From contig NZ_JBBOUI010000001.1 of assembly GCF_038005985.1 (NCBI RefSeq), forward strand, positions 763,501 to 827,500: a stretch of 64,000 nt of DNA, read 5' to 3'. This document shows, in pieces, positions 1-64,000 of this stretch. This stretch comes from Solibacillus sp. FSL R7-0682. GTDB taxonomy: Bacteria; Bacillota; Bacilli; Bacillales_A; Planococcaceae. The position numbers and the translations under genes were made by a program. Every line of letters starts with the position of its first letter. Within the stretch, counting starts at the first letter, position 1. The notes below the pieces were generated by a model. That model did no database searches. It saw only the letters and a program-made list of their open reading frames with translations, and was not told the origin of the DNA.

Positions 1-2207
1 ATCAATATGTAAAAGGAGAACAAGATCTAAATGAACTAAGGGGTAGATTAAAAGACTTTACAAATAGAACGTTAAGATCTCAAGTGCAAGAATATATTCG
101 TTATACGGAAAGAAAGACGATAACTGTTCCCTTTACGCCAGCTGACAATGAATATGAACTTTACCAATTAATTTCTGAATTTTTATTAAGAGAAGATACA
201 TATGCAATACCTAAACGACAAAGAGTATTAACCACACTGATATTGAGAAAGTTACTAGCATCATCATCATATGCAATTGCAAATACATTAAAAACAATTA
301 AGGAACGTCTCTTATTACAATACAATAATCAAGAGTATCAAGATTTAACAAATCTAAGTTCTGAAATTATTTTCGATGATGAGATGGAATATGACATTTT
401 AGAAGAACTAGAAGATGAAACAGAAGATGAAGAAATCATTGAAGATGAACCAAGTCTATCAATGGAAAAACTCAAAAAGGAAATTGAAGAATTAGAGGAT
501 TTAGAACAACGTGCCAGAATAATACAAGTGGATAGTAAAAGTAAAGCGTTACTTACAGCTATAGAAACAGGTTTTAAGGAAATGGCATCTATGAATGCTA
601 AAAGAAAAGTACTAATTTTCACTGAGTCAAAAAGAACTCAACAATACTTGAAAGATTTTTTAGAATCAAATGGCTACGCAAACAAGGTTGTTTTATTCAA
701 TGGTACAAATACGGATGTAGAATCAAAACAAATTTACGAAAAATGGCTGATTAATGATGAAAATGCACAAAATATAAGTGGCTCTAAAACAGCTGATAAA
801 AGACAAGCGTTAATTGACCATTTTAAAAATTATGCAGAAATTATGATTGCAACAGAGTCTGCAGCAGAAGGTGTAAACCTTCAATTCTGTTCTTTAATTA
901 TTAACTATGATTTACCTTGGAATCCACAGCGTATTGAACAACGAATTGGGCGTTGTCATCGCTATGGTCAAAAACATGATGTAGTAGTTATTAACTTCCT
1001 TAATAAAAGAAACGAAGCAGATATAAGAGTATTGGAGCTTCTACAAGATAAGTTTAATTTATTTGCAGGAGTATTAGGGGCATCAGATGAAGTATTGGGT
1101 ACAATTGAATCTGGTGTAGATTTTGAAAAACGTATTTTATCAATATATCAACAGTGTAGAACGCCAGAAGAAATTAATTTAGCGTTTAAACAATTACAAG
1201 ATGAATTAGAAGATCAAATAAAAAATAAGTTAGACGACACGCATCGAAGCTTACTTGAACATTTTGATGAAGATGTACATCAACGTCTAAAGATGCATGT
1301 ATCGGAAACTGTGCTACATTTAGACCGTTTCAGTCAAATGTTTTGGAATGTAACATCATATATGTTGAAGCCCTATGCAACTTTTGATGAAAAGACGTAC
1401 TCGTTTGAAGTGATAAAGCCTATACCATCTATTGAAAATAGTAATGGTAATTATCAATTGAAAATGAAAGAAAGATCTTTACAAAAGAAAACACATCAAG
1501 TGTATAGGCTGTCCCATCCAATTGGGGAAACTGTCCTTGAAATGAGTAAACTATTAAATACAGAATGTTATGAAGTTATTTTTAATATTTCAAATCATCC
1601 AACTAAAATTTCAGTAATTGAAAATTTAAAAGGTCAACGGGGGTATTTGATACTAAAAAAGCTAATAATTGTTTCTTATCAACGAGAAGAATATTTGCTG
1701 TTTAATGGATTTACTTTAGATGGTCAAACCGTTGAACCAGATATTTTTGAAAAAATGTTTAATTGTAATGCTGTTGTAAATGAGGATGTGAAGGTAAATC
1801 ATGAATTGATGCATCGATTGAAGCAGGATAGTAAACAACATGTATCTGCAACAGTTAATAAATCGCTTGAGAACAATCACCGCTTTTTCAATGAGGAGCG
1901 AGAAAGACTAGAAAAATGGGCAGATGACATGATGTATAGCGTGGAAAAAGAGTTACAGGATCTTAAGGTGAAAATTAAAGAAGTTAAAAGAAAATCCAGA
2001 CAATCCATTTCAATCGAAGAGCAGCATAAATTTCAAAAGGAACTACAAGAATTAGAAAAAATACAACGTAGGAAACGCCAGCAAATATTTGAAGCAGAAG
2101 ATGAAATTGCAGAACGTCGAGATGAATTAATTAATGAATTAGAAAATCAAATGATTCAAACCACTTTCGAGGAAGAATTATTTATAATACAATGGAGAGT
2201 TGTATAA
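1..2207 (+). CDS. SNF2-family helicase, C-terminal part (cut by left window edge)
   Basis: The frame is open to the first base (codons in phase with position 3), so the true start lies left of the window; a GTG at 84 is internal. The visible part is the second RecA-like lobe of an SNF2/RapA-type ATPase. It has motif IV (VLIFTESKRTQ, near 607), motif V (ATESAAEGVNLQ, near 850) and motif VI (QRIGRCHRYGQ, near 940). The N-terminal DExx lobe is not visible. Before motif IV there is a strongly acidic segment (385-455), and the C-terminus (about 1880-2150) is charged and probably coiled coil. The stop is 14 bases before the start of the methyltransferase gene, whose ribosome site directly follows it, so the two are cotranscribed. 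DISARM drmD and type III-linked helicases are of this kind. The role as the translocating partner of a restriction system is inferred from context. Confidence 0.8.
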   Translation, partial: QYVKGEQDLNELRGRLKDFTNRTLRSQVQEYIRYTERKTITVPFTPADNEYELYQLISEFLLREDTYAIPKRQRVLTTLILRKLLASSSYAIANTLKTIKERLLLQYNNQEYQDLTNLSSEIIFDDEMEYDILEELEDETEDEEIIEDEPSLSMEKLKKEIEELEDLEQRARIIQVDSKSKALLTAIETGFKEMASMNAKRKVLIFTESKRTQQYLKDFLESNGYANKVVLFNGTNTDVESKQIYEKWLINDENAQNISGSKTADKRQALIDHFKNYAEIMIATESAAEGVNLQFCSLIINYDLPWNPQRIEQRIGRCHRYGQKHDVVVINFLNKRNEADIRVLELLQDKFNLFAGVLGASDEVLGTIESGVDFEKRILSIYQQCRTPEEINLAFKQLQDELEDQIKNKLDDTHRSLLEHFDEDVHQRLKMHVSETVLHLDRFSQMFWNVTSYMLKPYATFDEKTYSFEVIKPIPSIENSNGNYQLKMKERSLQKKTHQVYRLSHPIGETVLEMSKLLNTECYEVIFNISNHPTKISVIENLKGQRGYLILKKLIIVSYQREEYLLFNGFTLDGQTVEPDIFEKMFNCNAVVNEDVKVNHELMHRLKQDSKQHVSATVNKSLENNHRFFNEERERLEKWADDMMYSVEKELQDLKVKIKEVKRKSRQSISIEEQHKFQKELQELEKIQRRKRQQIFEAEDEIAERRDELINELENQMIQTTFEEELFIIQWRVV

Positions 2208-2221
2208 TGAGGAGGAAGACC

Positions 2222-5200
2222 ATGAGCAAACAATTAGAAAAATTTATTTCCCTGCTTGAAGAAATGTTTCAGTTTGACCAAGCAGATTTAGATTTTGGTA
2301 TTTATCGAATTATGAATCAAAAACGTGAAGAAATTCAGAGTTTTTTAAAGAATGATTTAGTACCTCAAGTGAACGAGTCATTCGAAAAATTTAAAGGTTA
2401 TGAAGTGGATGTAATTAAGCAACAGTTAGAACAATTAGAAAAACAATTGTCAGATATGGGTGTTGCAAAAGAAAGTTCTGAGAAATATCAATCATTATCT
2501 GCAAAATTATCACAAAGTGTAGATACTATTACTTTAGAAAATGAAGTGTATTCACATTTAACTAATTTCTTTAAGCGATACTACAGTGAAGGAGATTTTA
2601 TTTCTCAAAGAAGATATAAAAAAGATGTATACGCAATTCCATATGAGGGTGAGGAAGTAAAACTACATTGGGCAAATGCAGACCAATACTACGTAAAATC
2701 ATCGGAGCAATTTAAAGATTATACATTTTCATTTAATGATGGGAAAATAGTGAACTTTAAATTGACTGATGCAACAACAGAGCAAAATAATAATAAAGAA
2801 AAAGAAGATAAAGAGCGTCGTTTTATTTTATTTGAAGAGAATCCTATTATATTGAAGGATAATGAATTAACTATCCAATTTGAATATAAAATTCCTGCTA
2901 TTCAGAAAAAGCAAGGTATCATTAATAAAGAAATTATTGACAAATTATCTTTAGCTATTTCTGAGGAAAAATGGAAATCAAGGTTATTTGCAGTGGAAGC
3001 TAGTGAGAAAGATAAAAATAGAACAGTTATCGAAAAACATTTAAATACTTATACTGCAAAAAATACATTTGATTATTTTATTCACAAGGACTTAGAAGGT
3101 TTTTTGAAGCGTGAATTAGATTTCTTTATAAAAAACGAAATTATGCATTTAGATGATTTAAATACAGAGAATGAAATTGAAATCGATAATTATTTAAGTA
3201 AAATTAAAGTCTTCAAATCAATAGGGTATAAGATTATCGGTTTTTTAGCACAATTAGAAAATTTTCAAAAGAAGCTGTGGCTGAAAAAGAAATTTGTTGT
3301 GGCAACCAATTATTGTATTACTTTAGATCGCATTCCTGAATATCTATATCCAGAAATATTAAATAATCAAAAACAAATAGATGAATGGATTAAATTATAT
3401 AAAATAAATCAAATTCAAGATGACTTACTACAAAATGGGTTTTCTGAACCTTTAACAGTAGATTTTTTAAAGCAAAACCCATATTTAGTAATCGATACTA
3501 TTCATTTTGATACTAATTTTAAAAATAGAGTTTTATCTAATTTTGATGATATTGATACAGAATTAAATGGTCTTTTAGTACATGGAGATAACTTTCAGGG
3601 CTTAAACTTAATACAAAAAAAATATAATAAAAAAATACAAGGTATTTATATTGATCCTCCATATAACACGAATGGTTCTGAAATTGTATATAAGAATGGA
3701 TATAAGGATAGTTCATGGGCTACATTAATGTACGATCGTTTATCCATAGCTAAAAAATTATTAACACCATCTGCTCCTATGTGTGTAACTATCGATGAAT
3801 ATGCAGTAGACTTGCTTGGTTATGTAATTAAACAAAGTATGTCTAATTATAAAATTAGACCAGTAATTATAGAATATAATCATCGAGGGCGTGTGAAAAA
3901 GAATTTTGCAATAACTCATGAATATGGATTATGGGTTATCCCGAATAATGAAGATGTTATAACGAAAAAACGAGAAAATTCAGAAGACATTAAAAGGAAT
4001 TTACGAAGAACTGGTACAGACTCAATGCGTACAGACTCCCCTAAACAATTCTATGGAATTGAAGTAAATAAAGAAACTTTAGAAATTGTAGGGGTTACAG
4101 ATTCACTTGATGTAAACGAACCCATCCCGCAACACAATAATCCATCTACTAAAATGATTTGGCCAATAGATGATGATGGTATTGAACGTCGATGGTACTA
4201 TGGCGTGAATAGAATAATGGACGATGTAAAAGAGGGTACTATATGGGCAAAGAAAATTAAAGGGAAAATACAAATTCATTATTTCCAGGCAGGAAAACCA
4301 AAAGCTAGAAAATCTATATGGTCAGGGTCTTTAATGGATTCGAGTACTTATGGATCTGAATTATTAAATGACATTTTTGGTTCAGGTAATGTAAATTTTT
4401 CTTTCCCAAAAAGTATACATGCTGTTCAAGAATCATTAGAAGCAATGTCTTTATTTAAAGAAGCTATATTTATGGACTTCTTTGGCGGTTCTGGAACTAC
4501 TGGTCATGCAGTTATTAATTTAAATAGAAATGATCAAGGTAATAGAAAATATATTTTAATGGAGATGGGAAGCTATTTTGATACAACAACAAAAGTTCGT
4601 ATAAAAAAGATTATTTATTCTCCAAAATGGGATAATGGAACTCCGTTAGAAAAGGGTACTAGTCATTGCTTTAAATATATTCGTTTAGAATCTTATGAAG
4701 ATACCTTAAACAACATTGAATTAAGACAAACTGAGCAGCAAAAATTAGCAATAAATGAGTATATGTCTACTAATGCAAAAGAGGAGTATATGCTTTCATA
4801 TATGTTAGAGAATGAATCTCAAGGTAGTTCATCTTTATTAAGTATCGATGCTTTTAATAATCCATTTGATTTTAAAATGAAAATCTCAAATGGAAATGAA
4901 ATAAAAATTGAATCTATAGATTTAGTAGAAACATTCAATTATTTGTTAGGTTTACACGTTAAAACAATAGACTTTATACAAGGATGTCAATTAGTGAAAG
5001 GATATTTAAGTGATGGTGATAAAATTTTAATCATTTGGCGTAATATAGAAGAAGTATCGAATGAAGAGTTGAATAAGCTACTTAAAAAATTAGATATTAA
5101 TTCACGTGATTTTGAATATAATCGTATTTATGTAAATGGAGATAATCATATTGAAAATTTAAAAGTGGATGAAAGTAATTGGAAAGTTCGACTAATCGAA

Positions 5201-5242
5201 GAAGAATTTAAAACACTTATGTTTGATGTAAATGATATTTAA
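2222..5242 (+). CDS. Type III-like (beta class) adenine DNA methyltransferase
   Basis: Predicted N6-adenine DNA methyltransferase of 1006 residues, the modification subunit of a type III-like system. The catalytic DPPY motif (D478) precedes the SAM-binding motif FFGGSGTTG (near residue 754), which is the order of the beta class that includes type III Mod subunits. The N-terminal 400 residues are largely helical and charged. The C-terminal 200 residues after the methylase core could carry target recognition or subunit contacts. I chose ATG 2222 over an upstream in-frame ATG at 2192 because GGAGG at 2211-2215 sits six bases before it, whereas 2192 lies inside the helicase gene without a ribosome site. 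The Res-like gene begins 14 bases after its stop. At over 1000 residues it is longer than classical Mod proteins (about 600-650). Confidence 0.88.
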   Translation: MSKQLEKFISLLEEMFQFDQADLDFGIYRIMNQKREEIQSFLKNDLVPQVNESFEKFKGYEVDVIKQQLEQLEKQLSDMGVAKESSEKYQSLSAKLSQSVDTITLENEVYSHLTNFFKRYYSEGDFISQRRYKKDVYAIPYEGEEVKLHWANADQYYVKSSEQFKDYTFSFNDGKIVNFKLTDATTEQNNNKEKEDKERRFILFEENPIILKDNELTIQFEYKIPAIQKKQGIINKEIIDKLSLAISEEKWKSRLFAVEASEKDKNRTVIEKHLNTYTAKNTFDYFIHKDLEGFLKRELDFFIKNEIMHLDDLNTENEIEIDNYLSKIKVFKSIGYKIIGFLAQLENFQKKLWLKKKFVVATNYCITLDRIPEYLYPEILNNQKQIDEWIKLYKINQIQDDLLQNGFSEPLTVDFLKQNPYLVIDTIHFDTNFKNRVLSNFDDIDTELNGLLVHGDNFQGLNLIQKKYNKKIQGIYIDPPYNTNGSEIVYKNGYKDSSWATLMYDRLSIAKKLLTPSAPMCVTIDEYAVDLLGYVIKQSMSNYKIRPVIIEYNHRGRVKKNFAITHEYGLWVIPNNEDVITKKRENSEDIKRNLRRTGTDSMRTDSPKQFYGIEVNKETLEIVGVTDSLDVNEPIPQHNNPSTKMIWPIDDDGIERRWYYGVNRIMDDVKEGTIWAKKIKGKIQIHYFQAGKPKARKSIWSGSLMDSSTYGSELLNDIFGSGNVNFSFPKSIHAVQESLEAMSLFKEAIFMDFFGGSGTTGHAVINLNRNDQGNRKYILMEMGSYFDTTTKVRIKKIIYSPKWDNGTPLEKGTSHCFKYIRLESYEDTLNNIELRQTEQQKLAINEYMSTNAKEEYMLSYMLENESQGSSSLLSIDAFNNPFDFKMKISNGNEIKIESIDLVETFNYLLGLHVKTIDFIQGCQLVKGYLSDGDKILIIWRNIEEVSNEELNKLLKKLDINSRDFEYNRIYVNGDNHIENLKVDESNWKVRLIEEEFKTLMFDVNDI

Positions 5243-5256
5243 GGAGAATCTAGGCT

Positions 5257-8200
5257 ATGGCGAAAAAATCGAAATTTAGTGATCAGCTCGTATTAAATCA
5301 ATACATGCTTGGATTATTTGGGGTAAATACATTTGCAAATCTAACAAATGAACTTAAAAGTGAACTGTTAGAGGATTTAACAGAAAATAATATCTCGAAA
5401 TTTCACCAGCAATTAGTTACATATTTACCAAGTTCATCTTCTTTAACTCAGGAAATGTTAAGAAGATACGATGAAAATATTATACGATATACATTTGAAA
5501 TTAGTGAAAAACGAGAAAAAAGCATTAAATGGAAGTATTTTCAATATTTAAGTTTATTGTTTACTGAGATTTACTTAGATAAATATTTTAATACAAGAGC
5601 AGAATTATTAGCTGATTTAAATGAAATATTAAGTAATATTAATCAAACCTTATCTAAAAAAGAACAAATAAACCCTTTTGTAGAAACAGATTTAAAAAAG
5701 TTGGCATTCTGGAATGCAACTGGTTCAGGAAAAACATTAATAATGCATGTCAATATAAAACAGTACCTTAACTATTTTCGCCAAAATAATGAAGGTAATC
5801 ATCTTGATAATATTATTTTATTAACACCTAGTGAAGGTTTATCAAAACAGCATGAAAGTGAATTTGTTTTATCAAATATTTCGGCAAAGTTATTTGATAA
5901 AAATGAGGGGGGCGTGTTTAGACAACAGGAAGTATCCATAATTGATATCCATAAGTTGAAAGATGAGATGGGAGACAAAACTGTAGCAATTGGAGCATTC
6001 GAAGGGAATAACCTTGTATTAGTTGATGAAGGGCATCGTGGCTCTTCAGGTGAAGAATGGAAAAGTAAGCGTGAGGAATTAAGTGAAAATGGTTTTGCTT
6101 TTGAATATTCAGCCACATTTGGTCAAGCAGTGACCAAAAAGAAAGACTTATATGATGAGTATGCAAAATGTATATTATTTGATTATTCATACCGTTATTT
6201 TTACGCTGATGGCTATGGTAAAGATTATCAAATATTGAATCTAGAAAATGATCAAGATGAAAATATTAGACGGACATATTTAACCGCTGCGATATTATCT
6301 TTTTATCAGCAACAAAAAATTTATGCGGACAATCATAGGAACTTTGCAGCTTTTTCGTTAGAAAAGCCACTATGGATTTTTGTTGGTAGTAGTGTTAATT
6401 CCCTCCGTACTGTAAAAGGTAAAAAAGTTTCAGACGTAACAGATATTTTGTTATTCCTTGCTCATTTTATAAAAAATGACCATGAAAGCATTTCAATTAT
6501 TGAATCATTAGTTAAAGGAAAATCAGGTCTTGTTAATTCGAATAATCAAGAAATATTTAATAATGCATTTCCATATATTGCAGAATTGAACATAACTACT
6601 GAAGAAGTTTATCTAGATATTATACAAACTTTATTCAATTCAAATGTTATGAATGCAACATTAAGAGTTGAAAAGTTAAAAGGTCAAGATGGGGAATTAG
6701 CCCTTAAATTGGGTGAGAGTGAACCGTTTGGTTTAATAAATGTCGGTGATTCAAATGATTTATGGAAGCTATGTGAACAATACCCTGAACTAATTACAAC
6801 TGAACGAGATTTTTCTGAATCCTACTTTGAATCGATAAACAATAAAGACTCTTCAATTAATCTATTAATAGGCTCTAAAAAGTTTACAGAAGGATGGAGT
6901 AGTTGGCGTGTCAGTTCAATGGGATTAATGAATATTGGTAAAAGTGAAGGATCACAAATCATTCAATTGTTCGGCAGAGGAGTTCGTTTAAAAGGATATC
7001 AATATGGATTGAAACGAAGCTCAGCTTTAAATATGGTTTTACCAGATATTCAAAATATCAAATATTTGAAATATAATGAGACGCTCAATATATTTGGGAT
7101 TCGTGCAGATTATATGCAACAGTTTAAAGAGTATTTAGAGGATGAAGGGATTGCGACTGAAATTGAATTTGAAGAATTAATTTTGCCAACGATTCCTACC
7201 TATGCAAAACGAAAATTGAAATTAAAAGCACTTAGATTAAAAGACGGTATCAATTTTAAATTAAATGGACCAAAACCAGAGTTAAAAAAACCAAATGGTA
7301 TAGTGTTTACTTCACAAAAAGTTATACTCAATTGGTATCCTAAAATTCAATTTAAAAGTAGTCATAAAAGCAATTTGTCATTATCACCTGTTGTTTTACA
7401 TGAAACGACATTTAAACCATACCATATAGGATTTATGAATATGGATAGTATCTATTTTGAATTACAACATTTCAAAAACGAGCGGACATGGCATAATTTA
7501 ATTTTATCCAAACAAAAGATTTGGGAATTACTATTAGATGATAGTTGGTACGTACTTCAAATACCTGAAAAAGAAATGAACTTTAATAGTTTCAAGCAAG
7601 TTCGGTATTGGGAAGAAATAGCGATTTCTTTGTTAAAAAAGTATTGTGAAAAGTATTATTTATTCGCAAAAAAACAATATGAATCCCCGCATATGGAATA
7701 CTACGAAATAGATGAAGATGATAAAAACTTCATTAATGAATATCAAGTATTGGCTGATAAAGAAAGTGAACAAACATTAATTGTAGAGTTGAAAAAACTA
7801 AAAGCTGCATTGGATAAAAAAGAATTGCTTGAAATAGAGTTTGGACAATTCAAATCATTTAAGTATGAAAATCATTTGTATGAACCATTAATTTCGTATG
7901 ATGGAAAAAGCTCTACCGTGAAAATAAAACCAGTATCTTTAAACAAAGATGAACATCAATTTTTAATTGACTTACGAAATTATTATGAGACGCATTCTTC
8001 GTTCTTTAATAAAAAAGAATTATATGTGTTAAGAAATCAATCTCGTGGAAGAGGTATAGGATTTTTTGAAGCAGGCAATTTCCATCCTGATTTTATTATT
8101 TGGCTGGTTTCAGAAGGTAAACAGTTTATTACATTTGCAGATCCAAAAGGTATAAGGAATTTATCGATTGACGATCCAAAAGTGGAATTTGCTTCAACAA

Positions 8201-8403
8201 TTAAAGAACTAGAAGCAGAGTTAGCAGATCCTAATGTGGTTTTAAATTCATTTATAATTTCTAATACTCCATTTGAATCATTGATTAACACGGGAACGAC
8301 TCTTACTAAAGAAGAAATGAATCAAAAGCATATTTTATTCCAATATGATGATGAAAATACTTATATTCAAAAGATGTTTGATGCCATTAAACCAATTAGT
8401 TGA
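5257..8403 (+). CDS. Type III restriction-like helicase-endonuclease
   Basis: 1048-residue predicted restriction subunit: a DEAD/DEAH-type superfamily 2 ATPase fused to a PD-(D/E)xK nuclease. Visible motifs in order are Walker A ATGSGKT (154-160), Walker B DEGH (257-260), motif III-like YSATFG (about 285), motif VI QLFGRGVR, and a C-terminal nuclease motif FHPDF (P944-D945) followed by DPK (D962, K964). The family usually has ExK as the last element; here it is DxK, which is allowed in this superfamily. In type III systems Res needs Mod and ATP to cut between head-to-head sites. The ATG is preceded by AGGAG near 5243. The gene ends the defence operon, and the next 1.2 kb is decayed DNA. Confidence 0.85.
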   Translation: MAKKSKFSDQLVLNQYMLGLFGVNTFANLTNELKSELLEDLTENNISKFHQQLVTYLPSSSSLTQEMLRRYDENIIRYTFEISEKREKSIKWKYFQYLSLLFTEIYLDKYFNTRAELLADLNEILSNINQTLSKKEQINPFVETDLKKLAFWNATGSGKTLIMHVNIKQYLNYFRQNNEGNHLDNIILLTPSEGLSKQHESEFVLSNISAKLFDKNEGGVFRQQEVSIIDIHKLKDEMGDKTVAIGAFEGNNLVLVDEGHRGSSGEEWKSKREELSENGFAFEYSATFGQAVTKKKDLYDEYAKCILFDYSYRYFYADGYGKDYQILNLENDQDENIRRTYLTAAILSFYQQQKIYADNHRNFAAFSLEKPLWIFVGSSVNSLRTVKGKKVSDVTDILLFLAHFIKNDHESISIIESLVKGKSGLVNSNNQEIFNNAFPYIAELNITTEEVYLDIIQTLFNSNVMNATLRVEKLKGQDGELALKLGESEPFGLINVGDSNDLWKLCEQYPELITTERDFSESYFESINNKDSSINLLIGSKKFTEGWSSWRVSSMGLMNIGKSEGSQIIQLFGRGVRLKGYQYGLKRSSALNMVLPDIQNIKYLKYNETLNIFGIRADYMQQFKEYLEDEGIATEIEFEELILPTIPTYAKRKLKLKALRLKDGINFKLNGPKPELKKPNGIVFTSQKVILNWYPKIQFKSSHKSNLSLSPVVLHETTFKPYHIGFMNMDSIYFELQHFKNERTWHNLILSKQKIWELLLDDSWYVLQIPEKEMNFNSFKQVRYWEEIAISLLKKYCEKYYLFAKKQYESPHMEYYEIDEDDKNFINEYQVLADKESEQTLIVELKKLKAALDKKELLEIEFGQFKSFKYENHLYEPLISYDGKSSTVKIKPVSLNKDEHQFLIDLRNYYETHSSFFNKKELYVLRNQSRGRGIGFFEAGNFHPDFIIWLVSEGKQFITFADPKGIRNLSIDDPKVEFASTIKELEAELADPNVVLNSFIISNTPFESLINTGTTLTKEEMNQKHILFQYDDENTYIQKMFDAIKPIS

Positions 8404-8661
8404 TTGATTAAGTATAAAAAGGAATTATTTTTCTTTGGATAATATGATTAGCTTCAAGTACCTATTACTCTCATAATGTATAGGGATTAGATAAACCTAT
8501 TTAGGGCGTTTTTGTAATAGTTGGAAATATGACAGAAGGTGGCACGATTTTAAGGGTTGTATGTCGCAATCAAATAATGAGCCAATTGCTAACTGAGCCA
8601 GTAAGCCACTTTACACTATATGTCTTTTCTAAAAGAATACTTCGGCTTTACTTGGAGTAGC

Positions 8662-8727
8662 GGGCATAATATTTTGATTCGGGCGTTAAACCTCCGATAA
8701 AAAGCCTTTTGAGCGAGCATTATGCCC
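8662..8727. repeat. Spaced 9-bp inverted repeat in decayed intergenic DNA
   Basis: GGGCATAAT at 8662-8670 is repeated inverted as ATTATGCCC at 8719-8727. It lies in the 436-bp gap (8404-8839) after the restriction operon, in which I find no convincing gene. A TTG-initiated 75-codon frame from 8709 crosses it but only its distal part resembles a protein (see the BrxL remnant). The pair could be ends of a small mobile unit or simple chance; function unknown. Confidence 0.4.
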
Positions 8728-8839
8728 CATGTAATGCCTACAGAATTACACACTGTGACACTTACCTTGTCCATTTATTTAAAAGGAACTCCTGTTTAAT
8801 TGAGAAATCGAGCTATTTCATTTGTGAAATACAAAAGGT

Positions 8840-8989
8840 AGAGAAATTAGCCGATATTCTTCAAGTATGTGTGGATTCAGATGCGAAGAAAATTCTGCTA
8901 CCAGCACCATCAGACCTACCTGTAAAAGTTCACTGATTTTCTATTTAGATCCGATACATGCAGTTTATAAGACATTAGGGGTGGGGTGA
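8840..8989 (+). pseudogene. Remnant of the C-terminus of BrxL (BREX Lon-like protein)
   Basis: One frame reads CVDSDAKKILLP at about 8864-8899. A second frame, after a small deletion near 8930, reads FYLDPIHAVYKTLGVG followed at once by a TGA stop at 8987-8989. From memory of the family, BrxL proteins of BREX phage-defence loci end with a segment like DSxAKKxLLPM...FYSDPVDAVFKALGV, and both halves and the terminal position match. About ten residues between the halves are missing and the frame changes, so this is a decayed tail, not a working gene. The rest of BrxL (ATPase and protease core) is absent. It suggests an earlier BREX locus was lost from this defence island. The identification rests on recall of a short tail and needs a search. 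Confidence 0.5.
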
Positions 8990-8999
8990 ATATTGGCAC

Positions 9000-9032
9000 T
9001 CAATCGATAAAGCAAAAACAGCAATCGATTGA
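9000..9032. repeat. Perfect 9-bp inverted repeat
   Basis: TCAATCGAT (9000-9008) and ATCGATTGA (9024-9032) are perfect inverted copies separated by 15 bases. It lies 11 bases after the BrxL-like stop and upstream of the replication-type gene. It could be an operator or a recombination or origin half-site pair; no function can be assigned from sequence alone. Confidence 0.4.
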
Positions 9033-9166
9033 AGAGATTTACTGACCCTGAAGAATGAATACTTAAGTCGTTCAGTGATTAGTTTGTATACGATTATTGG
9101 ATGTAACAAAACAGTAAACGAGAATAGGGGTTATAAAATCCTATTTTCACCCTATATTAAATCCCT

Positions 9167-9199
9167 ATCCTACATCATAAATGGTGTAGGATTTTTTTG
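9167..9199 (+). terminator. Rho-independent terminator
   Basis: ATCCTACATCAT and ATGGTGTAGGAT form a 12-bp stem with one wobble and a two-base loop, followed by a run of seven Ts. It probably closed the former gene upstream. The following 345 bases (9200-9544) are A+T-rich with no coding frame I can support; they probably hold the promoter of the replication-type genes. Confidence 0.75.
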
Positions 9200-9544
9200 C
9201 TTATTATCTTCTTCAATCATCCGTTTTTCTACTCTTAAAATGTTAGCTAAGTAACATTGAAAACAAGATTAGTGTAATGAATTTGGCATTCATTTTATGT
9301 CATAAACAGCAATGTTGCATACTCATTTTTTTGCAATATTATACATATATCTTGTCGTTAGATTATGTTGATAAATACTAAATCAAAGATTCTTCAGAAA
9401 GGTATTTCATCATATCGAAACCCCCGTGTAAAGCATAAATATTCATATTTTATGCATATCTACTTTATCGTTTATAGCATTTTTTAATTGACAAACATAG
9501 TTTGAAAAATATTTTTTGAATAGTTTCTTTGGGAACTTTGTAGA

Positions 9545-9673
9545 ATGAAAAGTCACTTGAAATATAAGCAATTAAGAGACTTAAATAAGCCGGTAATTTG
9601 GCGTAAGAAAGAACGGCAATCCGTTGATATAACTACGTTAAATAGAAAATCACCTGACAAAAGAGGAGGGTAA
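9545..9673 (+). CDS. Small basic protein, 42 residues, unknown
   Basis: ATG 9545 opens a 42-codon frame (starts MKSHLKYKQL, ends SPDKRGG) ending at 9673, two bases before the start of the replication-type gene. Its last codons form the AGAGGAGGG ribosome site of that gene, a typical translational-coupling layout. The product is small and rich in lysine and arginine, fitting a nucleic-acid-binding accessory of a replication module. The ribosome site of this small gene is weak. I do not recognise the family and the coding call is tentative. Confidence 0.4.
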   Translation: MKSHLKYKQLRDLNKPVIWRKKERQSVDITTLNRKSPDKRGG

Positions 9674-9675
9674 TT

Positions 9676-10599
9676 ATGATTCATACAGCAGAGTTATCAA
9701 TACAACTAGATTACGAACATATAAATTTTAGAAAGGATCACTTTGGCAATGAACCGATAAACAAAATTTTACACAGGCATATGATTAAAGGGGTTAGTAG
9801 TCTGGAATATTCAAATAACCTAAATGCATCTTGTAAGATGGTAATAGATATTCCCTTGATTTTAAATAAAGGGAATGTAGAAGAAAGTGATTATGAGCAA
9901 GTTGAACGTTATATTAAAAGAGCATTGAGTATCGTTTATGGGGATGAGCAGTTATTCGAGAATCATAATCTTAGTAGAGTTGATTATCGATTTGATATTG
10001 AGGTTTCCGATGAAAATATTAGGAAGATTTACTTTGAATTATTCAGGAAGTTAAAAAAGAAAAAGGCTCACTTGGAAAAAAAGATTTATTTTACTTCACA
10101 ATATCATCAATGTAAAAGCATTCATACTATCTCTTATGATAAGGAAAAAGAGCGAAGAGATAAAAAAGAATATGTGGAGTTGTGGGAAAGAGGGATAATG
10201 AGATTTGAAGTGTGTGTTAAAAAAGATCATTTGAAGTACAAAAAATATAAAAAAGGAGAGCTACGGTTTTTGAAGGATTATTTTAAAAAAGAAAAATACG
10301 CCAACTATATGAACAAGTACATTTTGAACATTTGCCCTACTGGTGATTTTTATTCTTATCCTAAGTTAGAGACAATGGTTGCTGCAATGGATTTATCAAC
10401 TAGAGAAAAAACAGAAATGAAAAAATTCGCAAAATATGTTTCTAAAGGAAGCTTAGATACACCTACTAAGCATTATTCAGATAGCACCTATCGAAAATAT
10501 CTGAAACTGTTCAATGAGCATGGAATAAATCCGATTACGATTCCGCCTAAGTACAAGCTGGATTATTTAGAAAGCTTAGTGAAGCAGGCTGCCTCGTAA
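9676..10599 (+). CDS. Phage/plasmid replication initiator-like protein (gene II/X type)
   Basis: 307 residues, basic and lysine-rich. The segment LSRVDYRFDIEV (about residues 102-113) and the overall size and layout recall the phage/plasmid gene II/X (CRI) replication proteins, which nick DNA to start rolling-circle replication. The C-terminal part carries a lysine- and tyrosine-rich stretch. I cannot point with certainty to the HUH metal-binding pair or the nicking tyrosine, so the family call is moderate only. The start is firm: GAGGAGGG lies just before ATG 9676. A strong terminator follows 28 bases after the stop. Within an integrated island this would be the element's own replication function. 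It could instead be an uncharacterised DNA-binding protein. Confidence 0.45.
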   Translation: MIHTAELSIQLDYEHINFRKDHFGNEPINKILHRHMIKGVSSLEYSNNLNASCKMVIDIPLILNKGNVEESDYEQVERYIKRALSIVYGDEQLFENHNLSRVDYRFDIEVSDENIRKIYFELFRKLKKKKAHLEKKIYFTSQYHQCKSIHTISYDKEKERRDKKEYVELWERGIMRFEVCVKKDHLKYKKYKKGELRFLKDYFKKEKYANYMNKYILNICPTGDFYSYPKLETMVAAMDLSTREKTEMKKFAKYVSKGSLDTPTKHYSDSTYRKYLKLFNEHGINPITIPPKYKLDYLESLVKQAAS

Positions 10600-10626
10600 A
10601 TAGGAGAAATTTCTTCAGTAAAAAGC

Positions 10627-10668
10627 AAAATACCATTGCTTAGGTGTACTAAGCTATGGTATTTTTAT
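10627..10668 (+). terminator. Rho-independent terminator of the replication-type gene
   Basis: A 16-bp near-perfect stem (AAATACCATTGCTTAG paired with CTAAGCTATGGTATTT) with a five-base loop, ending in a T-rich tract. The 412 bases from 10669 to the next gene at 11081 contain no convincing gene. A 61-codon hydrophobic frame at 10787 lacks a ribosome site. The region probably contains the promoter of the membrane protein gene. Confidence 0.8.
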
Positions 10669-11080
10669 TTGCTAATAGCGTTGTCCTTTGAAATATTCAA
10701 CAAATCTAGTGCATTTGATAAGATGATTTTTTTCATGTCTGTACTCAATATCAATCCGTTATAAAAAATATCCTGTTCTAGTAAAAGTGATTGCAACTCT
10801 AATTTTCCAGCTACTTTGTACATTGTTGTCCCTATTCCTTTCTAATTGTCATGAAGACACCATTTTTATTTATTTGTTTATTATAGATGGGTATTTATTG
10901 GAATATTCCATTTTGTTGGAGGGGTATTTAGTTTACAGCCCATTAATAAGCAAACTGAAGATTAAATTTTGAAAACCGTATTGGACTATCTGATTGGAAT
11001 TAATCATAATTAGATGGACTATTATGCTATTAATTACCAATCTATTTTGTAATAATGAATCCAGAAGGAGGTAATAGAAA

Positions 11081-12742
11081 TTGTTTGATAAGAAAAAGGG
11101 TATATTTAATTATCTATTTAATTTACAGAGCGTATTTGCTGCGTTAATAGTTTTAGTCTTAATAATTTTTAATAAAATTAACTCTATCATATATATAGAG
11201 TTACTCTTTGAGGAAATGAGGGAGAAAACAATCTATCAAACTATAGATAAAAATTTCGTTTTATTTATTAAAGGAGAGAATATAGAGTTTATTACTAAAA
11301 GTATTAACTTACTAAATGAAATAGCCCTCTTTTTAATTTTTATTCTAGTAGCATATTATGCTTTATATTTTGCTAAACAATATTTGGATGAAAAAGGAAA
11401 TACTAGTAAATTTTATTTCTTAGTTATGTTTATCTTAAAAGATAGATTAACTTTAAGTTCGAATAAAGAAGGGGCTATAAAATATGTTTTTAAAGTTATA
11501 CTTATTAACCTACCATTTTTTATAGGTCTAATTTTATTTAATAACAATGACGTTAAATTTCTAATTGTAATAGGAATAATAATCGTTTATTTAGTTTTTG
11601 AAAAAATAAAGTTTAAGCAAATACAAAAAATGTGTTATTTAAATATAGTAATATCATTTATTTTAGAGATAGTAATTATATTGAATAAAAATATAAGTAT
11701 TAAAGATTTATTAAGTGTTGAAGTACTAAAATCAATACTTGAACTTTTTGCTTCAACATACTCAGTAGTTTCTTTAACAACTTTGTTATTATACATATTG
11801 TTTTTTTTAATTCGAATCGAATATAATATAGCGAGAATTTCCAAAAGGTATATATGTATAGATTTTTCGAAGATTAATTTTAAATCTAAAGAGAAATTCA
11901 ATGAGGATTTATTAACAGAATTTAAAAATAGAGAAACAATAAAGAAATCTAAAAGAATGAAAAAAAGGCAGGAAATATTGTATATTAGGAATTTAGAAAA
12001 TTTAGTAATAAGTATTTACTTAACAATTTATTTAACTTTATTAATTTTTATATGTGCAGTATTTAATTGGGAAATTTTTAATAGCTTATTAATAACGTCA
12101 TTTTTATTTATTTTTATTCGGTTTTTAATTCGTGGTTATGAAATAATTAAAGCATTTTTTAAAGATGCTACTTCTAACGACTTAAAATTATCTAGTTTAA
12201 CTTATATAGATAGGATTAAGCTAGTAATTAAAAGTTTATTTGAAATTGCAATATATTCTACATTATTGAAGGCTATATATTTTTCTTTAAATAATGGTTT
12301 AGAAGTGTCTTCAAAAACTATTAAAGACACTGTAAGTTTTCTTTTTGAGAGTTTTTCAATACAATTCTTTAACGTATCATATAGTATTGAAAATGGTTTG
12401 TTATTCGCTGTAATTCATATTGTTCAAATATTAATATCAGCCTGTTTAATTTTATTATGTATAGCTTTATATAGCGGTAGATCGGTAGAAACTTCATTCT
12501 ATTATATAGAGAAAATCAGTAACAATATTTATTGTTTATACGAAGAGCTTTCGGGTAATGGTCAAACAACTGCTAAAAGAATATTGCAATTTCATTCTAT
12601 TGGGAAATTAAATGAACTTTGGGGAAAAAATGATTTATCAAGTGACTTATATAATGTTGCAATTCAAGAATATGAAAATCATAAATCGTGGATTCAAGAA
12701 AATAAAGAATTAAAAGAAGAGATTCTATATATAAAAAGATAG
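11081..12742 (+). CDS. Polytopic membrane protein of unknown function, very A+T-rich
   Basis: 553 residues starting at TTG 11081, eight bases after a perfect AGGAGGT (11066-11072); there is no better ATG nearby. I see roughly ten hydrophobic segments, for example near residues 15-32, 76-98, 132-150, 155-175, 183-200, 222-245, 303-325, 330-350, 385-405 and 435-462. A basic cytoplasmic stretch lies around residues 250-300 (lysine/arginine rich, ends KKSKRMKKRQE), and a soluble C-terminal tail covers about 465-553. No transporter or enzyme motif is recognisable. The A+T content is clearly higher than in the flanking chromosome, and it sits alone at the island's end beside defence genes, so an acquired immunity or surface role is possible but only inferred. 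No homologue comes to mind. Confidence 0.75.
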   Translation: MFDKKKGIFNYLFNLQSVFAALIVLVLIIFNKINSIIYIELLFEEMREKTIYQTIDKNFVLFIKGENIEFITKSINLLNEIALFLIFILVAYYALYFAKQYLDEKGNTSKFYFLVMFILKDRLTLSSNKEGAIKYVFKVILINLPFFIGLILFNNNDVKFLIVIGIIIVYLVFEKIKFKQIQKMCYLNIVISFILEIVIILNKNISIKDLLSVEVLKSILELFASTYSVVSLTTLLLYILFFLIRIEYNIARISKRYICIDFSKINFKSKEKFNEDLLTEFKNRETIKKSKRMKKRQEILYIRNLENLVISIYLTIYLTLLIFICAVFNWEIFNSLLITSFLFIFIRFLIRGYEIIKAFFKDATSNDLKLSSLTYIDRIKLVIKSLFEIAIYSTLLKAIYFSLNNGLEVSSKTIKDTVSFLFESFSIQFFNVSYSIENGLLFAVIHIVQILISACLILLCIALYSGRSVETSFYYIEKISNNIYCLYEELSGNGQTTAKRILQFHSIGKLNELWGKNDLSSDLYNVAIQEYENHKSWIQENKELKEEILYIKR

Positions 12743-13040
12743 AAAGTTCTCTCACTTGGAGATTTCTTACTATTTGAAATTTAAATAACCTACAGAATTC
12801 TGTATAGTCCCCGACTTAATCTTCTTAGTCAAGTGAACGTAAATGTTCATCGTTATATGTTAAGTAGTGAGTGTTTGATACTCATACGAGGAGATATATT
12901 AGGATGTTTGTTAGGCGATAAAAAGCTGGTCTCCCTGTATGGGTATTTTTTGTACGGTGTTAACACGTCTGGCTATAATCTGGCTATTAATAATTTAAAG
13001 TGCTTGGAAGCGTTGATATGACTAGGTTTATAAGCAATTA
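12743..13040. other. Gene-free end of the island
   Basis: About 300 bases between the membrane protein and the tmRNA-like end. A 62-codon frame at 12833-13021 exists but has no ribosome site and no recognisable product, so I treat it as chance. No integrase or excisionase gene is present here. Confidence 0.4.
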
Positions 13041-13070
13041 GTTCAAATACCCACCGTCTCCATACTACGA
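13041..13070 (+). other. Putative attachment site: 3' end of a tmRNA (ssrA) gene
   Basis: GTTCAAAT followed by CCCACCGTCTCCATA strongly resembles the T-loop, T-stem 3' strand and acceptor 3' strand of Bacillales tmRNA, which in B. subtilis ends TTCGACTCCCACCGTCCCCACCA. The 5' half of the T-arm and the rest of tmRNA are missing upstream, so this is a 3' fragment, as left by integration of a mobile element into ssrA. A strong terminator follows 35 bases on, as expected for the old end of an RNA gene. It marks the probable right boundary of the island; the intact ssrA and the integrase should lie beyond the left edge. The spacing differs by one base from the B. subtilis T-arm, so a tRNA 3' end is an alternative. 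Confidence 0.6.
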
Positions 13071-13104
13071 TTTCATTGAGTTTCAATGAAACTCAATGTG
13101 AAGT

Positions 13105-13148
13105 AAAGCATAAAATTTCCAAACGGAAATTTTATGCTTTATTTTTTT
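13105..13148 (+). terminator. Strong terminator, probably the displaced ssrA terminator
   Basis: A perfect 16-bp stem, AAAGCATAAAATTTCC with GGAAATTTTATGCTTT, with a four-base AAAC loop, followed by seven Ts. Immediately upstream (about 13071-13098) is a second palindrome ATTGAGTTT...AAACTCAAT. No gene directly precedes it apart from the tmRNA-like 3' fragment, which supports the idea that it once terminated ssrA. Confidence 0.85.
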
Positions 13149-13173
13149 ACGGAAATTTTATGGTCAATTTTAA

Positions 13174-13344
13174 GATAACCTGCCTTATTATGACACCGAA
13201 TTTAAAATAGAAATTGAATATTATTTCTCTCTTCTAAAAGTATTTATTGTTGAAATGTATGGAGATAATAAGTTAATTACTAATATAAAGTTATTTAAAA
13301 TTGCTAAACTTGTTATTCAACAAACTGATCAGATTGTTGAATAA
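13174..13344 (+). pseudogene. Possible gene fragment without start codon
   Basis: A 56-codon frame (begins DNLPYYDTEF, ends QQTDQIVE) runs between two stops and has ordinary-looking amino-acid composition, but it has no ATG/GTG/TTG near its start and no ribosome site. It may be the C-terminal end of a gene truncated next to the island boundary. I do not recognise the family and it could be chance. Confidence 0.25.
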
Positions 13345-13497
13345 TCCCTTTAAAAGTATATGGATATTTATGTTAAAATTAGTAAGATTGTGAAGAAGTG
13401 CATTTAATCTATCAAAGCAGGTTTGTTAAACAAGAACGGCAGAAAAGAATGGTATGTAAATATAAAGTAAATTAAATAGGTAAAGGAATGATTAAAA

Positions 13498-13887
13498 GTG
13501 AAAATTTCAAGGAATCCAGATACAATTCATAACCCAGTTGCTCCTTATGTACACCAAATAGAGGTAATAGGCCCAAATAGATGGTTGAATTTATCTGGAC
13601 AGTTAGGTATGCGAATAGATGGCACTGTACCAGAGAATCCACTAGAGCAACTAAAATTGGCTTTAGAAAACGTAAATAAGAATCTTGAAGCTGCTGAAAT
13701 GGAGATTAAAGATTTAACAAAAATGGTATTTTACTTTGTTGGAGATTTTGAAGTGGAACAACGAAGAAAAATAATTGGAGATTTTCTCGGAGAACATCTT
13801 CCTTGTACTACAATGATGTATGTCGTAGCACTAGCAGCACCTTCGTTTAAAGTGGAAATTGATGCATGGGCGTGTAAAAATATTTGA
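13498..13887 (+). CDS. RidA/YjgF family protein (atypical)
   Basis: 129 residues matching the RidA (YjgF/YER057c) fold: the NLSGQLG strand, the PLEQLKLALENV helix and the C-terminal VEIDAWA strand. Classic RidA enzymes hydrolyse reactive enamine/imine intermediates released by PLP enzymes and use a conserved arginine in a PARSxV segment; here the equivalent is TTMMYV, with no arginine. The protein therefore belongs to an outlying Rid subgroup and deaminase activity is doubtful. GTG 13498 is the start, with AGGA 11-14 bases upstream; a nearby ATG at 13488 is out of frame. It is a single-gene unit, followed by a terminator at 14031. Confidence 0.85.
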   Translation: MKISRNPDTIHNPVAPYVHQIEVIGPNRWLNLSGQLGMRIDGTVPENPLEQLKLALENVNKNLEAAEMEIKDLTKMVFYFVGDFEVEQRRKIIGDFLGEHLPCTTMMYVVALAAPSFKVEIDAWACKNI

Positions 13888-14030
13888 TTTGTAGTTAAAA
13901 GAGAGGGTATTCTCATCAATTTTATCAAAGTTTGTGAAATGGTTTACTTAGGCTAACGGTGGCTCTTATGCAAGAAGAATTGACTGAAATTAATAAAAGT
14001 TATTATTGTGTTTGAGTTATTCAGTTAAAG

Positions 14031-14062
14031 GACGCACTTCTTAATAAGAAGTGCGTCTATTT
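14031..14062 (+). terminator. Rho-independent terminator
   Basis: GACGCACTTCTT and AAGAAGTGCGTC form a perfect 12-bp stem with a three-base loop and a short T-rich tail. It lies 143 bases after the RidA-like gene. The rest of the 440-bp gap holds only the SigB promoter of the next gene. Confidence 0.8.
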
Positions 14063-14222
14063 TCATTGAAGGCTAGTTAATCAAGGAAGTCCTTTAGATG
14101 ATATTGAATATTTATGTAATTGATTTTATGATTTCAGAGAAAAATCAGTACAATTTGGTAACGGTGTTAATGACAGTACCCTTATTCATTAGGGGTTTGA
14201 AGAGGGGAATAGAACTAAAACT

Positions 14223-14248
14223 GTTTAAAGTAAATAATCATGGGGTAT
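14223..14248 (+). promoter_or_regulatory. SigB general-stress promoter
   Basis: GTTTAA (14223-14228), a 14-base spacer, then GGGTAT (14243-14248): an exact match to the SigB consensus known from B. subtilis. It lies about 80 bases upstream of the dehydrogenase start, whose B. subtilis relatives (YdaD/GS39 type) are SigB-controlled general stress proteins. Confidence 0.8.
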
Positions 14249-14329
14249 TCAAAAAAGTATAACAGAATTTTAATTAACGCAAGCTCTTCTTGCGATTTTA
14301 GAATTAAACAAGATAGGAGATGATTATTA

Positions 14330-15223
14330 ATGGGAAACTCACATCTAACTGATCCACGTAAGAAGTTTCATACGGGAAAATTCCCGGATCAAGAGCAGAA
14401 CACTCCAGCGCTCCAGAATGAAATGAGCCCTAAACCTGACTGCGGAGAAGAATCATATAAAGGATACAATCGTCTGGAAGGGCGCAATGCTTTGATTACC
14501 GGTGGAGATTCCGGAATTGGACGTGCCGCCGCTATCGCATATGCCCGTGAAGGAGCAAATGTGGCTATCCAATTTTTCCCTGGTGAAGAAGAGGATGCGA
14601 ACGAAGTCAAAAAATTAATTGAAAAAGAAGGCAGAAAAGCATTATTGCTACCGTACGACTTGCGAGAAGATGGCACAGCGACAGAGATTGTTACAAAAAC
14701 TGTGGAAGCTTTTGGCGGATTAGACACGCTCGTACTGAATGCTGCGCAGCAAATCGCACAGCCAACCTTAAGTGATATAACAATGCAACAGGTGCATGAT
14801 ACGTTCAAAGTAAACATCATCAGCATGTTTGAGACCGTAAAAGCTGCTGAAGAGCATCTGGAACCAGGAAGTGCAATTATTACTACCACATCGGTTCAAT
14901 CTTTTAATCCATCCACATCTTTAATGGATTATGCTTCTACAAAAGGTGCGATAAGCAACTTTACGATAAACCTTTCCTCGTACTTTGCTTCTAAGGGGGT
15001 GCGTGTCAATGGGGTTTCGCCAGGACCAATTTGGACACCATTGCAGTTGGATAACGGACAATTGGACGGACAAATCCCTAAGTTTGGCCAAAACGCTCCT
15101 CTTGGCCGTTCAGGACAGCCGGTAGAGCTTGCGCCGGTGTATGTTCTTCTAGCCTCCGATGAAGGAAGTTATATCACCGGTCAGATTTATGGGGTAACAG
15201 GTGGCGAACCGATAGACTTGTAA
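14330..15223 (+). CDS. Short-chain dehydrogenase, general-stress type (YdaD-like)
   Basis: 297 residues, a classical short-chain dehydrogenase/reductase with a 40-residue N-terminal extension. NAD(P)-binding TGGDSGIG is at about 57-64, the NAAQ motif at about 136, the catalytic serine in TTSVQS, and the YASTK tyrosine-lysine pair at about 199-203. The N-terminal extension with HTGKFPDQ is typical of the YdaD/YhxC/YhdF group of stress-induced oxidoreductases of unknown substrate. It has a good ribosome site (ATAGGAGATG) before ATG 14330 and a perfect SigB promoter upstream, so it is a stress-induced single gene. Its G+C content looks higher than that of its neighbours. Confidence 0.9.
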   Translation: MGNSHLTDPRKKFHTGKFPDQEQNTPALQNEMSPKPDCGEESYKGYNRLEGRNALITGGDSGIGRAAAIAYAREGANVAIQFFPGEEEDANEVKKLIEKEGRKALLLPYDLREDGTATEIVTKTVEAFGGLDTLVLNAAQQIAQPTLSDITMQQVHDTFKVNIISMFETVKAAEEHLEPGSAIITTTSVQSFNPSTSLMDYASTKGAISNFTINLSSYFASKGVRVNGVSPGPIWTPLQLDNGQLDGQIPKFGQNAPLGRSGQPVELAPVYVLLASDEGSYITGQIYGVTGGEPIDL

Positions 15224-15247
15224 TCTTAATATCAGTTTTAACTAATG

Positions 15248-15280
15248 GGCGCTTTTCTTGGGAAAGCGTCTTTCTTCATG
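15248..15280 (+). terminator. Weak terminator after the dehydrogenase
   Basis: GGCGCTTTTC pairs with GGAAAGCGTC around a short loop with two wobble pairs and is followed by TTTCTT. It is plausible as the end of the dehydrogenase transcript. Confidence 0.5.
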
Positions 15281-15567
15281 TAAAGGGATTTATATTTGAA
15301 TTAAGTATGAAATGTTAACGAAGGAAGCGGGGAAGTTTTTACTTAACAGATACATATTTTAGCTTATATGTTAATACCTAAATTTTTATCGCAATATACC
15401 AACAAAGGCAAGTGGGATTAATACTATTTCTTATGACGGTAAAGGTGAATGTACTTTCAATGCTGTAAGTAAAAATCTATTAAAATGGCGAATGTAAATT
15501 TACTACATAATCACAGTAATGCGCTCAGTTTAGGCATAGAAAAACCGCACCTCTTTGTTAGTTTTGG

Positions 15568-15645
15568 GTACTGCACCCCAAAAGTTAGATTTTTCATTCT
15601 AACTTTAAGGGGTCACTACCTTGTCTAACAATTGGGGTGCAGTTC
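15568..15645. mobile_element. MITE-like relic of an IS3-family element
   Basis: A 78-bp unit whose two ends are inverted copies: GTACTGCACCCCAAAAGTTAGA at the left, and on the other strand from the right GAACTGCACCCCAATTGTTAGA. The pattern (AACTGxACCCC then GT-AGA) parallels the ends of the complete IS3-family element at 31,452-32,956. It holds no transposase; inside is another perfect hairpin, AAAGTTAGA with TCTAACTTT. It is probably an internally deleted insertion sequence. The remainder of the 15,224-15,678 gap shows no gene. Confidence 0.6.
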
Positions 15646-15678
15646 TCCGTACCTCTTAATGCGTTAATATATCATTGA

Positions 15679-15882
15679 CTAGTTGTTGTTGCTTTTTAAT
15701 TGATTTTGTGCCATTTCAACTAGACGTTTTGTGATTTCTCCGCCTACAGAACCGTTTGAACGAGAAGATGATTGGCTTTCAAGCTGAACACCAAACTCTT
15801 GTGCAATTTCATATTTCATTTGATCAATTGCTTGTCGTGCGCCTGGTACATCAAGTTTATTTGAACTTTGATTATAAGACAT
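15679..15882 (-). CDS. Small acid-soluble spore protein, alpha/beta type
   Basis: 67 residues with the two family signatures: [10 protein letters not shown], which contains the GPR germination-protease cleavage site, and [13 protein letters not shown]. Alpha/beta SASPs coat and protect DNA in dormant spores and are degraded for amino acids on germination. The start is the ATG at 15882-15880, six bases after AAGGAGGTG; an upstream in-frame ATG would lie inside that site. Expression is expected from SigG in the forespore, but I did not find a convincing -10/-35 pair. It is direct evidence that the organism sporulates. Confidence 0.95.
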
Positions 15883-16074
15883 CTCTCTCACCTCCTTGTA
15901 TCAATAGCATGATTCTTTGTTTGTTTTTCATACGATTATTTATTAGGTAAATAATTCATTCAATGCACAGTTTTAGATTGTAATAGTTAATATTCCCTGT
16001 AATTAGTACCGATTTTAAGTGAAACATTCCGGTAAGAAGTGAAGAAAATTCAGCATATGCCACCAATACTATTA

Positions 16075-17325
16075 TTATTGTTGTTTGAAAGGATGTAATG
16101 CGCTCGTTTGGTTAATATAAATAAATGCATCGTATCTGCTACCAACTCTGGAAGGAACGTAATTTCCGTACTCTTCAAACGCAGGATTATACACAACGCC
16201 AATTGCACGGTGCCCCATCCAATCATTAAACAAAACTCGGTTGTCATTTTTAAATAATAATACTTTATCTTCTGAACTTGCTGCATGGAGTTGGCCTTCC
16301 CATTTACTTAATTTAGCAGGTGGGACTTTTATGATTTCAAAAGGGTCTCCCCAACGATCTGCAGCAATTACAGTGCCTTCGTACGTGCCAAATCCAATTG
16401 CATAGGTGTTTTCCTTCCCGCATTGCTCTCGAATCACTTGACCGACATTAATCAGCTGTTCATTTTTCATTGATGTTTCAGAAGCATCACCAATATGAGT
16501 ATTATGTTCCCAAATGATGACCTTTGTATTTTCTCCATAATATTTGCGTAATTCATGAATCGCTTCCACCATGTGATAATCGCGCGTATTCCACGATTTT
16601 TTATCAGTCATCATCTCTCGGTAATACGATTCTGCATTTTTTGCTACGATTGCATTCATCATGACATTTAAATCTTCTTCCTGCTCACTCGAATAATGTT
16701 CTTTATGTTTACGTATTGAACGTAATAACGAGGTTACTTCACGAATACATTCATCAGAAAATTGAACTGCAGAAATGGCGTAATGCTCATGACTACGATT
16801 GTATGGTTCAAAGCAAGTAAAAGCTTTTTTTGCATGTTCTAAATCAACCTGATGTCCGGGATTATTTGATAAATAGTTTAATACTTCATCAATTGATTCG
16901 AATAAGCTATATAGATCGATGCCATAAAAACCTACTTTTTGTTCGCTATTTCGATTGAACTCTTTAAGCCATTCGGTAAAGGTTGCCACCTCTTCATTGG
17001 CCCACATCCATGTTGGCCAACGATGGAAAGCGCTCATTAAAACATCTTTTGCAATTTTACCTTCTTCACTGTAGCCTTTTACATAGTGGTTCACTGCTTG
17101 AGCGGATGGCCAATCACCTTCTACTGCAATTAGTTGAAAGCCTTTTTGTTCAATTAACTTTTTCGAGAGCTCAGCACGAATTGTATAAAATTCTGATGTT
17201 CCGTGGGATGCTTCGCCGATCATCACAATTTTGGCGTCTCCAATTTCCTCAACAATTTTATTTAAACTCACGTCGTTTAATGGCAAGCAATGTTCTGAAA
17301 TTGCCTGAATTAATTTGTTTGTCAT
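16075..17325 (-). CDS. Erythromycin esterase family protein
   Basis: 416 residues of the erythromycin esterase (EreA/EreB-like) superfamily. Signature segments are GEASHGTSEF (with H41), VEGDWP, HRWPTWMWAN and a C-terminal MGHRAIGVVYNP. In EreB the histidine and glutamates of these motifs form the hydrolase site. Most chromosomal Bacillales members have no proven macrolide esterase activity, so the substrate is open. AAAGGAG lies before ATG 17325 on the minus strand. It is monocistronic and divergent from the aspartate dehydrogenase gene. Confidence 0.88.
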   Translation of the reverse strand: MTNKLIQAISEHCLPLNDVSLNKIVEEIGDAKIVMIGEASHGTSEFYTIRAELSKKLIEQKGFQLIAVEGDWPSAQAVNHYVKGYSEEGKIAKDVLMSAFHRWPTWMWANEEVATFTEWLKEFNRNSEQKVGFYGIDLYSLFESIDEVLNYLSNNPGHQVDLEHAKKAFTCFEPYNRSHEHYAISAVQFSDECIREVTSLLRSIRKHKEHYSSEQEEDLNVMMNAIVAKNAESYYREMMTDKKSWNTRDYHMVEAIHELRKYYGENTKVIIWEHNTHIGDASETSMKNEQLINVGQVIREQCGKENTYAIGFGTYEGTVIAADRWGDPFEIIKVPPAKLSKWEGQLHAASSEDKVLLFKNDNRVLFNDWMGHRAIGVVYNPAFEEYGNYVPSRVGSRYDAFIYINQTSALHPFKQQ

Positions 17326-17495
17326 AAGAAACTCCTTTAAAAAATGAATGTTTCATTATTATTAACCAAATGAATGTATAGTTATGAAATAAATTTGATA
17401 TTCAGCATAAATAACATTTGATATATACGTAGCAACTTATGCTATCGTTGTAATAGAGAAATAATCATACAATGAGCTATAAAAGAGGGGTTTGC

Positions 17496-18275
17496 ATGAA
17501 CATAGGAATAATTGGAGCGGGTGCAATCGCTCATTTTTTATTAAATGAAATAAACAAAAAGCAGTTGAATACGTTACAGATTCAAAGTGTTTTTGTCAGG
17601 GATCGAGAGAAGTATCGCATGCTGGAAGAGGAATATGGGGTTCGGCTGTATACCGAATTAACCGAGTTTCTAAATACTGAAATAGATATTGTTGTGGAGG
17701 TAGCCGAAATAGAGGCGGTAAAGAGCTTGATCCCGGCTGTTCTACGAAAAAAAGATGTTATATTAATTAGCATTGGTGCACTTGCGGATAGGGAAACTTT
17801 GACTAACATTGTTCAAATTGCTGAACAGAGTGGAAATCAAATTTATTTACCATCAGGTGCAATCGGTGGGGTGGATTTATTACAAAATGCAAATGCGCTT
17901 GGGACAGTAACACATGTTTCATTAACTACTAGAAAGCCCGCTAGTACCTTAATAAACGAGCCTATTCAAGAAGAAAAAGTTGTATTTCAAGGAAAAGCGA
18001 CCGATGCAATTATGCAATTCCCAAAAAATATGAATGTCTCGATCGTATTGGCACTTGCGGGGATTGGATTCGATAAAACCCAAGTATGTCTAGTGGCGGA
18101 TCCACACATCGATCAAAATGTTCATGAAATCAAAATGATCGGGGACTTTGGAGAAGCTATGTTGACAGTGAAAAATAACCCGCTTTCGGAAAATCCAAAG
18201 ACAAGTTATTTAGCTGCAATCAGTATTTTAGGAACATTGCAGCGGATAAATGGGCATTTGTTAATTGGGAGGTAA
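17496..18275 (+). CDS. nadX: Aspartate dehydrogenase, NadX-like
   Basis: 259 residues with an N-terminal Rossmann motif GIIGAGAIA and the aspartate dehydrogenase domain (SGAIGGVDLLQNA, then NVSIVLALAGIGFDKTQVCLVADP). The enzyme oxidises L-aspartate with NAD(P)+ to iminoaspartate/oxaloacetate and in some bacteria feeds NAD synthesis in place of NadB. ATG 17496 is preceded by AAGAGGGG at the right distance; an ATG 24 bases upstream has no ribosome site. No nadA or nadC is adjacent, so a role in NAD synthesis is inference; a catabolic role is also possible. Confidence 0.85.
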   Translation: MNIGIIGAGAIAHFLLNEINKKQLNTLQIQSVFVRDREKYRMLEEEYGVRLYTELTEFLNTEIDIVVEVAEIEAVKSLIPAVLRKKDVILISIGALADRETLTNIVQIAEQSGNQIYLPSGAIGGVDLLQNANALGTVTHVSLTTRKPASTLINEPIQEEKVVFQGKATDAIMQFPKNMNVSIVLALAGIGFDKTQVCLVADPHIDQNVHEIKMIGDFGEAMLTVKNNPLSENPKTSYLAAISILGTLQRINGHLLIGR

Positions 18276-18358
18276 TTGATCAATCATTATCCATTTTGCC
18301 GAAGCACCTGTAACCAATTATAATAAAACGATAGTAACAGTTTGAAGGAGATTTATTG

Positions 18359-18661
18359 ATGAAGACACGATATAAAATTACACGTCTAGATGCACAAGGA
18401 AATCCAACGTTAAGCTTAGAGGAATGCCAAAGCTTCTTTGCTGCGCAACCTGATTTCGAGTACAATGATTCATTTGGTGCAAGCCAGGACGGCGTACATA
18501 TGAAGATTAAAGGTCACTTTTTCATGTGGCAAGTAGAAAATGCACAAATACCTTTCCGCTTTTTCGATGGTGAAATTTATGTATCCGTTTCACACCTAGT
18601 TATTTTAGAAAAAACGATGGATATTGCGCGTCAATTAAACGCTGTTTATATTGAAGGATAA
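18359..18661 (+). CDS. Hypothetical protein, 100 residues
   Basis: A soluble protein of 100 residues (starts MKTRYKITRLD) with no recognised motif, no signal peptide and no membrane segment. ATG 18359 has GAAGGAG eight bases before it; the TTG just upstream is not the start. It stands about 80 bases after nadX and may be cotranscribed with it. The mixed alpha/beta composition with aromatic residues suggests a small folded domain; function unknown. Confidence 0.75.
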   Translation: MKTRYKITRLDAQGNPTLSLEECQSFFAAQPDFEYNDSFGASQDGVHMKIKGHFFMWQVENAQIPFRFFDGEIYVSVSHLVILEKTMDIARQLNAVYIEG

Positions 18662-18763
18662 TGGTGAGATACCGGTATATTATTTTAATGTAAAAAAACA
18701 CCAATACGAATTGAAGCTTTTTTGATATGATGAACGTATAGATAGAGAAAAAGGAGTACTTAT

Positions 18764-19108
18764 ATGTTCATTGATGATGTTATGTTTTCCATCGGTCCAT
18801 TATTTATCGGGCTTGTTTTTATCATTATTTTTGGTATGATCATTTTTACGATTTTTACGAAAATTAAAGAAGGTGTTAAAAATAATAACTCCCCTCGCCT
18901 TACTGTACCTGCAAAAGTTGTATCGAAGCGTACCCACGTTCAAGGCGACAATTCGTATACTACTTATTATGTAACCTTTGAAGTGCAAAGTGGGGATCGC
19001 ATGGAGTTAAGTGTTGATGGTACCGAATATGGAATGTTAGTTGAGCAAGACCTTGGTTTATTAACCTTTCAAGGCACGCGTTATGTTTCCTTTGAACGCC
19101 AAAAATAA
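18764..19108 (+). CDS. DUF2500 membrane-anchored protein
   Basis: 114 residues: an N-terminal transmembrane helix (about residues 10-32), a short linker and a C-terminal beta-rich domain (VPAKVVSKRTHV, TYYVTFEVQSGDRMEL, GLLTFQGTRYVSF) typical of DUF2500. Function is unknown in this family. The ATG follows AAAAAGGAG. The soluble domain is predicted to be outside the membrane or cytosolic; the sequence does not settle the topology. Confidence 0.8.
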   Translation: MFIDDVMFSIGPLFIGLVFIIIFGMIIFTIFTKIKEGVKNNNSPRLTVPAKVVSKRTHVQGDNSYTTYYVTFEVQSGDRMELSVDGTEYGMLVEQDLGLLTFQGTRYVSFERQK

Positions 19109-19135
19109 GCAGATTCTCGCTCGTATAAATAAAAG

Positions 19136-19375
19136 AGTGGGATGGGACAGAAGTGAAAATTTCTCTATTTACGGTAAAATACAGTATTAAAAATTGAATA
19201 CTCAATAAATTGGTTGTAGTAGAGGGGCGACACCTGGGGGAATAGCGTGACGACTGAGAATACAGGCTCAGGCCACGCCCCCGGAAAGCGTCCCCGCAAC
19301 GGAAACCATTTACAAAAAAACATCATTTTTCTTACTAGAGAAAAATGGTGTTTTGGTTTTGTCCCAGCCTCCTCT
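19136..19375. repeat. Interspersed GC-rich repeat within a long inverted repeat
   Basis: GGGATGGGACAG near 19138 and its inverted partner TGTCCCAGCC near 19363 enclose 240 bases. Inside is a G+C-rich block at about 19224-19308 (GGGGCGACACC, GGGGGAATAGCGTGACGACTG, GCCACGCCCCCGGAAAGCGTCC), far richer than its surroundings. It is followed by a terminator-like stem (AACATCATTTTTCT with AGAAAAATGGTGTT, 19319-19353). I recall this pattern from intergenic repeats scattered in Bacillaceae and Planococcaceae genomes. It encodes no protein. It fills most of the 580-bp gap before the next operon; the rest, 19376-19688, shows no gene. Confidence 0.65.
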
Positions 19376-19688
19376 CTTCGTTTAAACCTCTCACCTTTAA
19401 AATATGCATATTATTCCAGATGAAACAGGGTATAGAGAAATAAGCGCAGTCAACTTCACTTTTTCTTGTTGAACCTAGGTTAGGCCTCGCTTCTTTATTT
19501 TTCGAGTCCGTTTATCACATATTTTTAAAATAGAAAAGATTTTATCGGAAAGTATGACTATTCCAATTTTTATATATAGATTATGTTTATTCTTATTTAT
19601 TATGATAGTTTAGTAGTTTTTCTATCAATTAAATGATAAAAATAACAGGTAAAGAATACATTTTGCAAAAATATTAGGAGGGGTCCCA

Positions 19689-20567
19689 ATGAATGAAGTA
19701 ATCATCGCAGACATCATGCAGGAACATGAAGCAGAGCGGTACTTTGAAATATGGCGGGAAAGTGTGATTCGATCGCGTCTTACAATCACTGCAGTCTTTT
19801 TAAAAATGGATTATTCTAATCAGCAAAATGCAAACGAAGGGTATGTTAATAATCAACTAACAGCATTTTTACAATCAAAACTTCGTAAAACGGATTTGCT
19901 TTTTCAATTAGATGATGAAGAGCATTGGGGAATTTTCTTTTTACAGAGTAGTGATGTAGAAGCTAGAGCGTTCTTAAAACGACTCTTTGCTACTTTAAAG
20001 GCAGATAGAAAGCTGCAACATCTTACATTAAAAGCATCCATTACTGAGATAAGGAATAATCGTGTGACATTTGAAGATTTGCTAGATAAAAATAGACAAA
20101 AGCTATCAGATTTTCAACAGGAAACGTGGTCTATCGTGCAGGTGGAAGATTATCGTGAACAGCCTACTGAATTGGTGAAGGTGAGTATTATTGAACAAAA
20201 TGCAATTTTTCGACAAGTATTAACGTCAACGCTGGAGCAATTAGATATTCCTCATTTTACATTAGACGTATCGTCTTATGAGGATGGCTATCATTTTTTA
20301 CAATCCTCAACCTATAAAACAGGATATATGCATTTAATTGTAATGAATGATATTTTACCACGTAAAAATGGCTTAGAAATTTTGCACATCTTACGAAATA
20401 TGCCAAATGAAAAGAAATTTATTATTTATATGATGTCAGAACGTAATTCTGAAGGAGCGGCACTTAATGCGTATGAAAGTGGAGTGGATGAATATATCGT
20501 GAAGCCATTTAATTTACGCTTGCTAGAAGCAAAAATAAAAAGGACTTTTGCGAGGCTTTGGTTATGA
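19689..20567 (+). CDS. Degenerate GGDEF plus degenerate receiver protein
   Basis: 292 residues in two parts. Residues about 20-150 align with a GGDEF (diguanylate cyclase) domain, but the signature is LDDEEHWG instead of LGGDEF. Residues about 165-290 form a response-regulator receiver fold. The phosphoacceptor position in MNDILP is N220 instead of aspartate, and the acidic pocket reads IIEQN; the conserved lysine in VKPF remains. Both domains therefore look catalytically silent and may act as ligand-sensing or docking modules. AGGAGGGG precedes ATG 19689. The stop overlaps the next start (ATGA), the first of three such overlaps joining four genes. The likely role is control of the adjoining polysaccharide machinery, which is inference. 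Confidence 0.75.
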   Translation: MNEVIIADIMQEHEAERYFEIWRESVIRSRLTITAVFLKMDYSNQQNANEGYVNNQLTAFLQSKLRKTDLLFQLDDEEHWGIFFLQSSDVEARAFLKRLFATLKADRKLQHLTLKASITEIRNNRVTFEDLLDKNRQKLSDFQQETWSIVQVEDYREQPTELVKVSIIEQNAIFRQVLTSTLEQLDIPHFTLDVSSYEDGYHFLQSSTYKTGYMHLIVMNDILPRKNGLEILHILRNMPNEKKFIIYMMSERNSEGAALNAYESGVDEYIVKPFNLRLLEAKIKRTFARLWL

Positions 20568-21610
20568 TTAAATTGTCTATTTCTTTTCTTTTCGTAATCA
20601 TCGTCATCCTACTTGCCGTGCTTTTTATTTTTACGATGTATTTACTTGTTCAACGACAGCGCGAAAGCCGTTTTGAAAAAGTAAGGGATAGTTATATAAA
20701 AAACTATTCACAGCTTTGGTACAATTATTTATTCAATAACGAATGGTTCAGTATAGTGCTTGTACCTAAAAAAAGAGCTCAAGTTGAAGCGATTGAGATG
20801 ATTTTTTCATCGTATTTAAAAAATCTGCTGAATGAAAAAGTTCAATTAGAAATTAAACAATTCTCCAATCAATACTTGAAAGATTTCTATGAAAAAGATT
20901 TATCAAGTAAACGATGGAGCGTTAGAATGAATTCTCTTTATCGGATTGCAGATTTTCACATAGATGAATTGCTACCTATGTGTCAAAAATTTGAGAAAAC
21001 CAATATATCAGAAGAAGAGTATTTTCAACTATTAAAAATATACTCTCTATTCCAACCAGATTTGTTTATGGAAAAAGTGAAAGAATCATCTGTTAGTTAC
21101 TCAGAAAGCGAGTATAGAAGACTATTTATATTATTAGAAGATGATGTATTTAGTACATTTTTCGATGAATTCAATAATTTTCCATTTAAAATTCAATTTG
21201 CGCTCATTGATACTGCAGCAATCAAACGAAATATGCAGTATATTGAGCGATTAAAAAAATTATTGGACCATGAGGTTGCGGAAATTAATATTAGAGCATT
21301 AAAAGGTCTTTATGAAATTGGGATTATTGATGAGATAGATTCCTTTATACCATTTGTAACTTCGAATATGTGGGAAGCAAGGTTAATGGTTGCTAAAATT
21401 TTCAAACATGTACCACTAAATTATACTTATAATTATTTAGAGCAACTTCTTCAGGATGAGAATTGGTGGGTACGTTCTCAGGCTGCAAAGACAATTGTAG
21501 AAGATCGACATGGTATCGACAAATTACAGCAATTTATTGAATCCTCAAATGACAAATATGCCATTGAAATGGCACAAGAAATTGCAGCTAGAAAGGAGGG
21601 AAGTAAATGA
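20564..21610 (+). CDS. Membrane-anchored HEAT-repeat-like protein
   Basis: 348 residues. An N-terminal membrane helix (about 8-30) is followed by a basic stretch and then an all-helical cytoplasmic region with repeating motifs such as WSVRMNSLYRIADF, WEARLMVAKIF and WWVRSQAAKTIV, typical of HEAT-type repeats that bind other proteins. ATG 20564 overlaps the upstream stop in ATGA; a TTG six bases earlier is a poorer start. Its place between a signalling-type protein and a glycosyltransferase suggests a scaffold linking the two at the membrane. No enzyme motif is visible. Confidence 0.75.
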   Translation: MIKLSISFLFVIIVILLAVLFIFTMYLLVQRQRESRFEKVRDSYIKNYSQLWYNYLFNNEWFSIVLVPKKRAQVEAIEMIFSSYLKNLLNEKVQLEIKQFSNQYLKDFYEKDLSSKRWSVRMNSLYRIADFHIDELLPMCQKFEKTNISEEEYFQLLKIYSLFQPDLFMEKVKESSVSYSESEYRRLFILLEDDVFSTFFDEFNNFPFKIQFALIDTAAIKRNMQYIERLKKLLDHEVAEINIRALKGLYEIGIIDEIDSFIPFVTSNMWEARLMVAKIFKHVPLNYTYNYLEQLLQDENWWVRSQAAKTIVEDRHGIDKLQQFIESSNDKYAIEMAQEIAARKEGSK

Positions 21611-23028
21611 AAATAATTGATTATAGCATGATGTTTTTTGGTGCCATTATTTTATTTTATATGCTGTTCGTTATCGTTTCATATAGTGCAATGTTCATCA
21701 TCGCCATGCTTGATGTTAGAAAACGCTATCGTCTAGATTTATCAGAGTACGATGATTCACATATCGATGCGTTTTATTCAAAACCCGTTTCATTACTTGT
21801 ACCTGCTTACAATGAGGAAGTAGGCGTAATTGATACAGTTTATTCATTATTGAATTTACGTTATCCTCAAACTGAAATTATTATTATTAATGATGGATCT
21901 ACAGATCAAACGCTTCAAATCGCCATCGAACATTTTCGAATGAAGCCAATAAATAAAATCGTCCGTACAAACATCCCGACAAAAAAAATTAAGCAAATTT
22001 ATGAATCTGAAATATATAAAAATTGTATTTTAGTAGATAAAGAAAATGGTGGTAAGGCGGATGCATTAAATGTTGGGATTAATGTATCACAGTATCCATA
22101 TTTTTGTTCTATTGATGGGGATTCTATTTTGGATGAAAAATCGTTACTGCGGGTGATGAAACCTATCACTTTATCTGATGGTAATGTCATTGCAGCTGGA
22201 GGCAATGTTCGAATTGCGAATGGGGCAAAAATGCAGTTTGGATCTATATATGAGACGCATTTATCTAGTAATTACTTAGTCATCATGCAAATTATCGAAT
22301 ATTTAAGGGCATTTTTAATGGGGCGAATTGCTTTGAGTAAATTCAACTTAGTGCTTATTATTTCAGGCGCTTTTAGTGTGTTTTCTAAAGAGTGGGCTGT
22401 TCAAGCTGGTGGGTATTCAACAAATATTATTGGGGAAGACATGGAGCTTGTGGTGAATATTCACCGACTCATTAAGGAAAAAAAGGAAAATAAGCGGATT
22501 GAATTCGTCCCCGATCCAGTTTGCTGGACTGAGGCACCTCAATCTTTAGGCGTGCTACGAAATCAACGAAGAAGGTGGCATCAAGGATTATTTGAAAGTT
22601 TATGGAAACATAAAAAAATGACATTGAATCCTAAATACGGACAAATTGGAATGATTTCGTTTCCATATTTTTGGTTAGTAGAATGTCTAGGTCCGATTAT
22701 TGAGTTAGGTGGATATATGTATATTGTTATCGCCTTTTTCTTAGGGGATATTTATTATGAAGTTGCACTCATGCTACTATTACTCTTCGTTATTTATGGA
22801 GTTATTTTTTCGATTGCTGCGATATTATTCGAAGCTTGGAGTATGAATACTTATCCGAAAAAAAGAGCGTTATTTCGCATGATTCTTTTAGCATTTACAG
22901 AAATTTTTTGGTATCGCCCACTAACATTATTTTGGCGCTGTGAGGGGTTAGTCCGCTTTGTCTTAAGAAAAAGTGACTGGGGTAATATGAAGCGTGTCGG
23001 TATTGCTGAAAAGGAGAAACGTGTATGA
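21607..23028 (+). CDS. Processive family 2 glycosyltransferase, membrane-bound
   Basis: 473 residues of GT2 type, like synthases of poly-N-acetylglucosamine, hyaluronan or cellulose. There is one membrane helix at about 8-35, then the catalytic core: LVPAYNEE (nucleotide binding), IIINDGSTD, KENGGKADALN, SIDGDS (metal-binding DxD), GEDMELV (catalytic aspartate) and QRRRWHQG (the Q/RxxRW product-binding motif). C-terminal membrane helices follow at about 345-430. All active-site motifs are intact, so it should polymerise a sugar from a UDP-sugar and push it across the membrane. The start overlaps the previous stop (ATGA). The sugar cannot be told from sequence. Confidence 0.88.
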   Translation: MKIIDYSMMFFGAIILFYMLFVIVSYSAMFIIAMLDVRKRYRLDLSEYDDSHIDAFYSKPVSLLVPAYNEEVGVIDTVYSLLNLRYPQTEIIIINDGSTDQTLQIAIEHFRMKPINKIVRTNIPTKKIKQIYESEIYKNCILVDKENGGKADALNVGINVSQYPYFCSIDGDSILDEKSLLRVMKPITLSDGNVIAAGGNVRIANGAKMQFGSIYETHLSSNYLVIMQIIEYLRAFLMGRIALSKFNLVLIISGAFSVFSKEWAVQAGGYSTNIIGEDMELVVNIHRLIKEKKENKRIEFVPDPVCWTEAPQSLGVLRNQRRRWHQGLFESLWKHKKMTLNPKYGQIGMISFPYFWLVECLGPIIELGGYMYIVIAFFLGDIYYEVALMLLLLFVIYGVIFSIAAILFEAWSMNTYPKKRALFRMILLAFTEIFWYRPLTLFWRCEGLVRFVLRKSDWGNMKRVGIAEKEKRV

Positions 23029-26000
23029 AGCGAATCTATATAGGAGTTATCGTCGTTCTTATACTAATTGTTACCCCTATTGCATGGTGGTACTTGGAAG
23101 ATGAAAACCAGCTAAATGTGGCCATTGTAGACAAAACCGTACCAAATGAATCTTACCGGGAGCATTTAGGGGTGAATTGGTTTTTAAACCATTATAAATA
23201 TGTAACTAATAAAGAATCGTATGATTTGAAACGCGATTACTATGGAACGATTCCAAATGATACAACAAATAGCGTTGTGGAAAAGAATTTGCCAAACGAC
23301 TATAGCGACTATGATGTCATCTATTTAGCGGATACGTACGGAGTTTACAAAGATGATTTACAAAAACAAAAACGTTTAGGTGAGCGTTCTGAAAAAATTG
23401 TTGGTGGACTTGAACAGAAAGAATGGCAGGCAATTGTAGAACGCTTAGCTAGCAAAAAGAAGAGTATGTTAATTGCTGAGTATAACACTTTTGCTTCGCC
23501 AACATCAGCGGAAGTTCGAAAAGAATTACAGGATTATTTAGGAATTACGTGGTCTGGTTGGATTGGACGTTATTTCGATGAGCTTGATTATCATAAAAAT
23601 ATTGAAATACCGCAATGGGTCATAGATGAACATGGGGAACAATGGCCATATAAAGGTGGAGGGTTTTTACTATTTAATGAAATAACAGAAGAACTCCTCG
23701 TTCTAGAATTAGACAAGCATGTTAAATCGGAAGGCATTCAAGTGCAGTTTACAGAAAAAGGAGAAGAATTCTTTGATTCCTCTGCACATGCACAATATGA
23801 TTATTGGTTTGATATTATAACACCCAAGTATGCGGATAATGCGCTCGCAAATTATAAATGGGACTTAACAAATGAAGGAACAGAACTTTTGAAGGATAAC
23901 GGTATTCCAGAGCAGTTTGCCGCAATTGTAGGTCAAGATAAACGCTACACATCGAGTTATTATTTTGCAGGGGATTTTAATGATATAGCTCGTGTACCTA
24001 CTATTTATAAAATAAAAGGGTTACCGACGGTCTATAAATATGCGGAGAAGTATGCCGACAGTTCGTTTTACTGGTCCATTTACATCCCAGTCATGTATAA
24101 AATATTTGAATCATTTGAACACAAAGAGGTTCAGGAAGCTGTAAATCATGAGAAATTGAACTATAATGCTCGTATTCAAGGTCAATCATTTGAAGTATTA
24201 CGAGATGGCAAATGGGAACCGATTGTATTTAAGGGTGTCAATATTGGAATGGGCAAACCTGGTGCTTTCCCTGGAGAAGCAGCAATTACAGAAGAGGAAT
24301 ATTATCGCTGGTTCCATCAAATTGCGGATATGAATGCCAACACCATTCGAGTGTACACACTACATCCACCTGGTTTCTACAGAGCACTTGCTAAATATAA
24401 TGAAGAAAACCCAATGAAGCCATTATATGTTTTACATGGGGTTTGGATAAATGAAGAGGGCTTAGCAGATTCATTGGATGCCTATGATAAAGAAACGTTA
24501 GAAGAGTTCCAATTAGAAATGAAACGCATGGTTGATGTAATCCATGGGAATATGTATGTAGAGCCTCGACCAGGACATGCATCTGGCTTATATGATGTGG
24601 ACGTATCGAAATATGTCATAGGATGGGTACTAGGAATTGAATGGTATCCACATATGGTTGTTGGAACGAATGAAAAACATGCGAAGATTGGACAATACAA
24701 CGGTACATTTTATGAAACGAAGGGTGCTACTCCATTTGAGTATTGGTTAGCGGAACAAATGGATCTTGTTACAGTTTATGAAAAAGATAAATATAACTGG
24801 CTACGCCCAATGAGTTTTACGAACTGGGTCACAACGGACATACTTGAACATCCGTCAGAACCATCCGAGGAAGAAGATTTAGTGGGAGTCAATCCAAATG
24901 TTATTTATACAAAGGGAGAGATGACTGCGCCAGGCCAATTTGCTTCCTACCATGTGTATCCTTACTACCCTGACTTCTTTAATTTTGATCAAGATTATTT
25001 AAATTTTGTTGATTTCCGAGGGAACAAAAATAGCTATGCTGGTTATTTAAATGAACTCCATGAAGCACATAAAATGCCTGTCCTTATTGCAGAATTTGGA
25101 ATCCCTGCATCACGTGGGAAAACACATGATAATGTATATGGTTGGAATCAGGGGCAAATGTCAGAACAAGCACAGGGGGAAACACTTCAACATTTATTTG
25201 AGGATATTATGCATGAAGGGCTACTTGGAGGACTTGTTTTTACGTGGCAAGACGAGTGGTTTAAACGAACGTGGAATACGATGGATTATGATAATCCGAA
25301 TCGTCGTCCATTTTGGTCCAATGCACAAACAAATGAGCAACAGTTTGGTCTACTAAGCTTTGATCGACTTAAAGTGAAAATTGATGGTAAGACAGATGAA
25401 TGGCAAGGAAAACAGTTATACGGTACAACGGCAAATGATCCTACAGATTTTACGGTAGATTATGATGAACGCTATTTGTACATTAAATTAAAGAGTGAGG
25501 TATTAGCAAACACATCGCCTCGCATCTTATTAGACGTGGTACCTAATCAAGGGAACACGTCAGCAACCTCTATAAAAGATATGACTTTTTCTAATGGAAT
25601 TGACTTTATAGTTGAAATCAATAAAAATAAGGATTCTCGAATACTAATTGATGAATATTACGATTTCTACAATTATTTATATGGACATCGATTACAATTA
25701 ATTGCACCTCGAATGAATGCTGCCTCTATCAATAGCGGCAAGTTCGCTCCAATCTATTATGCGTTAAATAAACAATTGTTTTTACCTGAACAAAATACAA
25801 CGACTGATTTTATGTATTATGAGACAGGGAAATTACTTCAAGGAAATGCGAATCCGGAAGAGAAAGATTATAACTCTCTAGTTGATTATACGTGGACGGA
25901 AAACAATGAGATTGAGCTTCGCATCCCATGGCTATTAATTCAAGCAAAAGATCCAAGCCAACGGGAATTTATAGGGGACCTGTATAAAGATGGAGAGAAG

Positions 26001-26204
26001 GCGTTCATAAAAGTCGACAATATTTATATTGGTGCTTTATTTGTAGATCAAACCAACAATGTTGTTCAATCTTTACCAGTAGCGAATGAACATGTTTTAC
26101 CCCCACTTGCAGCGTATACTTGGGAAACATGGCAAGTACCAAAATATGAAGAGCGCTTAAAGCAATCTTATTATATTTTGCAAAACTTGTTTAAAGCATA
26201 TTAA
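23025..26204 (+). CDS. Large membrane-anchored glycosidase-like protein with CBM9-like domain
   Basis: 1059 residues. An N-terminal membrane helix (about 5-23) anchors an extracytoplasmic protein. Residues about 390-770 resemble a TIM-barrel glycoside hydrolase of the clan GH-A type: NANTIRVYTLHPPGFYRAL, WVLGIEWYPH with a candidate acid/base glutamate, and LIAEFGIPAS with a candidate nucleophile. Residues about 785-1040 resemble a family 9 carbohydrate-binding fold (KIDGKTDEWQG, DERYLYIKLKSE). The first 350 residues are unassigned. The start overlaps the glycosyltransferase stop (ATGA). It probably trims, transfers or exports the polymer made by the partner synthase. The exact hydrolase family is not certain. 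Confidence 0.75.
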   Translation: MKRIYIGVIVVLILIVTPIAWWYLEDENQLNVAIVDKTVPNESYREHLGVNWFLNHYKYVTNKESYDLKRDYYGTIPNDTTNSVVEKNLPNDYSDYDVIYLADTYGVYKDDLQKQKRLGERSEKIVGGLEQKEWQAIVERLASKKKSMLIAEYNTFASPTSAEVRKELQDYLGITWSGWIGRYFDELDYHKNIEIPQWVIDEHGEQWPYKGGGFLLFNEITEELLVLELDKHVKSEGIQVQFTEKGEEFFDSSAHAQYDYWFDIITPKYADNALANYKWDLTNEGTELLKDNGIPEQFAAIVGQDKRYTSSYYFAGDFNDIARVPTIYKIKGLPTVYKYAEKYADSSFYWSIYIPVMYKIFESFEHKEVQEAVNHEKLNYNARIQGQSFEVLRDGKWEPIVFKGVNIGMGKPGAFPGEAAITEEEYYRWFHQIADMNANTIRVYTLHPPGFYRALAKYNEENPMKPLYVLHGVWINEEGLADSLDAYDKETLEEFQLEMKRMVDVIHGNMYVEPRPGHASGLYDVDVSKYVIGWVLGIEWYPHMVVGTNEKHAKIGQYNGTFYETKGATPFEYWLAEQMDLVTVYEKDKYNWLRPMSFTNWVTTDILEHPSEPSEEEDLVGVNPNVIYTKGEMTAPGQFASYHVYPYYPDFFNFDQDYLNFVDFRGNKNSYAGYLNELHEAHKMPVLIAEFGIPASRGKTHDNVYGWNQGQMSEQAQGETLQHLFEDIMHEGLLGGLVFTWQDEWFKRTWNTMDYDNPNRRPFWSNAQTNEQQFGLLSFDRLKVKIDGKTDEWQGKQLYGTTANDPTDFTVDYDERYLYIKLKSEVLANTSPRILLDVVPNQGNTSATSIKDMTFSNGIDFIVEINKNKDSRILIDEYYDFYNYLYGHRLQLIAPRMNAASINSGKFAPIYYALNKQLFLPEQNTTTDFMYYETGKLLQGNANPEEKDYNSLVDYTWTENNEIELRIPWLLIQAKDPSQREFIGDLYKDGEKAFIKVDNIYIGALFVDQTNNVVQSLPVANEHVLPPLAAYTWETWQVPKYEERLKQSYYILQNLFKAY

Positions 26205-26337
26205 GATTACGAAAATAGTTGAGGCTACGTACACAGGGTTAATTTTATGCTTTCATTCCTCTAAAGATAGTTTCTAAAGTCATTCTATGATACAGTAGCT
26301 ACACTACCGCTGAGTTTAGCGGAATGGAGGTATTTGA

Positions 26338-26685
26338 ATGAATACAGTTGAAGAGTTTGTAGAATCATTAGTTGCTGCTACAGCAAATAATGAAGTGAGC
26401 TGGAGCGAGGGGACATCTGAGCTTCGTTCCGTTTTAGAAGACGTATACGGAAATTCGGATTCGCTTTATATGTTTTTAGATGAAGAGGCGGGTGCTAATG
26501 TAGTAGTAGCTACGTATCAATATTACGAAGGTGAAGTTGAAGCAGATGAATTTATTAAAGACGGAATGAGTATTTTACTCGTGGACGTGGATGATTTTGA
26601 AATTTTGAATGAAGTAACAGACGAAGATGTGGAAGATCCCTCGCTTTTTATAAGTTTACTTGAAGCAATTAAATCGGCAAAATAA
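26338..26685 (+). CDS. Acidic hypothetical protein, 115 residues
   Basis: A small, very acidic soluble protein (starts MNTVEEFVESL) with no signal peptide and no recognised motif. ATG 26338 follows ATGGAGGT at a good distance. It is separated from the polysaccharide operon by 133 bases that include a small CCGCTGAGTTTAGCGG hairpin, and it is closed by a terminator at 26695. Function unknown. Confidence 0.7.
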   Translation: MNTVEEFVESLVAATANNEVSWSEGTSELRSVLEDVYGNSDSLYMFLDEEAGANVVVATYQYYEGEVEADEFIKDGMSILLVDVDDFEILNEVTDEDVEDPSLFISLLEAIKSAK

Positions 26686-26694
26686 ATGTATGTT

Positions 26695-26738
26695 AGACTG
26701 TCCAACACTAAGTACAACTTAGGGAGGGGCAGTCTTTT
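26695..26738 (+). terminator. Rho-independent terminator
   Basis: AGACTGTCC...CTAAG pairs with CTTAG...GGGGCAGTCT, followed by five Ts, ten bases after the stop of the acidic protein gene. Confidence 0.75.
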
Positions 26739-26791
26739 TCCATGAGTTCATTTTGCAGAAATAATCAGCTGGATGCATCAATCTAATCGTA

Positions 26792-26840
26792 TGAAAAGAC
26801 CAACATAGGGCGACGCCTTTCTGTTGGTCTTTTCATTTTT
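26792..26840. terminator. Hairpin with T-rich flank between convergent genes
   Basis: TGAAAAGACCAACA and TGTTGGTCTTTTCA form a 14-bp stem with a roughly 15-base loop. With A-rich and T-rich flanks it can serve either strand, and it lies between a plus-strand gene and the minus-strand DUF4282 gene. Confidence 0.7.
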
Positions 26841-26892
26841 ACTCTACGAACGAGGTCACATCAAAATGTCACTAGCTTTGACGTATAGGAAT

Positions 26893-27120
26893 TCATTTAT
26901 TTTTAATAGCAACTAATGATTCGTGAATTTTAAATATAACGACTAATAGTTCACAATATATTCGAACTAACACAGGTCCTAATACTGTGACGAGAAGACC
27001 GCTGAATAGACCGACTACATCCGCCGCAAACAATCCAACGGCCATCGTAAACAGCCCAAAAAGAACGGTTAGCCCTGCAAAAACCCAAAATACATATTTC
27101 ACAATATCTCCCGTAATCAT
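26893..27120 (-). CDS. DUF4282 small membrane protein
   Basis: 75 residues from the first ATG, with two membrane helices (about 8-30 and 32-52) and the family C-terminus RIYCELLVVIFKIHESL. DUF4282 proteins typically begin with a segment like KEFLHFDRMITGD; here KEFLHFDR is encoded in frame immediately upstream of the annotated ATG, and a GGGGGAGAGG ribosome site sits at 27152-27161 in front of two ATA codons (27145-27150). Translation may really begin there at a non-standard codon. I report the conservative ATG start. Confidence 0.7.
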   Translation of the reverse strand: MITGDIVKYVFWVFAGLTVLFGLFTMAVGLFAADVVGLFSGLLVTVLGPVLVRIYCELLVVIFKIHESLVAIKNK

Positions 27121-27378
27121 TCGGTCAAAATGTAAAAATTCTTTTATTATTCCTCTCCCCCTTTGTCATACAAAGTATGTTTTTGGGTAGAGGAATATAA
27201 AGCTTTTTATCAAATTTATTCGTTTTATATCGAAATTGTATAGTACCACGTTAATCGATTGTGACTTTCAATACCTGCCTAAATTCATTTTTATAATGCG
27301 CTAAATATTTATTAATATATGATATTTATTGTCATAATAAAAACAAAAAAGTAATGAAAATACTATATTTTAGCAAAA

Positions 27379-27404
27379 ATTTATTTACATTTTAGTAAAT
27401 AAAT
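27379..27404. promoter_or_regulatory. AT-rich palindrome upstream of the ketosynthase gene
   Basis: ATTTATTTAC (27379-27388) and GTAAATAAAT (27395-27404) are a perfect 10-bp inverted pair with a six-base spacer. It sits 110 bases before the ketosynthase start in a 365-base A+T-rich stretch with no gene. It is a candidate regulator site; chance is possible given the base composition. Confidence 0.4.
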
Positions 27405-27514
27405 ATATAGTTATAGTTACATAAAAATAAAAGTTTTTAAAAAATATAGGTCCCAAAGTACTGATTTTAAATTGAATACAATTAATTTAGTTGAAATTTG
27501 TAGGTGAAATAATA

Positions 27515-28693
27515 ATGGTAGATATTGTTGTAACTGGGTATGGTATTAAAGCGCCCGGGATATTAGATAAATGTAGTTTTTTAAATGTATTAGAGAATGG
27601 GATATGTACGCAAAGTATTTTGAAAAGCGAAAATCCCGCACAAGGGGACCTTGTTGCAGGGGTTATTGATGAGGATTTTCTAGAGCTGAATAAGAGGAGC
27701 TATGCGCGGCACCCACGAGCTGTAAGAATGGCTATTGCAGCTGCAATTGACGCTTCAGAAATGGCGAATATAGATTATTTTAAATCACAGCGAGTGGCTG
27801 TCATTATGGGCACTTCTGCTGGTGCGGTTCTTGAAATAGAACAATATTCTGCTGCTGCCTTCAATCTTAAAACGTTCCCGATTCATGGCGTTTCTCTTGT
27901 AGATTCACATACGTTTTCAAATTCTGTTGCAGAGGCGCTTGGTTTGAGAGGAACTGCATTCACCATAACTACGGGGTGTACCGCAAGTTTAGATGCCATC
28001 TTAATAGCAAAACAATTGCTAGAGGCGGGGAGCGTTGATGCATGCATCGTTGGCGGAGCTGATGTTCCTTTAGGTCAATGGACAATTAATGGCTTCAAAA
28101 AAATAAGAGCACTTTCCACAGCAACCGCTATTGAAAATGCCGGCGTTCCATTTTCAAAAGACCATAAAGGCTTTGTTTTATCGGAAGGAGCTGGGGTCAT
28201 CGTTCTTGAACGTAGACAATCCGCACAAGCACGAAATCAGAAAATCTATGGGAAAATAGAACGTGTCATTTCGAGAAATGAAGGGCAAAAGTTATTAAGA
28301 TCTGATGCGACAGGCAAACATATGCTTGAAGTTTTCCAAGAAACAGCTGGAAATACTAAACCAAGCTATGTAAACAGTCAAGCACTAGGTATGGAATTAA
28401 ACGACCAAATTGAAAGCTATATCTTAAAAGAAACATTTGGCTCTGAAGTACCGATTACCTCAATTAAAGGCATGATTGGCCATACATTTGGAGCAATGGG
28501 CGTAATGCAGGTTATTTCGTCCTTACTATCAATGGAGTATGGGATAATCCCCCCAACAATTAAAACGAAGGGGAAAGGATTTGAACATATGCCGATTGTA
28601 TATGAACCAACTTATCAAGCTGTTTCATCAGTATTAATTACTGCTCATGGTAGTAGCGGGAATAATGCTTGTTTATTAGTGACAAATAAATAG
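27515..28693 (+). CDS. Beta-ketoacyl-ACP synthase-like protein with altered active site
   Basis: 392 residues of the FabF/KAS II thiolase fold. The nucleophile cysteine is present (TTGCTAS, C155), as is the second catalytic histidine (MIGHTFGAMG, H323), but the first histidine position reads NSQALGM with Q289 where FabF has NAHGTST. The normal Cys-His-His triad is thus Cys-Gln-His, so standard decarboxylative condensation is doubtful. ATG 27515 has AGGTGA seven bases upstream; an upstream TTG is a poorer start. No acyl carrier protein or fatty-acid gene is adjacent; the next gene, 12 bases on, is a c-di-GMP enzyme. Confidence 0.8.
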   Translation: MVDIVVTGYGIKAPGILDKCSFLNVLENGICTQSILKSENPAQGDLVAGVIDEDFLELNKRSYARHPRAVRMAIAAAIDASEMANIDYFKSQRVAVIMGTSAGAVLEIEQYSAAAFNLKTFPIHGVSLVDSHTFSNSVAEALGLRGTAFTITTGCTASLDAILIAKQLLEAGSVDACIVGGADVPLGQWTINGFKKIRALSTATAIENAGVPFSKDHKGFVLSEGAGVIVLERRQSAQARNQKIYGKIERVISRNEGQKLLRSDATGKHMLEVFQETAGNTKPSYVNSQALGMELNDQIESYILKETFGSEVPITSIKGMIGHTFGAMGVMQVISSLLSMEYGIIPPTIKTKGKGFEHMPIVYEPTYQAVSSVLITAHGSSGNNACLLVTNK

Positions 28694-28705
28694 GGGGCTT
28701 AGCAT

Positions 28706-31090
28706 ATGTTGTTTATTTTTTTTAGTTTACTAGCTATTATCCCGTTTTGTGTAGGTATTATTATATTAGTTTTATTTAAGAGAAATCGATTATCCAAAAG
28801 TATTTTTCTGTTCTTATTATTCGCCTCGTTTTGGCAAATAGATGTTTCAGTATTATATTCACATGGGATATTACAAGAAGAAACAATCCTAACCATGTTT
28901 CAGCTCTTTCGTTTTGGATTCATCATGGTAACTCCGGCGATTGTATATATTGGATACATCATTGTACAGGAAATGCTGCCTGAGAAAGAGCGAAAAAAAT
29001 GGCGGTTCATTGTCAATCGTACTACTGTTATTTTATCGTTTGTGCTCGCACTAGTTGCTTACATTATTGGATGGAGTGATAAAGGGGTTAGTGGATTACA
29101 ACTAATCCAAAGCGGCACAAATTTATTTTACTTCCCTATTGATGGAGAGCTTTCATGGGTGATCACAGCAAACCTCATTCTATTCATAGCTAGTATCGTC
29201 ATTTGTTTTTTTATAACTTTAGATGTGCACGATAAATGTGAACGTTCATTCATATTGTATTTTAATATTTTTACGTCCATTGGATTTGCAATAGGCTTAT
29301 TCAATATGTTCCCATCGTCTAATTTGGTAACAAGCTCCATTGCGATTTTAGTTTTCGCAATATCGATTTTAATCATTTCGATTCAAATGCATATTTCGAT
29401 TATTCATAACATGAATAAGGAATTAGTTGAGCAAAAGAAATTTCTCTGTGAAATTATTAATTTAAATCCGAACTATATTTATGCGCAAGATGAAGAAGGG
29501 CGTTACACACTCATCAATGAATCCTATGCACAACTAATGGACACAACCATTCAACAAATGTTAGGGAAGACGGATGTAGAAATTCAGCTTGCAGAGAATA
29601 ATGCGGACAACCAGCTAAAAGCGCCATCAAGGCTACTAGAAAAAAAGGTAGTTAAAGAAGAATCTATGACAACCGCATCAGGAGAAATTGTGTGGCTGCA
29701 GACTGTCAAAGTACCCATTCAAATAAATGAACAAAAGACACTACTAACTGTCTCCACTGATATTACGGAACGCAAGCAACATGAGGATGAAATAAAATAC
29801 CAAGCATATCACGACGCGCTAACAGGCTTACCGAATAGAAGAATGTTCAATGAAGATTTAACGAGTTTTTTAGAAAAGGCGAAAGCTGATTCAACCGAAG
29901 TAGCCATTATCTTTCTAGATTTAGATCGTTTCAAATATATTAATGATACTTTAGGACATGATGTCGGAGATCTGTTGTTAATCGAAGTATCAAGCCGTAT
30001 GAAATCATTTTTAGATTCGAATCATCCAAGTGCAAAAATATACCGTCTTGGTGGGGATGAATTTACAATTATCCTACCAAATTATTCTACAACAAAGAGT
30101 GAAGCGTTTGCTAAGGAGCTATTAGCGCAATATGTAGACAGTATATTAGTCGATGGAATGGAAAACTTTATTTCGCCAAGTATTGGTATTAGCATTTATC
30201 CAAATGACGGTGAAGATGTGAGAACTTTAATTAAGCATGCTGATACAGCAATGTACTATGTAAAGGCAAGAGGGAAAAGCAACTATCAATTATTCACTGT
30301 AGAAATGCAGCAGCAATTTTATAGAAAAATGATTATTGAAAACCAATTACGAACAGCGCTAGAAAATGATGAGTTTGAGCTTAACTATCAGCCGATTATG
30401 GATTTAAAGACAAATGAAGTGGTCGGAATGGAGTCTCTGATTCGATGGAATAACAAAATGCTTGGGCAAGTTGCACCAGATGAATTTATCTCTGTTGCAG
30501 AAGAGACGGACATGATTGTGCCAATCGGACATTGGGTGTTGGAAACGGCTATTAAACAGCAAATAAAATGGCAAAATGAAGGCTATCAACCATTAAAAAT
30601 AAGTGTAAATATATCTGTTCGCCAAATAATTGAGCCAACATTTATCGATTATGTGCGAAATGCTTTAGAGAATGCAAGAGTTAATCCAAAATACATTGTT
30701 CTGGAGATTACAGAGAGTATCGCGATGTATGAGGACTCTATGATTGAAAAGCTATACGCATTAAAGGAACTAGGCATCAATCTTTCTATGGATGACTTTG
30801 GTACAGGGTATTCATCACTAAGTTATTTAAATAAATATCCACTAGATTCGTTAAAAATCGATAAATCCTTTGTAATAGGAATGAACAAAGAGAAGGAAAG
30901 TAAAGCAATCGTAAAAACGATTGTAGCAATCGCGCAGCAACTCAATTTGAAAGTGATAGCGGAGGGAATTGAAAGCAAGGAAGATTATCATTTCTTAGCT
31001 GAAATTGGCTGTGATTTCGGCCAAGGGTATCATATTGATCGCCCACTCCCAGTAAGTCAAGTAGAGAAATGGCTTATTGCTGCTCGGTAA
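28706..31090 (+). CDS. 7TM-PAS-GGDEF-EAL c-di-GMP turnover protein
   Basis: 794 residues. The N-terminal 230 residues hold about seven membrane helices (a 7TM-type sensor region), followed by a PAS domain (about 240-365), a GGDEF domain with intact GGDEF at 449-453, and an EAL domain with ESL at 576-578, DDFGTGYSS and EGIES. Both catalytic centres look intact, so it can in principle make and break cyclic di-GMP at the membrane in response to a signal. It lies 12 bases after the ketosynthase gene and probably shares its transcript. A strong terminator follows. It may act on the glycosyltransferase operon upstream; that link is inference. Confidence 0.92.
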   Translation: MLFIFFSLLAIIPFCVGIIILVLFKRNRLSKSIFLFLLFASFWQIDVSVLYSHGILQEETILTMFQLFRFGFIMVTPAIVYIGYIIVQEMLPEKERKKWRFIVNRTTVILSFVLALVAYIIGWSDKGVSGLQLIQSGTNLFYFPIDGELSWVITANLILFIASIVICFFITLDVHDKCERSFILYFNIFTSIGFAIGLFNMFPSSNLVTSSIAILVFAISILIISIQMHISIIHNMNKELVEQKKFLCEIINLNPNYIYAQDEEGRYTLINESYAQLMDTTIQQMLGKTDVEIQLAENNADNQLKAPSRLLEKKVVKEESMTTASGEIVWLQTVKVPIQINEQKTLLTVSTDITERKQHEDEIKYQAYHDALTGLPNRRMFNEDLTSFLEKAKADSTEVAIIFLDLDRFKYINDTLGHDVGDLLLIEVSSRMKSFLDSNHPSAKIYRLGGDEFTIILPNYSTTKSEAFAKELLAQYVDSILVDGMENFISPSIGISIYPNDGEDVRTLIKHADTAMYYVKARGKSNYQLFTVEMQQQFYRKMIIENQLRTALENDEFELNYQPIMDLKTNEVVGMESLIRWNNKMLGQVAPDEFISVAEETDMIVPIGHWVLETAIKQQIKWQNEGYQPLKISVNISVRQIIEPTFIDYVRNALENARVNPKYIVLEITESIAMYEDSMIEKLYALKELGINLSMDDFGTGYSSLSYLNKYPLDSLKIDKSFVIGMNKEKESKAIVKTIVAIAQQLNLKVIAEGIESKEDYHFLAEIGCDFGQGYHIDRPLPVSQVEKWLIAAR

Positions 31091-31097
31091 TTCCTAA

Positions 31098-31135
31098 AAC
31101 ACGGCTATGGAAAATTCTTTTTCCATAGCCGTGTT
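31098..31135 (+). terminator. Rho-independent terminator after the GGDEF-EAL gene
   Basis: A long near-perfect stem, AACACGGCTATGGAAA with TTTCCATAGCCGTGTT, with a short loop that includes Ts, eight bases past the stop. Confidence 0.8.
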
Positions 31136-31247
31136 ACAGTACTTACCAGGTAGTGTACAAAGAAAAATAGTTTCATTTAATTACGTGAAAACTACGTAAC
31201 AATTGTGTATGATGGGATGTATCGCAATTTTTAAGTAGGTGAATGAA

Positions 31248-31400
31248 TTGAACAATTTAAGTCAAAAACAGTGTCCTAACTGTTATTCATATGTAGATAT
31301 GCAAGATGGCTCAGGTTATTGTACAGCATGTAGTGTAGTTATTTGTAAGGTTACGAAAGGTTACGTGAAGTATTCTACTACGTACGGTGTTCGAAAATAG
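31248..31400 (+). CDS. Small zinc-ribbon-like protein, 50 residues
   Basis: TTG 31248 starts a 50-codon frame with AGGTGA five bases upstream. The product has CPNC near residue 9 and CTAC near residue 27, spaced like a treble-clef or zinc-ribbon metal site, and a basic C-terminus. A hairpin that would be its terminator is split by the insertion sequence at 31,452. Too short for a firm family call. Role unknown; nucleic-acid binding would be usual for such proteins. Confidence 0.55.
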   Translation: MNNLSQKQCPNCYSYVDMQDGSGYCTACSVVICKVTKGYVKYSTTYGVRK

Positions 31401-31430
31401 ATTTTCTTAGCCAAAAAAGAAAAAAAATGA

Positions 31431-31451
31431 AAAAACAGTGATGTTCCGGTG
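31431..31451 (+). terminator. Left half of a terminator split by the insertion sequence
   Basis: AAAACAGTGATGTTCC here pairs fully (two G-U pairs) with GGAATGTCACTGTTTT at about 32,962-32,977 on the far side of the element. The element has inserted into the loop, separating the two arms by 1.5 kb and presumably destroying terminator function for the zinc-ribbon gene. Confidence 0.65.
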
Positions 31452-31571
31452 TGAACTGAACCCCGAATAGTAGACACTTTAGAAAAAAGTGACCTATTCG
31501 GGGTTTTTTCTATTTTCATTCCTAGAAATCCCCGTTATACTGACCATACGATTTAAGAACGGGAGAACATC

Positions 31572-32000
31572 ATGAGTAAAATAATTTTTAACGAACATCA
31601 ACGTCGACAAATTGAACAGAATCCAAATGTCGTTTTGATAACCGATCGATCTATTCAATATACAGTAGCTTTCAAATTAAAAGCTGTTCAAGAAAATCTA
31701 AAAGGCAAAGGGCCTACCGAAATCTTCAAAGCTGCAGGCTTTGATTTAGAAATCATCGGGATTAAAAAAGTTCAAAGTGCTGTTCATAGGTGGAAGAAAA
31801 TTTATCAAACATACGGTGAGGATGGTTTTACACAAGAGCGTCGTGGAAAAGGCAGTACAGGTCGCCCACGTGCCGAAAAATTATCAGCTGATAAAAAGTT
31901 AGAGAAAGCAGAAGCTCGTATTCATCTATTGGAAGCAGAGCTAGCGCTCTTAAAAAAGCTCGACGAAATGGAAAGGCAGGCGAAGAAGAATCGTTTTTAA
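31572..32000 (+). CDS. IS3-family transposase OrfA (helix-turn-helix)
   Basis: 142 residues with the N-terminal DNA-binding domain (TVAFKLKAVQENLKG, VQSAVHRWKKIYQTYG) and a C-terminal leucine-zipper-like helix (LEKAEARIHLLEAELALLKK). It recognises the element's ends. A canonical A AAA AAG slippery heptamer at 31952-31958 lies in its 3' part; a -1 shift there continues into orfB to give the OrfAB transposase. The ATG follows GGGAGAAC. Confidence 0.92.
   Translation: MSKIIFNEHQRRQIEQNPNVVLITDRSIQYTVAFKLKAVQENLKGKGPTEIFKAAGFDLEIIGIKKVQSAVHRWKKIYQTYGEDGFTQERRGKGSTGRPRAEKLSADKKLEKAEARIHLLEAELALLKKLDEMERQAKKNRF
31952..31958 (+). promoter_or_regulatory. Programmed -1 frameshift site of the IS3 element
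   Basis: AAAAAAG read as A AAA AAG in the orfA frame. After slipping back one base the frame stays open through ESFLTPKEKYQAISETIRL into orfB, so one fused OrfAB protein can be made. This is the standard expression mode of IS3-family transposases. Confidence 0.85.
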
Positions 32001-32059
32001 CACCCAAAGAAAAATATCAAGCAATCAGTGAAACGATTCGATTATTTCAACTCAAAAAT

Positions 32060-32902
32060 ATGACACGGTATCTTTGTGAAGTAGCAAATGTCAGCTCGAG
32101 TGGTTACTATAAATGGCGACAAAATATGGAGAAACATTCATTACGTGAAGAAGCTGATTATCAAGATTATCTTTTACTAAAAGTAATCTATGATGAAGCA
32201 AAAGGCAAAATTGGTTATCGAGGGTTTTATATGGAACTGGTGGACCAATTAGGGAAACCGATGAACCATAAAAAAATTCTTCGATTGATGCGTAAATTTA
32301 ATTTGTATGCGAAGGTTCGTCGTGCCAATCCTTATCGACTTATAGAAAAAGCGAATGAAGCACATCGTCAAATTCCAAATTACTTAAATCGGGCATTCAA
32401 ACAAGACGAGCCAGGAAAAGTCTTCTTAACAGACATTACCTATCTCCAATATAAGGGTGGCCGTACGGCTTATTTATCATGTGTAAAAGATGTCGCAACA
32501 AGAGAAATCGTTGCGTATAAACTAGCTACTACTCTTAAATTGTCGATTGTTTATGAAACACTTGAACAATTAAAACATCATTTGGATGGGAATCTTCATC
32601 CGGAAGCAATGATTCATTCGGATCAGGGGTTTCATTATACGCATCCAGGATTTCAGAAGCTTGTGAAAGACATGGGGTTAAAACAATCTATGTCACGTCG
32701 AGGAAACTGTCTAGATAATGCGCCAATGGAATCGTTCTTTGGTCATTTTAAAGATGAAGTCGATTATCATGAAGCTGAAAGTTTCACGGAGCTACATACA
32801 CAAGTCATTGACTATATCACGCATTACAACCACACAAGAAAGCAATGGACATTAAAAAAGATGACTCCGGCGAGTTACCGAAGTCATCTAATCGCAGCCT
32901 AA
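32060..32902 (+). CDS. IS3-family transposase OrfB (DDE catalytic domain)
   Basis: 280 residues from ATG 32060; as a frameshift product the domain begins earlier, after the slippery site. Integrase-core residues are visible: D in FLTDITYL, D in IHSDQGFHY and E in DNAPMESFFG, giving the DDE triad, plus the HTH_21-like GYRGFYMELV segment. It cuts and joins the element's ends. Intact. Confidence 0.93.
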   Translation: MTRYLCEVANVSSSGYYKWRQNMEKHSLREEADYQDYLLLKVIYDEAKGKIGYRGFYMELVDQLGKPMNHKKILRLMRKFNLYAKVRRANPYRLIEKANEAHRQIPNYLNRAFKQDEPGKVFLTDITYLQYKGGRTAYLSCVKDVATREIVAYKLATTLKLSIVYETLEQLKHHLDGNLHPEAMIHSDQGFHYTHPGFQKLVKDMGLKQSMSRRGNCLDNAPMESFFGHFKDEVDYHEAESFTELHTQVIDYITHYNHTRKQWTLKKMTPASYRSHLIAA

Positions 32903-33003
32903 TTAAATGGCTATCTTGTTTTTTATTAAACTGTCTACAAAATAGGGTTCAGTTCAGTGGGGGAATGTCACTGTTTTGTTTATGCTAAAAATTAGTTAAC
33001 TCT

Positions 33004-34317
33004 CTACCAAAACTTCACCTTATACACATTTTTAGGCCTTCCTTTTCCTTTATGCACTACATTCGTCTGAACAGTTGCATACTGGCATTCTTCTAGCTTC
33101 TTTAGTAAACGGTTTGCCGTTCTCGTAGTAATGGATAAATGCAAACTAATTTCATCTGCCGTTAGCTCATCCTTTTTTAGCATGGTCATTAGTGTATAAA
33201 TTTTCTGTAATTGGAATGAGGAAATATTTGTTTTGCTAGCGATATCATCAATCATGACCGACGTATCCTCGGACAAAATTAAGAAATTTTCTCCTTCTAA
33301 TGGGCCAACTAATTGATTTTCCCTTGTTAGAACATAGCTTTCCGTTACACTGTCATTACAATAGGTTGATGCGGTTTCTGCTTGAATTTGTGCATCCTGA
33401 AGTGTTTTTCCGATACCCCAACCAATACGAACTTTGAATGGGAGCTCTTGGCGTAAAAAATTTGCTAAAGAACAGTTTGTTGAGTTGTTGGTGATATTAA
33501 CATAATCGCCATAATTCGTAATGATTTCATAGTGAATGGCATTTCGATAACTAATAAGAGAGATGGCAGATTTTCGATTAAAGTCCAAAATTGCCTTATA
33601 CAAGGCAATTTGGCGATATTCAAACTCTTGCATATCATTCGCCATATAAGAAAAGACTAAATGCCCACATACAACTTGACTATTTTTCAAGCTAATTAAT
33701 TCGATTTCTTTTATTAATTTTTGCAAAGTAGACTCCATACTTTTTTCTGTCGGTACGACCAAAATTGGTTCGACATCTACTTCATCAAAATAAGTGTAGA
33801 GATTTGTTAATCTTGTAAAACAGTAGCGCACTTTCTTTTCCTTTAGCAGTTGTAAATGCCTCTTACTTACTACTTCATAGGCGTTCGTTAAGCCAAATAC
33901 TTGGATTGTCTCACTAAGTAGGTAGGGGAAATTGTCCTCTGGCAGCCATGCCTTTAATCCTAAATAATTGTTTTCCTCATAAATAAAATCGATAATCGAC
34001 TCATTAAAATGGAAGGTTGGATCGTTATATTGAACTTCAGCTAGTTTGTAATAAAAATCCCTCTCAGTTATATCAAAGAACATACAAGGGATTCGAGTAG
34101 CTTCCTTTTGTAAAGTTTTTCGGATATGTAAATAAGGAATCTGACCACTAAATACAATGCCATCAAACTTTAAATAATTTCCGGTAAATAAATTCTCTAA
34201 ATTACTTAAATTTTCATAGATTATTACCTCAAACTCTACATTAGGTATGTTTAAGTCGTATATTTTTTTCATCCATTTATGCGAATATATTGTCGAAAAT
34301 GCACAAATCTTATACAA
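33004..34317 (-). CDS. Predicted transcriptional regulator of the abg operon
   Basis: 437 residues. The C-terminal 60 or so residues form a winged helix-turn-helix (LTADEISLHLSITTRTANRLLKKL, then KGKGRPKNVY as the wing). The middle part contains RIGWGIGKTLQDAQIQAETA, reminiscent of the nucleotide-binding-like domains that precede DNA-binding domains in CdaR-type regulators. The N-terminal 150 residues could be a ligand-binding domain. Start is TTG 34317 with GGAGG nine bases before; the ATG inside that spacer is out of frame. It is divergent from abgT with only 103 bases between, so it probably controls abgTAB. The effector is unknown. Confidence 0.7.
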   Translation of the reverse strand: MYKICAFSTIYSHKWMKKIYDLNIPNVEFEVIIYENLSNLENLFTGNYLKFDGIVFSGQIPYLHIRKTLQKEATRIPCMFFDITERDFYYKLAEVQYNDPTFHFNESIIDFIYEENNYLGLKAWLPEDNFPYLLSETIQVFGLTNAYEVVSKRHLQLLKEKKVRYCFTRLTNLYTYFDEVDVEPILVVPTEKSMESTLQKLIKEIELISLKNSQVVCGHLVFSYMANDMQEFEYRQIALYKAILDFNRKSAISLISYRNAIHYEIITNYGDYVNITNNSTNCSLANFLRQELPFKVRIGWGIGKTLQDAQIQAETASTYCNDSVTESYVLTRENQLVGPLEGENFLILSEDTSVMIDDIASKTNISSFQLQKIYTLMTMLKKDELTADEISLHLSITTRTANRLLKKLEECQYATVQTNVVHKGKGRPKNVYKVKFW

Positions 34318-34378
34318 TTTTCATTCCTCCAAAAAAAAATGTTGTGTTAATTTTCAGTCTAGTTTAAATTAATTTTAA

Positions 34379-34396
34379 GACATTGTAAAAAATGTC
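34379..34396. promoter_or_regulatory. Candidate operator between the regulator and abgT
   Basis: GACATT (34379-34384) and AATGTC (34391-34396) form an inverted pair with a six-base spacer, in the short divergent intergenic region 25 bases before abgT. It is a reasonable binding site for the divergent regulator; not proven. Confidence 0.45.
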
Positions 34397-34420
34397 CGAA
34401 AATAAAAAGGGGGAAATTTA

Positions 34421-35950
34421 ATGGAAATGCAACAGCTTGAACCAAAAAACTCTGGCGCATTTAATAAGTTTTTAAATGTTGTCGAAAAAATAGGTAACAA
34501 ACTACCTCATCCTTTTTTACTATTCTTATATCTTACATTAATTGTAGTCTTTATTTCTTTTATTTTAGGAACAATGCAGGCAACTGTTCTACATCCTAGT
34601 ACGGGAGAAGAAGTTGTTGTTAAGAATCTACTTTCGCAAGAAGGGATTCGTTATATCCTCTCTAATACATTAACAAATTTTACAGGATTTGCGCCACTTG
34701 GGCTTGTATTAACAATGATGTTGGGGATTGGGCTATCTGAAAAAGTTGGGTTATTCTCAGCATTGATGACAAAGGCAATTACAAAAACACCAAAACGAAT
34801 TGTGACATTTATGGTTGTCTTTATCGGAATTTTAGGAAATGTTGCTTCTGATGCAGCTTTCGTAGTCATTCCGCCATTAGCAGCTTTAGTCTTCCTATCC
34901 CTTGGACGTCACCCACTTGCAGGTTTGGCAGCAGGTTTAGCCGGTGCAGGAATTGGCTTTACGGCAAATATTTTAATTGCAGGAACTGACGCATTATTAT
35001 CTGGGATTTCTACTGAAATTGCAAAATCAATTGATCCAAATATTGTTGTTACACCGCTTGATAACTGGTTCTTCATGAGTGCTTCTACGTTCCTACTAGC
35101 TTTTCTTGGAGCAGTCATTACAGATAAATTCGTAGAACCACGATTAGGTGCATATAAAGGTGAGAAAAAAGCATCGAACACAGAATTAACTTCTTTAGAA
35201 AACCGCGCACTTCGTAATACTGGAATTGCAGCTGTTCTTTATATCGGCGTAATTGTTGGGCTTATGGTGATGCCAAATTCACCATTATTAAATGATGATG
35301 GAACGATCTTACGTTCACCATTCTTATCAGGAATTGTACCAATTTTATTTGCATTCTTCTTAATTACAGGGATTACTTATGGTGTCTCTGTTAAGAAAAT
35401 TCAGAAACCTGCGGATGTTCCGAATATTATGGCAGAAGCGATTAAAGATTTATCAAGCTATATCGTTTTAATCTTTATGATTGGCCAATTTATCGGCTAC
35501 TTTAACTGGACAAACATCGCAACATGGATGGCTGTTCATTTAGCGGATTTCTTAATAATGATTAACTTAACGAATGTCTTTGCTGTTGTTCTATTCGTTT
35601 TATTAGTGGCGATTTTAAGTTTATTCATTATAAGTGGTTCAGCATTATGGTCATTAGTAGCGCCAATCTTTGTCCCTACGTTTATGGTACTTGGTTATCA
35701 TCCAGCCTTCATTCAGCTTGCCTATCGTGTTGGAGAATCTTCTACTAACATGGTAACACCATTAAATACGTATTTCGCGATTATTCTTGGTTTCATGCAG
35801 GTTTATAACAAAAAGGCTGGAATTGGAACGCTCATGTCTCTAATGATTCCGTATACAATTGTTTTCTTAATTGCATGGATTATTTTAATGCTTGTGTTTG
35901 TGTTCTTTAATATCCCAATCGGTCCTGGGGTAAATTATTTACTAAACTAG
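34421..35950 (+). CDS. abgT: AbgT-family transporter
   Basis: 509 residues with about eleven to twelve membrane helices and AbgT-family signatures (GNKLPHPFLLFLYL, VASDAAFVVIPPLAALVF, GESSTNMVTPLNTYFAIILG). Family members take up p-aminobenzoyl-glutamate, a folate breakdown product, or export sulfonamide-type drugs. Cotranscription with two M20 peptidases argues for import here. A GGGGG ribosome site lies ahead of ATG 34421. It is followed 13 bases later by the abgA-like gene. Confidence 0.9.
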   Translation: MEMQQLEPKNSGAFNKFLNVVEKIGNKLPHPFLLFLYLTLIVVFISFILGTMQATVLHPSTGEEVVVKNLLSQEGIRYILSNTLTNFTGFAPLGLVLTMMLGIGLSEKVGLFSALMTKAITKTPKRIVTFMVVFIGILGNVASDAAFVVIPPLAALVFLSLGRHPLAGLAAGLAGAGIGFTANILIAGTDALLSGISTEIAKSIDPNIVVTPLDNWFFMSASTFLLAFLGAVITDKFVEPRLGAYKGEKKASNTELTSLENRALRNTGIAAVLYIGVIVGLMVMPNSPLLNDDGTILRSPFLSGIVPILFAFFLITGITYGVSVKKIQKPADVPNIMAEAIKDLSSYIVLIFMIGQFIGYFNWTNIATWMAVHLADFLIMINLTNVFAVVLFVLLVAILSLFIISGSALWSLVAPIFVPTFMVLGYHPAFIQLAYRVGESSTNMVTPLNTYFAIILGFMQVYNKKAGIGTLMSLMIPYTIVFLIAWIILMLVFVFFNIPIGPGVNYLLN

Positions 35951-35963
35951 GGAGTGCTACATC

Positions 35964-37256
35964 ATGACGATAAAGCTATCAGAGGATTATTTAAATACGC
36001 TTATCCAATGGCGGAGGGACTTTCATCAATACCCAGAGCCTGGTTGGTTAGAATTCCGAACGTCAGCTACAATAGCTAATCTATTAGAGGCTTGGGGATT
36101 TGACTTAAAGGTTGGAAAAGAAATTATTGCGGGTGAGCGTCTTGGGCTACCTTCTCAAAACGAGATCGACCACTTTTATCAAGCAGCAAAATTAGCTGGC
36201 GTTTCAACCAAATGGTTAGAAAAAATGGAGGGCGGCTATACAGGTGTGATCGCAACACTTGATAGCGGGAAGCCAGGCCCTACAATTGCCTTTCGTGTTG
36301 ATATCGATGCACTTCCAATTACCGAAGCGTCCGATGTGGCACATGTACCTCAAAAACGAGGCTTCCGTTCGAAAATAGAAGGGTATATGCATGCTTGTGG
36401 CCATGATAGTCATATTACAATTGGTCTCGGTTTAGCTGAGCAACTTATGCTACATAAGGAAAAACTTAAAGGTAAAATAAAAATTATTTTTCAGCCGGCA
36501 GAAGAAGGCGTACGCGGGGGATCTGCAGTCGCTCCCTCTCCGCTTTTAGATGACATTCAATACTTATGTGCACTTCATATTGGAACAGGCATAGCAAAGG
36601 GAACATTTGTTGCAGGAAGTGACGGCTTTTTAGCCACATCCAAATATGATGTAACCTTTACTGGTGTTGCCGCCCATTCAGGCGCCTTCCCAGAACAAGG
36701 GAAAAACGCTTTACTCGCAAGTGCGCAGTCTGTGTTAGCTATTCATAGTCTCCCTGCTCACAGTAGTGGGGCAAGTCGAGTAAATGTGGGAACATTAAAT
36801 GCAGGACTTGGTCGTAATATTGTTCCTTCCATTGCGACAATGCAAGTCGAAGTCCGTGGGGAAACGACAGAAATTAATGACTATTATGAGCAACAGTTAC
36901 TTCATATTTTCCAAGGTGCCGCGCAAATGTATGATGTAAATGTGTCTTATGAAAAGGTTGGCTATGCGATTAGTATTCCATCTGATATAAAGTTAGCTAA
37001 GATTTTAGCAAAAACGGCTAGTCATTTAGACGTTCCTGTCATAGAATATAAAAATTTCAAAGCTGGCTCAGAAGATGCGACCTTTTTAATGAAGCGCGTT
37101 CAGGAAAATGGTGGGCTCGCATGCTATTCCATTATGGGGACACAATTAGCAGCTGGTCACCATAATGAATATTTCGATATAGACGAAGAAGATATGTTAA
37201 CTGCAATAGAAATTTGGTTAAACTCAGTTTTCCAAGTTTATGAGGAGGAGAATTAA
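35964..37256 (+). CDS. abgA: M20 amidohydrolase, aminobenzoyl-glutamate hydrolase subunit A-like
   Basis: 430 residues of the M20 metallopeptidase family. Zinc-ligand motifs include RVDIDALPI, HACGHDSH, QPAEEGVRGG and a late AAGHHNEYFD. AbgA and AbgB together split p-aminobenzoyl-glutamate into p-aminobenzoate and glutamate in E. coli. The order T-A-B here differs from the E. coli A-B-T but the set is the same. Only two bases separate it from the next gene. Substrate could also be another N-acyl amino acid. Confidence 0.85.
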   Translation: MTIKLSEDYLNTLIQWRRDFHQYPEPGWLEFRTSATIANLLEAWGFDLKVGKEIIAGERLGLPSQNEIDHFYQAAKLAGVSTKWLEKMEGGYTGVIATLDSGKPGPTIAFRVDIDALPITEASDVAHVPQKRGFRSKIEGYMHACGHDSHITIGLGLAEQLMLHKEKLKGKIKIIFQPAEEGVRGGSAVAPSPLLDDIQYLCALHIGTGIAKGTFVAGSDGFLATSKYDVTFTGVAAHSGAFPEQGKNALLASAQSVLAIHSLPAHSSGASRVNVGTLNAGLGRNIVPSIATMQVEVRGETTEINDYYEQQLLHIFQGAAQMYDVNVSYEKVGYAISIPSDIKLAKILAKTASHLDVPVIEYKNFKAGSEDATFLMKRVQENGGLACYSIMGTQLAAGHHNEYFDIDEEDMLTAIEIWLNSVFQVYEEEN

Positions 37257-37258
37257 GC

Positions 37259-38707
37259 ATGGAGAGCGTACAACAAGAAGTAGATAATATTCGAGCCAAA
37301 TACGAACAGTCCATTATTAACCTGTCAGACCGTATTTGGGAAATTGCTGAAACACGTTTTCAGGAGCATCAGTCTGTGGAACTGCTCACGGGCTATTTAC
37401 GTGAAATGGGGTTTCATGTAGAAGTAGGAATTGGTGGGCTTGAAACAGCCTTTGTTGCAAAATATGGTTCAACAGGTCCCGTTATCGGTATTTTAGGAGA
37501 ATATGACGCACTACCAGGATTAAATCAAAAACCTGGAACCCCTATTCGTGATGCATTTGTAAATGGTGCAAACGGGCATGGCTGTGGTCATAATCTCCTA
37601 GGTACGGCGGGGATTGCGGCTGTTATGATCATCAAAGAGTTGATTGACCAAGGAAGCGTAAACGGTCAAATTCATTACTATGGCTGTCCAGCAGAAGAGG
37701 GCGGTTCGGGTAAAACCTTTATGGTGCGTGAAGGAGTGTTCAATGATGTGGATTTAGCACTTACATGGCACCCTAATTCCTTCACGGGTATTTTTAGTTT
37801 TTCTTCCTTAGCAAACTATCAAGTATCATTTGAGTTTGAAGGGATTGCTTCTCATGCAGCCAACTCTCCTGATTTAGGGCGGAGTGCACTAGATGCTGTA
37901 GAGATAATGAGTGTAGGTGTAAACTATTTACGTGAACATATTCCTACAAGCGCTAAATTACATTATGCGGTAACAAACACTGGTGGAAGATCGCCAAATG
38001 TCGTGCAATCACAAGCAGAAGTACTTTACTTAATTCGTGGCAAGGATATTGCAGAGGTAGACGATGTTTATAAACGGGTAGTGAAAATTGCTGAAGGTGC
38101 TGCTTTAATGACTGAAACAAAGGTAAAGGTGAAATTTGATAAAGCTTGTTCGAATTATTTACCAAATGACACGTTAAATAAGGTAGTGTTTAAAAATCTT
38201 CAAAAGGTTGGATTACCAAGCTATAATGAGGAAGAGTTAAAGTATGCGAAGGAGATGGTGGCAACTTTGTCACCGAACGAAATTGCATCTGCAAAACAGG
38301 AAGTAAAAAAACTTGCAGGCTCAATGGAAGACACGCTTCGAATTGACGATTTAACTACTCCGTTCTTTGAAGAAATCATCCCATATGAACAGTCCAAATT
38401 AACGATGGCTGGATCGACGGATGTTGCGGATGTAAGCTGGGTAGTACCTACCGCTCAATTCTTTACGACTTGCTTTGTCTTTGGTACGCCACTTCACACA
38501 TGGCAGCTAGTGTCACAAGGGAAAACAAGCTTAGCCCATAAAGGCTTACTATACGCTGGTGAAGTATTAGCATTAAGCGCAATCGAGCTTTTTGAAAATC
38601 CAGAACTTATTATCGAAGCAAAAAAAGAATTACTCGAACAAACGAAGGGTCAGTATGTAAATCCTATTCCTCCAATGATTAAGCCGAATGCACTTGGAGA
38701 AGCATAA
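37259..38707 (+). CDS. abgB: M20 amidohydrolase, aminobenzoyl-glutamate hydrolase subunit B-like
   Basis: 482 residues, M20 family with GEYDALPGL, NGHGCGHNLLG, CPAEEGGSGK and TWHP; these metal-binding and catalytic segments are intact. It is longer than subunit A, as in AbgB. The start ATG 37259 follows GAGGAGAAT, two bases after the abgA stop. It is the last gene of the operon, closed by a strong terminator. Confidence 0.88.
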   Translation: MESVQQEVDNIRAKYEQSIINLSDRIWEIAETRFQEHQSVELLTGYLREMGFHVEVGIGGLETAFVAKYGSTGPVIGILGEYDALPGLNQKPGTPIRDAFVNGANGHGCGHNLLGTAGIAAVMIIKELIDQGSVNGQIHYYGCPAEEGGSGKTFMVREGVFNDVDLALTWHPNSFTGIFSFSSLANYQVSFEFEGIASHAANSPDLGRSALDAVEIMSVGVNYLREHIPTSAKLHYAVTNTGGRSPNVVQSQAEVLYLIRGKDIAEVDDVYKRVVKIAEGAALMTETKVKVKFDKACSNYLPNDTLNKVVFKNLQKVGLPSYNEEELKYAKEMVATLSPNEIASAKQEVKKLAGSMEDTLRIDDLTTPFFEEIIPYEQSKLTMAGSTDVADVSWVVPTAQFFTTCFVFGTPLHTWQLVSQGKTSLAHKGLLYAGEVLALSAIELFENPELIIEAKKELLEQTKGQYVNPIPPMIKPNALGEA

Positions 38708-38728
38708 ATAAATAGATTTAGAGAATTA

Positions 38729-38766
38729 AACTACCTAGGGATGTGTGAAGCCCTAGGTAGTTTTTG
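38729..38766 (+). terminator. Terminator of abgTAB
   Basis: AACTACCTAGGG and CCCTAGGTAGTT make a perfect 12-bp stem with a ten-base loop, followed by Ts. Confidence 0.88.
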
Positions 38767-38951
38767 CTTAATTTCAATTTATTATTGATAGGGGGAATTT
38801 AGGTACACGTCTATGATAAATAGAACTAATTTATATAAAACGTGCCTATCAACTCTATTATACTTCTCTGTTTATACTAAGTAATTTATCCAACCCCATA
38901 ACAAAATAAGAGCATAAGATAGATTATCAAATTGAAGGGAGGGAATTATTT

Positions 38952-39365
38952 ATGGCAAGAATTACTTCAGGACCATTTGTTGTGCCTAGATCTGTGGATG
39001 GGACGAATAATGGGGTAGTAGAATTCCTGTTAATCGGTATGGATAACGTGGCAAATCGTAGAGTAGCTGCAACTGTAATAGTATATGTTTGTGATACTTC
39101 AGATTTATATCCTGCTACACCACAAGAAGTTGAAATTTTCCGTCAGCGAGTAGTTATACCAGCTAGGGATGGCGCGGTTTTAAGAGTAAATGCTGGTCCA
39201 AATACGTTTACTGCTAATACTATGCTCCGTGTTGTAGTTGATGGTAATACAGAAGCGGATGAAGCAAATGGTATTGTAGTTGCTTTATGGGGTGGTAAAG
39301 CGGATGGGCGTGCAGCAACGTCAATGATCTTCAAGCATGAAGAATTTATAGAAATTGAAAGTTAG
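38952..39365 (+). CDS. Hypothetical beta-rich protein, 137 residues
   Basis: 137 residues (starts MARITSGPFVVP) with no signal peptide or membrane segment. It is rich in valine, alanine, threonine and glycine in alternating patterns (AATVIVYVCD, RVVIPARDGAVLRVNAG, TMLRVVVDGN), suggesting a beta-sandwich. The ribosome site GGGAGGGAA precedes ATG 38952. It stands alone. Similar small beta proteins occur as spore or cell-surface components in Bacillales, but I do not recognise this one. Confidence 0.7.
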   Translation: MARITSGPFVVPRSVDGTNNGVVEFLLIGMDNVANRRVAATVIVYVCDTSDLYPATPQEVEIFRQRVVIPARDGAVLRVNAGPNTFTANTMLRVVVDGNTEADEANGIVVALWGGKADGRAATSMIFKHEEFIEIES

Positions 39366-39570
39366 CAAACAGAATAAATGGAAGTCTGCTTTGTAACTTG
39401 TTAAATTCATCTTTTCAATTGACTCAAGTAAACAGTGATGTTTTTACCTCGACAAACCGCTAGGAACGATTATGAGTGTAGTGACAGGGATATTTTTGCA
39501 CATAGTGATGGGCTTTAATCTAGGGGTTGGGTTAGTCAATTTAATTCACGGAAATAGTTGAGTTGGTTGA

Positions 39571-39650
39571 TTATTGTGCTCCCTATTAGGTAGACAGATA
39601 AAATTAAAATCTGTTTTTCTAATAGGGAGTTTTTTCATGTCAAAAATGTA
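39571..39650 (+). mobile_element. Relic of an IS3-type left end
   Basis: CTCCCTATTAG (39579-39589) and CTAATAGGGAG (39619-39629) enclose an inner pair ACAGAT/ATCTGT, followed by six Ts and then ATGTCAAAAATG. This copies the plan of the complete element's left end at 31,461-31,510: an outer stem, a TAGACA-type inner sequence, T6, and a reading frame that also begins MSK. Here the frame stops after about ten codons. It probably is a decayed solo end; as a hairpin it can still act as a terminator. Nothing else is seen in the 350-base gap. Confidence 0.5.
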
Positions 39651-39717
39651 TTATCACCAATGTTTCGATTGATAGTTGCGTACCCTTTATCAAGTTGGAG
39701 GAATAATTCGCCCTTGA

Positions 39718-41385
39718 TTATGATTTAGCAACTGTTTTTTCTTCCTCTTGAAGTTGACGCCATAAAATTTTCCCGCTGCTTGTTGTTGGGAAGCGATCGC
39801 GGAATTCTACGAGCCGTGGGTATTTATACGCAGCCATTTGCGTCTTTGACCAGTCGATAATATCTTGCTCGGTTACTGTACCTTTTGCTTCTTCATTCAA
39901 AATAACGAATGCTTTAACATTTTCACCACGGATTTCATCGGGTATTCCGACAACACATGCTTGCTGAACGGCAGGATGCTTATAGAGCACTGTTTCTACT
40001 TCTGTTGGCCAAACTTTAAAGCCGGCCGCGTTAATCATTCGTTTGACACGGTCTACGATGAAGTAGTAGCCTTCCTCATCCACCTTTGCGATATCACCTG
40101 TTCGGAAGTATTGCTCGCCGTTTATTTCAACAAAGCAATCTTGATTTTCCGCGTCACGATTATAGTAGCCGTTAAATAGCTGCGGACCGCGTACAATAAT
40201 TTCACCCTCCTCACCGACAGATACTTCCTGTAACGTAATAGGGTCGATAATGAGTGATTCAACACCGAAAGAAGGAATGCCTAAGCACTGCATTTTCGGG
40301 CGATCAGGAGGGTTGAAATGCGTTTGCGATGCTGTTTCGGATAAACCATAGCCTTCCACGTAACGTAAGCCTGTCAGTTCATATAGTTTTTCACCAACGA
40401 CAGCAGGTAGTACAGCACCGCCACCACCAGTAAGCTTCAATTGGGAAATATCATACTGTACATAGTTTGGATTTGATAAGAAATCGATTAGCATCGTGCT
40501 AATATTAATCCAGTGCGAAACGCCGCATGCTTGCATGAGCTGACCAGCTGTATCACGGTGCCAGCGTGTCATAATGACAATTGCAGAACCACCATAAATT
40601 GGCGTATTCATACAATGAATCATCCCCATAATATGGAACAGTGGTAATGCTGCAAGTGATACAGAATTTGATGTATACGTCGCCCAGTGGAACGCGCCTA
40701 AAGTATTCGCCTGGATTGTTTTATTTGTATGCACACAGCCTTTAGGCAAGCTTGTCGTACCAGATGTATAGGGTAATACGATAATATCATCGCTGACACC
40801 TGTAAATGGTGATGGAATCAATTTCTTTTTTAATATAGTTTGCCATACATGGTCATTTTCCAATGGTTGCGGAGCTGTGAGTACTTCGGGCGGCAATTCG
40901 CCCACAACATGTGCAGGAGCGATATAGTCGTAATACGCTGCGACAACAATATGCTCAAGTGTTGTCGTTTGCTTTAATGGTGCTACTTTTATTAATAGCT
41001 CTTGCCCGATAATAGCATGTTTAATTTGGCAATCTTGTACATAGAATGCTAATTCCTCCGTTGTACACATGGCGTTAATCGGTACAACAATCCCGCGTAC
41101 GCGTAAAATAGCGTAGTAGGCAATTACGAATTGTGGGGAATTTTGCATAAATAATAACACTTTATCGCCAGGCTTGACACCAAGCTCCTGCTCTAAGTAA
41201 CCAGCAACATATGTTACTTGCTCTAATATGCTTGCGTAAGTGTAACTTGCTCCATAGTAGTAAATCGCGTCCTTATTCGGATATTTTTTTGCGGTAATTT
41301 CAAGGTTTTCATATATCGTTGTTTCTGGAATTGCTAATACTTTTGATACGCGACTTGGCCAAAATTTAAAATGCTGTGTACCCAT
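39718..41385 (-). CDS. Acyl-CoA synthetase (AMP-forming)
   Basis: 555 residues of the ANL superfamily. The ATP-binding motif YTSGTTSLPKG, the adenylate motif GYGLSETAS and the YFRTGDIA hinge region are visible, and the C-terminal catalytic lysine lies in SSGKILWR. It activates a fatty or related carboxylic acid to its CoA ester through an acyl-adenylate. It is the last gene of the five-gene acyl-CoA operon, 22 bases after the phosphotransferase-like gene. Substrate chain length is not evident. Confidence 0.9.
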   Translation of the reverse strand: MGTQHFKFWPSRVSKVLAIPETTIYENLEITAKKYPNKDAIYYYGASYTYASILEQVTYVAGYLEQELGVKPGDKVLLFMQNSPQFVIAYYAILRVRGIVVPINAMCTTEELAFYVQDCQIKHAIIGQELLIKVAPLKQTTTLEHIVVAAYYDYIAPAHVVGELPPEVLTAPQPLENDHVWQTILKKKLIPSPFTGVSDDIIVLPYTSGTTSLPKGCVHTNKTIQANTLGAFHWATYTSNSVSLAALPLFHIMGMIHCMNTPIYGGSAIVIMTRWHRDTAGQLMQACGVSHWINISTMLIDFLSNPNYVQYDISQLKLTGGGGAVLPAVVGEKLYELTGLRYVEGYGLSETASQTHFNPPDRPKMQCLGIPSFGVESLIIDPITLQEVSVGEEGEIIVRGPQLFNGYYNRDAENQDCFVEINGEQYFRTGDIAKVDEEGYYFIVDRVKRMINAAGFKVWPTEVETVLYKHPAVQQACVVGIPDEIRGENVKAFVILNEEAKGTVTEQDIIDWSKTQMAAYKYPRLVEFRDRFPTTSSGKILWRQLQEEEKTVAKS

Positions 41386-41407
41386 TTTCCATCTCCCTTG
41401 TTATGAA

Positions 41408-42460
41408 TTACTTTGTCACCGTCATTAACGCATACTTCATTAAATTATCTACTAGTACACCGAGCTGGGCAAAGCGCGGGTCATTCGTTTGCCCCTTTTT
41501 ATAACGCGCATAAATTTGTTGCCCGATTACGGCTAATTTAAAATACGCAAATGTTAAATAGAAATCGATATTGGACATGTCACGACCGCTTTTTTCGGCA
41601 TAGGCTTGCACAAATTGAGCTCTAGTATAAAAGCCTTCTAACACTGTGACAGGCGGTTTGCCTAGTGCTGCTTTTAGTAATGGGGGATCATCTGCCTGTA
41701 GCCAATAGCATAATGCAACGCCAACATCTGCAAGCGGGTCCCCAACCGTCGTCATTTCCCAATCAAATAGACCGGTCACTTGTTCAAAGTCATCGGAAAA
41801 CATCATATTATTTAGTTTGTAATCGTAATGAATCACAGTTGCCTCTGACTGTGCTGGAATATGTGTCAGTAACCATATTTTTAGCTGCTCTACCTCAGCG
41901 ATATCAGCGGTTTTCGCACGCTCATAACGACCAATCCAGCCTACTACCTGGCGTTCCATAAACCCATCTGGTTTCGTCATCGAAGCGAGTGCCGTCTTCG
42001 TATAATCAATCGCATGCAAGTCAACTAATGTCTCGACCATCATCTTAGATATCCGCTGTCCGATTTCTGGTGAGTACGAGACATGCTCGGGAAATTCTGT
42101 ATCAAGGACGATGCCTTTTCGACGTTCCATTACAAAAAATGGACTGCCAACTACAGACCTATCATTGGAAAATACGTACGGCTTTGGAATGGCAGGAAAT
42201 ACACTATAGAGCGATGTTAAAATGGCATGCTCTCGTTCCATATCATGCGCTTTTGGTGCGATTGGTCCATGCGGTGGACGACGCAGTACTGCTTCAAAAT
42301 CAGCACATCGAATTAAATACGTTAAATTAGAGTGTCCTGTTCCAAATTGCTCAATGTCAACTGGTGCATCGGGTAGTTCTGCTATATGTGCATGCAAAAA
42401 TCGTGCAATGCGTGCTACATCTAACTCCTCACCATTACGTACTGCGATTGTATCCTTCAT
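41408..42460 (-). CDS. APH-family phosphotransferase, acyl-CoA-dehydrogenase-associated
   Basis: 350 residues of the aminoglycoside/choline kinase-like fold: FGTGHSNLTYLI, EFEAVLRRPP-like segment, VIHYDYKLNNMMF (catalytic loop) and GLFDWEMTTVGDPLADV. Such proteins resemble the N-terminal kinase domain of mammalian ACAD10/11, which phosphorylates 4-hydroxy acyl-CoAs, and are regularly coded next to acyl-CoA dehydrogenases, as here. I take ATG 42460, eight bases after GAGGAG; an upstream GTG at 42466 is too near that site. The start overlaps the end region of the TetR gene by spacing only. Confidence 0.85.
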   Translation of the reverse strand: MKDTIAVRNGEELDVARIARFLHAHIAELPDAPVDIEQFGTGHSNLTYLIRCADFEAVLRRPPHGPIAPKAHDMEREHAILTSLYSVFPAIPKPYVFSNDRSVVGSPFFVMERRKGIVLDTEFPEHVSYSPEIGQRISKMMVETLVDLHAIDYTKTALASMTKPDGFMERQVVGWIGRYERAKTADIAEVEQLKIWLLTHIPAQSEATVIHYDYKLNNMMFSDDFEQVTGLFDWEMTTVGDPLADVGVALCYWLQADDPPLLKAALGKPPVTVLEGFYTRAQFVQAYAEKSGRDMSNIDFYLTFAYFKLAVIGQQIYARYKKGQTNDPRFAQLGVLVDNLMKYALMTVTK

Positions 42461-42462
42461 AT

Positions 42463-43038
42463 TCACATCTCCTCACTAGTTGGTACTACGCCATGTAAAA
42501 TTAAATCGACAAAAATAATTGTTAACTGCTTTGGCGAAATTTCCCCAGCTGGGTGGTACCATTGATAGCTCCAGTTTGTCATGCCTAGTATGGCAAAAGA
42601 GAGCATGTCTGTTTGTAGCTGTGTCCGAAACTCTCCTGTTTCGATACCTTGCTGTAAAATATGAACAATTCGTTGGCGGAATGTATCGCGCTTTTCACGA
42701 ATTTGTGCTGCATGTCGGTGATCTAAATGCCGAATTTCACGGAAAAAAACACGTCCTTCAGCGCCTTTTTGCTCTATATCAGTTAGTAACAAATAAACAG
42801 TAGCCTCTAACTTTTCTCGATTTGTTTTCACATTAACGACAGCTTTAGCCTGGCGCGCAAGTAAATCCGTAATATAGTCGTCATGAATATCCATGAGCAA
42901 TTGTTCTTTACTTGAAAAGTAGTAATAAAACGTTCCTTTTGTGACGTCCAATGAATCGACGATATCTTGAATGGATGTAGCAGAAAAACCCTTTTTTTCG
43001 AATAGTAAAATGCTATTATCGATAATTTTTTGTTTCAT
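42463..43038 (-). CDS. TetR-family transcriptional regulator
   Basis: 191 residues with an N-terminal TetR helix-turn-helix (GFSATSIQDIVDSLDVTKGTFYYYFSSKEQLL) shown by its pattern around SIQDI and TFYYYF. The C-terminal domain is helical and presumably binds an acyl-CoA. It is embedded in the operon it probably represses; the palindrome upstream of the acyl-CoA dehydrogenase is a good candidate operator. AGGAGG is six bases before ATG 43038. Confidence 0.9.
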   Translation of the reverse strand: MKQKIIDNSILLFEKKGFSATSIQDIVDSLDVTKGTFYYYFSSKEQLLMDIHDDYITDLLARQAKAVVNVKTNREKLEATVYLLLTDIEQKGAEGRVFFREIRHLDHRHAAQIREKRDTFRQRIVHILQQGIETGEFRTQLQTDMLSFAILGMTNWSYQWYHPAGEISPKQLTIIFVDLILHGVVPTSEEM

Positions 43039-43047
43039 TTGGTCCTC

Positions 43048-43824
43048 CTATAAGGCACTGACACCGCCATCTACGACCAATACATCACCTGTAACATAGT
43101 CAGAGGCAGCAGAGGCTAAGTAAACAGCCGCGCCTTTTAAATCTTGATCATTACCCAATCGTTTCAATGGTGTTAATGTTAGAATTTGCTCCTTGCCGTA
43201 TTCGATTAATTGGCTCGACATTTTTGTTGGGAAGAAGCCCGGTGCAATCGCATTGACGCAAATATTATGACGCCCCCATTTCACTGCCAAGTCCTGCGTA
43301 AAGGTTATGACAGCGCCTTTACTCGTGTTATAAGCAATCGTTTGCATAAATTCTGGTGTACCACCGAAGCCTGCAATAGAGGCAATATTAATGATTTTGC
43401 CTTGTTTTTGTGAAATCATTACTTTGCCGACTTCCTGACTCATTAAGAAGGTGCCGGTTACGTTAATATTCATCACCTTATCCCAAGCTTCCTTTGCCAT
43501 ATTTTCCACCTTATCTGCCCAGGAAGTGCCGCTATTGTTAACTAAAATATCAATTGTGCCGAATGCCTCGACCGCTTTGGCTACAACATCTTTTACATCT
43601 TCAGGGTTTGTCACATCACAGGCAAGAGCTATTGTTTTCACTGGAAATACTTGCGCGATTTCATCTGCTACTTCCTGGCATGCCTGCTGATTGCGTGAGC
43701 AGAGCACTAAGTTTGCGATGCCTGCTTCGGCAAAGCCTTGTGCAATTTGAGCACCTAAGCCTCGTCCACCACCTGTAATAATGGCTGTTTTACCCGTTAA
43801 TTTAAATAGCTCTAAAACGCTCAT
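43048..43824 (-). CDS. Short-chain dehydrogenase/reductase of the acyl-CoA operon
   Basis: 258 residues, classical [11 protein letters not shown] cofactor motif near residue 17, NNSG near 95, catalytic serine in NIASIAG and YNTSK. It probably oxidises a 3-hydroxyacyl intermediate in the pathway. The start overlaps the dehydrogenase stop (ATGA), and nine bases separate its stop from the TetR start. Confidence 0.9.
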
Positions 43825-45053
43825 ATATTTACACTCTCCCTTAACGCTTGTTGTTTTTTTAGCTCGAGCTTGGCAATTTGTGCACGATGTACTTCATCTG
43901 GGCCATCTGCTAGTCGAAGTGTACGAGCTTGAACCCAAAGGAAAGCAAGAGGGGTGTCCTCACTAACACCAGCAGCACCGAAAGCTTGAATAGCGCGGTC
44001 AATGACGTTGAAGGCCATTTGCGGTGCAACGGCTTTAATCATCGCAATTTCTTGTTTTGCCTCTTTATTACTAACTGTGTCCATCATGTAGGCAACCTTT
44101 AAAGTCAGCAGTCGTGCCTGTTCAATTTCCAAGCGAGACTGCGCAATCCAATCCTGAATGACGCCTTGATGAGCGAGCTTTTTTCCAAATGCCTCACGCT
44201 GCTGTACACGCTTGCACATTTCTTCAATAGCACGTTCTGCTGATCCAATTAATCGCATACAATGATGGATGCGTCCCGGACCTAAGCGCCCTTGCGCAAT
44301 CGCAAAGCCTTTTCCTTCACCCCATAGTAGATTTGCTACAGGTACACGCACATTTGTAAAAGTGACTTCCATATGGCCATGTGGTGCATGATCATAGCCG
44401 AAAATGGTTAGCGGTCGCTCTACTTTAATACCTGGTGTGTCCATCGGTACTAAAATCATGGATTGCTGCTCATGAATTGCCGCATTTGGGTCGGTTTTAC
44501 CCATAAAAATTGCAATTTTACAGCGTGGATCGCCTGCACCAGATGACCACCACTTGTGCCCGTTAATAACGTATTCATCCCCATCTCGCACAATGCTCGC
44601 TTCAATATTTGTCGCATCACTAGAAGCGACAGCTGGCTCAGTCATCGCGAAGCATGATCGAATATCACCTGCTAATAGTGGCTCAAGCCATTGTTTTTTC
44701 TGATCTTCGGACCCATAGCGAACGAGCACTTCCATATTGCCAGTATCCGGTGCCGCACAATTGAATACTTCAGGTGCAATATGCGAGCGTCCCATAATTT
44801 CACAAAGTGGCGCATATTCTAAGTTCGTCAGCCCCATACCGTATTCACTATCAGGTAAAAATAAATTCCACAAACCTTGTTCTTTTGCTTTTTGCTTGAG
44901 GACCTCCATAAATGGGGGAACGCTTGCCCAACGGTTGGCTTGAGCATTGACGTATTCCTCATAGGCCAGCTCATTTGGGTAAATATATTCCTCCATAAAT
45001 TTTGTTAGCTTTTCTTGCAATGCAAGCACCTTTTCTGAGTAGGCGAAATGCAT
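43821..45053 (-). CDS. Acyl-CoA dehydrogenase
   Basis: 410 residues with the FAD-enzyme motifs [26 protein letters not shown], and the C-terminal [11 protein letters not shown] and LADGPDEVH of the ACAD10/11-like group. It introduces the alpha-beta double bond into an acyl-CoA. It is the first gene of the operon. GGGAGGA is seven bases before ATG 45053, and the TetR palindrome lies 20 bases further upstream. Preferred substrate unknown. Confidence 0.92.
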
Positions 45054-45072
45054 AACTTCATCCTCCCTTTGT

Positions 45073-45098
45073 AAACATACTAACCGGTTGGTATGTTT
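45073..45098. promoter_or_regulatory. TetR-type operator of the acyl-CoA operon
   Basis: A 26-base palindrome with half-sites AAACATACTAACC (45073-45085) and GGTTGGTATGTTT (45086-45098); only one symmetric position pair is imperfect. It is centred about 32 bases upstream of the acyl-CoA dehydrogenase start, where a bound repressor would block transcription. The operon's own TetR protein is the natural ligand. Confidence 0.8.
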
Positions 45099-45232
45099 TA
45101 TTTTCTATAAATTAACATAAATATTCTGTCTTATGCAATTTTATTGTAAAATAATTAATTTTTATAGAATGGGCGTAGGAGACGAGTGTGTTTTGTTTTT
45201 TGGCATATTCATGTAGGATAGTGAGAACTAAA

Positions 45233-45263
45233 AAAACTTAGCGCATGAGCTGCACTAAGTTTT
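45233..45263 (-). terminator. Terminator of the YebE-like gene
   Basis: AAAACTTAGTGCA with TGCGCTAAGTTTT (minus strand) makes a 13-bp stem with one wobble and continues into more Ts. It ends the minus-strand transcript coming from 45,856. Confidence 0.75.
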
Positions 45264-45274
45264 AGAAGGACTTA

Positions 45275-45802
45275 TTATTTATGCTTTTTATGTTGCTTCA
45301 TACGTTTAACCAAAAATCCACCTTTGAATGACTTTGGCTCATAGGAAATAATAAATGCACTTGGTTCATGATGTTCGATGAGCATAAATAATTCCTTCTC
45401 CCGATTACGTTTAGTTAAGATTTCATATTTATAACGCTGACTATCGCGTCCTTCGCCTACGTAAGTTGTAACCGCAAAACCTTCATCTCGAATAACCTTG
45501 ATCAATTGCTCATTACGACTTTGCGTATTGATCGTTACATATATATAGCCAATTGCAAGCTTTTGCTCAATGCGCGTTCCAATAATAATGCCAAGACCAA
45601 AGCCGATTGCATAAACGGCCATTGCGAGAAACCCCTGATCCCCACTAAAAACAAGTGACAGACCAAATACATAAATTAGCATCTCTACAATGCCGATCAG
45701 TGCTGCGAGCATCGTAATATTTTTTACAAGGAAAATCGTACGAAGCGTAAATAATGGGACATATATAAGTTGAAGTAGTAATATGAGTAATATTTCTTTC
45801 AA
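45275..45802 (-). CDS. UPF0316/DUF2179 membrane protein, YebE-like
   Basis: 175 residues. Three membrane helices in the first 90 residues (LLILLLQLIYVPLFTLRTIFLV, then two more) are followed by a soluble DUF2179 domain (GFAVTTYVGEGRDSQRYKYEILTKR, AFIISYEPKSFKGGF). It matches B. subtilis YebE closely in plan. I chose TTG 45802, with AAAGGA ten bases ahead, over an in-frame ATG at 45856 that has no ribosome site and would add 18 atypical residues. Function unknown. Confidence 0.8.
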   Translation of the reverse strand: MKEILLILLLQLIYVPLFTLRTIFLVKNITMLAALIGIVEMLIYVFGLSLVFSGDQGFLAMAVYAIGFGLGIIIGTRIEQKLAIGYIYVTINTQSRNEQLIKVIRDEGFAVTTYVGEGRDSQRYKYEILTKRNREKELFMLIEHHEPSAFIISYEPKSFKGGFLVKRMKQHKKHK

Positions 45803-45886
45803 ATGAATCGAATCCTTTTCTACAGAGTATGCCCACAAGGAGTGGAATTTTAGCATCGGATCTATAATTTAATACCGATACAAATT

Positions 45887-46648
45887 TTATACCCCAATTT
45901 CCCGCATTTTAACGAGTACCTTTTCAATTCTTTTCTCCAACTCAACTGTCTCATCAAATTTTGGAAGCTTCATTTCGCTCACAATAGTTCCATCTTGCAT
46001 AAAAAGAATGCGTTCCGCTCGTGCAGCAACCGTTGCATCATGCGTAACAAGCATGATGGTAGTACCTTCTGCGTTGATTTCAGAAAATAGATCCATTATT
46101 TCCTTGGCTGATTGAGAATTGAGCGCACCTGTTGGCTCATCACCGAAAATAATTTTAGGGCTATTTATTAGAGCTCGGCAAATGCCTGCTCGCTGCAGCT
46201 GACCACCGGAAGCCTGTGTAATATCACGTGTTTCAAGATCCGAAATACCGACTCTTTTCATAAGTTCACGTGCTTTTTTCAAAATTTTATCAGCATTTTT
46301 TCGATTGTCGCGCATTGCAGGAAGAATAATATTATCTAAAATAGTCAAATTTTTAAGTAGAGTAGGATGCTGAAAAACGAATCCTATTTTTTTTCGACGA
46401 ATATCAGAAAGCTTCTCTTCATCAATGTTCGATAAATCTTTATTGTCAAAAACGACTTTTCCCGTATTAACATTATCTATTCCACTTAAGGCAAACATTA
46501 ATGTTGTTTTTCCTGATCCTGATGGTCCCATCACTGCAACAAACTCGCCTTCATTTATTTGAACGGAGACACCGTCTAGAATGTGACGCATTTCATTTCC
46601 TTCACCGAATGATTTTACGAGTTGTTCAGCGTTAACAATTGTATTCAT
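45887..46648 (-). CDS. ABC transporter ATP-binding protein (MacB/LolD type)
   Basis: 253 residues with Walker A GPSGSGKTTL, Q-loop FQHPTLL, signature SGGQLQRAG and Walker B IIFGDEPTGAL. This is the ATPase of an FtsX/MacB-type exporter and pairs with the permease, whose gene ends four bases before its start. Such pairs extrude peptides or lipids or serve antimicrobial resistance; no two-component system is adjacent to indicate a signal. Confidence 0.92.
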   Translation of the reverse strand: MNTIVNAEQLVKSFGEGNEMRHILDGVSVQINEGEFVAVMGPSGSGKTTLMFALSGIDNVNTGKVVFDNKDLSNIDEEKLSDIRRKKIGFVFQHPTLLKNLTILDNIILPAMRDNRKNADKILKKARELMKRVGISDLETRDITQASGGQLQRAGICRALINSPKIIFGDEPTGALNSQSAKEIMDLFSEINAEGTTIMLVTHDATVAARAERILFMQDGTIVSEMKLPKFDETVELEKRIEKVLVKMREIGV

Positions 46649-46652
46649 ATAC

Positions 46653-48971
46653 CTACCCCTTAATGTTTTCTGAAATTTTTATTCGTCCCGCACCAAAAGT
46701 TCCAATGATTGTTGCGATGAGTACCGTGCATAGCAACAATAGCGGAATAAATAAATACGTCTTCAGTGAATGAATCTCAAACTTAAACGACGATGCTCCA
46801 AATGAAGAAATCGCGAAACTTGCAAGTGTCTCTCCAAGCGTGTTTGCTAAAAATGTCCCTATAATAATTCCAACGAATACAACAAACATCGCTCGTGAAA
46901 CATACTGTACTTTAATATCTGTGTTTGTAAAACCAAATGTCTTCATTACCGCTATAGAATATCGATCCTTTGCGACAAGAAGCTTCATAAATAACAATGT
47001 GACCAATATCGTTATGCTAATCGCAATGGCAATTGCAGCGTTAGAGGCTACCTTAACCGAGTCAATTGTCGAGCCAAATGTCTGAAGTATATAGTCATCC
47101 ACATCTGAAACTTTCGCGAAATTAAAACTGTTCGTATACTCGGAAACTTTAGTTGCAACTAAAGAAGGATTTGAAATGTCAGCGCAAATAATGCTCCATA
47201 AAATGTTTGCGGAATTGTTTGGAAATGTTGCTTTTGCGGTTTTTCCACCGTTCGTAATATCAGAATAGATTCCGCTTACTTTTAGCTCTTTCATTTTTCC
47301 ATCAATTATTAGTGTGATGATATCCCCGACCTTTTTGTTCATCTCATCTGCATACATTGTCGAAAGGGCAATCTCATTTTCTACTTCAGGTGCATTACCT
47401 TCTGAATATTCAATAGGAAACGAAGAATGATCTCCGAATTCAATTTTAATATTTTCCTCTGTCCCATCTGCCATTTTTGCTTTAAAAAGCTTTGTGGTAA
47501 AAACAGCGTAATTTGAAATAGTAGGATCATTTTTCATCTTCTCGGCAATAGCCACAGCTTTTTCTGAAATATTGTTTGTTTGCTGTATATCTATCCGCAT
47601 ATCGTAGTTACCAATCCCCATATATCCAATAAAGCTTTTAGAAGAAATTGTGTTGTACAAATTTTGGGGAACGACTAATATAAACGACGAAATTACGAAC
47701 ACTGCTAGCATCGTAGCATAAAGTCTTTTCCTTGAAAGAATATCCTTTATACCGAGATACACATTTGTGTTAAAGAACTTATTTTTGCTTAACATAAAAC
47801 CTTTTGAATGTGCATTATTTTCTTGCGAAATACCAAAACGAATGGCTTCGGCAACGGATATTTTTCGGAAACGTTTTAGTACACGATTTACATAGGCAAC
47901 GATTAAAAATAATACAAGTAAAATACCGAGAACACCTAAAGCGTTGGCCATAGAGGAATTTTCACTTTCACCCATAGTTAGACGTATATTTTTAAGCAGC
48001 ATTCCCTTGAATAGGGTGGACAGTAAAAAGCCGAGGACACTTCCAACTACAGCAATCGCTGTGTATTTTGCAAGATAAATTTTCTGAATATCTGAAACAC
48101 GTAACCCAATGGCCCTTAGAACCCCAATTTCGCGATAGTCGTCTTCAATTTTAGCGAGCAACGTAAAACGTATGCACATAAATGAGATACTAACGACTAG
48201 ACCACTAATTAGAAGTATGACGGCAATCATCATGCCATCTGACAGAGCATTCATCATTTTAAAGAGTTTATAAGTAACTGTTGGTCCATTTGCTTCTAGT
48301 CCTGCAGAAGCATAAGCTGTTTCAAAAGCACTCAGCTTAGATACATCTTTTAATCTGAATTCAATCAAATATTCTAGATTTCCAAAAGTTTTTATTTTCG
48401 CATAATCATTTTCACTTATAAGAAATCTTTTGGATGCAGAAAGCGTAGAATTCATCTGTGAATCGCGTAGAAAACCTGCAACAGTAAATTCTTTGCCTCC
48501 TATTAATGCCTGATCACCAATCTTCGTTAATTCGTCCCGCATATAATTGATTGGCACATACACCTCTCCATCGGCTACATGTATGATGTTTCCATTCAGG
48601 TCAAGAAGATAATCAAAGTTCTCGTTTTGAACAGTGAAGCCATTATCCTGAACATTAGATGCAAGCGAACGGTTTCCTAAAATAATTTGAGCACCATCGA
48701 TGTTGAGAAACTCAGCTATCTGAAAATCATCGACATTGCTATTTTGCTGTGCGAAAGAATTAAGCCTTACAAAATCAATTTCTCCCGAATGCATTTGCAT
48801 AAAATGGGGTGTTTTCGCTTTTGTCATCAGCGTGTCAAGTGCACCTGATAGATTGACCATAAGGATCGCAGCGAGAGAAACAAGCATAGCTGCTGAAGCA
48901 ACAAATAACATTGTTGTTAGCGTTATCACTTTACTTTTTAACATGTCATTACGGATTATTCTGAAATACAT
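46653..48971 (-). CDS. ABC transporter permease, FtsX family, two-domain
   Basis: 772 residues with an N-terminal membrane helix, a large extracytoplasmic domain (about 40-230) and two FtsX cores. The first has three helices at about 245-370 (IGVLRAIGLRVSDIQKIYL), the second at about 650-765 (AVMKTFGFTNTDIKVQYV), with a second extracellular domain between. This matches MacB/LolE-like mechanotransmission permeases. AGAGGTGA precedes ATG 48971. Substrate unknown. Confidence 0.88.
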   Translation of the reverse strand: MYFRIIRNDMLKSKVITLTTMLFVASAAMLVSLAAILMVNLSGALDTLMTKAKTPHFMQMHSGEIDFVRLNSFAQQNSNVDDFQIAEFLNIDGAQIILGNRSLASNVQDNGFTVQNENFDYLLDLNGNIIHVADGEVYVPINYMRDELTKIGDQALIGGKEFTVAGFLRDSQMNSTLSASKRFLISENDYAKIKTFGNLEYLIEFRLKDVSKLSAFETAYASAGLEANGPTVTYKLFKMMNALSDGMMIAVILLISGLVVSISFMCIRFTLLAKIEDDYREIGVLRAIGLRVSDIQKIYLAKYTAIAVVGSVLGFLLSTLFKGMLLKNIRLTMGESENSSMANALGVLGILLVLFLIVAYVNRVLKRFRKISVAEAIRFGISQENNAHSKGFMLSKNKFFNTNVYLGIKDILSRKRLYATMLAVFVISSFILVVPQNLYNTISSKSFIGYMGIGNYDMRIDIQQTNNISEKAVAIAEKMKNDPTISNYAVFTTKLFKAKMADGTEENIKIEFGDHSSFPIEYSEGNAPEVENEIALSTMYADEMNKKVGDIITLIIDGKMKELKVSGIYSDITNGGKTAKATFPNNSANILWSIICADISNPSLVATKVSEYTNSFNFAKVSDVDDYILQTFGSTIDSVKVASNAAIAIAISITILVTLLFMKLLVAKDRYSIAVMKTFGFTNTDIKVQYVSRAMFVVFVGIIIGTFLANTLGETLASFAISSFGASSFKFEIHSLKTYLFIPLLLLCTVLIATIIGTFGAGRIKISENIKG

Positions 48972-49099
48972 AAGTCACCTCTGTTTTAATACGTGAAATC
49001 GTGATCAATTAATGAACAAATCCCATAGCAATGTCACTTAATAACTATTCATATACAGTAAATAATAAAACATGAGCGTAGTTAATCTTTACTCAATCT

Positions 49100-49215
49100 C
49101 CACTTGCGAAGGATACGAGAATACTAATTAACGATACATTCATCCCAAATGAAATATTCTATATAATCGCCTCCCGCTATATATACAGTATTTATTTTCC
49201 AAAAGTTTCATAATT
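49100..49215 (-). pseudogene. Decayed second copy of the DUF5316 gene start
   Basis: On the minus strand, TATATATAGCGGGAGGCG is followed by GAATATTTCATTTGGG and TTAATTAGTATTCTCGTATC. The intact DUF5316 gene at 58,271-58,558 has the same layout: TATATATAGTGGGAGGCGG, then AAATATTTATTATTTGG and TTAATTAGTATTCTCTTATC. The start codon and frame are lost here (a TAG follows) and similarity fades after about 75 coding bases. The shared stretch also includes the upstream AAACTT(T/A)TG region. It is a relic of a duplication 9 kb away. The remaining bases 48,972-49,421 show no intact gene, only a 12-codon frame (49,248-49,286) behind a strong AGGGAGGAA site. Confidence 0.6.
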
Positions 49216-49421
49216 TATTGAGCTAAAAAACTAAATAGGGAGGAAATGTGAACGCAAATTTTAAGTGGATATTATGGTGGTTTTAGTTTCCACGAGGCTA
49301 CTAACAAGATAATGTTCACAATAATTTTTCAATATAGTTATTTTCTTGTCATAGATAGAACATACTTATTTCACAATTGCCTGTTATGTTATAGGAAATA
49401 AGAAAAAGGTAGGTAGAAGAA

Positions 49422-50069
49422 ATGTATAAACGCATATTAGTAATTGGTTCGTTAGCATTATTTTTAGCAGCATGTAATGATGAAAAATCAACTTCGGAAC
49501 CAGTGGATAATGAACAAAAAACACAAGAAGAAAGCAAACAAGTGTTGGTAGAAAAAGTATGGACACAGGATGAACGTTTACAAGAGCCAACTGAGGAGAC
49601 TGTTTGTGCGATGTGCAACATGAAAGTATATACAAAAGATCATGAAATGGGTGTGTTTTCAGCACAGGCAATTAAAGCAGACGGTTCAATCGCTTTTTAT
49701 GATGATATCGGATGTTTACTAAATGCAGAATTTGCAAATGTAGAAGTAAACGAAAAATTTGTTCGTGATTACAATACATTAAACTGGTTTAACGTTGAAC
49801 AAGCATATATCGTAAAAACTCAATTAAAGTCACCAATGAACTGGGGGTATATTTTCTTTAAATATGAAGAGGATGCAAATGCCTATATTACTGAAAATGA
49901 AGGGTCTGAATTAACTTCTTATACGGAAGTTCGCCAACAAGCGCTAGAACGTCGTAAAGCGAAAATGAAAGCTGGCACGAATGTTGATGCGCATGATTCA
50001 GAAGATGGACATGTTCACGGCGAAGGGGAAGCATCACATTCTTCTACTAAAGAAGACAACGGAGAATAA
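49422..50069 (+). CDS. nosL: NosL-family copper lipoprotein (first copy)
   Basis: 215 residues. A lipoprotein signal peptide with lipobox LAAC (C18) is followed by an acidic linker and the NosL domain with the copper-binding CAMCNM motif (about residues 61-66), FYDDIGCLL and SPMNWGYIFFKYEEDA. The C-terminal tail is long and histidine/acid-rich (DAHDSEDGHVHGEGEASH), a plausible extra metal-binding tail absent from the second copy. NosL delivers Cu(I) to maturing nitrous oxide reductase. First gene of a six-gene cluster. Confidence 0.9.
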   Translation: MYKRILVIGSLALFLAACNDEKSTSEPVDNEQKTQEESKQVLVEKVWTQDERLQEPTEETVCAMCNMKVYTKDHEMGVFSAQAIKADGSIAFYDDIGCLLNAEFANVEVNEKFVRDYNTLNWFNVEQAYIVKTQLKSPMNWGYIFFKYEEDANAYITENEGSELTSYTEVRQQALERRKAKMKAGTNVDAHDSEDGHVHGEGEASHSSTKEDNGE

Positions 50070-50072
50070 GAA

Positions 50073-50101
50073 GAAAGCGCCCTTTTTAAGGGGTGCTTTT
50101 T
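50073..50101 (+). promoter_or_regulatory. Intercistronic hairpin between nosL and nosD
   Basis: AAAGCGCCC and GGGGTGCTTT pair around a T/A loop and are followed by Ts. The right arm contains AAGGGG, the likely ribosome site of nosD. It can act as a partial terminator after nosL and also hide the nosD ribosome site, lowering nosD relative to nosL. Confidence 0.6.
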
Positions 50102-51379
50102 GTGCTACTTATGTTAAAAAAAACGATTATGCTCTTCGTTTTCATGCTAGTTTTGCCCTTCGCCAATAAAACGAATGCAGCAGAAAACCTACAGCAATTA
50201 ATTGATGAAGCCCCTATTAATAGCGTCCTGACATTAAAGGCGAAAACGTACGCCGGTCCAGTATTAATTAACAAACCACTGACAATTATCGGTGTTGAAG
50301 GTACAGTAATTGAATCAAAAACAACCGGAATAAGTATTGAGAAAACAGCAGATGTGAAGCTTGAGAATATTACGTTTAAAACGGTGCAACAACCAATTTT
50401 TGCAAATGAAGTTATAGGGTTAACTTTAAGTAAATTAACATTTTCGCTTCAAGACGAAGGTGTGGAGCTAAGAAAAATGAACCAGCTTGTCATTGAACAT
50501 AACTATATGACGGGTTTAAAAGAAGCACACTTTTCAAAAAAACCAAATGGCTATGAAATATATGAAAGTAAAGGTATTCAAATTGACAATGTAAAAGTAC
50601 AAAATGTGCAAGACGGTCTGTATTTTGAACGAATTGAAAATATTAAAGTAACGAATACGATTAGTGAGAGTGGACGCTACGGTTTGCACTTTATGTACGG
50701 TAGCGAAGTGACGTTACAGTATAATACCGTTTCAAATAATGTAACGGGCCTTATGTTGATGATCATCAATCAGCTAGATGTATCGTACAATACCGTTCTT
50801 CGCCAGCTTGCATTGAATAGTAACGGTTTATATTTGTATGATGTGCAACAGGCAACGATACAACAAAATGATTTTTTTGAAAATACAGTGGCAACTGTCT
50901 GGAATCGTGTAAGCGACACGACATTTGAACATAACTTGTTCCAATCAAATGGAACCGTGTTTGAAGCGGAAAAATCTCCAGCTGTTGAAGTGAGAAACAA
51001 TATTTTTAACGGCAATATTTTAGTTGCACGCTCTGATAAAGCGGGCTTTATTTTAGAAAATAATATGTATGACGATTATGACGGCTATGATTTTGATGGT
51101 AATGGTATTGGCGATACGCCACATCAAACCTATACAAGCTTCGGTCAATGGATGGTACGAAAGCCGGTCTATCAATATTTTATTGAGTCACCAAGTGTTG
51201 TCTTATTAAACAAAATGGATCATGAAACCGAAACAACGGACACTGCCTTATTAGTAGATCCATTGCCAAAAATCGCGACATTAAATACAAATCTGCAAAG
51301 GGAGATTGTTTGGTGGCAGCTTATTTTAGGATTCTCTAGCATTGTACTAATTAGCTTTGGATGGAGGAAATTACAATGA
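50102..51379 (+). CDS. nosD: NosD, beta-helix copper-maturation protein
   Basis: 425 residues. A signal peptide (LFVFMLVLPFANKTNAA) is followed by a right-handed parallel beta-helix of NosD/CASH repeats (TISESGRYGLHFMYGSEVT, YNTVSNNVTGLML), then a calcium-like DYDGYDFDGNGIGDTPH segment and a C-terminal membrane helix. NosD works with the NosFY ABC transporter in CuZ-site assembly of nitrous oxide reductase. I prefer GTG 50102, eight bases after AAGGGG; GTG 50093 and ATG 50111 are alternatives. Its stop overlaps the next start (ATGA). Confidence 0.9.
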   Translation: MLLMLKKTIMLFVFMLVLPFANKTNAAENLQQLIDEAPINSVLTLKAKTYAGPVLINKPLTIIGVEGTVIESKTTGISIEKTADVKLENITFKTVQQPIFANEVIGLTLSKLTFSLQDEGVELRKMNQLVIEHNYMTGLKEAHFSKKPNGYEIYESKGIQIDNVKVQNVQDGLYFERIENIKVTNTISESGRYGLHFMYGSEVTLQYNTVSNNVTGLMLMIINQLDVSYNTVLRQLALNSNGLYLYDVQQATIQQNDFFENTVATVWNRVSDTTFEHNLFQSNGTVFEAEKSPAVEVRNNIFNGNILVARSDKAGFILENNMYDDYDGYDFDGNGIGDTPHQTYTSFGQWMVRKPVYQYFIESPSVVLLNKMDHETETTDTALLVDPLPKIATLNTNLQREIVWWQLILGFSSIVLISFGWRKLQ

Positions 51380-51837
51380 ATTGGAAATGGTACGTAAGTT
51401 TAGCGTTAATAGTAATTGCACTAGTTGGTTGTTCTTCGAAAGAATATGAACCGAAGGAAATTTCAGCTGAAACAGACGTATGTGAAATATGCAATATGTC
51501 TATTAGTCACATCGATTATGCAGGTCAAATTGTGTTTAAAAATAATGACCATTTAGTATTTGATGATTTAGGCTGCTTAATGGAATACATTATGGAAAAC
51601 GGCGAAGATAACATTGGTGCAGCATTTATAAAAGATGAGCAATCGCATACATGGATTAATGTAAAAGATGCTGTATACGTCTACAATGCAAACTATTGGA
51701 CACCAATGAACTACGGAGTATTAGCATTCAGTACTGAAAAAAATGCAAATTTATATATGGAAGAAAACGGACAAGGGGAACTTTTAAGTTACGATGATTT
51801 AGACAGTTTTGAATGGGGAATCCATACACATTCATGA
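51376..51837 (+). CDS. nosL: NosL-family copper lipoprotein (second copy)
   Basis: 153 residues with lipobox LVGC and the NosL domain: CEICNMSI, FDDLGCLMEY and TPMNYGVLAFSTEKNA. It is a compact version of the first NosL without the histidine-rich tail. ATG 51376 follows GGAGG at eight bases and overlaps the nosD stop. Two NosL paralogs flanking NosD in one operon may divide copper delivery between two targets or steps. Confidence 0.9.
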   Translation: MNWKWYVSLALIVIALVGCSSKEYEPKEISAETDVCEICNMSISHIDYAGQIVFKNNDHLVFDDLGCLMEYIMENGEDNIGAAFIKDEQSHTWINVKDAVYVYNANYWTPMNYGVLAFSTEKNANLYMEENGQGELLSYDDLDSFEWGIHTHS

Positions 51838-52640
51838 TGAACTTAATTTTGCTTGAATGTAAGCAATTAATCCGTAGTAAATGGCTGCAAATCGTTACAA
51901 TACTCTTTGTCCTCACCTTTACTGCGGTATTGCTTATTCAGCAATTAGCGATGCCAGATGTGGCAGGCTTTACACGGCAGTCTGCAGCACTACTAAATTT
52001 ACTTTTATTCCTATTACCACTATTTATGTTAACAATAGGTGCAATGAGTATTGCTTCTGATATTGAATCGGGCTGGCTGAATTTGCTACGTACTTATCCG
52101 ATTACTAATGGCAAGTATGTCTTTACGAAGTGGATTGGGTTATTTTTAATTTTCTCAGTCATGACGTTACTTGCACTTAGTGTCTCCCTTTTAATTGGTA
52201 GTCTATTTGGTGGGATTACATTGCAATGGTCGATTTTACTACTCATTTTCCTTATGCTACTTTTATTTACTTCGCTTGGCACACTTACAGGTAGCTTAGC
52301 GAAAAATCGTTTACATGCATTAGCAATAGGTCTTGGCATCTGGTCAGCTATTTCATTAATTGTATCTTATGTAATTATGGCGATTGGAACACTTATTCCC
52401 GAACATTTATTAAAGGGGTTCATTATTGTTAATATGCATTTAAACCCGCTTGAGTGGATGCGCTTTAGCTATTTTGTTTTTACGAATCAATCTGCTATAT
52501 TAGGACCGGCCTTTTATGAAGTAGTGAAGTTTTATGATTCTACGATTGGTTTATTTTATTATAGTTTGTTTACAGTATTGTGGATAATCTGCCCATTACT
52601 CCTCGCAACGTTTATTTTAAAGAAAAGAGGTGCAGTATGA
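51834..52640 (+). CDS. nosY: NosY-like ABC transporter permease
   Basis: 268 residues with about six membrane helices (LQIVTILFVLTFTAVLLI, LLNLLLFLLPLFMLTIGAM, and four more) of the ABC-2 type, including the early GAMSIASDIESGWLNLLRTYPI segment shared by NosY proteins. It partners NosF below to move a sulfur or other ligand needed by NosD. The start overlaps the NosL stop (ATGA). The ribosome site is weak, so translation probably depends on coupling. Confidence 0.85.
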   Translation: MMNLILLECKQLIRSKWLQIVTILFVLTFTAVLLIQQLAMPDVAGFTRQSAALLNLLLFLLPLFMLTIGAMSIASDIESGWLNLLRTYPITNGKYVFTKWIGLFLIFSVMTLLALSVSLLIGSLFGGITLQWSILLLIFLMLLLFTSLGTLTGSLAKNRLHALAIGLGIWSAISLIVSYVIMAIGTLIPEHLLKGFIIVNMHLNPLEWMRFSYFVFTNQSAILGPAFYEVVKFYDSTIGLFYYSLFTVLWIICPLLLATFILKKRGAV

Positions 52641-53326
52641 CAATCCATTTAAAAGACGTGACAAAGCGCTTCAAAAAAAATCGAGGCATTGAGCATATTA
52701 GTTTTACGTTAGAAGAAGGGCAGATTGTGGCACTTGTGGGAGCGAACGGTGCAGGGAAAAGTACTATCATTAAACTACTTACCAATCAACTAACTAGTGA
52801 TAGTGGAGTAGTGGAAGGTGTTGTGGATGAGTCTTTACGCTACATGCCCGATGATTTAACATTTCCAGATACGTTAACAGCGAATGAAATTTTAGCCCTA
52901 TTAGGTCAATTAAAAGGTGTAAAGAAAGATAGTCGCTTTACTATATTAAAAAAAGTAGGACTACAAGAAGCGGGGCATTTAAAAGTATCTCAGTATTCAA
53001 AAGGGATGCGTCAACGTTTAAATTTAGCTCAAAGTTTATTAGGGGAAGGTCAATTTTATATTTTAGATGAACCAACGAACGGATTGGATCCTTTTTGGAT
53101 TGCTACTTTAAAGCAAATTTTAATAGAAGAAAAAAAGAAAAAACATATCGTCTTGTTTTCAACCCATCTTTTAACTCTTGCAGAGGAAATTGCGGATCAT
53201 GTTATTATCATCCATGAAGGAAAAGTATTAGAGCAAGGGGCAATCGGAGCGTTACTAGCGAAGTATCAGTGCAACAAGTTAGAACAACTGTGGTTGCAAT
53301 TGACACAAAAGGAACATTATCAATGA
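52637..53326 (+). CDS. nosF: NosF-like ABC transporter ATPase
   Basis: 229 residues with Walker A GANGAGKST, signature YSKGMRQRLNL and Walker B YILDEPTNGLDP, the ATPase of the NosFY pair. AGAGG precedes ATG 52637, which overlaps the nosY stop. It overlaps the following tlpA start by four bases (ATGA). Confidence 0.9.
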   Translation: MTIHLKDVTKRFKKNRGIEHISFTLEEGQIVALVGANGAGKSTIIKLLTNQLTSDSGVVEGVVDESLRYMPDDLTFPDTLTANEILALLGQLKGVKKDSRFTILKKVGLQEAGHLKVSQYSKGMRQRLNLAQSLLGEGQFYILDEPTNGLDPFWIATLKQILIEEKKKKHIVLFSTHLLTLAEEIADHVIIIHEGKVLEQGAIGALLAKYQCNKLEQLWLQLTQKEHYQ

Positions 53327-53844
53327 AGAATAAAATAGGATTTTTAATTGTAGGCGTCTTAGTTATTCTACTTAGCTGGAATGTTATACAAAAAATAAAT
53401 AATAACACAATCATTGAATCAAAAACTGAAAATGTACATGAAGCAACAAATTTTAAATTACCAACTTTAGATGGGAAAATCGTGGAATTAAAGGATACTA
53501 GAGGGAAAATAACAATCCTAAATTTTTGGGCATCATGGTGTAGCCCTTGTCAAATGGAGGCACCACATTTACAGACGTTTTACGAAAATAATAAAGATAT
53601 GGTCGAAATTTTAGCTGTGAATATTACGTCAAAAGATGTTAGGAAAGATGTGGAGAAATTTGCAAACGAACATCAAATAACTTTCCCGGTTTTACTTGAT
53701 GAAACTGGTGATGTGAGTACGATGTACGGTGCTTTCACCATTCCAACAACAATTTTCCTTAATGAAGAAGGCGTGATTGTGCAAGAATTTGTGGGGCCGA
53801 TGGAGGAAGCTTTCTTAACTGAGGTTGTGGAGTCTATAGAATAA
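53323..53844 (+). CDS. TlpA-like membrane-anchored thioredoxin
   Basis: 173 residues: an N-terminal membrane anchor (IGFLIVGVLVILLSW) and an extracytoplasmic thioredoxin domain with WASWCSPC as active site and the cis-proline loop TIPTT. TlpA/ResA-type proteins reduce disulfides of copper-binding or heme-binding partners. As the last gene of the nos-like operon it probably keeps the NosL or target cysteines reduced for copper loading. Confidence 0.9.
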   Translation: MKNKIGFLIVGVLVILLSWNVIQKINNNTIIESKTENVHEATNFKLPTLDGKIVELKDTRGKITILNFWASWCSPCQMEAPHLQTFYENNKDMVEILAVNITSKDVRKDVEKFANEHQITFPVLLDETGDVSTMYGAFTIPTTIFLNEEGVIVQEFVGPMEEAFLTEVVESIE

Positions 53845-53923
53845 TGAATCGATATTTTTAAAAGTAAAATAATGGTTAATATTTAGTTTTCCCGTTACAA
53901 TTAGTAGTAAAGGAGGAATGAAC

Positions 53924-54511
53924 ATGACAATCATCGGCTTTATCCGACATGGTGTAACAGCCTGGAATAAAGAAGGAAGAGCACAAGGAAGCACTGACGT
54001 TCCATTAGATGAAGAAGGGATTGCAATGGCTGAACGAGTGGCTGAAAGAATTGCAAAGGAACAATGGGATGTCATCTATACAAGCCCATTAATTCGTGCC
54101 AAGAAAACAGCAGAAATTATTGCTGCCAAACAACCGCATATACAATTCATCGCAGATCCACGCTTAAGTGAGATTTGCGGTGGAATGATTGAAGGTACAA
54201 CGGAAACAGAACGTGTCGCAAAATGGGGCACTAACTGGAGGGAGCTTGATATGGGCTTCGAAAAACCAGAGGCAATTATCGCGCGCGGACTATCGTTTTT
54301 AGATGAAGTCCAACAGGCATTTCCAGATAAAAAGGTTCTCGTTGTCAGTCATGGAGGCCTTATTTCTAGAATAGTACATTACCTTTTCCCAGAGAGCGAT
54401 TATTCACACGATATTGGTAACACAGCATTGTCAATTCTTGAGCTAACTGAGCATGAAAAGCAATGCCATTTATTTAATTGTATGGAGCATTTAGAAGTAT
54501 TAAAGAATTAA
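53924..54511 (+). CDS. Histidine phosphatase family protein
   Basis: 195 residues of the phosphoglycerate mutase-like superfamily. The catalytic RHG is in GFIRHGVTAWN, followed by YTSPLIRAKKTAEII and VSHGGLISRIV with the second histidine. Substrate unknown; relatives include PhoE/YhfR-type broad phosphatases. ATG 53924 is seven bases after AAGGAGG, whereas the ATG at 53918 is too close. It is a single gene, 80 bases after tlpA, with a terminator after it. Confidence 0.88.
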   Translation: MTIIGFIRHGVTAWNKEGRAQGSTDVPLDEEGIAMAERVAERIAKEQWDVIYTSPLIRAKKTAEIIAAKQPHIQFIADPRLSEICGGMIEGTTETERVAKWGTNWRELDMGFEKPEAIIARGLSFLDEVQQAFPDKKVLVVSHGGLISRIVHYLFPESDYSHDIGNTALSILELTEHEKQCHLFNCMEHLEVLKN

Positions 54512-54523
54512 CATAAATCTTAC

Positions 54524-54557
54524 ACAAAACGCATGCTAAGTGAGTCTTAGTATGCGT
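54524..54557 (+). terminator. Rho-independent terminator
   Basis: AAAACGCATGCTAAG and CTTAGTATGCGTTTT form the stem, followed by more Ts. Ends the phosphatase transcript. Confidence 0.85.
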
Positions 54558-54665
54558 TTTTTTGCAAAAAAATGCTTCTGTAATCCAGTTTGTAAAATTA
54601 TCAAGGTGACATTGTGTAGCCCTAATTCATAACATAAAAAGATGATTTAATGAAAGGAGCAAATA

Positions 54666-55307
54666 ATGGGTGAGTTACTATCAATATTACTTTTAGGATT
54701 TGCATTAAGTCTTGATAGCTTAACAGTAGGATTAACATATGGAATGCGAAAAGTATCGATTCCTTTTAAATCATTATTGATAATTTCATCATGTACATTT
54801 CTAGTGTTATTGCTTGCAATGGGAATTGGATCAATAATCGAACAGTTTATTTCATATGGAACAGGGCAAAGACTAGGCGGAATTATACTAATTGGAATCG
54901 GAATTTGGGTTCTGTACCAGTTTTTCACTTCACAAAAAACGAATACAGAAAGCCAAGAACAATCAGATTACAAAGTTATTAAATTTGAAGTGAAAGCATT
55001 TGCAATCATTATTAAAATCCTTAAAAAGCCAATGGAGGCTGATTTTGATCGGTCTGGGAATATAAGTAGTAGGGAAGCCTTATTTTTAGGTTTAGCCTTA
55101 TCCTTAGACTCGTTTGGGGCAGGCGTTGGGGCAGCTTTAATCGACCTACCACCAATACTATTTTCTATTATCATAACGGTTTCTTGTACAATTTTTGTTT
55201 TAGCAGGCATTAGAATTGGAAATCTTATATCCAATGTAAGTTGGATGAAAAAGCTCACAATACTACCTGGAATTGCTTTAGTGTTAATTGGGATATTTAA
55301 ACTATAA
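54666..55307 (+). CDS. ytaF: Sporulation membrane protein YtaF (MntP-like fold)
   Basis: 213 residues with six membrane helices and two copies of the ALSLDS motif (ALSLDSLTVG near residue 14 and ALSLDSFGAG near 144), as in the MntP manganese exporter fold. The hydrophilic loop KPMEADFDRSGNIS is characteristic of YtaF, a conserved protein of spore formers. It probably transports a cation; the ion is not established. AAAGGAG precedes ATG 54666. Confidence 0.88.
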   Translation: MGELLSILLLGFALSLDSLTVGLTYGMRKVSIPFKSLLIISSCTFLVLLLAMGIGSIIEQFISYGTGQRLGGIILIGIGIWVLYQFFTSQKTNTESQEQSDYKVIKFEVKAFAIIIKILKKPMEADFDRSGNISSREALFLGLALSLDSFGAGVGAALIDLPPILFSIIITVSCTIFVLAGIRIGNLISNVSWMKKLTILPGIALVLIGIFKL

Positions 55308-55327
55308 ATTAATAGTTAATTTTAAGA

Positions 55328-55362
55328 CGTTAATCTAATTTTAGATTAACGTCTTTTTATAT
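55328..55362 (+). terminator. Terminator after ytaF
   Basis: AAGACGTTAATCT and AGATTAACGTCTT, a perfect 13-bp stem with a six-base loop and a T-run. Confidence 0.88.
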
Positions 55363-55427
55363 GGTAGTAGATTTATGTCCATATTTGTTTGAAGAAATTT
55401 ATTGTTATTTACTCATTTTAACGCTAA

Positions 55428-55460
55428 AACTCTCATACAGTGTTGTTGTGAGAGTTCAAA
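55428..55460 (+). promoter_or_regulatory. Hairpin in the leader of the P-type ATPase gene
   Basis: AAACTCTCA pairs with TGAGAGTT across an eleven-base loop, about 110 bases upstream of the ATPase start. No T-run follows, so it is not a terminator. It may be an RNA control element or an operator. It does not match a riboswitch pattern that I know. Confidence 0.35.
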
Positions 55461-55566
55461 GTTTTAAACTTCGATTTCTAATAATAGTAACTTTTAAAGA
55501 AAACATAGATTTTCCTTGTAGGATCTTCGCTATTTGTAGCACTCAAAAAATTAAAGGGGGTTTCTC

Positions 55567-58158
55567 ATGAATTTATCAGACTATTACCGATCATCCGTAC
55601 AAGAGGTAATGAAAAAGCTTGATGTAACGCCACATGGATTAACAGATTACGAAGTACGTTATCGGCATAAAAAGTATGGCTATAACGAACTAAAGGAAGG
55701 CAAACAGAAAAATGTCATTCAAGTTTTATTAGAACAATTTCAAGATTTTTTGGTCATCATTTTAATCTTTGCTGCAATTATTTCTATATTTCTTGGAGAT
55801 GTGGAAAGCTCTATTGTCATTTTAGTCGTCCTTGTTTTAAATGCAATACTCGGAACAGTTCAGCATGTAAGAGCTGAAAAATCATTAAACAGTTTGAAAG
55901 AATTGTCAGCACCCATCTCAAAAGTAATGCGTAATGGAGAAGTTGTGGAAATACCATCTAGAGATGTTATTGTTGGCGATTTGCTAATTTTAGAAGCTGG
56001 GGATTTTATTAGTGCTGATGGTCGAGTAATTGAAAGTTATAGTTTGCAAATAAACGAAAGTTCATTAACAGGCGAATCATTAGCGACTGATAAAATAGCA
56101 AATACAATTTACGAAACAGATATTGCACTAGGGGATAAGAAGAATATGGTCTTCTCTGGTAGCTTTGTGACAAATGGCCGTGGAAAAGTGGTAGTTACAT
56201 CTATTGGGATGGATACAGAGATTGGGAAAATTGCAAGTCTATTGGACAACGCACAAGAGAAAAAAACACCATTACAAGTCAGTCTAGATCAATTTGGAAA
56301 ACGCCTTGCTATTGGCATTATTATTATTTGCCTTATTATATTTGGACTGGATCTAATTCGTGGTCGTGAGTTAATTGATTCCTTTATGTTCGCTGTAGCG
56401 TTAGCAGTCGCGGCGATTCCAGAAGCACTAAGCTCGATTGTGACAATTGTTCTTGCACTGGGAACTCAAAATATGGCTAAGGAAAATGCCATTATTCGTA
56501 AATTACATGCTGTAGAAAGTTTGGGGAGTGTATCGATTATTTGTTCAGATAAAACAGGGACACTTACTCAAAACAAAATGACTGTTCAAGAAGTATATAC
56601 AGGAGAGCAGATTTTCTCTTACAACGAGTTGCAACTGAACAATCCGGATCATAAAAAATTGCTAGATTTGGCGATGCTTTGTAATGATTCAGTAATAGTA
56701 GAAGAGAAAAAAATTGGGGATCCAACAGAATTAGCACTTGTAAAATTAGGTCGTGAATATGGCCTAAATGAGCAAGTTATACGTGGCATTCATCAACGCG
56801 TTGGTGAAATACCTTTTGATTCTACTCGTAAATTAATGAGTACGGTTAACCGAATGGGCAGTCATTACGTGATGATTACAAAGGGTGCAGTCGATGTACT
56901 TCTGCCTCGTATTAAGCGAATCCATTCAAGCAACGGCTCAATCATTACAAAGCAACAAATTGAAAAAATTAACCAGGTAAATCAAACCTTTTCAAATGCT
57001 GGTTTAAGAGTAATTGCAATTACGTATAAAGATGTATTTTCTTCTAATGTAAGTGAAAAAGATGAAAGGGATTTAACTTTTGTCGGATTAATAGCTATGA
57101 TGGATCCCCCTCGCGAAGAATCAGCACAAGCAGTTGCGGATTGTATTAAGGCAGGCATCAAACCAGTCATGATTACGGGTGATCATAAAATTACTGCGGT
57201 AGCGATCGCAAAACAACTTGGTATATTAAAAGATCTTAATGAAGCGATTGAAGGGAAGGAAATTGAAAAACTATCTGATAGAGAATTAAAAAACCAAGTG
57301 GAAAAAATCTCAGTTTATGCACGTGTCTCACCGGAACATAAAATTCGCATAGTTAAGGCGTGGCAAGAAAAAGGACATGTCGTGGCAATGACGGGAGATG
57401 GTGTAAATGATGCTCCAGCGCTAAAACAAGCTGAGATTGGTGTGGCAATGGGTAAAACAGGTACAGAAGTGGCAAAAGATGCTTCCTCGATGATTTTAAC
57501 CGATGATAACTTTTTAACGATCGTTAAATCAATTTCGAATGGGCGAAGTATTTATTCCAATATTAGAAATGCAATTAAATTTTTATTGTCTGGTAATGCT
57601 GGAGCGATTATGGTCGTTATATATGCAACACTTTTTGCATTACCAGCACCATTTCTACCTATTCATCTATTATTTATCAATTTATTAACGGATAGTTTAC
57701 CTGCTATTGCTATTGGTTTAGAACCACATAATAAGAAACTAATGAAGGAAAAACCGCGAAATATAAATGAGCCGTTGTTAAACAAGAAATTTGTCTCCCA
57801 AGTAGGATTTGAAGGGGTGATAATTGCGGCAGTAACAATCATTGCCTTCCAAATTGGGTTAATGTCAGGTGACACAGGAATAGCGACAACAATGGCTTTT
57901 GCAACATTATGTTTATCGAGATTAATACATGGATTCAATTGCCGATCGGAAGAATCTATTTTTAAACTTGGAATCTTCTCAAATTTAGCCGTTTGGATTG
58001 CTTTTTTACTTGGATTTTCAATACTAAACTTCGTATTAATTTTAGGCTTATTTGAAGTAGCAAATTTAAATAACTTCCAATATTTAGTAATTTATGGGCT
58101 ATCATTGGTTCCGTTAATAATTATTCAGCTTCATAAACTAATTTTTAGAGCGAGTTAA
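55567..58158 (+). CDS. Cation-transporting P-type ATPase (Ca2+ type, P2)
   Basis: 863 residues of the P2 family: membrane segments near 60-100 and 250-310, actuator TGES, phosphorylation site DKTGTLT, nucleotide-binding KGAVDVLLPR, hinge TGDGVNDAPAL, and C-terminal membrane segments. The M4 motif is VAAIPEAL, as in bacterial calcium pumps, so it probably exports Ca2+. B. subtilis YloB is the nearest well-known relative. ATG 55567 follows AAAGGGGG. It is alone in its transcript. Confidence 0.88.
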   Translation: MNLSDYYRSSVQEVMKKLDVTPHGLTDYEVRYRHKKYGYNELKEGKQKNVIQVLLEQFQDFLVIILIFAAIISIFLGDVESSIVILVVLVLNAILGTVQHVRAEKSLNSLKELSAPISKVMRNGEVVEIPSRDVIVGDLLILEAGDFISADGRVIESYSLQINESSLTGESLATDKIANTIYETDIALGDKKNMVFSGSFVTNGRGKVVVTSIGMDTEIGKIASLLDNAQEKKTPLQVSLDQFGKRLAIGIIIICLIIFGLDLIRGRELIDSFMFAVALAVAAIPEALSSIVTIVLALGTQNMAKENAIIRKLHAVESLGSVSIICSDKTGTLTQNKMTVQEVYTGEQIFSYNELQLNNPDHKKLLDLAMLCNDSVIVEEKKIGDPTELALVKLGREYGLNEQVIRGIHQRVGEIPFDSTRKLMSTVNRMGSHYVMITKGAVDVLLPRIKRIHSSNGSIITKQQIEKINQVNQTFSNAGLRVIAITYKDVFSSNVSEKDERDLTFVGLIAMMDPPREESAQAVADCIKAGIKPVMITGDHKITAVAIAKQLGILKDLNEAIEGKEIEKLSDRELKNQVEKISVYARVSPEHKIRIVKAWQEKGHVVAMTGDGVNDAPALKQAEIGVAMGKTGTEVAKDASSMILTDDNFLTIVKSISNGRSIYSNIRNAIKFLLSGNAGAIMVVIYATLFALPAPFLPIHLLFINLLTDSLPAIAIGLEPHNKKLMKEKPRNINEPLLNKKFVSQVGFEGVIIAAVTIIAFQIGLMSGDTGIATTMAFATLCLSRLIHGFNCRSEESIFKLGIFSNLAVWIAFLLGFSILNFVLILGLFEVANLNNFQYLVIYGLSLVPLIIIQLHKLIFRAS

Positions 58159-58191
58159 ACTTTATTGAAACGCTTTGAATATAGCACAAAA

Positions 58192-58222
58192 AACGCATGC
58201 ATGAGCTCGCTTTGCATGCGTT
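58192..58222 (+). terminator. Terminator after the P-type ATPase gene
   Basis: AACGCATGCA and TGCATGCGTT form a perfect 10-bp stem with an eleven-base loop. A-rich and T-rich flanks allow use from both strands, and the next gene is on the minus strand converging on it. Confidence 0.7.
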
Positions 58223-58270
58223 ATTTCTGTACATAAGTCTCGGTTATTTTCAGGTTAATCAGCTACAGCG

Positions 58271-58558
58271 TTATATTAAAAAATAAAACACTAACCCTAC
58301 AATAAAATTAGGCAGAGCGATTAATAAACAACGAAAAGTAATATTATTTCTGTTTTTTCGATCCTCTTTTGATTCCATCATATAGTTAGCCCTAATTTTG
58401 TCCCCATTAATGAGTGCTCCAGAAAATACCATAGCTACGAAGAAAAATATTAAACTAATCGCACCTGTAAGCTTGTGCACCATTTGAATATCCCAAATTA
58501 TGAATGATAAGAGAATACTAATTAATGATAAAGTCGTGCCAAATAATAAATATTTCAT
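58271..58558 (-). CDS. DUF5316 small membrane protein
   Basis: 95 residues with three membrane helices (about 3-20, 28-50, 75-94) and the family signature ALINGDKIRANYMMESKEDR. ATG 58558 has GGGAGGCGG five or six bases upstream; an in-frame ATG 15 bases earlier overlaps that site. Function unknown. A decayed copy of its 5' part is found at about 49,100-49,215. Confidence 0.8.
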   Translation of the reverse strand: MKYLLFGTTLSLISILLSFIIWDIQMVHKLTGAISLIFFFVAMVFSGALINGDKIRANYMMESKEDRKNRNNITFRCLLIALPNFIVGLVFYFLI

Positions 58559-58691
58559 GAAACCGCCTCCCACTATATATACTTACATAATTTACATAAG
58601 TTTCATATTTGTTTAAACAAAGCGTATAATGCACCTTTTTTAGGCTAATAACATAAAAATAAAGTTAACAAGGTTATGGAAGGATGACGTT

Positions 58692-59765
58692 ATGAGCACG
58701 ACAATCACACATTTCTTCGGGCAGGCGATGACAGGGCAGGGAATAAAAAATGTTTATAAGGATGTAATGAATGAAGCGAAGGCGGTGTATTTACTAAAAG
58801 GAGCACACGGCTTCAAAGTTTCAGAGTTACTACAAAAACTTGGCTCTTACTACTATGAAAAAGGTGCTGATATCGAAATTTTTCATGACCCGCTATTCGA
58901 AGAGACGATTGAGGCAATATTTATTAAAGCACCACATCGTATTTTAATCATTCAAGCAACCAATCCGTCCATTGAACCCGCAGTAATTGGTGCACGAGAT
59001 CATGTCATCTCGCTTTATGATTGCGTCGATGAACAACAGCTTTCGTCAAATGAGACGCTGTTTTCATCAAATGAAGCAAAACAAACATATTACGATCAAT
59101 GCTTTGCAGCGCTTTCAAAAGCCATTCATCTTCATGATGATTGGGAAGGTGAGACGAGGAGATATATGGATTGGAGTGGACTAGATCAACAATTAGCCGA
59201 ATTAAAAAATCATGTATTCGGAGGGAAGAAGTTTGAGAAAACCGGTAAACTAACTCATCGATTACTTGGAACATTAACACCAGCAGGAGCACGTGATACC
59301 GTCCAAAGCATTACGCAAAATCTTGAAAAGAGATTATTTATAAAAGGCTATCCTGGGACAGGGAAGTCATCTATGATGAAGAGATTCGCAAATGAAGCAT
59401 TAAGTAGAGGATTTGATGTGCAACTTGTATGGTGCGGATTGGATTCCAATTCGATTGATATGGTAATTTTGCCTGAATTAAAGTTTTGCATTTTTGATAG
59501 CACCGAGCCACATGTTTACTTCCCAGATGAAAATCGCCCTGGAGATGAAATCTTCGACATTGCGAAGCACTGCCATCCGACAGAAGTAGAGGAAAAGAAT
59601 ATTAAAGATATTGTCGCTAAATACAAGGCGACGATGATAAAAGCAAAGGAATTTGCTAATCAATATGCAGAGGAAGAACGAAAAGTCCGCGAAGCAATAG
59701 ATGCTGCCCTTAATTTAGATGAATTCTATAAACGAACGGCGAGGTTATTTGAGTTGAGTGAATAA
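58692..59765 (+). CDS. P-loop ATPase family protein (PRK06851-like)
   Basis: 357 residues with a clear Walker A GYPGTGKSS at about 219-227 in the C-terminal half. The family has two related P-loop halves; here the N-terminal counterpart LLKGAHGFKVSE (residues 35-45) lacks the GKS/T and is probably unable to bind ATP normally. A helical C-terminal tail (EEERKVREAIDAAL) follows. Function of the family is not established. ATG 58692 is preceded by GGAAGGA. Confidence 0.75.
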   Translation: MSTTITHFFGQAMTGQGIKNVYKDVMNEAKAVYLLKGAHGFKVSELLQKLGSYYYEKGADIEIFHDPLFEETIEAIFIKAPHRILIIQATNPSIEPAVIGARDHVISLYDCVDEQQLSSNETLFSSNEAKQTYYDQCFAALSKAIHLHDDWEGETRRYMDWSGLDQQLAELKNHVFGGKKFEKTGKLTHRLLGTLTPAGARDTVQSITQNLEKRLFIKGYPGTGKSSMMKRFANEALSRGFDVQLVWCGLDSNSIDMVILPELKFCIFDSTEPHVYFPDENRPGDEIFDIAKHCHPTEVEEKNIKDIVAKYKATMIKAKEFANQYAEEERKVREAIDAALNLDEFYKRTARLFELSE

Positions 59766-59776
59766 TGAAGAGGTAA

Positions 59777-59823
59777 AGACGATTTAGAAGCACTTATTGC
59801 ATTGCTAAAATCGTCTTTTTTTA
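59777..59823 (+). terminator. Rho-independent terminator
   Basis: AGACGATTTAG and CTAAAATCGTCT with a roughly 17-base loop, followed by seven Ts. Ends the P-loop protein transcript just before the converging SET-domain gene. Confidence 0.75.
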
Positions 59824-59833
59824 TAGTACAACT

Positions 59834-60436
59834 TTAAATATTTATGGCAGATTGATCGAAAAAAATCGTTTTAATGGAATCTGGCAGTATTTTTTCCGCA
59901 GCTGCTTTTTTTAGTTTATTTAAATCTTCCTTGTCGATAAGATGGAGAAGGGGCTGTTCAACTTGAGTAAAGTCGGTTAATGCATCAAGTACCTGCTGAT
60001 CCCATTGCTTGTAATAAATTAATAAATCATCAGGATAGACGATTTGCCGATTTGTCCCTTCCTCCTTAATGCATTCAAAGGGTTCCTCAATATTTAACGT
60101 TCCATAATCATCTGTTAATTGTTCTCCTGGATAGATATCACGTATGGCAACTTCACAATTATAGGCAGTGCCAATGCAATTTGCATGAAAGCTATGATTG
60201 ACATACCTCCCTAAATCCCAACAAAGAACGTACTGACCTTTCTCATTTCGGTAGGCGTATTTTTGAATGATCGCCCTCCTATTAGGATCTATTTTATTTA
60301 AAATACTTGGTTGAATGATTTGATCAAACTGATCGAGCGCCCAGACAATCGTTCCCTTTGGAATAAACTTCGTTGCAAAGACACCAAATCCAATTTTTTC
60401 ATTAATAAAGCGTAATTCTGTTGAGGGATGTATCAA
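59834..60436 (-). CDS. SET-domain protein
   Basis: 200 residues: FGVFATKFIPKGTIV, YVNHSFHANC and GEQLTDDYGTL are the SET-domain N-terminal, NHS and catalytic-tyrosine motifs of lysine methyltransferases that use SAM. The C-terminal 60 residues (about 140-200) have no recognised domain and hold a helical region. Bacterial SET proteins have few known substrates. The start is TTG 60436, with AAAGG upstream at a somewhat long spacing. Confidence 0.85.
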   Translation of the reverse strand: MIHPSTELRFINEKIGFGVFATKFIPKGTIVWALDQFDQIIQPSILNKIDPNRRAIIQKYAYRNEKGQYVLCWDLGRYVNHSFHANCIGTAYNCEVAIRDIYPGEQLTDDYGTLNIEEPFECIKEEGTNRQIVYPDDLLIYYKQWDQQVLDALTDFTQVEQPLLHLIDKEDLNKLKKAAAEKILPDSIKTIFFDQSAINI

Positions 60437-60630
60437 TTAAACCAACCTTTCTTATAGGTATTATGTAAATAATATATGTAAGAAAGAGGGTATGATTCGG
60501 GCGGGGAAAAATATTAGTAAGTAACTAAGGATTTCTAACTTTCTCCAATAAATAAAATATTTTTTTGCATATAATCATAATTTATAACGAGTAGATTGTT
60601 ATAGCTTAAAACGAAGGGGGGAACGTTTTT

Positions 60631-61944
60631 ATGAAAGCGATTACACGTTTTACGAATGCGTTAATGGAGAAATTTTTACCTGATCCCTATATATTTGTTG
60701 CAATTTTAACTTTTATTGTTATGGTGTTAGGGGTAATTTTTACGGATTCTTCTCCATTAGAGATGACAGTTTATTGGGGCAATGGACTTTGGGGATTATT
60801 AGGTTTTACGATGCAAATGGTAGTTGTATTAGCAGCTGGGCATGTATTGGCGAATAGTCCATTGTTTAAGAAAGGGCTAGCAAAGCTCGCTTCATTCATT
60901 AAGACGCCAGCAATGGCCATTATTGTCGTTACATTTGTATCGTTAATTGCTTGTTGGATTAACTGGGGCTTTGGATTAGTAATAGGTGCATTATTTGCTA
61001 AAGAAATTGCGAGGCAAGTGAAAAAAGTAGATTATCGATTATTAATAGCGAGTGCTTATTCAGGCTTTATCGTTTGGCACGGTGGATTAGCTGGTTCAAT
61101 TCCTTTATCTGTGGCAACAGAAAATCATCCATTTCAACATTTTATGGGGGTAGTCCCAACTTCAGAAACTATTTTCTCTGTGTATAATTTATTTATTGTT
61201 GGTGTCATTGTCATTACACTTCCTTTTTTCAATCGTTTATTAATGCCGAAGGAAGAAGATATTATTGAAGTAGATCCAAAACTATTAGTAGATGAAAAAG
61301 AGGAATTTCCACTAGCAGAAAAAACATTTGCATCCATTTCCGAGCGCAGCTATATCATTACATCATTCATTGGCGTAATTGGTCTAATTTATTTAGGAAA
61401 TCATTTTATTAATAATGGCTTTTCATTAGATTTAAATATCGTAAATACGATTTTCATCACTTTGGGCATTATTTTACACGGGACCCCTCAGCGATTTTTG
61501 GCAGCTGCGCAACAAGCAATTAAAACAACAGCGGGCATTGTATTCCAATTTCCGTTTTACGCAGGAATTATGGGGATGATGACTGCTTCTGGTTTAGCAG
61601 GGGTCATGTCAACATGGTTTTTAGAAATTTCGAATGAACATACGTTTTACTTATTTACTTTCTATGCAGCAGGTCTCGTCAACTTCTTTATCCCTTCTGG
61701 CGGGGGACAATGGTCTGTTCAAGCTCCAATCATGCTTGAAGCTGCAACAGCCATTAATGCGGACTATGCAAAGACCGCCATGGCAATCGCCTGGGGAGAC
61801 GCATGGACAAATATGATTCAACCATTCTGGGCTCTACCTGCACTAGCTATTGCAGGCTTACGTGCGAAGGATATTATGGGATTCTGTGTACTCGTTCTTA
61901 TTTTCACGGGGGTAATTATTAGTATTGGGTTTTTATTTTTCTAG
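60631..61944 (+). CDS. atoE: Short-chain fatty acid transporter, AtoE-like
   Basis: 437 residues with about ten to twelve membrane helices and the AtoE signatures WGNGLWGLLGFTMQMV, CWINWGFGLVIGALFAKEIA, HGGLAGSIPLS and FFIPSGGGQWSVQAP. It imports short-chain fatty acids such as acetoacetate or butyrate, presumably for CoA activation. No atoDAB genes are adjacent, so it works alone here. AAGGGGGG precedes ATG 60631. Confidence 0.9.
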   Translation: MKAITRFTNALMEKFLPDPYIFVAILTFIVMVLGVIFTDSSPLEMTVYWGNGLWGLLGFTMQMVVVLAAGHVLANSPLFKKGLAKLASFIKTPAMAIIVVTFVSLIACWINWGFGLVIGALFAKEIARQVKKVDYRLLIASAYSGFIVWHGGLAGSIPLSVATENHPFQHFMGVVPTSETIFSVYNLFIVGVIVITLPFFNRLLMPKEEDIIEVDPKLLVDEKEEFPLAEKTFASISERSYIITSFIGVIGLIYLGNHFINNGFSLDLNIVNTIFITLGIILHGTPQRFLAAAQQAIKTTAGIVFQFPFYAGIMGMMTASGLAGVMSTWFLEISNEHTFYLFTFYAAGLVNFFIPSGGGQWSVQAPIMLEAATAINADYAKTAMAIAWGDAWTNMIQPFWALPALAIAGLRAKDIMGFCVLVLIFTGVIISIGFLFF

Positions 61945-62063
61945 TGGGAAAATTTACCGGATGGCACAAAGCATGATCAATATACCATCCAGTTTTTATA
62001 TTGAATCCTTTTTAGTCTCTAATGCGTATAGAAAAGAAAGAGAATTTAAAGGGGCGGATTGCG

Positions 62064-62561
62064 ATGAAATCATTTTATATAAAGCAAAAAATCATGAGCA
62101 TGCGCGGTCGTTTTGATGTGTTTGATGAAACGCAGCAGGAAGTGTATAAAATCGAGGGTAGCTTTATGCAAATTCCAAAAACATTTACAATTTTCGATTT
62201 GCAACGTAATGAAAAGGCGCTCATTACGAAAAAAACATTCAGCTTTTTACCAACCTTTTACGTTGAAGTAGAAGGACGACAACTGTTTACGATTAAAAAG
62301 GAATTTACGTTTTTTAAAGCAAAGTACGCTATAGAAGGTGCAGGTATCCAAGTACAAGGCAACGTGTGGAGTATGGAATTTGAAATTATTCAAAATGGGA
62401 AGAAAATCGGGCAAGTAAGTAAAGAGTGGCTTACTTGGGGTGACACGTATCATATTCAAGTGTTTGAAGAACAGTGGGAAATGATTGTCATCGCATTGGT
62501 GGTTGCCATTGATTGTGTCAAAGCTGATCAAAATAATACCGCTGCAGCATCAAGCGTATAA
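62064..62561 (+). CDS. LURP-one-related (YxjI-like) protein
   Basis: 165 residues with the twisted beta-barrel LURP-one/tubby-like fold: FYIKQKIMSMRGRFDVFD, FMQIPKTFTIFD, and a hydrophobic C-terminal helix MIVIALVVAIDCV. B. subtilis YxjI is of this group; function unknown, possibly membrane-associated through the C-terminal helix. ATG 62064 follows AAAGGGG; the in-frame ATG at 62022 has none. Confidence 0.85.
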   Translation: MKSFYIKQKIMSMRGRFDVFDETQQEVYKIEGSFMQIPKTFTIFDLQRNEKALITKKTFSFLPTFYVEVEGRQLFTIKKEFTFFKAKYAIEGAGIQVQGNVWSMEFEIIQNGKKIGQVSKEWLTWGDTYHIQVFEEQWEMIVIALVVAIDCVKADQNNTAAASSV

Positions 62562-62562
62562 C

Positions 62563-62600
62563 GAAAAAGCATCTCCATTATACGTGGAGATGCTTTTTCA
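62563..62600. terminator. Bidirectional terminator between converging genes
   Basis: GAAAAAGCATCTCCA and its complement TGGAGATGCTTTTTC form a long stem with As before and Ts after, so it can end both the LURP-one transcript and the minus-strand yceI transcript. Confidence 0.88.
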
Positions 62601-62632
62601 TGTCATAATATTGTTTGTAAGTGAAGCAGTTA

Positions 62633-63157
62633 TTACGCTGGATTTACTTCTAATTCCACTTTAATTTTAATGTCTTTTCCAACTAATACGCCACCTGTTT
62701 CAAGTGCTTGGTTCCAAGTTAAACCAAAATCTTCGCGGTTGATTTTTGCTGAAGCTTCGAAGCCATAAACTTCTACGCCCCATGGATTTTTACCGTGACC
62801 ACCGAATTCAACATCAAAAGTAACTGGTTTTGTTACGTCTTTGATTGTTAAATCACCTGTTACTTTGTAGTCATCGCCATCTTTTTCTACGTTAGAAGAA
62901 GTGAATGCGATATTTGGGAAAGTTTCTACATCAAAGAAGTCAGCAGATTTTAAGTGGTTGTCGCGATCTGTACTATTTGTATTAATACTAGCTACATCAA
63001 ATGAAAAGTCGATTTTCGCATCTGAAAGGTCTGCTGCATTTGCTACATCTAAATTGGCTGTGTAATTTGAAAATTGTCCTTTTACTTTAGAAACCATCAT
63101 GTGTTTTACTTCAAAGCCCACTGTTGAGTGAGATTGATCAATTGCCCATTTTGTCAT
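62633..63157 (-). CDS. yceI: YceI family protein
   Basis: 174 residues, the complete YceI lipocalin-like fold (IDQSHSTVGFEVKHMMVSKVKG, then VTGDLTIKDVTKPVTFDVEF and GFEASAKINREDFGLTWN). It binds isoprenoid or fatty lipids such as polyprenoid quinones in homologues. There is no signal peptide here, so it is cytoplasmic, as common in Firmicutes. Transcribed from a strong promoter with two MhqR-like boxes, so it is likely induced by quinone-type electrophiles. Confidence 0.92.
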   Translation of the reverse strand: MTKWAIDQSHSTVGFEVKHMMVSKVKGQFSNYTANLDVANAADLSDAKIDFSFDVASINTNSTDRDNHLKSADFFDVETFPNIAFTSSNVEKDGDDYKVTGDLTIKDVTKPVTFDVEFGGHGKNPWGVEVYGFEASAKINREDFGLTWNQALETGGVLVGKDIKIKVELEVNPA

Positions 63158-63177
63158 TGTTATTTCCTCCTTGAAAT

Positions 63178-63195
63178 TATCTTGAATTTGAGATA
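63178..63195. promoter_or_regulatory. MhqR-like operator 1 upstream of yceI
   Basis: TATCTTGAATTTGAGATA, close to the MhqR (MarR-family) consensus TATCTCGAATTCGAGATA known from B. subtilis quinone-stress genes. It lies 20 bases before the yceI start, within the transcribed leader. Confidence 0.65.
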
Positions 63196-63257
63196 TTCAT
63201 GTAAAAATAAATTCCCTTTATAAGAGGGAAGAATTGCTAAATTAATTTGAATTCATT

Positions 63258-63275
63258 TATCTTGAATTCGAAATA
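63258..63275. promoter_or_regulatory. MhqR-like operator 2 upstream of yceI
   Basis: TATCTTGAATTCGAAATA, a second copy of the MhqR-type palindrome 80 bases from the first. It abuts the -10 box of the predicted promoter, the usual place for a repressor to block transcription. Confidence 0.65.
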
Positions 63276-63304
63276 AATATACCATAGCTATTTTTCTTCG
63301 TCAA
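63276..63304 (-). promoter_or_regulatory. SigA promoter of yceI
   Basis: On the minus strand TTGACG (63304-63299), a 17-base spacer and TATATT (63281-63276): near-consensus -35 and -10. The MhqR-like operator 2 begins directly downstream of the -10. Confidence 0.75.
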
Positions 63305-63453
63305 CAAAAATAAAAAAAATAATTTGCAATAGTACATATCAAATGTATGTAGAATTTCAGGGGAGTATGAAAAAATATAATTGGAACTTGATCAAAATGA
63401 AGATGCTGAACGATGAACTGACTTAATGAAGTTTAAAAAATTTTTTGAAAACC

Positions 63454-63476
63454 CCTTGCAGGTTACGTAACGTCAC
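63454..63476. promoter_or_regulatory. Candidate MerR-type operator
   Basis: The palindrome GTTACGTAAC (63462-63471) sits within CTTGCAGGTTACGTAACG, between a possible -35 and the TACCCT region before the protease gene. MerR-family regulators bind GTTACGTAAC-like centres in some Firmicutes promoters. No regulator gene is in view. Confidence 0.35.
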
Positions 63477-63508
63477 CATTTACCCTATAAAAAAAGGGGG
63501 TAAATAAA

Positions 63509-64000
63509 ATGAATAAAAACGATATATTCTTTAGTACTTCACCATGGGGCTGGAAGGAACTTACTAAGCTTCTCCTATTGATCTTACTGATTGTACCAAT
63601 CTTCATTGAATATTTGTTAAAGGGCTATTTAAAAGATGCTTTTCAAAATGATCTGTATGCGGGAACTTTAATTGGTCTTATTATGGCAATTATATTTATG
63701 ATTGGGTTATATAGCGTGGCTTTGAAACCTAATAAGCTAAGCTGGCAGGAAGTCGGTTTAAAAAGGTTTTCTCGTAATTATTGGCTACCAATTATTGGTT
63801 GGTCGTTTGGTTTAATTGTTATAAGTGTTGTACTCGTTATTGTCATGGAGTTTCTTTTAGGCGTTGGTCCAGAAAATAGTAAGTCCGATAGCTTGCAATT
63901 TAGAATCACACCACTGAATTTCTTGATTGCATTTGTTTCAGCGGCCATTATTTCACCAATCTATGAGGAAATTTTTTATCGAGGATTTCTGTACCGGTTT
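63509..64000 (+). CDS. CPBP-family intramembrane protease (cut by right edge)
   Basis: The first 164 codons are visible from ATG 63509, behind AAAGGGGGT. Membrane helices are at about 18-37, 52-70, 95-120 and 140-155. The segment YEEIFYRGFLYRF carries the EExxxR motif of CPBP (Abi/CAAX) intramembrane glutamic peptidases, with its two catalytic glutamates. The rest, including the conserved histidine motifs, lies beyond the window. Such proteins process membrane substrates or serve bacteriocin self-immunity. Confidence 0.88.
   Translation, partial: MNKNDIFFSTSPWGWKELTKLLLLILLIVPIFIEYLLKGYLKDAFQNDLYAGTLIGLIMAIIFMIGLYSVALKPNKLSWQEVGLKRFSRNYWLPIIGWSFGLIVISVVLVIVMEFLLGVGPENSKSDSLQFRITPLNFLIAFVSAAIISPIYEEIFYRGFLYRF

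Follow-up and report, generated by a model that had tools for sequence, protein, structure and literature searches.

The first 8403 positions of the analysed window, a 64,000-nucleotide stretch of the Solibacillus sp. FSL R7-0682 genome (G000:C1:763501-827500), hold the right-hand part of a tight operon that, by open reading frame (ORF) calling, encodes an SNF2 ATPase, a modification subunit (Mod) and a restriction subunit (Res), in that order and all on the plus strand. This operon is almost certainly a type III restriction-modification (R-M) system, and the best overall explanation, which we consider very probable, is a complete three-gene system of the Eco86II kind, located next to an integrase. 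We likewise think it very likely that the SNF2 protein is a functional part of this type III system. The combination of genes is not new; the window operon joins three-gene type III systems that have already been described. Its features, in window positions, are as follows.

3..2207, open at the left edge, plus strand: SNF2/RapA-like ATPase, C-terminal 734 residues (ORF calling, PADLOC, NCBIfam, AF2 model)
939..953, plus strand: SNF2 helicase motif VI, QRIGR, invariant in 25 relatives
2222..5242, plus strand: mod, type III DNA methyltransferase/specificity subunit, 1006 aa (MTase_III PDLC03646, 736 bits; N6_N4_Mtase)
3653..3664, plus strand: Mod catalytic motif IV, DPPY, residue 478
3782..4441, plus strand: Mod target-recognition region, about residues 521-740, replaced between close relatives
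4481..4495, plus strand: Mod AdoMet motif I, FGGSG, residue 754
5257..8403, plus strand: res, type III restriction subunit, SF2 ATPase plus PD-(D/E)XK nuclease, 1048 aa (REase_III PDLC03654, 784 bits; ResIII)
5713..5736, plus strand: Res Walker A, NATGSGKT, residues 153-160, invariant in 5 relatives
6025..6036, plus strand: Res Walker B, DEGH, residues 257-260, invariant in 5 relatives
8086..8148, plus strand: Res nuclease motif PD...DPK, residues 944-964; P944, D945, D962, P963 and K964 invariant in 5 relatives

The window itself shows the C-terminal three quarters of the SNF2 protein, and the sequence was extended leftward to obtain the full gene. The complete protein has 961 aa, its first 226 codons lying left of the window, and starts at a GTG codon (L003:7322) 679 bases before window position 1. 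A second in-frame ATG for mod, at 2192, would add 10 residues; the start at 2222, which gives the 1006-aa form, lines up with the first residue of Mod in the Eco86II host. Gaps of 14 bases separate both the SNF2 stop (2207) from the Mod start (2222) and the Mod stop (5242) from the Res start (5257), and mod and res are adjacent in a single operon, as type III R-M requires. With these spacings and three complete products, the tight three-gene operon described in the earlier note is confirmed. Judged by its sequence, the operon is real and intact, with the expected motifs present in all three proteins: the N6_N4_Mtase, ResIII and Helicase_C families scored above their Pfam cut-offs among the operon proteins, the SNF2 motifs DEVGLGKT, DEAH and QRIGR showed no variation across the 25 relatives, and residues D478, P479 and P480 of Mod were invariant among 34. 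The order of the Mod motifs, DPPY (478) and then FGGSG (754), is that of the beta class, and the best Foldseek match of Mod was the Mod subunit of EcoP15I; no other protein of the genome passes the N6_N4_Mtase cut-off. The same note's motif claims (an SNF2-type ATPase, a Mod with DPPY before FGGSG, and a Res with PD...DPK) thus hold, and the key residues are invariant in relatives.

Murray et al. (2021) described type III m4C systems, of which Eco86II and BspHIV carry an extra SF2-helicase-like gene 5' of mod, and counted over 500 genomes in which such a gene lies near Mod-Res (PMC8259958). In that study, Eco86II methylated GAGCC (m4C) and cut about 25 bp from its site, the helicase-like ATPase was not needed for methylation, and partially purified Eco86II cut DNA in a preparation in which SNF2 peptides were not detectable (PMC8259958). 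We located an SNF2-Mod-Res operon in the chromosome of E. coli NCTC86 (NZ_LT601384, 5,046,030-5,055,447); its identification as Eco86II rests on the identity of the strain, the layout, and the published statement that a single type III system is present in five of the six strains studied, Acinetobacter sp. H being the exception (PMC8259958). The window operon matched that of NCTC86 end to end and in the same gene order, with identities of 54 % for SNF2 (spanning 961 aa), 36 % for Mod and 39 % for Res; the end-to-end SNF2 match rules out that the published system is built on a different helicase family. PDLC03646 and PDLC03654 are the best PADLOC matches for both operons and match the NCTC86 Mod and Res over their full length with more than 2,200 bits, so type III models built around this Mod-Res family already exist. 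The two operons differ in host and mobile element, and the recognition region of the window Mod is unrelated to that of NCTC86. Production of m4C is not a necessary feature of the Eco86II-type layout. Set against these data, the suggestion that the locus may be a distinct system is not supported, and the accompanying statement that classical type III systems comprise only Mod and Res was overstated, a third helicase-like gene having been described in 2021. Within the open-access literature, Murray et al. (2021) was the only work found on the SNF2 protein of type III systems. A small HTH protein upstream in some E. coli copies carries the NCBI name 'MAD1', hinting at MADS, a link for which nothing was found in the literature.

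With the canonical two-gene type III enzymes EcoP15I and Mbo45V, the operon has in common a beta-class Mod and a Res that joins an SF2 ATPase to a PD-(D/E)XK nuclease; it differs from them in the length of Mod (1006 vs. 644 aa, with a long N-terminal extension), in a Res that gave no match in a sequence search of the PDB, and in the extra SNF2 gene.

DISARM is marked by drmA, a YprA-type helicase, and drmB, a DUF1998/MZB protein. The likeness of the window operon to DISARM class 1 lies in an SNF2 ATPase (there DrmD) placed beside a methylase, and the top PADLOC and NCBIfam matches of the SNF2 protein are indeed DrmD models (PDLC02619, 659 bits; DrmD_b, 664 bits). Both NCBI DrmD cut-offs were missed, however (664 vs. 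950 and 301 vs. 610 bits); the methylase and the third protein are MTase_III and REase_III; the neighbouring genes listed, as far as 18 kb to the left and 5 kb to the right, included no drmA, drmB or drmC; and the sole MZB-domain protein of the genome, a 767-aa protein that we take to be about the size of the housekeeping YprA, is encoded at 2.67 Mb, far from the operon. On these grounds, reading the locus as DISARM class 1, made up of drmD plus a methylase of the drmM type, is extremely improbable and was ruled out. The earlier note's separation of the locus from DISARM was accordingly upheld by the leftward extension, which gave an integrase, an HNH protein and a retron-type reverse transcriptase and no drmA or drmB homologues; its proposal that the locus combines the DISARM and type III plans was not, the resemblance between the SNF2 protein and DrmD being that found between any two RapA-like SNF2 proteins. 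Among the neighbouring ORFs scanned, none was recognised as PglZ, BrxC or PglX of BREX. BrxHII of BREX type 3 is RapA-like in architecture (PMC12839542), and the window SNF2 protein likewise resembles RapA along its whole length, with different partner genes.

The operon sits within a defence island. To the left of the SNF2 gene, about 3.3 kb without long ORFs is followed by genes for a 118-aa HTH_17 protein and a tyrosine integrase on the minus strand, and beyond the integrase lie genes for an EVE-HNH protein and a retron-type reverse transcriptase and, farther out, for a ThsB-like TIR protein among other island genes. The reverse transcriptase (PADLOC RT_VI, 247 bits) and the EVE-HNH protein (L002:9286-10302 and L003:386-1987) possibly form a retron or another defence unit, and the gene for the ThsB-like TIR protein (PDLC00430, 253 bits) overlaps that for a small PDC-M50A protein, a candidate defence family (L002:971-2156). 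Between the integrase genes and the operon, 2.5 kb (L003:4091-6581; G000:C1:759591-762081) contain three distinct non-coding tandem arrays, of 98 bp x 3.8, about 345 bp x 3.8, and about 100 bp x 3-4, which occur at one place only in the genome. Solibacillus faecavium keeps all three but in other copy numbers (99 bp x 2.8, 349 bp x 2.6, and 86 bp x 2.3), and an Rfam scan over 36 kb that included them gave no match. To the right of res, genes for a 307-aa and a 553-aa protein both lack a family match; farther into the window (31572-32902), adjacent ORFs of 142 and 280 aa resemble, by eye, an IS3-family gene pair.

We surveyed the association of SNF2 with Mod-Res in both directions. In the forward survey, a profile of five Res proteins was run against 84,980 genomes, and the best 80 of 306 relatives were kept. 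These 80 come from more than 12 phyla (Bacillota, Planctomycetota, Verrucomicrobiota, Chloroflexota, Actinomycetota, Nitrospirota, Acidobacteriota, Pseudomonadota, Deinococcota, Chlorobiota, Bacteroidota, Myxococcota and others), the closest locus among them being that of S. faecavium (L015), of the same genus as the window genome. The presence of SNF2 was scored by ORF calling and profile search, with tblastn for missed genes, at the 59 loci with enough sequence left of mod; the other 21 were cut off by contig ends. An SNF2 gene lay upstream on the same strand in 54 of the 59 (in a few frameshifted, in some with genes inserted before mod), one locus (L066) had an SNF2 remnant, and four (L025, L042, L044 and L064) had none despite at least about 5 kb of sequence. 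The resulting 92 % is valid for the near neighbourhood only, because the best 80 are the closest relatives, and L036, L076 and L094 are near-copies. Res relatives occurred in 30 of an evenly drawn sample of 398 Bacillota genomes, and at the 12 loci with upstream room, excluding our own, SNF2 was present in two and absent in ten; clostridial Mod-Res pairs are mostly two-gene systems. A quick Res tree with long branches, relied upon for its overall pattern and not for single branches, contained a 92-row clade with 59 SNF2-bearing members, 7 without, 25 undetermined and 1 remnant, and a 15-row clade lacking any SNF2 (11 without, 4 undetermined). The long Mod-Res family is thus found here, for the first time, to split into SNF2-bearing and SNF2-less clades. 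The Bacillota sample and the tree rule out that SNF2 is universal in this family, and since many Mod-Res pairs of the wider family lack it, SNF2 is not mechanistically obligatory.

The reverse survey searched the same 398 genomes for the SNF2 clade itself (profile A2, E <= 1e-150). Members were present in nine genomes, and all nine adjoin mod and res: three (our own, G318 and G511) lie beside a long pair, and six beside a shorter pair (about 530-650 and 890-990 aa). BLAST similarity between a short-type Res and the window Res was not beyond chance (E = 0.13), and the short-type and window Mods have the catalytic core alone in common. As SNF2 stands beside both long and short pairs, a single SNF2 clade is shared by two or more type III families; this uniform association with two Res families that lack detectable sequence similarity is new here. 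Mod and res were also downstream in all ten plasmid SNF2 loci read. Among complete E. coli genomes, SNF2 relatives occurred in 248 of 5,426, and three further loci there showed three layouts. The co-occurrence of the helicase with Mod-Res, on which the earlier note had made its case depend, is therefore far beyond chance in both directions.

Several loci carried other genes in or around the SNF2 position. On SNF2-less plasmids of Priestia and Athalassotoga, a UvrD helicase fused to a PD-(D/E)XK nuclease occupies the SNF2 slot beside Mod-Res (L012:6075-9020 and L014:6253-9039). A short-type three-gene operon of E. coli NCTC9082 (L106:15379-18756) has an AAA ATPase and an S8 subtilisin-like peptidase between SNF2 and mod, i.e., a protease module within an R-M operon. 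Recurrent inserts between mod and res (L036, L050, L055, L068 and others) encode Fic, a DUF1016/YhcG nuclease, AAA plus DUF4276 (RloA/RloB-like), RhuM, and DUF262-like proteins.

Comparison with close relatives separated the behavior of Mod from that of its two partners. Between the window operon and that of S. faecavium, SNF2 is 97 % and Res 94 % identical, but Mod only 58 %; the recognition region is 17-53 % identical, with values of 17-35 % across residues 521-720, in contrast to about 90-100 % near both ends of the protein. Two further operon pairs showed the same Mod pattern, and across the pairs SNF2 is 96-97 % and Res 94-98 % identical. Such a swap of the recognition region between near-identical operons, also new here, is the expected signature of a specificity gene under diversification. 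Pairwise distances across 52 complete operons gave correlations of 0.93 for Mod-Res, 0.80-0.81 for SNF2-Res (permutation maximum, 0.31), and 0.75 for SNF2-Mod. The partial correlation was 0.44 for SNF2-Res with Mod held fixed and 0.02 for SNF2-Mod with Res held fixed, and its direction was the same in 300 of 300 subsamples. That SNF2 divergence tracks Res rather than Mod, likewise a new observation, hints that SNF2 may work with Res, and is consistent with the published dispensability of the ATPase for methylation (PMC8259958). The partial correlation is a hint and not proof because the operons share ancestry and Mod is noisier; the faster, noisier evolution of Mod could explain it in part. 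Together with the co-occurrence and the constant gene order, the co-divergence with Res supports the proposal, first made as an inference, that the helicase belongs to the system.

The fold of the SNF2 protein offers a clue to its role. The AlphaFold model of a 97 % identical relative (mean pLDDT, 75) had RapA as its best, full-length Foldseek match, with Mot1 also among the matches, and RapA was the nearest solved protein by sequence as well; the predicted structure thus indicates that SNF2 is RapA-like throughout its length, which is new here. Both RapA and Mot1 act on proteins bound to DNA, which they displace or recycle. For the complex, the cleavage rule and the part played by SNF2, we infer the following scheme. 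Mod, probably as a dimer, would use its recognition region to read a short, asymmetric site and would methylate one base on one strand, as either m4C or m6A (the sequence cannot decide), so supplying both the specificity of the system and the protection of the cell's own DNA. A Mod2-Res complex would bind unmodified sites, where the Res motor would fire, and by analogy with EcoP15I and Eco86II, two Mod-Res complexes meeting from inverted sites would cut the DNA. SNF2, dedicated to such systems, would be a RapA-like motor that actively translocates on double-stranded DNA; most likely it would aid restriction rather than modification, for instance by clearing proteins off the DNA so that sliding Mod-Res complexes can move and meet. 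We regard the chances that SNF2 acts at the restriction step as about even, and the specific task of clearing roadblocks as a tentative proposal.

A RapA-like motor could also serve the host: SNF2 may evict Mod-Res from host DNA at forks and newly exposed sites, in the manner of RapA or Mot1, and so lessen self-damage. The architecture and the Mot1 fold match would suit such a function, as would the dispensability of the ATPase for both methylation and in vitro cleavage (PMC8259958), and a divergence that follows Res is what a partner acting on Res would show. Numerous Mod-Res relatives do without SNF2, however, and therefore self-damage must be tolerable or otherwise controlled, leaving host protection rather unlikely in our judgment. 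Those same two-gene relatives, and the cutting by an SNF2-free Eco86II fraction (PMC8259958), are what would be expected if SNF2 were an unrelated defence gene travelling beside a two-gene type III system. A mere traveller is hard to reconcile with the invariable company of Mod-Res at the Bacillota and plasmid SNF2 loci, with a gene order constant over more than 12 phyla and a spacing of about 15 bases or a slight overlap in many operons, and with an SNF2-Res correlation so far above the permutation maximum; we consider it improbable. Equally improbable, we believe, is that SNF2 senses damage or stalling and summons inserted effectors (Fic, AIPR, Abi, RloA/RloB, a DUF1016 nuclease, or AAA plus subtilase) as a second line once restriction fails. 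Insertions of this kind do recur between SNF2, mod and res, yet they are lacking from the window operon and from many others; SNF2 must therefore have a role that does not depend on them.

The usual teaching gives type III enzymes two subunits, and a conserved second motor in many of them is a clear and testable gap. A broader picture, which we offer as speculative and on the whole doubtful, is that an SNF2 clade dedicated to at least two type III families supplies a RapA-like, protein-stripping motor at the restriction step, that the UvrD-nuclease fusion may substitute for it in the same slot, and that many type III enzymes would thus be two-motor machines. For annotation, the locus should be recorded as type III R-M and not as DISARM, and automatic tools may mislabel its SNF2 gene as DrmD. 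For the biology of the family, a motor that follows Res, is RapA-like, is common to two Mod-Res families, and is missing in a sister clade narrows down what SNF2 might do and supplies natural comparisons for finding out.
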